DNA from: Gammaproteobacteria bacterium
GTDB taxonomy: Bacteria; Pseudomonadota; Gammaproteobacteria; Enterobacterales; Aeromonadaceae
Direction: 5' to 3'
DNA length: 36,714 nt
Assembly: GCA_018222825.1 (NCBI GenBank)
Contig: JAAEZO010000010.1
Coordinates: 1-36,714 of the forward strand
The notes below the pieces were generated by a model. The model was given only the letters and a program-made list of their open reading frames with translations. It made no database searches and was not told the DNA's origin. Within the stretch, counting starts at the first letter, position 1, and each line of letters starts with the position of its first letter. Shown here piece after piece: positions 1 to 36,714 of this stretch. Both the position numbers and the translations under genes were made by a program.

Positions 1-303
1 CATGGCTTTTTCGCCCGCTTCCCGGGCATCCAGCATGGGCCAGGACAAGGTGCGCGAACGGGCGCTGGCACCGATGACCAGACCACAGTCGGCCACGGCC
101 TCGGCCAGCGTCGGCACGATGCGGGCTCGGCCCAGTACGTCACTGGCGCCGGCGGCAAGGGAAACGGCCTGACTGTCCGGAGAGCTGACCGGATCGACCA
201 GCCACAACTCGCCCAACCCCATGGTTTTCATGGCGCGGGCGGCAGAGCCTATATTGCCGGTATGTGAGGTATTGACCAACACAACGCGAATTTGCTCAAG
301 CAT
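1..303 (-). CDS. trmJ: tRNA (cytidine/uridine-2'-O-)-methyltransferase TrmJ, 5' part only
   Basis: The reverse strand encodes 101 codons running off the left edge, beginning [20 protein letters not shown]. This closely resembles the start of E. coli TrmJ, a SpoU/TrmD (SPOUT) methyltransferase that 2'-O-methylates position 32 of several tRNAs. The region includes the family segment [18 protein letters not shown] and the SARSRTL segment. The C-terminal SAM-knot is outside the window. An in-frame ATG at 309 is also possible; GGA lies 4 nt before it and 10 nt before the ATG at 303. I chose 303 because E. coli TrmJ starts with MLQNIR. It is transcribed away from ubiT, and in related genomes trmJ is usually followed by iscR, which cannot be checked here. 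Confidence 0.9.
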
Positions 304-361
304 ATTCATGAGATCCAAGGGTGCTTAAGGCGCAGGATATTAGCACAGCCACCGTCCGGAT

Positions 362-883
362 TCAGGTGTTATCCTCACCTCGTCCGGCTTTTGTCTGCAC
401 CGCCATATCGGCCTGGCGCACCACGGAAGACATCAGTCCCAGCAGGCGGCGAAACCAGGCCGGCTGAGCAGCCGGGTCCAGACTATCCAGCATATTCTTG
501 CATGCCAGACCCAGCTCGGTGTCACCGGTAATCAGTAGGCGACGCCGAAAAAACAGCGTGTCCGGATCCTGCTCTCCGGTACTGAGACGGATCAAATCCT
601 GCAATTCGCTTCGAATAATCACATCGGCCTCGTGTGTGGCCAGGCTGCGCAAACGCCCCTGCTCCAGGGTCAGAGTGAGCCGATAATCCAGATCCGGCAC
701 CAGCACCTGTAACCGGGCACCGTTCAGAAAGTCCAGCCGACCGCGTTGCAATGGTTCGGCCAGTACCCGGTTAAGCAACTGCTCATGCAGCGGCCCTTGC
801 AGGCGATGAGGCAGACGACGCAGGGGAATTTTCAACAGCGACGGAGCGTGCTGGCAAATATCTCGACAAACAAGCGACAACAT
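362..883 (-). CDS. ubiT: Ubiquinone biosynthesis accessory factor UbiT (SCP2 domain)
   Basis: 173 residues, close to E. coli UbiT/YhbT (174). It is an SCP2-type lipid-binding protein that works with UbiU and UbiV in the oxygen-independent hydroxylations of ubiquinone synthesis, probably holding the lipid intermediate. The start is the ATG at 883, preceded by GAGGAA with 6 nt spacing; an upstream in-frame start at 958 would add 25 residues with no homology and lacks a ribosome site. The SCP2 core lies roughly at residues 35-135. It is divergent from ubiUV across 148 bp, the arrangement seen in E. coli, so the three genes are probably co-regulated by oxygen. Confidence 0.9.
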   Translation of the reverse strand: MLSLVCRDICQHAPSLLKIPLRRLPHRLQGPLHEQLLNRVLAEPLQRGRLDFLNGARLQVLVPDLDYRLTLTLEQGRLRSLATHEADVIIRSELQDLIRLSTGEQDPDTLFFRRRLLITGDTELGLACKNMLDSLDPAAQPAWFRRLLGLMSSVVRQADMAVQTKAGRGEDNT

Positions 884-962
884 AGATGATTCCTCTTCAA
901 TGAAGCCGCCATTGCAGCACAAAGCCATCGCAAGAGTGCTGCGATAAATCAAATCCACCTTT

Positions 963-976
963 TTGTCTCAAATCAA
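963..976. promoter_or_regulatory. FNR/Anr-like box between ubiT and ubiUV
   Basis: On the minus strand the site reads TTGAT-TTGA-GACAA, against the FNR consensus TTGAT-N4-ATCAA: one half is perfect, the other 3 of 5. It overlaps a possible ubiT -35 (TTGAGA, 17-nt spacer, then TTTATC). For ubiU it would sit about 40 bp upstream of a plausible start site near 1010. Oxygen-responsive control suits the anaerobic role of UbiTUV. Confidence 0.45.
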
Positions 977-1031
977 ATACTCGTTATCCGTTCCTCTCTA
1001 GACTGCCCGCTTCTGACCCGGAGTGAACAAG

Positions 1032-2027
1032 ATGGAACTACTATGCCCCGCCGGCAGCCTGCCGGCCCTGAAAGCCGCCGTCGACCAGGGTGCCGATGCG
1101 GTTTACATCGGTTTTAAAGATCAGACCAATGCCCGCCATTTTGCCGGACTGAACTTCAGCGAACGGGATCTGCGAGACGGTGTGGATTACCTGAGGCGGC
1201 ACAAACGTAAGCTGCATGTCGCCATCAATACCTTCGCCCATCAGGACAAGGAGCGGATCTGGCAGGGCGCGGTAGATCAGGCCATGGTCCTGGGGGCCGA
1301 TGCGCTGATCATTGCCGACCCTGCCGTACTCGCCTATGCCGCCAGGCAGTACCCTGCCGCCGAGCTGCACCTGTCGGTACAGGCCAGTGCGACCAATGTC
1401 GCCGCCATCCGCTTTTTTCAACAGAATTACGGCGTCAAACGCGTGGTGTTGCCTCGGGTACTGTCTATCCAGCAGGTGCGCCAGATCGCCAGAGAAACGG
1501 ACGCCGAGCTGGAAGTGTTTGCCTTCGGCAGCCTGTGCATCATGGCGGAAGGTCGCTGTTATCTCTCTTCCTACCTGACCGGAGAAAGCCCCAATACGGT
1601 GGGCGCCTGTTCACCGGCCCGTTATGTACGCTGGGAAGAAAAGGGGGAAAAGCTCGAGTCTCGTCTCAACGGGGTGTTGATCGACAGTTTCGGCCCTGAC
1701 GAGCAGGCCGGCTACCCCACCCTGTGCAAGGGCCGTTTCGAGGTGGACGGCAAGCAATATCACACCCTGGAAGAGCCCACCAGCCTGAACACCCTGAGTC
1801 TGATCCCCGATCTGGCCAAGCTTGGCATCAAGTCGGTCAAGATAGAAGGACGCCAGCGCAGCCCGGCCTATACCACCCAGGTCACTCGAGTATGGCGTCA
1901 GGCGCTGGACAGCTATCTGGCCAACCCCGACGGCTACACAGTCAAGGCGGCCTGGCATGAGCAGCTCGCCACCCTGTCCGAAGGCAGCCAGACCACCCTG
2001 GGTGCCTACCATCGTAAATGGCAATAG
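1032..2027 (+). CDS. ubiU: Ubiquinone biosynthesis protein UbiU (U32 peptidase-like, 4Fe-4S)
   Basis: 331 residues, the same length as E. coli UbiU/YhbU. With UbiV it forms a heterodimer needed for O2-independent ring hydroxylation of ubiquinone precursors, using prephenate-derived hydroxyl groups. Cysteines fall at 169, 176, 193 and 232, exactly the four 4Fe-4S ligands of the E. coli protein, in contexts SLC, GRC, GAC and TLC. The family signature GSLCIMAEGRCYLSSYLTGE is intact. The ATG at 1032 has GGAG 8 nt upstream; a GTG at 1023 is in frame but sits on that ribosome site. It ends 8 bp before ubiV, so the two are co-transcribed. Confidence 0.96.
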   Translation: MELLCPAGSLPALKAAVDQGADAVYIGFKDQTNARHFAGLNFSERDLRDGVDYLRRHKRKLHVAINTFAHQDKERIWQGAVDQAMVLGADALIIADPAVLAYAARQYPAAELHLSVQASATNVAAIRFFQQNYGVKRVVLPRVLSIQQVRQIARETDAELEVFAFGSLCIMAEGRCYLSSYLTGESPNTVGACSPARYVRWEEKGEKLESRLNGVLIDSFGPDEQAGYPTLCKGRFEVDGKQYHTLEEPTSLNTLSLIPDLAKLGIKSVKIEGRQRSPAYTTQVTRVWRQALDSYLANPDGYTVKAAWHEQLATLSEGSQTTLGAYHRKWQ

Positions 2028-2035
2028 GAGACATC

Positions 2036-2932
2036 ATGCATATTCATCTCGGGCCCATGCTGTTTTTCTGGCCCGCCGCCGAGCTGGAATCATTTTATCG
2101 GCAGGCCCTAAGCCAGCCCTGCCAGCGTATTTACCTGGGAGAAACCGTCTGTCCCAAGCGCCGTAAATTCAAATCCGGCGACTGGCTGGCCCTGGGCCGG
2201 GAATTACAGCGGGCGGGCAAGGAGGTGGTGTACTCCACCCTGGCGCTGATCCAGTCACCGGCCGAGCTGCTGGCCATCAAGAAACTGTGTGATAATGGTG
2301 AGCTGACCATCGAAGCCAATGATCTGGGTGCGGTTCAGCTGGCACATGAGCATGGCTTGCCCTTTGTCGCGGGCCCGGCGCTCAACGTCTACAACCTGGA
2401 TACCCTGCGTCTGCTGCTGAACAAGGGCATGACCACCTGGGTGCCACCGGTCGAACTATCGCGGGACTGGCTGCTGGGCATTCATCGGGCAGCCGAAGAG
2501 GATGGCATAAGGGAGCGCTTCAGGCTGGAAGTGTTCGGCTATGGTTACCTGCCGCTGGCCTATTCTGCCCGCTGTTTTACCGCCCGGGCCGAAGATAGGC
2601 TCAAGGATGACTGCGAGCTGGTCTGTATTAATGACCCCTGCGGCCGTCAGGCATTGACCCGGGAAGGACAAGCGGCCTTTAACCTCAATGGCATTCAGAC
2701 CCAGTCAGGCTATTGCTATAACCTGATCAACGAGGTGCCGACCATGACCGACTGGGTGGATGCGGTACGCATCAGCGCCCACAGCCGGGAATGTCTGCAA
2801 TGGATTGGTCGTTTTGAGCAGCAGCAACGCCGGCCGGAACGCTACCCGCTGAACTCCCGCTACTGCAATGGCTACTGGAACCAGTTGCCGGGCATGGAAT
2901 GGCTGCCGTCACCGGCAAACATGGCGCAGTAA
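2036..2932 (+). CDS. ubiV: Ubiquinone biosynthesis protein UbiV (U32 peptidase-like, 4Fe-4S)
   Basis: 298 residues (E. coli UbiV/YhbV 292). It is the partner of UbiU in anaerobic ubiquinone hydroxylation. Cysteines at 39, 180, 193 and 197 match the four cluster ligands of the E. coli protein; the last three lie in SARC-N12-C-N3-C. The start is the ATG at 2036 with GGAG about 5 nt upstream, immediately after the ubiU stop; the upstream in-frame ATG at 2018 lies inside ubiU and would add six residues. It converges with nlpI, with only 26 bp between stops and no strong terminator visible. Confidence 0.95.
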   Translation: MHIHLGPMLFFWPAAELESFYRQALSQPCQRIYLGETVCPKRRKFKSGDWLALGRELQRAGKEVVYSTLALIQSPAELLAIKKLCDNGELTIEANDLGAVQLAHEHGLPFVAGPALNVYNLDTLRLLLNKGMTTWVPPVELSRDWLLGIHRAAEEDGIRERFRLEVFGYGYLPLAYSARCFTARAEDRLKDDCELVCINDPCGRQALTREGQAAFNLNGIQTQSGYCYNLINEVPTMTDWVDAVRISAHSRECLQWIGRFEQQQRRPERYPLNSRYCNGYWNQLPGMEWLPSPANMAQ

Positions 2933-2958
2933 TAACACGGGAGCAAGCTCACGCCTGC

Positions 2959-3834
2959 TCAGCGTTTCAGCCGGGCTTGCTCACCGATGAGATCCAGCTC
3001 CAGCAGTGAATAGCGGTGCTCGACAAAGTCGTAGATGTTGGTCGCCAGTGCCAGCTTGAAATACACCATGGCCTGCTCCGGCTGCTCGTTGCGCTGGGCC
3101 TGCTTGGCCAGATAGAAATAGGCTTCGCACAGCCGTTCGGCCAGCTCCTGGTTATCCTCGCTTTCTTCCGAAATACGGCTGAGCAACTGTTCATCGCTTA
3201 TCGACCCCAGATAGACATTGACGATATCCCAGGCCCATTCGTCGGAACCATACATCTGCTGATGGGTGCGTAACGCGTCAATCGCCGCGTCGTGATCCGT
3301 CTGCTCCAGCGCCAGATACCACCACAGCAGCCGGTACGGATCGGCGGGGTCTTCATCGAGGAAGGTTTTCAGATCCCGAGCCGCCAGCGTGGGCCGGCCG
3401 CCGTAATACAGCGCAATACCCCGGTTGAGGTTGGCATAGGCGTATTCCGGTGCCAGCTCCAGGGCCGAGTCGAAGGCTTCATAGGCTTCGTCGAACTCCT
3501 GATTCTGCGTCAGATAGACACCGTTGAGGTTGTAGGCATCGGCAAAATCGGGTCTTTCCCGCAGGGCGCGGTTAAAGTCCAGCCGGGCCATGGCCCGCAG
3601 ACCGACCCTGTCGAATACCACACCGCGCTGAAAAAACAGCTCGGCACGTTGCTCCGGCGTCATCCCCGGTGAATTCAGCATCTGCCCCAGGCGGGCAATC
3701 CCCAGCTCGCTTTCATAGGAAACCTGCATGGGTACCGGCAGCACCAGGGTGGGAGTGACCACCCGGGGTGCGCTGCAGCCAACCAGCACCAGGCCCAGAA
3801 GCGCCAAGGGAGCAAGCAATAATCTGTCGTTCAA
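2959..3834 (-). CDS. nlpI: Lipoprotein NlpI, TPR adaptor for Prc/MepS turnover
   Basis: 291 residues (E. coli NlpI 294). It is an outer-membrane lipoprotein with TPR repeats that acts as adaptor for the Prc protease and scaffolds peptidoglycan enzymes. The N-terminus has a short hydrophobic segment and lipobox LVGC with the lipidated cysteine at 20. TPR-like repeats cover about residues 60-170, including the family stretch YANLNRGIALYYGG. The start codon is TTG at 3834, supported by GGAG 5 nt upstream and by the signal peptide beginning there; no nearby ATG would keep the signal peptide. A promoter is visible at 3866-3894. In relatives nlpI follows pnp, which is absent here. Confidence 0.93.
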   Translation of the reverse strand: MNDRLLLAPLALLGLVLVGCSAPRVVTPTLVLPVPMQVSYESELGIARLGQMLNSPGMTPEQRAELFFQRGVVFDRVGLRAMARLDFNRALRERPDFADAYNLNGVYLTQNQEFDEAYEAFDSALELAPEYAYANLNRGIALYYGGRPTLAARDLKTFLDEDPADPYRLLWWYLALEQTDHDAAIDALRTHQQMYGSDEWAWDIVNVYLGSISDEQLLSRISEESEDNQELAERLCEAYFYLAKQAQRNEQPEQAMVYFKLALATNIYDFVEHRYSLLELDLIGEQARLKR

Positions 3835-3865
3835 GACGGCTCCGAACTTGTCTTATTATGAGCAC

Positions 3866-3894
3866 ATGTTATGCAGCTCCACGACGTTTGTCAT
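3866..3894 (-). promoter_or_regulatory. Sigma70-type promoter of nlpI
   Basis: On the minus strand: ATGACA (5 of 6 matches to TTGACA), a 17-nt spacer, then TAACAT (4 of 6 to TATAAT). It lies 32 bp upstream of the TTG start of nlpI, just beyond the secF terminator. Confidence 0.5.
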
Positions 3895-3911
3895 GTTGCA
3901 AATGCATTTCA

Positions 3912-3940
3912 CAATAAAAAGGGGCCCGGTGGGCCCCTTT
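3912..3940 (-). terminator. Rho-independent terminator after secF
   Basis: A perfect 10-bp stem AAAGGGGCCC / GGGCCCCTTT with a 3-nt loop; on the minus strand the stem runs into TTTTTATTGT. It lies 13 bp after the secF stop and closes the queA-tgt-yajC-secDF unit. Confidence 0.85.
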
Positions 3941-3952
3941 AATTTCATGCTG

Positions 3953-4897
3953 TTAGGCTAATGGCTCTTGATCCGCCCCTTCCTTCTCCACCTGTGGCGG
4001 CAGCATATGCTCCCGTTGTACCCCGAGCAACATGGCCCAGGCACTGGCGATATAGATGGAAGAGTAGGTACCAAAGCCGATGCCCAGCAGAAGCGCGGTG
4101 GCAAAACCGTGGATCAGCGCCCCGCCCTTGAGGAACAGCGCCACCACCACCACCAGCGTGGTGGCCGAGGTGATCAGGGTTCGGCTCAGGGTTTCGGTAA
4201 TGGCCTCGTTAAACACCTCGGCGGTAGTGGTATTGCGTACCCGCCGAAAGTTTTCACGCACCCGGTCGAACACCACTATGGTGTCGTTGAGCGAGTAGCC
4301 CACTACCGTCAGCAAGGCTGCCACTATGGTCAGATCCACCTCGATTTGCATCCAGGAGAACACGCCCAGCGTAATGATCACATCGTGGGCCAGCGACAGC
4401 ACAGCACCGGAGGCCAGGCGCCACTCGAAACGCATGCCGACATACATCAGGATACAGAGCAAGGCGACCAGAATGGCCAGGCCACCCTGCTCGGCCAGCT
4501 CGGCACCGATGGCGGGGCCGACAAACTCCAGCCGCTTCATCTCGACGGATTCAGACACCTGCGCCATGGCAGCCATCACCGACTCGCCCTGCTGCTGCAC
4601 ATCCACGCCTTCCTGCGGCGCCAGTCGAATCAACACATCCCGGCTGGTACCGAAGTTCTGCACGGTGGCACCCGGCAAGCCGACCTGTTGCAGGCTGTTA
4701 CGCACTTCATCCAGCTCGACCGCTTGCTCGAAAGCGGCTTCGACCACGGTACCACCGGTGAAGTCCAGGCCCCAGTTCAGCCCCTTGGTGAAGAGGCTGA
4801 AAAAGCACAGCGCTATCAAGGCCAGCGACAATGCAGTCGCCGCCTTTGAGTAGTGCATGAAGCGAATGGGCGCCCGGGTTTTGAGGATCTCAAACAT
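3953..4897 (-). CDS. secF: Protein translocase subunit SecF
   Basis: 314 residues (E. coli SecF 323). With SecD and YajC it forms an inner-membrane complex that uses the proton-motive force to help pull preproteins across SecYEG. An N-terminal membrane segment (about residues 20-40) is followed by the periplasmic domain opening GLDFTGGTVVE, then five membrane segments; the conserved GYSLNDTIVVFDRVREN stretch lies near residue 210. The ATG at 4897 is preceded by AGGAA. It follows secD by 11 bp and ends at a strong terminator. Confidence 0.97.
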   Translation of the reverse strand: MFEILKTRAPIRFMHYSKAATALSLALIALCFFSLFTKGLNWGLDFTGGTVVEAAFEQAVELDEVRNSLQQVGLPGATVQNFGTSRDVLIRLAPQEGVDVQQQGESVMAAMAQVSESVEMKRLEFVGPAIGAELAEQGGLAILVALLCILMYVGMRFEWRLASGAVLSLAHDVIITLGVFSWMQIEVDLTIVAALLTVVGYSLNDTIVVFDRVRENFRRVRNTTTAEVFNEAITETLSRTLITSATTLVVVVALFLKGGALIHGFATALLLGIGFGTYSSIYIASAWAMLLGVQREHMLPPQVEKEGADQEPLA

Positions 4898-4908
4898 CGG
4901 TTATTTCC

Positions 4909-6762
4909 TCATATCGACAGTTTGCTGAGACGCTTGCCGCCCCAGAGCAGGTTAACCAGGGCCCGGGTACCGACGATGGCGGTAAACATGGAGGCGAGAA
5001 TACCGATCATCAGCGTTACGGCGAAGCCCTTGATGGGGCCGGTGCCAACCGCAAACAGGATGATGGCGGTGATCAGCGTGGTGATGTTGGCATCGGCAAT
5101 GGTGCCAAGCGCCTTGTCATAGCCGATATGAATGGCCTGCTGCACCCCGCGCCCGTCACGCAGTTCCTCACGGATGCGCTCGAAGATCAGCACGTTGGCA
5201 TCCACCGACATACCGATGGTCAGCACGATACCGGCAATGCCCGGCAGCGTCATGGTTGCCCCCGGCACCATCGACATCACCCCGATGATGATCACCAGGT
5301 TGGCCAGCAGCGCCGCATTGGCCACCAGGCCGAACTTGCGGTAATAGATGGTCATGAACAACACCACCGCCAGCATGCCGTAGACCATGGCCATCAGACC
5401 ATTTTCCACGTTCTGCTTGCCCAGGCTCGGGCCTATGGTGCGCTCTTCCACTATCTGGATGGGCGCAATCAGGGCGCCGGCCCGCAACAACAGCGCCAGA
5501 TTCTGGGCTTCCGCCATGGAATCGATGCCGGTGATACGGAAACTGCGGCCCAGTCGCGACTGAATGGTGGCGACGTTGATCACTTCCTGCTGTTTGCGGA
5601 ACTGGCGAGTGCCGTCTTCATTCAGCTCATCACCGGTTTTGTACTCGGTAAACACCGTCGCCATGGGGCGGCCGACGTTATCCTTGGTAAAATCGGCCAT
5701 GCGGCTGCCACCGGGGGCATCCAGGCTGATATTCACCTGCGGACGGCTGAATTCATCCATGCCGGAGCTGGCATCGACGATATGCTCACCGGTCAGGATG
5801 ACGCGCTTTTGCAACACCACCGGGCGACCGTCACGGTCACGCAGCAGCTCGCTGTTGGGCGGAACCCGACCCGCATTGGCGGCGGCCACATCGGCATTTT
5901 CATCCACCAGGCGGAATTCCAGGGTTGCGGTAGCACCAAGAATTTCCTTGGCGCGGGCGGTGTCCTGAATACCCGGCAGCTGCACCACGATGCGCTCGGC
6001 ACCCTGACGCTGCACCAGCGGCTCGGCCACGCCCAGCTCGTTGACCCGATTGCGGATGATGGTGATGTTCTGCTGCAGGGCGTATTCTTTCACTTCCTTC
6101 AGCCGCTGTTCGCTCATCTCTGCGAACAATCCGAAGCTATCGCCATTATCGCGCTCGGAGAACATCAGGCCCGGATAGCGGCCGCGCAGGTGGCTGAGCG
6201 CCTTGTCGCGGGTGTCCGCATCACGGAATACCACCAGGGTGCCACCGTCTTTGGCCAGTACACCGGAATAACGCAGGCGCTGTTCGCGCAGGTCGGTACG
6301 GAAGTCCTGCACCGTTTGCTCCTGCACCCGGCTCAGGGCTTCGTCCATGTCCACTTCCATCAGGAAGTGCACGCCACCACGCAAATCGAGGCCAAGTTTG
6401 AGCGGGCCGGCGCCGATGGCTTCCAGCCAGGAAGGCGTCGACGGTGCCAGGTTGAGGGCGGTGATGTAACCATCACCCAAGGCTTCCGCCACCAGATCCT
6501 TGCCCTTGAGCTGGTCGTCGGTATTGCGGAAGCGGATAAGTAACTGATCATCGGCCAAGGCGGCACTTTTCACCGCGATGCCGGCCTTGCTTAGGGTCTG
6601 CTGAGCCTGAGTCAGGACGGCAGGGGTAACCTGAGTGCCACGGGAGCCCGACACCTGCAACGCAGGGTCTTCACCAAATAGATTGGGTGCTGCATACAGA
6701 AAACTGATGGTGATCACGGCGATCACCATCAAGTATTTCCACAGCGGATATCGATTTAACAC
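4909..6762 (-). CDS. secD: Protein translocase subunit SecD
   Basis: 617 residues (E. coli SecD 615). It is the large RND-like subunit of SecDF-YajC in the inner membrane, driving late steps of protein export. The N-terminus [13 protein letters not shown] is nearly the E. coli one, followed by one membrane helix, a long periplasmic region with the [15 protein letters not shown] motif (about residues 120-140), and five C-terminal helices including [18 protein letters not shown]. The start codon is GTG, as in E. coli, with GAGGAG 6 nt upstream. It sits between yajC and secF in the usual order. Confidence 0.97.
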
Positions 6763-6783
6763 GCTGTGCTCCTCGACAGAGAA

Positions 6784-7110
6784 TTAAAGGGACTGGATAG
6801 AACCCTTGGGCAGGACGGCGGTGATGAAGTCCTTTTTGATAGTAACCTGGCTCTGCTCGCTCAGGTTCAGCAATACATAGTCGTTTTCGGCAGAGATCTT
6901 GGCAATCTTGCCTACCAGGCCACCGTTGGTCAGCACTTCGTCACCCTTGCTCAGGGAAGACATCAGGCTCTTGTGCTCTTTGACCCGCTTGGACTGGGGA
7001 CGGAAAATCATGAAATAGAAGATCAGGCCGAATACGACCAGCATGATGATCATTTCCATACCGCCACCGGCGGCTCCGTCCTGGGCGTAAGCGTTGGAGA
7101 TAATATCCAT
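6784..7110 (-). CDS. yajC: Sec translocon accessory complex subunit YajC
   Basis: 108 residues (E. coli YajC 110). It is a small single-pass inner-membrane protein associated with SecDF. One helix spans about residues 18-38, followed by the motif RPQSKRVKEHKSLMSSLSKG typical of the family and a small beta-rich cytoplasmic domain. The ATG at 7110 has GAGGAA about 9 nt upstream. The gap to tgt (7111-7228) holds nothing recognised; the gap to secD is 21 bp. Confidence 0.95.
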   Translation of the reverse strand: MDIISNAYAQDGAAGGGMEMIIMLVVFGLIFYFMIFRPQSKRVKEHKSLMSSLSKGDEVLTNGGLVGKIAKISAENDYVLLNLSEQSQVTIKKDFITAVLPKGSIQSL

Positions 7111-7228
7111 TCTTTTCAGTTCCTCGTTATTGATGGTTAAAAGCGGTTAGTGCATGAGTACACTGGTGAGCAAAGGAGCGCCGGCATCAAACAATATCGA
7201 TGTGGCCGCGCCTTCCCTCACCCGTTCG

Positions 7229-8377
<1,149 letters not shown>

Positions 8378-8445
8378 TTACCTCACTGGCCGGATAAACA
8401 GTCCGACCTTATTGATATTTGGTCTGTATGTAAAAATCGGGCAAA

Positions 8446-8562
8446 GGGTCTACTCCGCCGGCTCGCTTTCACGTCCATGTCCGCTCATGACATGCCCTCC
8501 ATGGCATGTGCGAGCTTACATGGATGTACTTGTAGCGTGTCGGAGTAGGCAGCTCTGTTTCC
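8446..8562 (+). repeat. Dispersed nested-hairpin repeat, copy A (queA-tgt gap)
   Basis: The segment contains an inner hairpin ACATGCC-CTCCAT-GGCATGT (8490-8509), a flanking pair GCTCGC/GCGAGC (8461-8466 and 8510-8515) and an outer pair CTACTCCG/CGGAGTAG (8450-8457 and 8541-8548). An alternative pairing ACGTCCATGT with ACATGGATGT (8471-8480 and 8518-8527) would compete with the flanking pair. The right part, from GGATGTACTTGTAGCG through GTCGG to 8562, recurs in copy C (30703-30790) and, reversed, in copy B (30531-30630). It is non-coding and interrupts the normally tight queA-tgt pair. Confidence 0.7.
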
Positions 8563-8614
8563 TCTTAAGCACGACAAGTCAGACGATTAAAATCCAGAGT
8601 CAGGAGAACAGCCC

Positions 8615-9670
8615 CTATACTCCGGTCACTGCTTTTTTTGTAAGAAACATGGCGTCACCGTAGCTGAAGAAACGATAACGCTCGGCCACCGCCTGCCGGT
8701 AGGCTTCAATGATGTGATCGTAGCCGGCAAAGGCGCTAACCAGCATCAGCAGGGTCGATTCGGGCAGATGGAAATTGGTGACCATGGCATCCACCAGCTG
8801 AAAACGATAGCCGGGGTAGATAAAGATATCGGTGTCGCCGTAAAAAGGCGCCAGCGGCTCGCCCTTGGCCATGGTGGCCTGGGCCGCACTTTCCAGTGAA
8901 CGTACCGAGGTGGTGCCCACGGCAATCACTCGGCCGCCCCGGGCGCGAGTGGCTTCAATCTGTGCCACCACTTGTGGCGGTACTTCGATATATTCGGCAT
9001 GCATCTTGTGATCGAGCACCTGCTCGACCCGTACCGGCTGAAAGGTACCGGCGCCCACGTGCAGAGTAACGAAGGCCAGCTCGGCACCTTTGGCGGTCAG
9101 CGCGTCCAGCAGCGGCTGGTCGAAGTGCAGGCCGGCGGTCGGTGCGGCCACGGCGCCGGGCTTTTCGTTGTAAACGGTCTGATAACGCTCTTTGTCGGCG
9201 TCGGTATCGGGCCGATCGATATAGGGCGGCAGCGGCATGTGGCCGACCGCTTCGAGGATCTCGAGTACCGGTCTGTCGTCGTGAAATTCGATCTCGAACA
9301 GGGCGTCGTGGCGCGCCAGCATGGTGGCCTGCACGTTCGGTTCCAGGATCAGGGCGGTGCCCGGCTTGGGCGCCTTGGAGGCTCGAACATGCGCCAGTAC
9401 CCGCTTGTCGTCCAGCACCCGCTCGACCAGCACTTCCAGCTTGCCGCCGCTGGCCTTGTGGCCAAACAGACGGGCCGGAATCACCCGGGTGTTATTGAAC
9501 ACCAGCAGATCACCGGGGCTCACCAGATTCAGGATCTCGGCGAACTGACCATGGGTGATGTCACCACTGTTACCGTTCAGCTGCAACAGCCTACTGGCGG
9601 AGCGTTCCGGCATCGGATGGCGGGCTATCAGTTCGTCGGGAAGCTCAAAGGAAAAATCGCGGACCAGCAT
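8615..9670 (-). CDS. queA: S-adenosylmethionine:tRNA ribosyltransferase-isomerase QueA
   Basis: 351 residues (E. coli QueA 356). It transfers and rearranges the ribosyl group of SAM onto preQ1 in tRNA to give epoxyqueuosine, the step after Tgt. Family motifs include [12 protein letters not shown] near the start, the [15 protein letters not shown] block, and the C-terminal [19 protein letters not shown] and [16 protein letters not shown]. The ATG at 9670 has AGAGG 6 nt upstream. It is the first gene of the minus-strand queuosine/Sec cluster; a weak promoter candidate lies at 9698-9726. Confidence 0.97.
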
Positions 9671-9697
9671 ACACTACCTCTTGTCATAACGGGCGCT

Positions 9698-9726
9698 AGT
9701 CTAGTGAGGCCGCCCCACGGGATCAA
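9698..9726 (-). promoter_or_regulatory. Possible promoter of queA
   Basis: On the minus strand: TTGATC (4 of 6), an exact 17-nt spacer, then TAGACT (3 of 6), 28 bp upstream of the queA start. The spacing is ideal but the -10 is weak. Confidence 0.3.
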
Positions 9727-9849
9727 GGCAATTCGGCCGGGGTTGGAGCATAATGGACATTACTGACCGGCCATGCCGGTGCCGCAGGAGGCTACGCTTC
9801 CCCGGCCGTCCGGTTGAGCTATCTTGATATAAAAGAGAGGAGAAAGATG

Positions 9850-10356
9850 ATGCCCGCGATCGTCTCTGAAATTATGTCACGCAACGTCATCGGCCTGCCG
9901 CCGTCGGCCACCCTGGCCGAGGCCCGCACCCTGATGCAGCGCCATCATATTCGCCACCTGACGGTGCAGGAAGGAGATCAGCTGATGGGCCTGGTAAGCC
10001 AGCGAGATATTCTGGCCGCGCAGGAATCGAGCCTGGAAAAAGGCAAAAACGGCGCTTTTCTGCAGCAGCACCAGCTGAGCGAAGTCATGATAAAGGGTGT
10101 TACTACCGTCAGCCCCCGCGCCGGTATCCGTGAAGCGGCCCTTTATCTGCAAAAATACAAGTACGGGTGTTTGCCGGTCGTCGACAAGGGCAAACTGGTG
10201 GGCATAGTGACCGACAGTGATTTTGTTACCGTGGCCATCCATCTGCTGGAGGTGCTGGACGCACAGCTGGCCGAACAATCACCTGACGATTTTGATGACG
10301 ACGATCTGGATTTAGCCATGACTCAGGAAAACGAAGACGAGCAGGAAGCGCGGTGA
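9850..10356 (+). CDS. CBS-domain pair protein
   Basis: 168 residues, made almost entirely of two CBS domains in tandem (about residues 1-57 and 73-130), followed by a strongly acidic tail rich in D and E. Conserved CBS features include DIMSRNV-type openings, GLVSQRDIL at the end of the first domain and GIVTDSDFV at the end of the second. Such stand-alone pairs bind adenine nucleotides and usually sense energy state, but the target cannot be told from sequence. Two adjacent ATGs exist; 9850 is 7 nt from AGGAG, while 9847 is only 4 nt away. The stop overlaps the acpH start by 4 bp (GTGA), so the two are translationally coupled. Confidence 0.85.
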   Translation: MPAIVSEIMSRNVIGLPPSATLAEARTLMQRHHIRHLTVQEGDQLMGLVSQRDILAAQESSLEKGKNGAFLQQHQLSEVMIKGVTTVSPRAGIREAALYLQKYKYGCLPVVDKGKLVGIVTDSDFVTVAIHLLEVLDAQLAEQSPDDFDDDDLDLAMTQENEDEQEAR

Positions 10357-10955
10357 ATTATCTGGCCCATCTGCATCTGGCTCACTACAGCAATACCAGC
10401 CTGCCCGGCGCCCTGCTCGGCGAATATGCCCGGGGCAATATCGACCCTCGATTGCCCTTTCCCCTGCAACTGGGTATTCGACTGCACCGACACATCGACA
10501 GTTTCACCGACGCCCACCCTCTGCATGCCGGCGCCGTACGCGCCCTGCCCAGCCCCTTTCGTCGCTATGGCGGCATCATCATGGACATGATGTTCGACCA
10601 CTTTCTTGCCCGGTACTGGACACGTTACCATGACTGGCCACTGGAGGAGTTCATCGCCTACAGCCACCGGCAACTGGCGCCGGATAATCATTGGCCGGAG
10701 GCCATGGTCACCCTGGTGGAACGCATAAAACAACATAACTTGCTGGCCAGCTACCAAAGCCTGGCAGGCATTACCCTCGCCATTGGCCGTATCGATCGTC
10801 GCTTTCGCCGCCCCACGCCCCTGCCGCAATGCGCGCCACTGCTGGCGCAACACTACGGCGCCATGGAACAGGCATTTCTCGGCTTTTATCCCGAGTTGCA
10901 ATCTTTTGTGCTGGTTCAGTCCCGGCAACCCTGGGCCCTGGGGTTGGCCGGATAA
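10353..10955 (+). CDS. acpH: Acyl carrier protein phosphodiesterase AcpH
   Basis: 200 residues (E. coli AcpH 193). The family hydrolyses the phosphopantetheine arm from holo-ACP to give apo-ACP. Diagnostic features are the opening MNYLAHLHLAH, the IRLHRHIDSFTD block with likely metal-binding His and Asp, and IMDMMFDHFLARYW. The start codon is GTG, overlapping the stop of the CBS-protein gene in a GTGA junction. The last 40 bp overlap, tail to tail, with the kinase gene on the other strand. A phosphopantetheinyl transferase doing the opposite reaction lies at 28862-29617, but the two are far apart. Confidence 0.9.
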   Translation: MNYLAHLHLAHYSNTSLPGALLGEYARGNIDPRLPFPLQLGIRLHRHIDSFTDAHPLHAGAVRALPSPFRRYGGIIMDMMFDHFLARYWTRYHDWPLEEFIAYSHRQLAPDNHWPEAMVTLVERIKQHNLLASYQSLAGITLAIGRIDRRFRRPTPLPQCAPLLAQHYGAMEQAFLGFYPELQSFVLVQSRQPWALGLAG

Positions 10956-12748
10956 AAGCAGACTGGCTGCACCGGCTGGTGGCGGAACAGCCGAGTGTTC
11001 TTGTGCGGCAACTTCATGAAACCGCCGACTCCCTGATCGTCAATCTGCGGTATCAGCGTCACTATTCTGCGCAGCAGCTCGGCAAACTCCGGCTCGGCGG
11101 TGGTATCCAGCAGCCGATAGTAGCTGTGCAGCTTCATGTACAGCGGTGTTACCTCGAAGATGATGCAGCCGGTATGGTGAATCTCGTTCAGCCGGGCGAT
11201 CACCGCCATGATGGCGGCGGGCAACACCAGCTGTTCGTCCGGATCCCGGCCATCTTCAAAATAGGAATGCTGGCGGCTGGCATCATCGGTACTGGGAATG
11301 GCCGCCAGTCGGTAGGGAATATGCGTCTCCGCCGATGGCACGAACGGCTGTTCCGGCGTTTTACGGCTCAAATGAATGGTATTGCGCGCGTTGAACAGGC
11401 AGGCCTTGAACAAACCCACTTTATCGATGCTTCGCGCCAGCATCACCACGTTGTTGACCGCCAGCGCAAAGGCGGGCCGCATCTCCTCATCGTAGAGGTT
11501 GAGGCTGGAGTCGATATACAGCCCCTCCTCCTGCCAGTGCAACGCCAGCCCGCCCACCACCGGATAGCGCCCCAGGCGGCTGACCGCCGCCACAAAGGCC
11601 TTTTCGGTTTCGCCCATCCCCACCAGGTAGTTTTTGTAGTAGCGATCCAGCTGGGCATCATCCACGTAATGGATATCGGCCTCTTCGCTGTGCTCGCGCA
11701 AAAACGACTTGCGTGACGAATACACTACCGTGTCCATCTCGTGGCGCTCGGGGCTGCTCCACACCGGCAACAGGGGGCTGTCGTCAAACAGTGGCAGTTC
11801 GGGCAGTACCAGTCGTTTCAGCCTCGGCATGGCTTCAATAAAGTGATCGCCCGCCCGCTGCCGTATCCCGGCATCCTCGCCCAGCAGACCATCCAGCATC
11901 AGCGCGAATTCCTTCGGCAATCCCAGACTCACCGCCGGTATGGCGTGGCTGCCAAAACGGCAGGACTGACCCGATGCCAGCGCATACAGAGTAGCGGCAA
12001 CCCCCTGCTCGTCGAAACGCGGGCTGGACTGAGCGCCTTCCCGTTGTTCGGGCCCGATGAAATAAACATCGCCCAGTCGGGCATTGCTGTGTTGCAGATC
12101 CGCCGACATCAGCTGCATCACGTTGGTAGAGACAAACTGCCCTTCCCGGTCGAGCTGGGCGAATACCGACGAGCCCCAGTCAACCAGGCTGATGTGGCCG
12201 CTTTCGGCATCAAACACGATATTGGACGGTTTGATATCACCGTGCACGATAGGCGCGGGCTGCCCGTCCTTTCGGTGCTGACGCAGGGCTTGCAGAATAT
12301 CGGCCAACTGGACGGCGATATCGATCAGCAAACGGGCCGGCAAACGGCCTTGCTGCAGGCTGTACTGCTCAAGATCCCGCCCTTCGGCCCGGGTCATCAT
12401 CAGAATGCCCTGTTTTTTTACTCGCTGATAGGTGATGTAACGAGGCACCCGCGGGTGTTGTATCTGTGACAGCATATAGGCCTCATCGGCCAGCCGTTCC
12501 CGAATGGCTTCGGGCAGCGTGATACGCGAAAACTTGAAGGCATATTCTTCTCCCGGCTCGGCGGTGCCGGCAAAGGTGAAACCGTAGGCGCCGTGGCCGA
12601 CCAGGCTGATATGGCGATAGCCCAGCTTTTCCAGCTGGCTGACGCACAAGGCAATCCAGTCTTTCAGTTTTCTGGCGTCGTTGGCATTGAGCAGGTAAAT
12701 GGACTGCTCTTCGGGAATATAGAAATTACGCAGCCGATGGAGACTCAT
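10916..12748 (-). CDS. Hanks-type Ser/Thr protein kinase with uncharacterised C-terminal half, in the bkd operon
   Basis: 610 residues from the ATG at 12748. The N-terminal half (about residues 40-315) is a eukaryote-like kinase with an intact active site: glycine loop GHGAYGFTFAG, ATP-binding K72, paired E89, catalytic loop HGDIKPSN with D171, K173 and N176, and metal-binding D190 in DWG. The C-terminal 300 or so residues match no domain I recognise; no membrane segment is evident. The start is uncertain: an in-frame ATG at 12763 lacks a ribosome site, while a G-rich stretch (GGGGGAG) sits close before 12748. It follows the E2 gene by 36 bp on the same strand, so it is very probably the last gene of the bkd operon. 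The substrate is unknown; E1alpha is an obvious candidate. Confidence 0.85.
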   Translation of the reverse strand: MSLHRLRNFYIPEEQSIYLLNANDARKLKDWIALCVSQLEKLGYRHISLVGHGAYGFTFAGTAEPGEEYAFKFSRITLPEAIRERLADEAYMLSQIQHPRVPRYITYQRVKKQGILMMTRAEGRDLEQYSLQQGRLPARLLIDIAVQLADILQALRQHRKDGQPAPIVHGDIKPSNIVFDAESGHISLVDWGSSVFAQLDREGQFVSTNVMQLMSADLQHSNARLGDVYFIGPEQREGAQSSPRFDEQGVAATLYALASGQSCRFGSHAIPAVSLGLPKEFALMLDGLLGEDAGIRQRAGDHFIEAMPRLKRLVLPELPLFDDSPLLPVWSSPERHEMDTVVYSSRKSFLREHSEEADIHYVDDAQLDRYYKNYLVGMGETEKAFVAAVSRLGRYPVVGGLALHWQEEGLYIDSSLNLYDEEMRPAFALAVNNVVMLARSIDKVGLFKACLFNARNTIHLSRKTPEQPFVPSAETHIPYRLAAIPSTDDASRQHSYFEDGRDPDEQLVLPAAIMAVIARLNEIHHTGCIIFEVTPLYMKLHSYYRLLDTTAEPEFAELLRRIVTLIPQIDDQGVGGFMKLPHKNTRLFRHQPVQPVCFYPANPRAQGCRD

Positions 12749-12784
12749 GACTCCCCCCGCCATTCGCTTGATGGGGCCCGCACG

Positions 12785-14074
12785 CTAGCTCAATTGCGCC
12801 AGCATGCGTTCCGGTTGCTGCAGATACTGGTACCAGCGCCGGTTGAAGCGAGCCATGGTGGCGCCATCGATGAGTCGATGATCCGCCGACCAGCACACCA
12901 TCATCAGATTCCGGGTGACCACCTCACCGGCCTCGTTGAAGCGCGGCAATGGCTGCAGTCGGCCCAGGGCGGCAATGGCAACCTGCGGCGGGCTGACGAT
13001 GGGGCTGGACACCACACCGCCGAGGGCGCCGATATTGGACAGGGTGATGGTGGCGCCCTGCAGCTCGGCCGGTGCCAGTCGACCGGCCCGCGCCGCCGTG
13101 GTCAGTCGTTCCAGCTCGACGGCAATCTCCAGCAAGGATCGTCGCTGGCAGTCACGCAGCACCGGCACCAGCAAACCGGCGTCGGTATCCACCGCCACCC
13201 CGATGTGATGATCCGGCAGATAACTGACTTCGGTCGCCTCCTCGTTGAGTCGGCTGTTAAGCAACGGAAACTCGTTCAACGCCAGTGACAGCGCCTTGAT
13301 AAAAAACGGCAGCAGAGTGAGTTTGATGTCCTGCTCGGCAAATACCGGCACCAGCCGCTGCTTCACTCGCAGCAACTCGCCCAGCTCCAGCTCGTCACAG
13401 AAGGTAAATTGCGGAATCGCCAGCGAGGCCGTCATCTGCCGGGCCATGGCTGCCGCAATGCCGGTGAGGGCTTCGCTGTGCGATGAGGCATGCTCGTCGC
13501 GCCGCGTCGGCTCGACCCGCCGAGGGCTGGCGGCTTGCGGTTGTGTTTGCTCCGCCAGATAAGCCTCGATGTCTTCCTTGTAGATACGGCCCTTGTCACC
13601 GGAGCCGGTAACCCGTTTTAAATCAAGATCCTGCTCGCGCGCCAGTCGACGCACCGCCGGGCTGGCCAGCACTCTGCCTTCTCCGGGCAATGCCTGCGAT
13701 TCGCGATCGCCACTCACAGAAACAGATTCGGGATTGGGCTCTGGTAGCGACTCGGGTACCCGTTCGGGCTCGAGTGTCGCTTCAGACCTGGCGGCCGTCT
13801 CGGTTGTGTCGGGCGCCGACTCGGCATTCACGCTCCCCGCTACCTCCATTTCAAACAAGGGTGCATGCACCCGGGCCATTTCTCCCTTCGCCACATACAA
13901 ATGGGTCACGGTACCGCTGTGCATCGCCGGTATCTGCACCAGCGCCTTGTCGGTCATCACATCGCAAATCGCCTGATCCTCGGCCACCCGATCTCCTTCT
14001 TCGATCAGCCACTCCACCAGCTCGCATTCCACTATGCCTTCACCGATATCCGGCAGATAAAAGTCCTGCTTCAT
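12785..14074 (-). CDS. bkdB: Branched-chain alpha-keto acid dehydrogenase E2 (dihydrolipoyl acyltransferase)
   Basis: 429 residues. E2 core of the branched-chain 2-oxoacid dehydrogenase, transferring the acyl group from E1 via lipoate to CoA in valine, leucine and isoleucine breakdown. Domain order: one lipoyl domain (residues 1-75, lipoyl lysine K43 in DVMTDKALVQ), a Pro/Glu/Ser-rich linker, an E1/E3-binding domain (about 130-170, LASPAVRRLAREQDLDL), and the catalytic domain with the DHRxxDG motif near H399 and D403. The ATG at 14074 has AGGGGG just upstream; longer readings extend into the E1beta gene and add nonsense. It starts 10 bp after the E1beta stop. No E3 gene is in the window. Confidence 0.93.
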   Translation of the reverse strand: MKQDFYLPDIGEGIVECELVEWLIEEGDRVAEDQAICDVMTDKALVQIPAMHSGTVTHLYVAKGEMARVHAPLFEMEVAGSVNAESAPDTTETAARSEATLEPERVPESLPEPNPESVSVSGDRESQALPGEGRVLASPAVRRLAREQDLDLKRVTGSGDKGRIYKEDIEAYLAEQTQPQAASPRRVEPTRRDEHASSHSEALTGIAAAMARQMTASLAIPQFTFCDELELGELLRVKQRLVPVFAEQDIKLTLLPFFIKALSLALNEFPLLNSRLNEEATEVSYLPDHHIGVAVDTDAGLLVPVLRDCQRRSLLEIAVELERLTTAARAGRLAPAELQGATITLSNIGALGGVVSSPIVSPPQVAIAALGRLQPLPRFNEAGEVVTRNLMMVCWSADHRLIDGATMARFNRRWYQYLQQPERMLAQLS

Positions 14075-14084
14075 GCTGCCCCCT

Positions 14085-15062
14085 TCAAAAATTGAATGTG
14101 CGCACGATGGCGGCATGGATCTTGAGATGATCCGCCATGTATTCCTTTTCCAGCGCCAGCGGATAAGGCGTATCCAGACCACAGACCCGGGCGATGGGAC
14201 TTTCCAGATACAGAAAGCAGCGTTGCTGTATGGTGGCGGCAATTTCACCGGCAAAACCGCCGGTGAGCGGTGCCTCGTGGGTGATCACCAGCCGCCCGGT
14301 TTTGTTCACCGACTCGGCCACTTTATCCGCATCCCACGGCAGTATGCTGCGCAGATCAATCAGCTCGCAGGAAATACCCTCCTGCTCGGCCAGTGCCACC
14401 GCCCTGGCCGCCACCTCCATCTGGGCTCCCCAGGCCAGCACGGTGACATCCCGTCCCGGCTGGGTGATCTCGGCCTCACCCAACGGCAGTTCATAGTAGT
14501 CTTGCTCAACTTCACCCACAGCAGCCCGGTACAGTCGTTTGGGCTCCATGAACAGCACCGGATCCGGGCAGGCAATGGCTGCCAGCAACAATCCCTTGGC
14601 CTGGGCCGGATCCCGCGGAATCACCACTCTCAGGCCCGCCGTGTGGGCAAAGTAGGCTTCCGGTGACTGGCTGTGGTAATGGCCACCGGCAATGCCGCCA
14701 CCGTAAGGGGTGCGGATCACCAGCCCGCCCACGTCGAACTGGTTGCCGGAACGGTAGCGGTATTTGGCGGTTTCGTTGATGATTTGGTCGAACGCCGGGT
14801 AGATATAATCGGCAAACTGGATTTCGGCCACCGGCTTCAGCCCCCGCGCCGCCATGCCGTTGGCAAAACCGATAATACCCTGCTCGGTCAGCGGGGTATT
14901 GAAACAGCGCTGGGTACCGTACTTATCCTGCAGCTTGCTGGTAGCCCGGAAAACGCCGCCGAAATGACCGACATCTTCTCCGAAACAGAGCACATCTTCG
15001 TCTTTATCCATCGCCAGATCCAGCGCCTGATTGATGGCCTGCAGCATGTTCATTTGTGCCAT
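14085..15062 (-). CDS. bkdA2: Branched-chain alpha-keto acid dehydrogenase E1 beta subunit
   Basis: 325 residues, the normal length for E1beta. With E1alpha it forms the thiamine-diphosphate decarboxylase of the complex. Family stretches include [34 protein letters not shown] near the N-terminus, [20 protein letters not shown] and the C-terminal [19 protein letters not shown] with a following [18 protein letters not shown]. The start ATG at 15062 overlaps the E1alpha stop by one base (TAATG), indicating translational coupling. Homology to acetoin or pyruvate dehydrogenase beta subunits is also high, but the set with this E1alpha fits branched-chain best. Confidence 0.92.
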
Positions 15063-16246
15063 TATTCAAACCTCCCCGCCGTCAGCGGATAGGCATCCGG
15101 ATATTGTCGAACGTGCTCTTTCAATTGTTCGAGCTGCTCCTTCAGCACTGGTGTGGGCGTGGCATAAACATCGCTTACCAGGGTATCGATATGCGGCTTG
15201 GGCAATTGCTCGGCGGCTTTCAGCTCTTCCAGCACTTCCTGGCGCAGGGCATCGGTGGCTATCTGATCCGCCGCTTCATCCAGCCAATCCTGATGCTGCA
15301 ACCACAGGCGATAGCGGGCGATGGGATCCTGCTTGCGCCAACGCTCCTCTTCTTCCCGGGAGCGATAACCGCTGGGATCGTCGGACGACGAGTGAGCCCC
15401 CAGCCGGTAGGCGATGGCTTCCACCAGCACCGGCTCCTGCTGTTCCAGCGCCAGCTTGCGCGCCAGCCGCGTGGCCTCGTATACCGCCAGCGCATCGGCG
15501 CCGTCGACCCGAATGGCCTGCATGCCGTAGCCCACGGCCCGACAGGCAATGCCGTCGCCGATAAACTGCTCGTTGGCGGGAGTGGAAATGGCATAACCGT
15601 TGTTGCGACAGAAAAATATCACCGGCGCCTGCAGCACGGCCGCCATGTTCAGGCCCGCATGAAAGTCCCCTTCCGAGGCGGCCCCTTCGCCGAAATAGCA
15701 AAGCGTGACGTTGCTTTCTCCCCGCAGCTTCTGGCCGTATGCATAACCGCTGGCCTGGGGAATCTGGGTACCCAACGGCGAGGAAATGGTCATGAAATGC
15801 AGTTCACGGCTGCCGTAATGCACCGGCATCTGCCGCCCCTTGCCCAGATCCCGCTCGTTCGACAGCAGCTGGTTCATGAACTGGGTCAGGGTAAAGCCGC
15901 GATAGTGCAATGCGCCCTGCTCCCGATACTGGGCCATGATCATGTCTTTTTTATTCAGGGCCGCGGCACTGGCAACGGTGGTGGCTTCTTCCCCCAGGCA
16001 CTGCATATAAAAGCTGATCCGGCCCTGGCGCTGGGCCGCCAGCATGCGTTCGTCCAGAATACGGATAAACACCATGCTCTCGTATATTTTCAGTGCCGTG
16101 TCTCGGTCCAGTACCGGCGACGAGGCACCGGCAAACAGGGTGCCGTCTTCCTGTAAAATGCTGAGGGTGGGAATATTGAGCGCCTGGGCATCGGTGAACC
16201 GAGCCTGATGCACCATGGAGCCGGAGGTATTGCTCGGGTTGGTCAT
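15062..16246 (-). CDS. bkdA1: Branched-chain alpha-keto acid dehydrogenase E1 alpha subunit
   Basis: 394 residues from the ATG at 16246, which has GGAG 8 nt upstream; an in-frame ATG at 16291 has no ribosome site. It is the thiamine-diphosphate-binding subunit: the [15 protein letters not shown]...NNGYAIS cofactor motif is intact. The loop [16 protein letters not shown] aligns with the phosphorylation loop of the mammalian enzyme, and serines occupy both phospho-positions (here about S286 and S296). That matters because a protein kinase gene ends this operon. An extended -10 promoter lies at 16326-16334. Confidence 0.93.
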
Positions 16247-16325
16247 GCCGTCACTCCCATCATTTGCCGGGCGAGTCTGAAACGGGCTCAAACCTGCGCT
16301 CTGCTACCCGCTTGATATGCCGCCA

Positions 16326-16334
16326 ATTATAACA
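16326..16334 (-). promoter_or_regulatory. Extended -10 promoter of the bkd operon
   Basis: The minus strand reads TGTTATAAT: a perfect TATAAT hexamer with the TGn extension. No good -35 sits 16-18 nt upstream, as expected for an extended -10 promoter. The predicted start site gives a leader of about 73 nt before the E1alpha ATG at 16246. Confidence 0.55.
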
Positions 16335-16389
16335 CCTGATTAACAGTCTGCCGGGAACACGACGGGTGGGAGTGATGAGTGGTACGCAT

Positions 16390-16413
16390 AAAAAAGGCAG
16401 CCTGATGGCTGCC
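16390..16413 (-). terminator. Rho-independent terminator after isocitrate lyase
   Basis: Stem GGCAGCC / GGCTGCC (7 bp) with a 4-nt loop; on the minus strand it is followed by six T residues. It lies about 50 bp after the isocitrate lyase stop and separates that gene from the bkd operon. Confidence 0.85.
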
Positions 16414-16461
16414 AAAAACGAGATAGACTTAGTTAGAGTTATTTGTTGCTGATGACCATCA

Positions 16462-18060
16462 TCAGATGTTCTCGAACTGACCCATGGTGTTGTCTTTACC
16501 ACCGGCCTTCAGCGCCGCTTCACCGGCGAAGAATTCCTTGTGATCATCGCCGATGTTGGAGCCGGCCATGTCCTGGTGCTTGACGGTGGCAATGCCCTGG
16601 CGAATTTCCAGGCGCTGAACACCAGCCACATAGGCCAGCATGCCTTCGTCACCGAAGTAGCCCTTGGCCAGATTGTCGGTAGACAGTGCCGCCGTGTGGT
16701 AAGTCGGCAGCGTAATCAGGTGATGGAAGATACCGGCTTCGCGGGCAGAATCGCGCTGGAAGTTGGCAGTCCACTCATCGGCCTGCTTGGCCAGATCGGT
16801 GGTGTCATAATCGGCACTCATCAGTCTGGCGCGGTCATAACCGGATACATCCTTGCCTTCGGCAGCCCAGGCATCGAACACCTGCTGACGGAAGTTCAGT
16901 GTCCAGTTGAAGGACGGGCTGTTGTTGTAAACCAGCTTGGCATTGGGTACCACTTCACGGATGCGATTCACCATGTTGGCAATCTGGCCAACGTGCGGCT
17001 TTTCGGTTTCAATCCACAGCAGGTCGGCACCGTTCTGCAGGCTGGCGATACAGTCCATCACCACCCGGTCTTCACCGGAGCCTTCCTTGAACTGGAACAG
17101 ACCGGAGGCCAGACGCTTGGGCTTGACCAGCTTGCCGTTCTGCTTGATGACCACGTCACCGTTATTGATGTCGTCGGCGCTGTTGATGATGTCACCGTCG
17201 ATGAAGCTGTTGTACTGGTCGCCCAGATCGCCCGGCTCGTTGGTCACTGCAATCTGCTTGGTCAGACCGGCACCCAGGGAGTCGGTACGCGCCACGATAA
17301 CGCCATCGTCGACACCCAGTTCCAGGAACGCCAGACGTACGGCGTTGATCTTGGCGAGGAAGTCGGCGTGCGGCACGGTCACCTTGCCGTCCTGGTGACC
17401 ACATTGCTTCTCGTCGGACACCTGGTTTTCAATCTGAATACAGCAGGCGCCCGCTTCGATCATCTGCTTGGCCAGCAGATAGGTGGCTTCTGCGTTGCCG
17501 AAGCCGGCGTCGATATCGGCCACAATCGGTACTATGTGGGTTTCGTGATTATCGATGTTCGCCTGGATTTCCTTGGCCTTGGCATGATCGCCGGCCTTCT
17601 GGGCATCTTCCAGGGCACGGAACAGGTGGTTCAGCTCCCAGGAGTCGGCCTGGCGCAAAAAGGTGTACAGCTCTTCGATCAGCCCGGACACCGCCGTTTT
17701 CTCGTGCATGGACTGATCCGGCAGCGGACCGAATTCGGAACGCAGGGCCGCGACCATCCAGCCGGACAGATACAGGTAACGACGCTTGGTGCTGCCGAAA
17801 TGCTTCTTGATGGAAATCATCTTCTGCTGGCCGATAAAACCATGCCAGCAACCGAGTGACTGGGTGTACTGGGAACTGTCGTTATCGTAGTTCGCCATGT
17901 CTTCACGCATGATTTTTGCGGTGTACTTGGCAATCTCCAGCCCGGTCTTGAATTTGTTCTGGGCACGCATACGGGCGGCATGTTCCGGCTTAATAGCGCT
18001 CCAGGTCGGGTTTTGCTTGATCAAAGAGGTGAGTGCATCAACTTCGCTTGCGTATGGCAT
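16462..18060 (-). CDS. aceA: Isocitrate lyase, Pseudomonas-type long form
   Basis: 532 residues, matching the ~531-residue form of Pseudomonas rather than the 434-residue E. coli enzyme. It splits isocitrate to glyoxylate and succinate, the first glyoxylate-shunt step for growth on acetate, fatty acids or leucine-derived acetyl-CoA. Motifs include the substrate and Mg region IVADIDAGFGNAEATY and the active-site cysteine in DEKQCGHQDGKVTVPH; the C-terminus ends KDNTMGQFENI. The ATG at 18060 has AGGAAC about 6 nt upstream; an earlier in-frame start would add 21 residues unlike the family. No malate synthase gene is nearby. Carbon-source regulation is likely; an inverted repeat upstream at 18319-18368 is a candidate operator. 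Confidence 0.95.
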   Translation of the reverse strand: MPYASEVDALTSLIKQNPTWSAIKPEHAARMRAQNKFKTGLEIAKYTAKIMREDMANYDNDSSQYTQSLGCWHGFIGQQKMISIKKHFGSTKRRYLYLSGWMVAALRSEFGPLPDQSMHEKTAVSGLIEELYTFLRQADSWELNHLFRALEDAQKAGDHAKAKEIQANIDNHETHIVPIVADIDAGFGNAEATYLLAKQMIEAGACCIQIENQVSDEKQCGHQDGKVTVPHADFLAKINAVRLAFLELGVDDGVIVARTDSLGAGLTKQIAVTNEPGDLGDQYNSFIDGDIINSADDINNGDVVIKQNGKLVKPKRLASGLFQFKEGSGEDRVVMDCIASLQNGADLLWIETEKPHVGQIANMVNRIREVVPNAKLVYNNSPSFNWTLNFRQQVFDAWAAEGKDVSGYDRARLMSADYDTTDLAKQADEWTANFQRDSAREAGIFHHLITLPTYHTAALSTDNLAKGYFGDEGMLAYVAGVQRLEIRQGIATVKHQDMAGSNIGDDHKEFFAGEAALKAGGKDNTMGQFENI

Positions 18061-18318
18061 GGTCTCGTTCCTGTTCTGTCGGGTTGAGGCTCTCGTTTCA
18101 GAGCCTGTTAACTTCCCTGTCACACCTGCAACTCGGATAACAACAATCCGGGATTACCGGTATGGTGCAGTGGCCTTCGTCTTATTGCTCCGCAACTTTT
18201 TCTTTTTTGTGTAATTGGCGATGCAGCTCGTGTCTGTGCTGCTTGCTCTGTTTTTCGTTTCCGTTTGTTCTGCGTTGCGGTACGACTATTAACTTGCTTA
18301 AAAAACGATGGAAGATCA

Positions 18319-18368
18319 AGGTGTGATTTCACAAAAATACAACATTAATCACATAATCAATCACACCT
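18319..18368. promoter_or_regulatory. Inverted repeat upstream of aceA, candidate operator
   Basis: Perfect 10-bp arms AGGTGTGATT (18319-18328) and AATCACACCT (18359-18368) with 30 bp between. A third half-like AATCACA lies at 18347-18353, and TGTGATTTCACA (18322-18333) is itself palindromic. The arms resemble CRP half-sites (TGTGA) but not with the 6-bp CRP spacing. It is placed to control aceA about 260 bp upstream of its start. Confidence 0.4.
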
Positions 18369-18627
18369 AAAACTAAAGTATGACTGTCAAAAAGCCCGTA
18401 GTTACTGGACTGAAGATAAACAGGGATTGGACCAAGACACCGGTGACTTGTAATTAAATTACGGAATTAAAAATCATATGCAATAAATTTTCCCGACATT
18501 ACTCCAACGTTTGGAATGCCTACCTACCTCGGTAAACAATGCGAATTAAGCCTGTTTGGCCAAGGCTTCGTACAAACAAGGCCGAATGGCCACTTCTTAT
18601 TTTGCGATCGCAAAAAAAAACAGTAAT

Positions 18628-18670
18628 GACGCTTCACCGATACAAAGAAGCGGCGACTTGTCGTTTTTTT
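18628..18670 (+). terminator. Orphan terminator-like hairpin
   Basis: CGCTTC (18630-18635) pairs with GAAGCG (18647-18652); a few bases later CGAC/GTCG leads directly into seven T residues (18664-18670). No gene ends upstream on this strand, so it would terminate an unannotated short transcript or transcription antisense to aceA. The stem is interrupted, so it may be fortuitous. Confidence 0.3.
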
Positions 18671-18769
18671 ATCATTTTCATTAGCCGTTATTCACCGGGT
18701 ACAAACCGCGAAGCTGGCGCTTTTTAATCCGAAACAAAACAGTAAGTCATCACAAGGAGGAATAATCAC

Positions 18770-18790
18770 TTGATAGCTAAAAGCTATCAA
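18770..18790 (+). promoter_or_regulatory. OxyR half-site upstream of ahpC
   Basis: ATAG (18773-18776), seven bases, CTAT (18784-18787), with the internal T and A of the OxyR consensus ATAGnTnnnAnCTAT also present; the whole 21 bp is a palindrome with TTG/CAA ends. The second ATAG-N7-CTAT element of a full tetramer site is not evident 7 bp on either side. It lies about 20 bp upstream of the ahpC -35, the usual activator position. Confidence 0.7.
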
Positions 18791-18809
18791 TAAAGCAGAA
18801 AATAACGAA

Positions 18810-18838
18810 TTAACGAATCATTCATTCCCCTCTACTAT
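18810..18838 (+). promoter_or_regulatory. Promoter of ahpC
   Basis: TTAACG (4 of 6), a 17-nt spacer, then TACTAT (5 of 6). It predicts a start near 18845 and a leader of about 43 nt. A poor -35 next to an OxyR site fits an activated promoter. Confidence 0.5.
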
Positions 18839-18887
18839 GCTCCTCGTTCGCAAGACACACCCAAATCATGTCATTCAAGGAGTTAAT

Positions 18888-19454
18888 ATGTCCGTTGCCA
18901 TCAACACCGAAATCAAACCCTTCACCGCCCAGGCCTATCACAACGGCGACTTTGTGGAAGTGACCGAAGCCAGCCTGAAAGGCAAGTGGTCCGTGGTGTT
19001 CTTCTACCCGGCCGACTTCACCTTCGTCTGCCCCACCGAGCTGGGAGATCTGGCCGATCATTACGCCGAGTTGCAGCGCATGGGCGTTGAAGTGTTTTCG
19101 GTGTCTACCGACACCCACTTTACCCACAAGGCCTGGCACGACAGCTCCGACACCATCGGTAAAATCCAGTACTACATGGTCGGCGACCAGACCGGCACCA
19201 TCACCAACAACTTTGGCGTCATGCGTGAAGGCCAGGGCCTGGCAGACCGCGCCACCTTTATCATCGACCCGCAGGGCGTGATCCAGGCCATCGAAGTCAC
19301 CGCCGAAGGTATCGGCCGTGATGCCTCCGATCTGGTACGCAAGATCAAGGCAGCCCAGTATGTCGCCGCCCATCCGGGCGAAGTCTGCCCCGCCAAGTGG
19401 CAGGAAGGCGATGCAACGCTGGCTCCGTCCCTGGATCTGGTCGGCAAGATTTAA
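18888..19454 (+). CDS. ahpC: Alkyl hydroperoxide reductase AhpC (typical 2-Cys peroxiredoxin)
   Basis: 188 residues (E. coli AhpC 187). It reduces H2O2, organic peroxides and peroxynitrite in the cytoplasm and is recycled by AhpF. Peroxidatic cysteine C48 lies in FTFVCPTE and resolving cysteine C167 in GEVCPAKW; the family GG-like and YF regions are also present. The ATG at 18888 has AAGGAG 5 nt upstream; an in-frame start at 18837 overlaps the promoter. ahpF follows after 78 bp with no clear terminator, so a shared OxyR-controlled transcript is likely. Confidence 0.97.
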
Positions 19455-19532
19455 GACCTGAATAACATCCGGCCACCGAATAAAACCGGTGGCCGGGAAT
19501 GTTGCCCCCTTCATTCCGCACAGGACACGAAC

Positions 19533-21074
19533 ATGTTAGATGCCAATCTCAAGCAACAGCTGGACACTTACCTGCAGAACATCGTCTCTCCCATCGAGAT
19601 CAGCGTGTCCGGTGACCACGGCCCCAAGTCCAGAGAACTACTCGAGCTGGCTGGTGAAATCAGCGCGCTCTCTACTCATATCAGCCTGCGGGAAACCGCC
19701 GCCCGACGAACGCCCAGCATGAGCATTGCGGCTGCCAATCAGGCACCGCGCGTCAGCTTTGCCGGTATTCCCATGGGCCACGAATTCACCTCACTGGTAC
19801 TGGCCCTGCTGCAGGCCGGCGGCCATCCGTCCAAGGTCGCCCCCGAGTTGCAGGAGCAAATCCGCAACCTCGAAGGCGAGTACCATTTTGAAACCTATAT
19901 TTCCCTGTCCTGCCAGAACTGCCCGGATGTGGTGCAGGCATTGAACCTGATGGCCACCCTGAATCCGAATATCACCCACGAGATGATCGACGGCGCCCTA
20001 TTCCAGGAGGAAGTCAATCAGCGCCAGATCATGGCGGTGCCGTCGGTATATCTGAATGGCGAGCATTTCGGTCAGGGCCGCATGAGCCTGGAAGAAATCG
20101 TCGGCAAGCTGGACACCGGCGCCGCCGACCGCAAGGCCGCCGAGCTGAATGAACAGGCCCCCTTTGACGTACTGGTGGTGGGCGGTGGACCCGCCGGTGC
20201 CGCGGCCGCCATTTATGCCGCTCGCAAGGGCATTCGTACCGGTCTGGTAGCCGAGCGCTTCGGCGGTCAGGTAATGGATACCGTCGGTATCGAAAACTTT
20301 ATCTCGGTCCCCTATACCGAAGGCCCCAAGCTGGCCGCCAGCCTGGAACAGCACGTCAGGGAATACGGGGTAGAACTGATCACCAATCAGCGTGCCGCCG
20401 GTATCACCCGCTCTGAACTCATCGAAGTACCGCTGGCCAGTGGTGCCACCCTTAAAAGCCGTTCGGTGATCCTGGCGACCGGCGCCCGCTGGCGCGAGCT
20501 GAATGTTCCCGGTGAAGTGGAATACCGTAACAAGGGCGTGGCCTACTGCCCCCACTGCGATGGTCCCTTCTTCAAGGGCAAACGGGTGGCGGTAGTCGGT
20601 GGCGGTAATTCGGGTATTGAAGCGGCCATCGATCTGGCCGGGCTGGTCGAACACGTCACCGTGGTGGAGTTTGCCGATACGCTGCGTGCCGACGAGGTAT
20701 TACAGCGCAAGGCGCGTACCATGGGCAATATCGACATCATTACCCATGCCCAGACCACAGAGGTGGTGGGTGACGGCAACAAGGTGACCGGCATGCACTA
20801 CACCGACCGTGTCGGTGGCGAGAGTAAACAGCTGGAGGTAGCCGGCATCTTCGTGCAGATAGGGCTGGTGCCCAATACCGAATTTCTCAAGGGATCGGAG
20901 GTCGAGCTGACCCGCGTTGGCGAGGTGATGATCGACGCCAAAGGCGCCACCTCCATGACCGGCGTGTTCGCCGCCGGTGACGCCACTACCGTGCCCTACA
21001 AGCAGATCGTGATCTCGATGGGTGCCGGTGCCACCGCCGCCCTCGGCGCCTTCGATCATCTTATTAGAAGCTAA
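19533..21074 (+). CDS. ahpF: Alkyl hydroperoxide reductase subunit F (NADH:peroxiredoxin reductase)
   Basis: 513 residues (E. coli AhpF 521). It is a flavoprotein passing electrons from NADH through FAD and two disulfides to AhpC. The N-terminal double-thioredoxin domain carries C126-x-x-C129 (SCQNC); the thioredoxin-reductase part has the FAD motif [12 protein letters not shown] (about 214-225), the redox pair C338-x-x-C341 (YCPHC) and the NAD motif [13 protein letters not shown]-terminal [10 protein letters not shown] completes the FAD site. The ATG at 19533 has AGGA about 8 nt upstream. It is followed by a terminator at 21097-21131. Confidence 0.97.
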
Positions 21075-21096
21075 GGAATCAACATAAAGAAATAGA

Positions 21097-21131
21097 TGAG
21101 GGGACCAACAGGTAAGCTGCTGGTCCCCTCA
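21097..21131 (+). terminator. Terminator between ahpF and yejK (possibly bidirectional)
   Basis: Perfect 11-bp stem TGAGGGGACCA / TGGTCCCCTCA with an inner CAG/CTG pair in the 13-nt loop. On the plus strand it is followed by CGCCTTTTCCC, on the minus strand by TCTATTTCTTTA. It lies between the convergent ahpF and yejK stops. Confidence 0.75.
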
Positions 21132-21155
21132 CGCCTTTTCCCTCACGGTCTCTTG

Positions 21156-22151
21156 TCAGCCCTGTTGCAGCTGTGACTTGAGGTTGGGTGGCACGCCCCG
21201 AATCACCAGGGTGTCGGTAGCTGCATCGTACTGAATGCTCTCACCCAGCAATTTTTGATCGAAGCTGATGGTCAGGCCGCCACCGGAGCCGACGTATTTG
21301 GTCAGCCCCTTGAGCGCAGAACGGTCGACCGGAAACTTGTCTTCCAGCTGGTACTCTTCACTCACAAACTGGTAAAAGTCCAGATCGTCATCGGTACCCA
21401 GCTCCGCCGACAGCTCGCGTAGTTCCAGCTCTTCGCCTTCTTTCAGTTGCTCGCGGCAGTACTTGTTGACCAGCGCCTTGCTTTCCAGCTTTTCTTCCTT
21501 GCTGAGCTGGCGACTGTCACAGAACTCGTCCACCGCCTTCAGCAGGCCCTGGCTCTGGGCCTTGGGATCCATGCCCTCGACACAAGAAAGGAAGTTCAGG
21601 AAAAAATCCGACACCTTGCGCCCCGCCCGTCCCTTGATAAAGGAGAAGTAACGGTGCGAGTCGGGGCGACTCTGCAGCTCGGTCAAATCCAGACGGGCCG
21701 CCAGCTGCATCTTGCCCAGATCCAGATAGCTGGCCTGGCTGACTTCCAGCTTTTCGGTCACGGTGACGCTGTCCTTGTTATCCAGCAGCGCAATCAGCAG
21801 ATAATGCGCCCCCAGCCATTGATAGCGCACAAACAGCAGAACACCCTGCTCGCTCATGTCCAGCCGGTTCAGCTCGGCCAGCAGCCGCTCGGCCGCCTGA
21901 TGGGTAAAAGCAGCAAAGCTCAGGCTTTGATCTTCCACCCGCCGCACCAGATCGCGAAAGCCGCTATCGTCTTCGTTGAAATAGCCGAACACCTTGCCGG
22001 CCTTGGTGTTGTAGATGTGATGCAGCTCGCCCATCAAGTGATTAACCGCCGGCCCGGTGGCCAGCTCCTGCTCCCGGGTGGCCAGCCGGGTTTGGCCCTG
22101 CTCATCCAGAAACAGGGAGTGTACTATGATGTGTTCGATGTCCAGGCTCAT
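21156..22151 (-). CDS. yejK: Nucleoid-associated protein YejK (NdpA)
   Basis: 331 residues (E. coli YejK 335). It is a cytoplasmic nucleoid-associated protein of unclear molecular role. The opening MSLDIEHIIVHSL and the C-terminal block FPVDRSALKGLTKYVGSGGGLTISFD, with PPNLKSQLQ at the end, are characteristic. The ATG at 22151 lacks a strong ribosome site. A TATAAT hexamer lies upstream on the minus strand (22187-22192). In E. coli and relatives yejK is directly divergent from yejL; here about 3.9 kb separates them, and the yejK upstream region is repeated before yejL. Confidence 0.95.
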   Translation of the reverse strand: MSLDIEHIIVHSLFLDEQGQTRLATREQELATGPAVNHLMGELHHIYNTKAGKVFGYFNEDDSGFRDLVRRVEDQSLSFAAFTHQAAERLLAELNRLDMSEQGVLLFVRYQWLGAHYLLIALLDNKDSVTVTEKLEVSQASYLDLGKMQLAARLDLTELQSRPDSHRYFSFIKGRAGRKVSDFFLNFLSCVEGMDPKAQSQGLLKAVDEFCDSRQLSKEEKLESKALVNKYCREQLKEGEELELRELSAELGTDDDLDFYQFVSEEYQLEDKFPVDRSALKGLTKYVGSGGGLTISFDQKLLGESIQYDAATDTLVIRGVPPNLKSQLQQG

Positions 22152-22216
22152 AACAGATTGCCGTAGAGTTGCAGAAAAAGAGCACCATTATAAACACCCG
22201 CTAGCCAAGTTACATG
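22146..22216 (+). repeat. Left copy of an imperfect direct repeat flanking the inserted regulator/peroxidase module
   Basis: 71 bp from inside the yejK start codon region outward. It shares with 26009-26080 an exact 26-bp core (22146-22171), then CAGAA, ATTATA in the middle, and an exact 12-bp end CCAAGTTACATG (22205-22216). The intervening bases differ, with a 1-bp length difference. It includes the first six bases of yejK and its TATAAT hexamer. Confidence 0.85.
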
Positions 22217-22239
22217 GCCGGGCAACCTTGCACGGACCA

Positions 22240-22917
22240 TTAAAAGTGGTTGTTGTTGTCGTCGACGGCAATCTTGCTGGCCAGACCCATCAATTCAAGG
22301 CGGCCGGAAACATGCAACTTGGTGTAAATGGCAGTGAGGTGGTTTCTCAAGGTATGTTCGCTGATATGCATTTCTTCGGCCAGCTTGCGTATTGATGTGC
22401 CCCCCCTGCTGGTAATGCAGTGGTAAACATCCCGCTCGCGCCGGGTGAGCTTGTTGAGCAGTTGGCTGGCAGCGGGCGTTCCTTCATCAGCCATTCCCTG
22501 CAGTATGCGACTAGTGAGCCGGCGATCCAGCCAGTGTTCTCCACAATGAACAGCAAAAATGGCCTTGAGCAGCACCTCGTTCGGCGCCTGTTTGGGAACC
22601 ACTCCCCGAAGCCCTTTTCTCACCGCTTCGTCTACCAACTCCTGGCTTGCCGAGCCCAGCAGAGCCACAATGGCAACCTCGCTATCCCGCCCCAACAGGC
22701 AAACGCACTCCCGGCCCAGCACCGAGTCGAGATCGGTCACTATGATGCCGGCACCAAATTCTCGGGCACAGGCCAAGCCTTCATGAGTACGAATGGCGCC
22801 AGCCCATTCCACCCCCGGCGTACCGGTGCGCAACAGGGTTTCCAGCCCCAGCATCAGGGCCGAACAACTGGAAACCGCCAGCACCCGCGGAGGAATTTCA
22901 CGCCTGGAGTTAGTCAC
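22240..22917 (-). CDS. LuxR/NarL-family regulator with a degenerate receiver domain
   Basis: 225 residues. The C-terminal part (about 155-215) is a LuxR-type helix-turn-helix, LTRRERDVYHCI...SIRKLAEEMHISEHTLRNHL. The N-terminal part (about 10-130) looks like a response-regulator receiver, with a candidate phospho-acceptor D62 in IIVTDLDS and K109 in VVPKQAP, but the acidic pair expected after the first strand is replaced by SSCS. It may therefore work without phosphorylation. No sensor kinase gene is adjacent. The start codon is GTG with AAGGAAGGAAAG upstream. It is divergent from the di-haem peroxidase gene and is its likely regulator (inference). Confidence 0.85.
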   Translation of the reverse strand: MTNSRREIPPRVLAVSSCSALMLGLETLLRTGTPGVEWAGAIRTHEGLACAREFGAGIIVTDLDSVLGRECVCLLGRDSEVAIVALLGSASQELVDEAVRKGLRGVVPKQAPNEVLLKAIFAVHCGEHWLDRRLTSRILQGMADEGTPAASQLLNKLTRRERDVYHCITSRGGTSIRKLAEEMHISEHTLRNHLTAIYTKLHVSGRLELMGLASKIAVDDNNNHF

Positions 22918-23067
22918 CTTTCCTTCCTTGCATGTTGGAATGTCATGGGAGAAGTGTCCTGTGTTTTCCTTCGAATTTTAGTTCAACTCACCCGGCAAGA
23001 TAGGGATATCTGCCTCAGGCGCCCTTTTTCGGCCTTTCTTACGCTTGTAACAGCCTTTGAAAAAAGG

Positions 23068-23118
23068 CAGGGCTTGCTGAAGGCAAGAATAACGAACAAT
23101 GGTCACCGGCAAGCCCTG
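23068..23118. promoter_or_regulatory. Inverted repeat upstream of the di-haem peroxidase gene
   Basis: Perfect 10-bp arms CAGGGCTTGC (23068-23077) and GCAAGCCCTG (23109-23118), 31 bp apart, ending 45 bp before the ATG. A second small hairpin GCCTTT-gaaa-AAAGGC (23053-23068) adjoins the left arm. It could be a regulator-binding site or a leader structure; no clear -35/-10 pair is seen. Confidence 0.4.
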
Positions 23119-23163
23119 AGTCAAAAAACAACCAGGGCACCGCACGTGCTTAAGGAGTAAAAC

Positions 23164-25929
23164 ATGGACAACAAGCTTGGAGCTCATCGACGGCACCACG
23201 CCTTTCTTTGGGGGGGATTGGTGGCGGTGATGGTGGTCGCATCGGGCGCATCGGCTCAGCGGTTTGAGCCACCTGCGGTGGCACCTCTCAACAAGATTAC
23301 GGTACCGGATATTAATAAGTTGGGGATTCTGGATGGTGCTGCGCCCGATGACTTTCCTGATGCCATTCTTGGAAACTGGCCCGTCATCACAAACACCGAA
23401 AAACGAACCGATTTGCAGCGCCTGGGCAAGGCTCTGTTCTGGGATATGCAGGTGGGCAGTGACGGCATCACCGCCTGCGCCAGCTGTCACTATCACGCCG
23501 GCGCCGATCACCGCAGCAAGAACCAGATCAGCCCTGGGCTCAAGCGCGGTGATGATGTTCATGATCTTGCAGGGCTCGGCACCGCCAATGGCCAGCTACT
23601 CAACAACCCCCATTATATGGGGATAAATGACTTTGGCACCGAGGTGGGGTTTGCGGTCAACGAAAACGAGCTGCTGACTAATCAGGGCTGGTCAGTTGAT
23701 GCCGTCGACGGCACTCCCGGCAACGGTGGCAAGGGGAATACTGCCTTTGATATCAACGATGTGGCTTCTTCCCAGGGACAACGAGCCGGTACCTTTACCG
23801 CGCTCTCCGGTGGCCGGGTTGATAGCGGAACCTTGGACACTGATGACAATGGCCAAGGCTTTACCGTCGGCTTTCCCTCAAATGCACTGAATATTCCCGA
23901 CACCGCCCGGCGGGTGGAGCCGCGCAATGCTCCCACCGTGATCAATGCCGTGTATAACCTGCGCAACTTCTGGGATGGCCGCGCCGATACCTTCTTTAAC
24001 GGCGTTAGCCCCCTCGGATTCAGGGATCCCGGCGCTCAGGTACCAACCTACACAGGCGGCAACGATTTCACTCCGGAAACCCTGCGGATCCCCTTTTCCG
24101 CCCTGGCGTCTCAGGCCGTGGGCCCGCCACTGAGCAATTTTGAGATGTCGTTTGCCAACCGCAACTTCGCCCATATCGGTAAAAAGCTCGGTGGATCCAC
24201 CATACCGCTGAACGGCCAGAAGGTCGCCTGTGACGATGACTTGCTAAGTAGCTGGGCCATCTGTGGCGGTACCGGGTTAAACCAAAATTACCATACCCTG
24301 GTGAAGGACATCTTTGATGAGCGCTTCTGGGGCGATGGTAACGGCGCTGAAGTATGCGTGGAAATTGTGAATAATGAACCGCAGTTCAATACCTGTGACG
24401 GTAATGAAGACTTCACCCTGCTGGAATACAACTTCGCCCTGTTCTTTGGCCTGGCGGTGCAGGCCTATGAGGCCACGCTGACGTCCGACTACACCATTGT
24501 CGATCTGCTGGCCGGCGGTATCGCCACCGGTACCGTGACCAATGGCACCGGCCGACGCCAGCTCTCATTTGTCGTTGATGGGCAGCCACTTGAGGCTTGC
24601 GTAAATGCCCTGGCGCTGAACAATAACGCCGCGGGCGTGGCCGATGCCGAGCAAGTCTGTGCCGAACATTACGCCAGCTTTATTCCCGTTGGTGCCGTGG
24701 CCGGCTCGGAAATAAATACGGCCACTCAAGATTTCGCCACTGTAGTGAATCCCGGTGCCTCCATTGGCCTTTGCAATAATCCCCCCACCTGTAATGACGT
24801 GGTGGACAATGCAAATATTCTGGCCGATGCCGTCAGCACCCTGCAGGCCATCGACCGAGGTGTGGGCCGCTTCTTTGCCGGGGCCACGGGCTGTGGTATC
24901 TGCCACTTCAACCCGGAATTTACCGGGGCCACCGTGTCCGCCCTTACCGGCTTTGGTGCAGTGCCGCCACCGCCACTACCCCCCGGCCAGTTGCGCAAGG
25001 AAGCCCTGGAGGTACCCCTGGAGCGGATGATCACCTTTAACGGCCAAGCCCAGGTGTATGATGCCGGCTTCTACAATATCGGCGTCAGACCCAGCTCGGA
25101 TGATATTTCTCTGGGGGATATCATCAACGGTGTACCGCTGTCCTTTTCCTGGCTGCGGGAAACCATTTTACGTCGTCAACTGAATGAAGAAGAGCTAGCT
25201 TTTCTGGATCCGGCTCTTTCAGACGCCAATGTCGACGCGGTAGCGCAAGTGATCGACAACGGCGAGCTGTTGATTCCCACCGCCCCCGATGATCTGACCC
25301 CAAGGGTGTTCGACCTAGCGCTGGCCTGTGGTCCGGGTCTGGTGGGCAACCCTAATGCCCAGGGGCGGCGCAACGGCGACCCCAACAATAACCCCAACGT
25401 TAACTGTGTACCGGATGTGGTTATCGGGGAGAAAATCCTGCGCTACGGCGCCTTCAAGGCCTCAGGCCTGCGCAACGTGAAGTACACCGGTCCTTATTTC
25501 CACAACGGCGCCAAGAAAAACCTGCGCCAGGTAGTGGAAACCTACAAGACCGCCGGGCACTTCCCGACCATCAACTTCAACAACCTAGACGCCGGTATGC
25601 GGGAGTTTGATCTCGGAGCGCAAGACGAAGCCTCGTTGGTGGAAATGCTGGAAACCGGGTTAACGGACTGGAGAGTGGCACTTGAATCCGGCAAATTCAG
25701 TCACCCGCAGTTGTGTATTCCCCACGGTCACAACGACGATACCGGTGAGACCATTCTGGTCAATATTGCGGAAGTCGGTGCCGCCGGCCACAACACCCTT
25801 CTGCAGACTTTCGAGGGTCAGCTGACAGATGCTGCAGGGATTCATGACCTGCAGGATCCCTGTGAGATGCCGACCATATCGAACGCCGCCGGGCTGTCGA
25901 TGATCGACGTACCGCCAGCGGCGCCATAA
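23164..25929 (+). CDS. Large di-haem cytochrome c peroxidase / MauG-family protein, exported
   Basis: 921 residues, more than twice the usual 320-400 of bacterial di-haem cytochrome c peroxidases. A signal peptide ends near residue 31 (ASA-QR). Haem motifs are CASCH (C105, C108, H109) and CGICH (C577, C580, H581). Family landmarks are RNAPTVINAVYN...FWDGRAD (about 254-275) between the haems and, near the C-terminus, FKASGLRNVKYTGPYFHNGAKKNLRQVVETY. Inserted regions hold more than ten further cysteines, suggesting disulfide-stabilised periplasmic loops. The ATG has AAGGAG 8 nt upstream. Peroxidase, a MauG-like oxidation or another activity cannot be told apart by sequence. It ends in a strong terminator, and its divergent neighbour is a LuxR-type regulator. 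Confidence 0.88.
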   Translation: MDNKLGAHRRHHAFLWGGLVAVMVVASGASAQRFEPPAVAPLNKITVPDINKLGILDGAAPDDFPDAILGNWPVITNTEKRTDLQRLGKALFWDMQVGSDGITACASCHYHAGADHRSKNQISPGLKRGDDVHDLAGLGTANGQLLNNPHYMGINDFGTEVGFAVNENELLTNQGWSVDAVDGTPGNGGKGNTAFDINDVASSQGQRAGTFTALSGGRVDSGTLDTDDNGQGFTVGFPSNALNIPDTARRVEPRNAPTVINAVYNLRNFWDGRADTFFNGVSPLGFRDPGAQVPTYTGGNDFTPETLRIPFSALASQAVGPPLSNFEMSFANRNFAHIGKKLGGSTIPLNGQKVACDDDLLSSWAICGGTGLNQNYHTLVKDIFDERFWGDGNGAEVCVEIVNNEPQFNTCDGNEDFTLLEYNFALFFGLAVQAYEATLTSDYTIVDLLAGGIATGTVTNGTGRRQLSFVVDGQPLEACVNALALNNNAAGVADAEQVCAEHYASFIPVGAVAGSEINTATQDFATVVNPGASIGLCNNPPTCNDVVDNANILADAVSTLQAIDRGVGRFFAGATGCGICHFNPEFTGATVSALTGFGAVPPPPLPPGQLRKEALEVPLERMITFNGQAQVYDAGFYNIGVRPSSDDISLGDIINGVPLSFSWLRETILRRQLNEEELAFLDPALSDANVDAVAQVIDNGELLIPTAPDDLTPRVFDLALACGPGLVGNPNAQGRRNGDPNNNPNVNCVPDVVIGEKILRYGAFKASGLRNVKYTGPYFHNGAKKNLRQVVETYKTAGHFPTINFNNLDAGMREFDLGAQDEASLVEMLETGLTDWRVALESGKFSHPQLCIPHGHNDDTGETILVNIAEVGAAGHNTLLQTFEGQLTDAAGIHDLQDPCEMPTISNAAGLSMIDVPPAAP

Positions 25930-25955
25930 GCCTGAACATGAGGTAACACGCAGCG

Positions 25956-25981
25956 ACGGCCCCTTGAGGGGCCGTTTTTTT
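25956..25981 (+). terminator. Rho-independent terminator after the di-haem peroxidase gene
   Basis: Perfect 8-bp GC-rich stem ACGGCCCC / GGGGCCGT with loop TTGA, followed by a run of seven T residues starting within the stem. It lies 26 bp after the stop codon. Confidence 0.92.
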
Positions 25982-26008
25982 GCAGCCCCTGGCTCACTCA
26001 GCGGTCGA

Positions 26009-26080
26009 GCTCATAACAGATTGCCGTAGAGTTGCCAGAAGGGGTGGGGTATTATAGTCATCCTGTTACCAAGTTACATG
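26009..26080 (+). repeat. Right copy of the imperfect direct repeat flanking the inserted module
   Basis: 72 bp matching 22146-22216: an exact 26-bp core (26009-26034), CCAGAA, a central ATTATA (26051-26056), and an exact 12-bp end CCAAGTTACATG (26069-26080). The core still carries the reverse complement of ATGAGC, the first two codons of yejK, after which similarity to yejK stops. It lies directly before yejL and presumably carries its promoter. Confidence 0.85.
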
Positions 26081-26091
26081 ATTGAACGCCC

Positions 26092-26319
26092 ATGCCTGTT
26101 ATTTCCAAGTACGACAAACAATTTGATCAACTTCTGAGCGAGCTGGAAGCCGTGATGGACAAACATCTGGCCCCCGCCGATCTGCGGTTGATGGTGCTGG
26201 GTAACCTGGCTACCCACATCATCAATCATCAGATAGCGCCGGGGCAGCGTAAAGCCATTGCCGACAAGTTCGCCAAGGTACTCACCAGCTCGGTTGACAC
26301 CCAGAAAGGGGCTCACTAA
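26092..26319 (+). CDS. yejL: YejL family protein (UPF0352)
   Basis: 75 residues, the same length as E. coli YejL, with the family pattern MPVISKY...LMVLGNLATHIINHQIAPGQRKAIADKFAKVL. It is a small alpha-helical cytoplasmic protein of unknown function. It precedes yejM by 28 bp, the conserved order, but is no longer adjacent to yejK. Confidence 0.93.
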   Translation: MPVISKYDKQFDQLLSELEAVMDKHLAPADLRLMVLGNLATHIINHQIAPGQRKAIADKFAKVLTSSVDTQKGAH

Positions 26320-26347
26320 GCGCCCTTTTGCCAACAGAAACGGCTGA

Positions 26348-28207
26348 ATGATGCTCGATACCGGTAATATCTATCGCGACAATGTCTCTCGCCTGATTGG
26401 GTGGGGCCACTGGATGGTGCTTTTTAATATCCTGCTGGCGCTGGCGGTATCGAGTCGTTACCTGCTGATTGCCGGCTGGCCCGATACCCTGCTGGGTGGC
26501 GGCTATATGCTGGTCAGCTGGATCGGGCATTTCGCCTTTCTCACCTTCTTTACCTATCTGCTGACGCTGTTTCCGCTGACCTTTCTGTTTCCGAAGGTAC
26601 GAGCCGTACAGTTGCTGGGTGCCGCCATCGCCACCGGGGCACTGACCCTGCTGCTGGTAGACACCCAGGTGTTCAGCCTGTTCAGCTTTCATCTTAACCC
26701 GACCGTCTGGCAACTGCTGCTGGAGCAGGCTCAGGCCGAAGAAGCGTCCGGCTGGGGCTGGCTGTTCGTGTGGGTGCCGGTGCTGTTTCTATTTGAACTG
26801 TGGCTGGCCGGCTGGCTCTGGCGTTGGAGCCAGCGTCGTCGTCGCTCGCTGACATTGCCCCTGGCGCTGCCCCTGCTGGTGAGTTTTTTTCTCACCCACA
26901 GCGTCCATATCTGGGCCGATGCGCTGGTATACGCCCCGATCACCAATCAGAAAGCCAATTTTCCACTGTCTTACCCGATGACCGCCAAGAGCTTCCTCAT
27001 CAAACAGGGCTGGCTGGATGAAGATCAATATCGCCAGTTGTCACAACAGGTGGCAGAGCAACCCCGGCGGCGGTTGAATTACCCGCTGCGCCCGCTGTCG
27101 GTACAGGCGCCGGACGCCTCGCCCAACATTCTGCTGGTGGTAGCGGATGGCCTGCGCGCCGATCAGCTCGATGCCATCACCATGCCTAATCTGAATCGTT
27201 TCGCCCATCGTCATCTGCGTTTCGATAATCATCTGAGTGCCGGTAATCAGCCCCGCTCCGCGCTGTTCAGCCTGTTTTACAGCCTGCCGTCTCATTACCA
27301 GCGCGATGCCGAGCAGGAAGGCATAGCCCCGGTATTGATCGACGAACTGCAGCGCCAGGACTACCGTTTCGGCCTCTTTGCCAGCGGCGGTCTGGATAAA
27401 CCACTGTACCGTAATGCCATTTTTTCGACCCTGCGCAATCAGTCATTCAATCCGGCTACCGGCGGTGCCGCAGGTGATCGCCAAGCCGTCACCGATTTCG
27501 GCCATTGGCTGGAACAACAGGATAACGAACGCCCCTGGTTTTCTTTCGTCTACCTGGATGCACTCAACTCGCTGGATCTGCCCGCCGGTATTAAAGGACC
27601 CTTCCAGCCTTCGCTGCAGCAACTTAACCCGGCTCAGGCCTATCGAGACGAGCAACGCGAGGCCCTGTTCAACCGCTATCGCAATTCGGTGTTCTATACC
27701 GATCGCCTGCTGGGGCAGTTACTGTCAAAAATCAGGCAGGCCGAGGAGCGCGGCACCCTGATCATCGTCACCTCCGGCCACGGTATGGAATTCAACGATA
27801 ACGACAATAATACCTGGGGATTCGGCAGCGCCTACTCGCCTTATCAGCTGCGAGTGCCTCTGGTTGTCGACTGGCCGGGTGAACGCCAGCCCGCCCGCTA
27901 CGATCACCCGACCAGCCAGCTGGATCTGGTGCCCACCCTGATGCGCCAGGCGCTGGGCGTACAGAGTCCGCTGCGTAGTTACAGTACCGGCCAATCCTTG
28001 TTCAAGGCAGACGCCAATCGCTGGCGACTGGCATCGGATGAAGAAGAATATGTTATCTATCAACAGGATGACATTACCCGCTTTAACCGTCAGGGTGACG
28101 TTGAGTTGTTGCGGGCAAGAGACTATAAAACCGAGCCGAATGCCAGCCCGGAATTGTCATTGCTGTTACAGGTGATGGACGACCTGAATCGTTTTCAGGG
28201 AAAGTAA
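26348..28207 (+). CDS. yejM: Inner-membrane LPS-homeostasis regulator YejM (LapC/PbgA)
   Basis: 619 residues (E. coli YejM 586). In E. coli it senses LPS in the inner membrane and controls LpxC degradation through LapB/FtsH. The N-terminal part (about 1-190) has five membrane helices with the conserved SWGHW-like opening (GWGHWMVLFNILLALAVSSRY) and HLNPTVWQLL; the rest is a periplasmic alkaline-phosphatase-like fold with NILLVVADGLRADQLDAITMPNL and STGQSLF. The C-terminus SPELSLLLQVMDDLNRFQGK matches the E. coli tail. Two adjacent ATGs occur; 26348 is used. It is probably co-transcribed with yejL. Confidence 0.94.
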   Translation: MMLDTGNIYRDNVSRLIGWGHWMVLFNILLALAVSSRYLLIAGWPDTLLGGGYMLVSWIGHFAFLTFFTYLLTLFPLTFLFPKVRAVQLLGAAIATGALTLLLVDTQVFSLFSFHLNPTVWQLLLEQAQAEEASGWGWLFVWVPVLFLFELWLAGWLWRWSQRRRRSLTLPLALPLLVSFFLTHSVHIWADALVYAPITNQKANFPLSYPMTAKSFLIKQGWLDEDQYRQLSQQVAEQPRRRLNYPLRPLSVQAPDASPNILLVVADGLRADQLDAITMPNLNRFAHRHLRFDNHLSAGNQPRSALFSLFYSLPSHYQRDAEQEGIAPVLIDELQRQDYRFGLFASGGLDKPLYRNAIFSTLRNQSFNPATGGAAGDRQAVTDFGHWLEQQDNERPWFSFVYLDALNSLDLPAGIKGPFQPSLQQLNPAQAYRDEQREALFNRYRNSVFYTDRLLGQLLSKIRQAEERGTLIIVTSGHGMEFNDNDNNTWGFGSAYSPYQLRVPLVVDWPGERQPARYDHPTSQLDLVPTLMRQALGVQSPLRSYSTGQSLFKADANRWRLASDEEEYVIYQQDDITRFNRQGDVELLRARDYKTEPNASPELSLLLQVMDDLNRFQGK

Positions 28208-28220
28208 GCGCGTTAGGCGA

Positions 28221-28260
28221 AAGAAAAGTCGGGACTGACGTGTTTGTTCTTCAGTCCCGA
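28221..28260 (-). terminator. Terminator between yejM and the NlpC/P60 gene
   Basis: Perfect 10-bp stem TCGGGACTGA / TCAGTCCCGA with a 12-nt loop (28229-28260); on the minus strand it is followed by CTTTTCTTTCG. It lies just after the stop of the minus-strand lipoprotein gene and may also stop yejM transcripts. Confidence 0.75.
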
Positions 28261-28269
28261 TACGGAGTC

Positions 28270-28791
28270 TTAATCCTGATCAAGCAAGCGACGCGCCTGC
28301 CAGTAACGACTACGCCAGTACACATTATCCAGCCGAGATATGGTGACTCCAACACTGGATGAGGCATGGGCAAACTTGCCATCGCCTACATAAACACCGT
28401 TATGCTGAGTACGGCCGGTGCGGAAAAACACCAGATCTCCCGGCTGCAGTTCTTTCTTGTTGATGGCCCGCCCCAGGGTTACCTGTTCATAGGTACTTCT
28501 GGGCAGCTCCATCCCGTATACTTCCTGATACATGGTGCGAGTAAAGGCCGAACAGTCGATACCTTCGGCATCAACACCACCAAAACGATACGGCACACCA
28601 CGCCAGCGCTGATAGACCTGATGCAGATTTCGAACCGATACCTGCCTGGTTTTCACCGAATCGGTGCTGATACTGTAAGTCAGGGAAGAAGACGGTTTTT
28701 TTCCAGCTGTCTTTTTTCCTGACTCAGATTTCGGAATGCTGCTGCAACCAGCAAGCAACAATAAACTGCTAAGAAGAATTACCTTTTTCAT
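28270..28791 (-). CDS. NlpC/P60-family lipoprotein, probable peptidoglycan endopeptidase (NlpC/MepS type)
   Basis: 173 residues from the ATG at 28791; a GTG at 28800 is in frame. A lysine-led hydrophobic signal with lipobox LAGC predicts lipidation at C16. The NlpC/P60 domain fills the C-terminal two thirds with the catalytic cysteine C80 in GIDCSAF, H130 in QHNGVYVG and a third polar residue near H142. Enzymes of this group cut the D-Ala-mDAP or Ala-Glu-side cross-links of peptidoglycan. It resembles both NlpC (154 aa) and MepS/Spr (188 aa) of E. coli, and spr lies near yejM in E. coli as well. If it is MepS-like, NlpI (2959-3834) would be its degradation adaptor (inference). Confidence 0.88.
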   Translation of the reverse strand: MKKVILLSSLLLLAGCSSIPKSESGKKTAGKKPSSSLTYSISTDSVKTRQVSVRNLHQVYQRWRGVPYRFGGVDAEGIDCSAFTRTMYQEVYGMELPRSTYEQVTLGRAINKKELQPGDLVFFRTGRTQHNGVYVGDGKFAHASSSVGVTISRLDNVYWRSRYWQARRLLDQD

Positions 28792-28861
28792 ATGAATCAC
28801 GGCAACCAGCTATCAATCTCAAAGATACTAGTGCAGATCTCGGGGGATTGGCAAAAATAAT

Positions 28862-29617
28862 ATGAGCAAAAACAAAGATATTTTCACCGAGTTATTAATT
28901 TGCAACAGCCTCGGTGCCCGTTTGCCCGTTAATGCCCAAAAAATGCTCTCTCGGGCCGAACTAACCCGGCTCGACGCCATCCGTCATCCGCGTCAGGCGA
29001 GGCTGTTTTTACTGGGCCGTTATCTGCTGCGCCAACTGCTTGCCGACCGGCTGTCCGAGGCACCGGAGCAAATCGCCATTCATATTGATGCCAGAGGAAA
29101 GCCGCGGCTGGAACAGCATGGCTGGCATTTCAACATCAGCCACAGTGGCGACACCCTGGCGCTGACCATCGGCAATCAAAACAGCCTGGGGGTCGACATC
29201 GAAGGCCGACAGCTATCGGCGGCGCAGATAACCCGCCTCGCCCGCCGCTACCTGAGCGAGCAGGAGCAGCAATGGCTGAGCCTGAGTCAGACCGCATCCG
29301 CCGACTTCACCCGCCTGTGGACCGTCAAGGAGGCGGTGCTCAAGGCCCACGGCGGCGGCATCGCCAACAATCTGCAACGGGTGCACTGGCAACCGGACAC
29401 AACATGCGCCACCCTGGAGCAACACCGTTACCGGCTGCATCAATATGCACTGGGGCACAGCTGGCTGACCCTCGCCATCGACGAGCAGAACCAGATCACT
29501 GACGAGATGGCCAGGCCAGAGCCCACCCTGCTCAGCCTGGCCGATTTGCCCTTCGAACTTGAAATCACCGGACCGCAACCCAATTTATCCCTAGACTCCC
29601 AAATTCATAACTCCTGA
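28862..29617 (+). CDS. 4'-phosphopantetheinyl transferase, Sfp/AcpT superfamily
   Basis: 251 residues. It transfers the phosphopantetheine arm of CoA to carrier proteins. Motifs: HFNISHSG (about 89-96), the Mg-binding LGVDIE (D112, E114) and FTRLWTVKEAVLKAHG (W153, K156, E157, K161). The length and two-lobed form fit the Sfp/AcpT type rather than the short AcpS. No polyketide, peptide synthetase or separate carrier-protein gene is in the window, so the partner is unknown. The ribosome site is weak. It is divergent from the NlpC/P60 gene and 14 bp upstream of cnoX. Confidence 0.9.
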   Translation: MSKNKDIFTELLICNSLGARLPVNAQKMLSRAELTRLDAIRHPRQARLFLLGRYLLRQLLADRLSEAPEQIAIHIDARGKPRLEQHGWHFNISHSGDTLALTIGNQNSLGVDIEGRQLSAAQITRLARRYLSEQEQQWLSLSQTASADFTRLWTVKEAVLKAHGGGIANNLQRVHWQPDTTCATLEQHRYRLHQYALGHSWLTLAIDEQNQITDEMARPEPTLLSLADLPFELEITGPQPNLSLDSQIHNS

Positions 29618-29631
29618 GTGAGACCCTGTTT

Positions 29632-30468
29632 ATGATCGTTGACATCAATGTGCAGAATTTTCAGCAAGCGCTTATCGAAGCATCCATGAGCAAGACGGTG
29701 GTGATTTATTTTCACGCCCAGGTCGTGCCCGAATGCCAGACCATGATGCCGCTGCTGGAACGGCTCATCGGAGCCGACAACAGTCATATCGATCTGGCCA
29801 AGGTCGACGTGGAAGATCCGCAATTACAGAGCCTGGCCTCACAGCTGGGCCTGCGCGGGCTGCCGGCCATGGTGGCTTTCAAGGACGGTCAACCGGTCGA
29901 CGTGCTGGAAGGTCCGCAGGATGAAAACGGCATCAAGCAGTTTCTGCAATCCTATCAGCCCAACGAAGCCGAGCTGCTGCTGGATCAGGCCAAGCAGATG
30001 CTGGGCATGGATCCGAAAGCCGCCTATGGCCTGCTGCAACAGGCCCGGGCGCTGGAAGATACGGCAACCATTCGCCTCTGTCTGGCAGAAGCCGCGCTGG
30101 CGCTCAACAAACTGGAAGAAACCAAGCAACTGCTGGCCACCATCGGCATGGCGGATCAGAACGGTCAGTATCAGCATATTCTGGCCCGGCTGGAGCTGGC
30201 CGAAGAAGCCGCCGACAGCCCCGAGCTGCGTGAGCTGGAGCAGAAACTGGCCGCCGAGCCGGAGTCACTGCTACTGAAAGAAGAGCTGGCGGTGCAGTAT
30301 TTTCAGGCCGGCCGACAGGAAGAAGCCCTGCAGTTGCTGACCGAGGTACTGCAAAAGGATCTGGCGTTTGGCGAAGCCAGAAAGCACTTTCTGGACATGC
30401 TCACCACCATGGGTGCCGATCCGGTTGCCTCCCGCTACCGCCGCAAGCTGTACAGCATGCTGTATTAA
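29632..30468 (+). CDS. cnoX: Co-chaperone CnoX (YbbN), thioredoxin-fold plus TPR
   Basis: 278 residues (E. coli CnoX/YbbN 284). It is a chaperedoxin that holds unfolding proteins under oxidative stress and hands them to GroEL. The thioredoxin fold (about 1-110) has VPEC (32-35) at the active-site place, with one cysteine in the position held by SQHC in E. coli, so it is not a classical disulfide reductase. TPR-like helices fill the rest, and the ending SRYRRKLYSMLY nearly matches the E. coli GroEL-binding tail. It lies 14 bp after the phosphopantetheinyl transferase gene. Confidence 0.93.
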   Translation: MIVDINVQNFQQALIEASMSKTVVIYFHAQVVPECQTMMPLLERLIGADNSHIDLAKVDVEDPQLQSLASQLGLRGLPAMVAFKDGQPVDVLEGPQDENGIKQFLQSYQPNEAELLLDQAKQMLGMDPKAAYGLLQQARALEDTATIRLCLAEAALALNKLEETKQLLATIGMADQNGQYQHILARLELAEEAADSPELRELEQKLAAEPESLLLKEELAVQYFQAGRQEEALQLLTEVLQKDLAFGEARKHFLDMLTTMGADPVASRYRRKLYSMLY

Positions 30469-30530
30469 GCAAGTCGCGGTTTAATACCAACTTCAGTAAA
30501 AACCTGGTCACTTTGAGCCTGAATACCAGA

Positions 30531-30630
30531 GGCACCAGAGCCGCCTCCCACGACACGCCATAAACCCATCCATGGGGGCTCGGGAAATGCCGTCCATGGC
30601 ATTTCACGGTCGTGGGAAGTCATCTCTGTT
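30531..30630 (-). repeat. Dispersed nested-hairpin repeat, copy B
   Basis: Outer arms TCCCACGAC (30546-30554) and GTCGTGGGA (30609-30617); inner hairpin AAATGCC-GTCCAT-GGCATTT (30585-30604). Read on the minus strand, GGATGG...GGCGTGTCG...GAGGCGGCTCTG parallels the right part of copy A (8446-8562). Stem sequences differ from copies A and C but pairing is kept. Confidence 0.65.
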
Positions 30631-30702
30631 ACCTCCCCTGGAACACAGAGTTACCTGCAAATAGTGCCAACAGGCGACTCTGCTGCATCAAGGAGAACAA
30701 AG

Positions 30703-30790
30703 GGGTCTGCTCCACCGACCATCACATGACATGGAGGTCATGTGCTGAGCGTCACAGGGATGTGCTTGCAGCGGGTCGGTGGCGCGGGCG
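30703..30790 (+). repeat. Dispersed nested-hairpin repeat, copy C
   Basis: It begins GGGTCTGCTCC, like copy A's GGGTCTACTCC. Outer arms CCACCGACC (30712-30720) and GGTCGGTGG (30774-30782); inner hairpin CACATGAC-ATGGAG-GTCATGTG (30723-30744), whose loop is the complement of copy A's CTCCAT. GGATGTGCTTGCAGCGGG differs from copy A at three positions. Confidence 0.65.
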
Positions 30791-30886
30791 CTTTGTTCGG
30801 GACTGATATGACAATCGAATAGAACAATTATTTAATGGGATTGGTATAAGAGGCTGCCAAGCCTTCTGTAATACACACCCACAAGC

Positions 30887-30918
30887 AAAAACGCCATGGC
30901 ATGACCATGGCGTTTTTT
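30887..30918 (-). terminator. Bidirectional terminator after the SNF symporter gene
   Basis: Perfect 13-bp stem AAAAACGCCATGG / CCATGGCGTTTTT with a 5-nt loop, giving T runs on both strands. It lies 21 bp after the minus-strand symporter stop and also faces transcripts coming from cnoX. Confidence 0.9.
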
Positions 30919-30939
30919 GTTATGGCTCAAAGCTGAATG

Positions 30940-32277
30940 TCACCAGCTGGAACCGATGACCAGCAGCACCAGCAGCGGGCACACGATGCGCACATACCAG
31001 GGCCAGATGCGCCAGAACACACTGGACGCCAGTTCGGGCGAGCCCTGAACCAGCTCTTCAAACAACTTGGCCCGCCCCCACATCCAGCCGCCCAGCACAC
31101 AGAAGCCCAGGCCGACCAGCGGTTGAATATTTTGGGTCGACAAGCGGATCACGAAGCCGAACAGGGTACCGAAATTCAGGCAGATGACCACGCTGAACAG
31201 CGCCAGCACACCGCCCAGCAACCAGGTCATCAGCGGACGCGGCGCCTTGAAGCGCTCGATGCTGTAAGACACCGGTACTTCCAGCATTGAAATGGACGAG
31301 GTCAGTGCGGCTATGCCCATCAGCACGAAGAACACCAGCGCCATCACCAGCCCTATCGGCCCCATGGTATCGAACAGCGCCGGCAGCACCACAAAGACCA
31401 GGGTATCGGAGCTGAGCAGGCTACCGTCTTCCGCGAAGATGGTGACGCCGTTGTTCATGGCCACAAACATTGCCGGCAGTATCACCAGGCCGGCCAGAAA
31501 GGCCACGCCGGTATCGAGCAGCGTAACCTGAAAGGCGGTGCGCGGTATGTTCTCCTGCTTGTTCAGATAGGAGCCGTACATCAGCATGGAGCAGCCGCCG
31601 ATGGTCAGCGAGAAAAAGGCCTGGCCCATGGCGCTGATCAACAGTTCAGGCTCCAGCACCTTGCTGAAGTCCGGCACCAGATAGTGCCTCAGGCCGGTCA
31701 TGGCGCCATCCTGGGTCAGGATGTAGAAGAACAGCAGCAGAAACAGCACAAACAGCGCCGGCATCAGCCGCGCCGACCAGCGCTCTATGCCCCGGCGTAC
31801 CCCGGCCTGTACCACCAGAATGGTGAGCAGGTAGAACACCAGGGTCCAGACGATATTGCGACCCAGACCAAAGGCCTGCAGCCATTCAGTTGCCGCATCC
31901 CAGCCCAGAATACGGGTGACCGCCGCCGCCAGAAAGGCCAGCAGCCAACCAGCGACGATGGCATAGAACGACAGCACCAGGCTCGGCACCAGCATGCCCG
32001 CATAGCCCACCAGCGAGGCCATGGCCTTTTGCAGCGGAGTACGACCCAGCTTGCGCACCGAGTCCACCGGGTTGGCCTGGCCGTAACGACCGATGGCCAC
32101 TTCCATCACCAGCATCGGAAAGGCCAGCATCATCACCAGCACCAGATAGGCAATCAGAAAGGCGCCGCCGCCATTGCTGGCCGCTTGTGTCGGAAAGCCC
32201 CAGATATTGCCCAGCCCGACGGCCGCCCCGGCGGCGGCCATGATGAAGCCGAAGCGCGAGCCAAAGTGTTCTCTCAC
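30940..32277 (-). CDS. Sodium-dependent transporter, neurotransmitter:sodium symporter (SNF) family
   Basis: 445 residues with about 11-12 hydrophobic segments. The opening FGSRFGFIMAAAGAAVGLGNIWGFP is the signature first helix of the LeuT/NSS family, including the unwound Na+ and substrate site GAAVGLGNIWGFP; the following ASNGGGAFLIAYL is also typical. Bacterial members import amino acids (for example leucine, tryptophan, tyrosine) with Na+; the substrate here cannot be deduced. The start codon is GTG with AAGGAAA about 6 nt upstream. It follows the PerM-family gene by 24 bp on the same strand, so the two may be co-transcribed. Confidence 0.93.
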   Translation of the reverse strand: MREHFGSRFGFIMAAAGAAVGLGNIWGFPTQAASNGGGAFLIAYLVLVMMLAFPMLVMEVAIGRYGQANPVDSVRKLGRTPLQKAMASLVGYAGMLVPSLVLSFYAIVAGWLLAFLAAAVTRILGWDAATEWLQAFGLGRNIVWTLVFYLLTILVVQAGVRRGIERWSARLMPALFVLFLLLFFYILTQDGAMTGLRHYLVPDFSKVLEPELLISAMGQAFFSLTIGGCSMLMYGSYLNKQENIPRTAFQVTLLDTGVAFLAGLVILPAMFVAMNNGVTIFAEDGSLLSSDTLVFVVLPALFDTMGPIGLVMALVFFVLMGIAALTSSISMLEVPVSYSIERFKAPRPLMTWLLGGVLALFSVVICLNFGTLFGFVIRLSTQNIQPLVGLGFCVLGGWMWGRAKLFEELVQGSPELASSVFWRIWPWYVRIVCPLLVLLVIGSSW

Positions 32278-32301
32278 TGTATTTTCCTTATTGCTTTTGC
32301 A

Positions 32302-33375
32302 TTAATTATTTATGTTGGCCGGTAGATCATCCTGCCTGGGCCAGGCGTTGATCACCGCCTTGACCAGGGTGGCCAGAGGAATGGCAAAGAACACGCCCCA
32401 GAATCCCCAGAGACCGCCAAACACCAGCACCGCCACGATAATGGCAATGGGGTGCAGGTTGACCGCCTCCGAAAACAGTATCGGTACCAGTACGTTGCCA
32501 TCCAGTGCCTGAATGATGCCGTAGGCGACAATCAGGTAAAAGAACGGCGGCGTAAAGCCCCACTGAAACAGCCCCACCATGGCCACCGGCACCGTTGCCG
32601 CCGCCGCCCCTATGTAGGGAATGAGCACCGAAAAGCCGACCAGTACCGCCAGCAACAACGGGTAGCGCAGGTCCAGCAGCATGAAGGTCAGATAACTGAC
32701 CGAACCCACGATGAGGATTTCAATCACCTTGCCACGTACATAGTTGGCAATCTGTACGTTCATTTCGTGCCACACCCGCGAGACCAGCTCCCGGTTTTGC
32801 GGCAGAAAACGGTTGGTGCTCTGTAACAGGACGCGCTTGTCCTTGAGCATGAAAAACACCAGCACCGACACCAGGATCAGATACACCATCAACACCGCCG
32901 CATTGGTCAGCGAGCTGAGTGATACGCTGAGAATGGCGTCTGCCGAGCCCAGCAGGCGGCTGCGCAAGTCATCCAGCACGTTCTGAATCAGGGTCACGTC
33001 CACCAATTCGGGATAGCGCTCAGGCAGCGTCAGCAGCAGCTCCTGGGAACGACCGATCATGGCGGGTATTTCCCGGGCCAGGTTGGCCGTCTGCGACAGA
33101 AAGGTCGGCACTATGCTGACCAGTGACAACACCACTATCACCGCAAACAGCAGCTGCACTATGGCGGCGGCCAGCCAGCGCATCAGCCCCAGCCGTTCCA
33201 TTCGGCTGACCGGCCAGTCCAGCAGATAGGCAATGACCACGGCGGCGAAAAAAGGGGCCAGTATGTGGCCCATGAAATACACCACCACAAAGCCGAACAG
33301 CAGGCTCAGGAACAACGCAACGGCACCGGGATCGGAAAACCGCTGTCGATACCAATGCTTAAGAACATCCAGCAT
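32302..33375 (-). CDS. perM: PerM/AI-2E family transporter
   Basis: 357 residues (E. coli PerM 353), with about eight membrane segments arranged as in the AI-2E exporter family (PF01594), and the conserved C-terminal part IPYIGAAAATVPVAMVG...VLVPILFSEAVNLHPIAIIVAVLVFGGLWGFWGVFFAIPLA. The family includes proteins linked to autoinducer-2 export and Na+/H+ antiport, but PerM itself has no firm function. The ATG at 33375 has AGGA about 9 nt upstream. Its position beside bepA is conserved in E. coli, where the two genes are also neighbours. Confidence 0.9.
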   Translation of the reverse strand: MLDVLKHWYRQRFSDPGAVALFLSLLFGFVVVYFMGHILAPFFAAVVIAYLLDWPVSRMERLGLMRWLAAAIVQLLFAVIVVLSLVSIVPTFLSQTANLAREIPAMIGRSQELLLTLPERYPELVDVTLIQNVLDDLRSRLLGSADAILSVSLSSLTNAAVLMVYLILVSVLVFFMLKDKRVLLQSTNRFLPQNRELVSRVWHEMNVQIANYVRGKVIEILIVGSVSYLTFMLLDLRYPLLLAVLVGFSVLIPYIGAAAATVPVAMVGLFQWGFTPPFFYLIVAYGIIQALDGNVLVPILFSEAVNLHPIAIIVAVLVFGGLWGFWGVFFAIPLATLVKAVINAWPRQDDLPANINN

Positions 33376-33387
33376 GTAATAACTTCC

Positions 33388-33636
33388 TCATGATGCCTTG
33401 GTAATCATCAATATCAGCATTTCGCCATCGTCGGCCAGCACCTCAACAGCGTGACCCATGCGCGAAACATAAGCGGGTATATCCTGACGAGAGCCCGAGT
33501 CTCTCAGTAACAGTCGTAGCTGCTGCCCGGCCTCGGCCGCTTTCAGCCAGAGCTTTACCCGAAGCAACGGCAGCGGACAGCGCCAGGCACTCGCATCCAG
33601 TATCTCCACCGCTCCTCCGGCCAAAAAGAAAGGCAT
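33388..33636 (-). CDS. TusA/SirA-family sulfur-carrier protein
   Basis: 82 residues from the ATG at 33636, preceded by AAGGG; a TTG at 33663 would add nine residues. The protein has the TusA fold pattern with the C-P-x-P motif (ASAWRCPLPLL, C20) in the first helix and ends in a typical beta strand. Family members relay sulfane sulfur in tRNA thiolation or other sulfur transfer; this one is a divergent paralogue, not clearly TusA itself. It sits 12 bp upstream of the PerM-family gene on the same strand and is divergent from bepA. Confidence 0.85.
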   Translation of the reverse strand: MPFFLAGGAVEILDASAWRCPLPLLRVKLWLKAAEAGQQLRLLLRDSGSRQDIPAYVSRMGHAVEVLADDGEMLILMITKAS

Positions 33637-33666
33637 TATCCCTTTGTTATGGCTACCAAACAATGC

Positions 33667-33695
33667 TTGTTACCCCTTATTGGGACGAGTATTCT
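33667..33695 (+). promoter_or_regulatory. Promoter of bepA
   Basis: TTGTTA (4 of 6), a 17-nt spacer, then TATTCT (4 of 6), giving a start near 33702, 26 nt before the chosen bepA ATG. It supports that start over the upstream in-frame start at 33644. Confidence 0.45.
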
Positions 33696-33727
33696 GCTGG
33701 GAGTGCACCATCAACCAGGTAACAAGA

Positions 33728-35170
33728 ATGGGTTTTCATGCCACCAGGATGGCGTTGGCTTTTTCTCTGCTGACACTGACGCCGCTACAGGCCGCCAACA
33801 GCCTGCCCGATATCGGCACCGCCGGGGTCAGCGCCATGTCGGTGGAGCGCGAAGCCCGCTTTGGACAGGCGTTTATCCGCTTTGCCCGTTCCAATCAACC
33901 GGTGAGCAACGACCCTGTACTCAACGAATACGTCACCGATCTGGGGCTCAAGCTTCTGTCTCAGGCCGACTCAGTACGGTTTCCGTTTCAGTTTCTGTTG
34001 CTCCGTGACGACAGCATCAACGCCAGCGCCTTTCTCGGTGGTGTATTGCAGTTGCATACCGGCCTGTTCCTGTATGCAGAAAACGAAAGCGAGCTGGCCT
34101 CGGTTATCGCCCACGAAATTACCCACGTCACCCAGCGTCATATCGCCCGCTATCTGGAATCCCAGTCGCGCAGCACCCCGCTGACCATCGCCGGGCTGGT
34201 AGGCTCGGTGGCACTGGCGGTGGTCAACCCACAGGCGGGCATGGCCGCACTGCAGACCACCCTGGGCCTGAAGATGCAGTCGGCCATCAACTATACCCGG
34301 GACAATGAATTCGAGGCGGATCGCATCGGCCTGCGTCTGCTCTACAACGCCGGCTTCGATCCCAATGCCATGGCCGGTTTTTTTCAGAAGCTGGCCGACA
34401 AGTATCAGTTTGCCAGCACGCCGCCGCCCATGCTGCTGACCCACCCGCTGCCCACCAGTCGTATTGCCGAAGCCCGCAGCCGGGCTCAGGACTATCCGGC
34501 CAAAAACTACCCGGTCAGCCTGGAATTTCAGTTGGCCAAGGCCAGGATCATGGTGCGTTTTCAGCAATCCGGTGCCGTTGATTTACAGCGTTTCTTTGAA
34601 CAGGCCGCCGTTGAAGGTGGCGACTGGCAAGCCGATGCGGCCCGTTATGGCCAGGCGCTGGCGCTATTGCAGGTCAGTGAGTACGACAAGGCGCGTCCCC
34701 TGCTGGAAGCCTTGGCAAGCCGCCACGCCAACAACATCTTTATTCTCGATGCGCTGACCGACCTGGATAACGCACAAGATCGCTTCGACAGCGCCATTAC
34801 CCGTTTACAGCGAGCCCAGAAACAACGCCCCGATAATCAGGTGGTGACCATCAATCTGGCCGACAGCCTGATGCAGGCGGGTCGTCATCAGGACGCCGCC
34901 ACCCTGCTCGACAATTATCTGCGCCGCCATCCGGAAAACCTGTTGGCCTGGGAGCTGATAGCTCAGGCCTACCGGCCGCTGAGTGACGAGTCTTCCTTCC
35001 GTCAGGCTCAGGCCGAAGTGGCGGCGCTGAAAGGTCGTTACGATATGGCGGTGGATCAGATGGAAATTGCCGCCAACCTGTCGAAGGACGCCATGCAGCG
35101 CGCCCGCCTCGGCGCCCGGCTGGAGCAACTGCGTCAGCAGCAGAAAGAATGGGATGCGCTGAGAAACTGA
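33728..35170 (+). CDS. bepA: Periplasmic M48 metalloprotease/chaperone BepA
   Basis: 480 residues (E. coli BepA/YfgC 487). It helps LptD and other outer-membrane proteins assemble and degrades stalled ones. A signal peptide ends near TPLQAA-NS. The M48 domain has the zinc motif HEITH (H129, E130, H133) in VIAHEITHVTQRH, the third ligand E196 in NEFEADRIGL, and the regulatory His region LLTHPLPTSRIAEA. TPR repeats fill the C-terminal half. The ATG at 33728 has AGGT 8 nt upstream and lies 3' of a promoter; the upstream in-frame extension adds non-homologous residues. It converges with the TlpA-like gene (8 bp between stops). Confidence 0.94.
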   Translation: MGFHATRMALAFSLLTLTPLQAANSLPDIGTAGVSAMSVEREARFGQAFIRFARSNQPVSNDPVLNEYVTDLGLKLLSQADSVRFPFQFLLLRDDSINASAFLGGVLQLHTGLFLYAENESELASVIAHEITHVTQRHIARYLESQSRSTPLTIAGLVGSVALAVVNPQAGMAALQTTLGLKMQSAINYTRDNEFEADRIGLRLLYNAGFDPNAMAGFFQKLADKYQFASTPPPMLLTHPLPTSRIAEARSRAQDYPAKNYPVSLEFQLAKARIMVRFQQSGAVDLQRFFEQAAVEGGDWQADAARYGQALALLQVSEYDKARPLLEALASRHANNIFILDALTDLDNAQDRFDSAITRLQRAQKQRPDNQVVTINLADSLMQAGRHQDAATLLDNYLRRHPENLLAWELIAQAYRPLSDESSFRQAQAEVAALKGRYDMAVDQMEIAANLSKDAMQRARLGARLEQLRQQQKEWDALRN

Positions 35171-35178
35171 TCCCCGTC

Positions 35179-35655
35179 CTAATCACCCCAATATATCTGC
35201 TGCCAGCGGGCCAGATCTTCCGCTTTCAGCTCGCCCTGATGGCTGTCGACCAGCTTGCCGCGCGGGTTGATCACCATGGTGGTCGGCAGTGCCCGCGGCG
35301 TTTCAAACGGCCAGGGGCCTGCCAGGCCGGCGGCCACCGGCATCGTCATTCGATAGTCCGTCTTCAGGCGCTCCAGCTCGGCGGGCGGCAGAGCATCGAA
35401 GCTTACAGCCACCACCGCCGGTCCCTCGGCGTCGTTGAATTCATTCGACTCATTCAGCTCATTTAGCAGGGGCATTTCCCGCAGGCAGGGGGCGCACCAC
35501 TCGGCAAAGTAGTTCACCACCAGCCACCGGCCCCGATAGTCACTCAATTCACGCTGTTCACCGTTCGACAGAGTCAGGGTCGCCGCATCGCCACACCCCG
35601 CCAACGAGGCCGCCAACAAGGTCATGGCCAAAAACAAAGACTGCTGCCTACCCAT
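35179..35655 (-). CDS. TlpA/ResA-like thioredoxin-fold lipoprotein
   Basis: 158 residues from the ATG at 35655, which has GGAGG 9-10 nt upstream; a GTG at 35673 overlaps that ribosome site. The lipobox SLAGC predicts lipidation at C21. The thioredoxin-like domain carries WCAPC (C54, C57) in NYFAEWCAPCLREMPLL and the cis-proline region ALPTTMVINPRG. Such envelope thiol-disulfide proteins act in cytochrome c maturation or periplasmic reduction; the partner is unknown. A redundant low-complexity run (NELNESNEFND) follows the active site. Confidence 0.9.
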   Translation of the reverse strand: MGRQQSLFLAMTLLAASLAGCGDAATLTLSNGEQRELSDYRGRWLVVNYFAEWCAPCLREMPLLNELNESNEFNDAEGPAVVAVSFDALPPAELERLKTDYRMTMPVAAGLAGPWPFETPRALPTTMVINPRGKLVDSHQGELKAEDLARWQQIYWGD

Positions 35656-35738
35656 ATGCTGTACCCTCCGCACTAGCTTTTATACAATCACTCGCACTAT
35701 CTCGTACCATGCCGGCTGCACCGCCACAGGAGTTTAGA

Positions 35739-36086
35739 ATGAGCCTACGAATCTATCATAATCCCCGCTGCTCAAAGAGCCGGGAAACCCTCGCCCTGCT
35801 GGAGCAGAAAGGCCTGAAACCCGAGATTATCAAATATCTCGACACGCCACCCGACGCAACTCAACTCAAGACCCTGCTGACCCAGCTGGGTATGAGCTCG
35901 GCCCGGGAACTGATGCGTACCAAGGAAGAAGAATACAAAAGTCTCGGCCTGGCCGGCGTGCACGACGAAGACGCCCTGATCGCCGCCATGGTAGCGCACC
36001 CCAGGCTGATCGAACGCCCCATCGTGGTCAATCATCACCAAGCTGCCCTGGGCCGTCCGCCCGAGCGAGTGCTGGAAATTCTGTAA
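35739..36086 (+). CDS. yfgD: ArsC-family protein, YfgD-type arsenate reductase (glutaredoxin-like)
   Basis: 115 residues. The active-site segment IYHNPRCSKSRETLALL holds the single catalytic cysteine C11 of the glutaredoxin-linked ArsC group, and the C-terminal RPIVVNHHQAALGRPPERVLEIL is typical. Proximity to perM and bepA identifies it with E. coli YfgD, whose physiological arsenate role is not established. The ATG at 35739 has AGGAG 6 nt upstream. Its stop overlaps the next start by one base (TAATG), so the two genes are coupled. Confidence 0.92.
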   Translation: MSLRIYHNPRCSKSRETLALLEQKGLKPEIIKYLDTPPDATQLKTLLTQLGMSSARELMRTKEEEYKSLGLAGVHDEDALIAAMVAHPRLIERPIVVNHHQAALGRPPERVLEIL

Positions 36087-36469
36087 TGAACATTAAACTG
36101 GCACGTTTGCTGGCACTGACCGGCTACCTTGGCCTGATCATCTGGGTCGCCCTCTGGCACAGCCTGCTCTCCCCGCACCCGGATCTCGGTGTGGGTTTCA
36201 TGCTGGTGATGTGGCTGCCCTGGCTGTTTATTCCCATGAAAGGCATGCTCAAGGGGAATCCCTATACCCATGCCTGGGCGGTGTATCTGCTGATGCCGTA
36301 TTTCTTGCACGCCGCCACCCTGCTGTGGGTGGATGAAGGCGAACGCTGGCTGGCGCTGGTCGAGCTGGTGCTGGCCAGCACCATGTTTATCGGTAACACC
36401 TACTATGCCAAGCTGCGCGGTCGCGAGCTGGGCCTGAGCATTCGCAAGAAAAAGCAAGACGCCGAGTAA
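36086..36469 (+). CDS. DUF2069 family inner-membrane protein
   Basis: 127 residues with four hydrophobic segments (about 8-25, 36-53, 65-82, 87-105) and a basic C-terminal tail RKKKQDAE. The pattern MLVMWLPWLFIPMKGMLKGNPYTHAW is characteristic of the small DUF2069 membrane family, whose function is unknown. It is translationally coupled to the YfgD-type gene by TAATG overlap. Confidence 0.85.
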   Translation: MNIKLARLLALTGYLGLIIWVALWHSLLSPHPDLGVGFMLVMWLPWLFIPMKGMLKGNPYTHAWAVYLLMPYFLHAATLLWVDEGERWLALVELVLASTMFIGNTYYAKLRGRELGLSIRKKKQDAE

Positions 36470-36474
36470 ACATA

Positions 36475-36503
36475 AAGGGGCTGGAGGTTACCCCCAGCCC
36501 CTT
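36475..36503 (+). terminator. Terminator after the DUF2069 gene (also readable from the other strand)
   Basis: 10-bp stem AAGGGGCTGG / CCAGCCCCTT, with further GG/CC pairing in the loop. The plus-strand tail is C-rich (CCCCTAC) and weak; the minus-strand tail TTTATGTTT is better, so it may also serve the gene entering from the right edge. Confidence 0.6.
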
Positions 36504-36631
36504 CCCCTACTGCCAATCAACTCGAGTTTTCTGCCGTCATTTACCGCGAAGGCGGAAGTCCGGCGTCATATACCATGGCTCTTAGCCTGCGCGTGAATGC
36601 CCAAGGCTCAACAGCGGCCCCGTCCCGATAT

Positions 36632-36714
36632 TTACACCGTTCTGGGCTGAAGATGCCGCGACCAGCGGTTTTCCAGCCGGCGAAAGCCCCAGACCAGCAG
36701 AAAGGTCAGACACA
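36632..36714 (-). CDS. C-terminal end of a membrane protein gene, possibly an ABC transporter permease
   Basis: The last 27 codons before a TAA stop at 36632-36634 read LTFLLVWGFRRLENRWSRHL and then QPRTV. A hydrophobic segment followed by a basic amphipathic tail is typical of the end of polar amino-acid ABC permeases, but the stretch is too short to assign. The rest is outside the window. The interval 36504-36631 shows no gene. Confidence 0.35.
   Translation of the reverse strand, partial: CLTFLLVWGFRRLENRWSRHLQPRTV

Follow-up and report, generated by a model that had tools for sequence, protein, structure and literature searches.

A regulator-peroxidase gene pair between yejK and yejL is flanked by a native and a diverged copy of their intergenic segment

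How did a regulator gene and a large di-haem peroxidase gene come to lie between yejK and yejL, and what became of the region that these two genes share? The window, by which we mean the whole stretch of 36,714 nucleotides analysed, is by NCBIfam profiles a normal yej neighbourhood, in the order ahpF, yejK, yejL, yejM, with a module placed between yejK and yejL. The first of these genes, ahpF (19533-21074, plus strand), codes for AhpF and scores above the curated cut-off of TIGR03140. The gene for the nucleoid-associated protein YejK (21156-22151, minus strand) is intact, with 410.9 bits against NF001557 (cut-off 341) and 97% identity to the nearest congeners. On the other side, yejL (26092-26319, plus strand) is also intact (PRK13689, 97.1 bits, cut-off 90) and is followed by yejM (26348-28207, plus strand), whose 500.9 bits against NF038282 are below the cut-off of 825. 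The module consists of a LuxR/NarL-type regulator gene (22240-22917, minus strand; 225 aa, GTG start, PF00196), a divergent control region (22918-23163), the peroxidase gene (23164-25929, plus strand; 921 aa, CCP/MauG superfamily, PF03150, two CXXCH motifs) and an intrinsic terminator 3' of the latter, found by the terminator scan (25955-25976, plus strand). The genome is assembled in 330 contigs and is 84.76% complete. The ahpF-yejK spacer is less similar to the nearest species examined (G019), at 76% in the 300-bp step 21000-21300.

The first-pass annotation had described a copy of the yejK-yejL intergenic segment on each side of the module, at 22146-22216 and 26009-26080. Both copies are real, with an exact core of 27 bp where 26 had been given. 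A repeat search placed this exact direct repeat at 22146-22172 and 26009-26035 (spacing 3863) and a second pair, 30 bp long and 77% identical, at 22187-22216 and 26051-26080 (spacing 3864). The repeated block is made up of 27 exact base pairs at one end, an ATTATA in register and 12 exact base pairs at the other end; beyond these 71/72 bp there is no clear likeness, with 8 of 30 positions identical upstream and 11 of 30 downstream. In the left copy the core comprises codons 1 and 2 of yejK and its leader. The core of the right copy includes the first six bases of yejK, ATGAGC, as the annotation had remarked, and the frame that they open stops after six codons. Chance does not explain the likeness of the inner arms: with the 27-mer left out they align with a score of 11, which none of 20,000 mononucleotide shuffles equalled, the best shuffle scoring 3. 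Allowing up to three mismatches, the 27-mer has no further occurrence in the (84.76% complete) genome besides the two copies.

We then compared the yejK-yejL interval across relatives, as the annotation had suggested. A yejK gene was found in 68 of the 80 genomes searched (this genome counted), and yejL stands beside it in all 29 relative loci compared. In every one of the 22 congeners the two genes are divergent, separated by a gap of 76-81 bp that holds a single copy of the segment; in seven of seven more distant genomes the gap is 73-80 bp. The peroxidase gave no match at E 1e-10 in any of the 79 other genomes, the 22 congeners included; for the regulator, a search of those 22 at E 1e-15 was likewise negative. 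Since the relatives have an empty site and no match to the module, the arrangement is derived, and it is unique to this species among the genomes examined. The same observations, a one-copy empty site in 22 of 22 congeners and no module match, bear out the annotation's reading of an insertion that duplicated the region shared by yejK and yejL. Of the two patterns that the annotation had named as counting against it, the same arrangement in all relatives or both copies in genomes without the module, neither was seen. For the wider order we surveyed 247 genomes, this one included, of which 168 gave a match to yejL and 185 a match to yejK; 129 had both among the matches listed, judged to lie on one contig (G025, with a split match, and G106, with yejL not listed, were left out). 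The gap is 64-465 bp in 127 of these 129, with no other element between the two genes among the matches listed, and in the remaining two yejK and yejL are 127 and 287 kb apart. We also considered the yejK-yejL interval as an insertion hotspot, and rejected this because of the short gaps in 127 of the 129 genomes.

The two copies of the segment do not stand in the same relation to the genus. The right copy is the native one, identical to the four nearest congeners at 70-71 of 72-73 columns, as against 54-55 for the left copy. The left and right inner arms agree at 29 of 45 columns, and the right arm agrees better than that with any of the 22 congeners (lowest value, 36 of 49). We next counted columns over 19 congeners, the other three having been dropped for a gap of other length: the left copy departs at 11 of the 48 columns on which these congeners and the right copy all agree; among the 24 variable columns it departs at 5. 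In the gapped alignment the left copy keeps the yejK leader block (26 of 27 columns), ATTATA (6 of 6) and the 12-bp end CCAAGTTACATG (12 of 12); outside these three yejK-facing blocks, where the rest has diverged, only 12 of 27 columns match. Because 11 invariant columns changed while the three blocks were kept, the genus-wide constraint appears to have been lifted in the left copy except in those blocks, a test weakened by our having picked the blocks after viewing the alignment.

The left copy is no recent duplicate. In its 27 inner columns there are 15 substitutions and a 1-base gap, and the Poisson probability of at least 14 changes in 26 sites is 0.001 if 0.2 changes per site are assumed and 7e-7 if 0.1. 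When the flanks were compared with G019 in 300-bp steps, yejK was 92-95% and yejL-yejM 91-97% identical up to the junctions, and no tract of other ancestry was found in them. As the divergence of the inner arm far exceeds that of the flanking genes, the left copy probably predates the insertion in this lineage. The annotation had offered replication slippage or tandem duplication as one origin of the repeats; for a local and recent event the left inner arm is too diverged beside flanking genes that are so close to those of the nearest species. It might still be argued that a staggered break or slippage recently duplicated 71 bp at the insertion and that the left copy then decayed fast in place, since module and duplicated block meet exactly at both ends, which is how a target-site duplication looks. 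Such decay would have to reach 15 of 27 columns plus a gap next to genes that have diverged by about 3-9%, and the Poisson value is 0.001 even at 0.2 changes per site; we consider this history very improbable.

One stretch of the left arm, 22173-22196, has a second resemblance. In two of the 22 congeners (G005 and G014) 22 of its 24 positions match a stretch that spans the start codon of a gene for 134 aa, about 80 kb from yejK; in eight other congener loci of 18 kb, 15-17 of the 24 positions match. A 110-base query over the left junction found, besides itself, one 24-base match in two of the 22 congeners, and, apart from its own position, a 93-base query over the right junction gave only matches of 26-29 bases, within the terminator stretch, in three of 22. 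The 24-base match is probably a chance one (E about 0.007 per genome, over 22 genomes), and a patchwork or other origin of this stretch is possible. The in-register ATTATA and the 12-bp end favour descent of the left arm from the yejK region.

On balance we favour, with somewhat better than even confidence, a horizontally acquired regulator-peroxidase module lying in an old insertion-duplication allele that was brought in by recombination in the 27-bp core. The module would first have inserted between yejK and yejL, duplicating the 71-bp shared divergent promoter region. The left copy would be the module-side copy of that old allele; serving yejK alone, it would have lost its yejL-facing features and kept the leader, TATAAT and the 12-bp end. 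The allele would have entered this lineage by recombination after the split from the nearest relative examined, and a yejL-side crossover inside the 27-bp core would have left the right copy native. The outcome would be two single-purpose promoters in place of one shared divergent promoter. A donor with the same arrangement was not found in a pattern-based scan of one genome per species (84,980 species; best 80 of 398 matches kept), in the 22 congeners, or among plasmids, phages and viral contigs, and no donor tract is visible in the flanks. Import of an allele, integration of a circle at the core and an ancient insertion lost elsewhere all give the same product.

The second of these would involve a small integrative element that lacks its own recombinase, or what remains of such an element: a circle of 3.86 kb, bearing the 27-bp core together with a new promoter to replace that of yejK, would have entered by a single crossover at the core. 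The geometry is the expected one, with the core at both ends, a native yejL side and an element-borne promoter on the yejK side, and both genes and both arms fit one 3863-bp unit. The attL/attR-like origin that the annotation had offered would suit this geometry as well. There is also a precedent in IMEVchUSA3 and SXT, which bring new promoters with them (PMC8409611). Against it, the Pfam scan of 26 window proteins, both module genes included (cut-offs 1e-3, 1e-10 and 1e-6), found no integrase, excisionase or transposase, in agreement with the annotation, which had seen no integrase or transposase. No other element lies at yejK-yejL in the 127 genomes of the order described above, and three related modules have no flanking repeats of at least 11 bp in the flanks compared. 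We regard integration of such a circle as possible but unlikely. Less likely again, to our mind, is its stronger form, a recombinase-less, site-specific 3.86-kb cassette that travels as a circle with its own yejK promoter and whose entry at the core splits the divergent promoter without ever silencing yejK or yejL.

Of the features of an integrase-borne element, the locus has direct repeats at both ends and a one-copy empty site in relatives; a recombinase gene was not found among the 26 proteins scanned. For a transposon, there is no transposase among these 26; of the 25 repeat pairs listed, out of 37, none is an inverted repeat connecting one end of the module with the other; and the duplication measures 71-72 bp. 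A 71-bp duplication far exceeds the usual target duplications of transposases. We also looked for the module among known mobile elements. Plasmids gave weak matches to the peroxidase domain (7 records, none covering 80% of the query; 6 records by DNA), and viral contigs gave one peroxidase relative, at 31%. With no exact match to the 27-mer in viral contigs, no match to the module in phages and only these weak matches in plasmids, a known mobile element was rejected.

The third history, an ancestral insertion of several species that was lost elsewhere by deletion between the 27-bp repeats, has the merit that core-core recombination would remove the left arm together with the module and restore a perfect empty site, and it would account for the strongly diverged left arm without a donor. 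It would need repeated independent losses, all 22 congeners including the nearest being empty, and the right copy's yejK leader, now useless, is unchanged. We find it doubtful. An artefact that joined two genomes through the 27-bp repeat is suggested by an assembly that is fragmented and incomplete and by exact repeats at both joins. The left arm, however, is a diverged homologue of the yejK promoter region, so that the foreign genome would need the same arrangement; moreover, both module genes are open and both flanks are collinear with the nearest relative. We give an artefact very little credence.

What, then, does the duplication mean for the two yej genes? On the minus strand ATTATA reads TATAAT, 35 bp from the yejK start, and it overlaps a plus-strand TATTAT whose distance to the yejL start is 36 bp. 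We propose these as the -10 boxes of yejK (22187-22192 in the left copy, minus strand, present in both copies) and of yejL (26050-26055 in the right copy, plus strand). In the left copy the yejL-facing box has become CATTAT, and the yejK-facing TATAAT is unchanged. The native region would accordingly be a pair of overlapping divergent promoters and the left copy a promoter for yejK only, both roles being suggested by position and conservation; a consensus promoter scan scored neither the proposed yejK nor the proposed yejL promoter. A yejL-facing promoter in the left copy would direct transcription into the regulator gene from its 3' end, and the loss of this promoter may have been favoured for that reason. 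The terminator scan gave no terminator between the regulator stop codon and yejK, so the regulator transcript may run into yejK. The insertion split what appears to be an overlapping divergent promoter; setting its two copies against the unsplit region of 22 relatives, base for base, suggests which bases serve which gene. The case also suggests how foreign genes can enter between back-to-back housekeeping genes and silence neither.

Where else does the pair occur? Among the best 80 of 398 matches of the species scan, the closest peroxidases, at 62-64%, are those of Marinobacter pelagius, M. orientalis and Kineobactrum sediminis, and each has the same divergent regulator beside it. In the loci compared, no regulator was detected with the peroxidases of a UBA6915 MAG (50%) and Moritella dasanensis (42%), and neither yejK nor yejL is present in any related peroxidase locus. 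The three pairs resemble the one studied here in genes, divergent orientation, order and a control-region block; they differ in having other neighbours, no yejK or yejL, and no flanking repeats of at least 11 bp in the flanks compared (L034, L035, L038). Locus L036 has a 12-bp flanking repeat. The annotation had proposed a search for the pair at other loci with similar flanks; pairs were found, and the flanks compared are without repeats of at least 11 bp. We rejected duplication as a property of the module, as the Marinobacter and Kineobactrum pairs sit elsewhere without such repeats. The block AGAWAGGGA...CTCAGGC is common to the control regions of all four loci in the alignment (this one, Marinobacter and Kineobactrum) and is a possible operator.

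The sites in M. pelagius and M. orientalis are partly related: two stretches beyond the downstream end of the pair, of 920 and 135 bp, are common to both, in different order. Outside the pair, neither has anything in common with Kineobactrum. Over the DNA of the pair M. orientalis is 78% identical to Kineobactrum and 74% to M. pelagius; being nearer to Kineobactrum than to its congener, it points to horizontal transfer of the module. The regulator and the large di-haem peroxidase at this locus would belong to a pair that has spread horizontally. In the distant Moritella relative the peroxidase is flanked by a 476-bp, 82% repeat of a flavin-reductase gene. A second copy of this gene occurs only in M. 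dasanensis among the 8 of 11 Moritella genomes with a match, and its intact copy is nearest to that of another Moritella, which also has the peroxidase beside it. This looks like a separate additive event of similar type.

Several known systems resemble parts of this arrangement. IMEVchUSA3 (at dusA) and SXT (at prfC) integrate at a gene's 5' end and provide it with a new promoter (PMC8409611); the likeness is an insertion at the start of a housekeeping gene with an incoming, diverged promoter, theirs including a new N-terminus as well. Those elements carry integrase and excision genes, whereas the present one has 3.86 kb and two cargo genes, no recombinase was found and the yejK coding sequence is unaltered. 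For Vibrio type VI effector-immunity arrays, homology-facilitated illegitimate recombination has been proposed to add modules beside a retained old copy (PMC5361080). Here too a module was gained next to a retained piece of the target with a homology anchor on one side, although the arrays retain an immunity gene and the piece retained here is a promoter region. The anchor that such a model calls for is present (27 bp, yejK), and the other joint would be 26008/26009. Unconventional circularizable structures are described as genes between mutually recombining direct repeats (PMC7843796). Flanking direct repeats are present here as well, with no recombinase among the 26 proteins scanned; the repeats of those structures are usually long, whereas ours is 27 bp exact. 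The kinds of event are already known. The locus adds an instance in which foreign genes were clearly gained, and it offers an attractive comparison of promoters, without being a new kind of genetic element.

In the literature searched, yejK was absent among the matches listed for its combination with genomic islands or integration sites, the pair was absent from the titles and abstract beginnings among the matches listed for peroxidase and regulator with Marinobacter, and the combined duplication terms gave only plant work among the matches listed. PMC4924310 gives yejK, yejL and yejM followed by prophage genes, which is not an insertion between yejK and yejL.

As to the proteins, the peroxidase scores 57.5 bits against PF03150 (CCP_MauG; cut-off 25.6), and its haem motifs, C105-C108-H109 and C577-C580-H581, are invariant in six of six aligned proteins. 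It falls below the NCBIfam MbnH/MauG cut-offs (TIGR04039, 58.3 against 362.85 bits; TIGR03791, 52.6 against 443.85), and in comparisons with MauG and with di-haem peroxidases of solved structure the best matching stretches span 25-88 residues. A structure prediction was unusable (mean pLDDT 30.6). Compared with its three relatives, the gene differs most at third codon positions (0.56-0.59 against 0.19-0.27), the pattern that selection to keep a gene would give. The two module genes have GC3 values of 0.650 and 0.658, at the low edge of those of the 10 other window genes (0.658-0.812), which is not decisive. The peroxidase is likely an exported enzyme of the peroxidase/MauG superfamily under control of the local regulator, and a putative periplasmic redox enzyme controlled by its neighbour is a sensible guess. 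The regulator reached no NCBIfam equivalog cut-off; it has a GerE domain and is 51-56% identical to the partner gene of the three related peroxidases. In its receiver D62 and K109 are invariant in four of four proteins, and the N-terminus has SS here where the three relatives have SD, positions that we take to be those of the receiver's acidic pocket.

In all four related regulator-peroxidase pairs (those of the window, Marinobacter pelagius, Marinobacter orientalis and Kineobactrum sediminis), the divergent control region, which spans 22918-23163 in the window, keeps an AGAWAGGGA...CTCAGGC block. A fuller inverted repeat, GCCT-C-AGGC, is present in two of these pairs, that of the window and that of M. 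pelagius. The block may be the operator of the regulator. The regulator itself (22240-22917, minus strand) has SS at a position of its receiver-like domain where its three relatives have SD. This position is the N-terminal acidic site of the domain; with SS in place of SD there, the regulator may be independent of phosphorylation.

Further observations concern the two repeat copies on either side of the module. In the right copy, the yejK start codon retained within 26009-26014 begins a six-codon frame, MSSTAE, that runs toward the peroxidase terminator. Within the regulator gene, 46 bp away from the left repeat, a 13-base stretch (22262-22274) is an inverted match, at 92%, to part of the 27-bp exact core of the repeat; since it is one among 37 inverted pairs found, this match may be due to chance. 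A 24-base piece of the left arm, the remainder of the left copy, is found again in two congeners, with 22 of its 24 bases matching, across the start codon of a gene of 134 aa (1501-1524 in both loci, L141 and L142).

The ahpF block adjoining yejK (18684-21153) aligned only partially to the congener genome G014, and no alignment to it was found within the fetched region of a second congener, G015. Thus, the downstream side of yejK is also variable within the genus.

In Moritella dasanensis, a peroxidase relative with 42% identity has on both sides a 476-bp direct repeat (5224-5699 and 8978-9453 of locus L037). The copies match at 82% and have a 64-bp exact stretch in common; the right one is an intact flavin-reductase gene and the left one a truncated copy.
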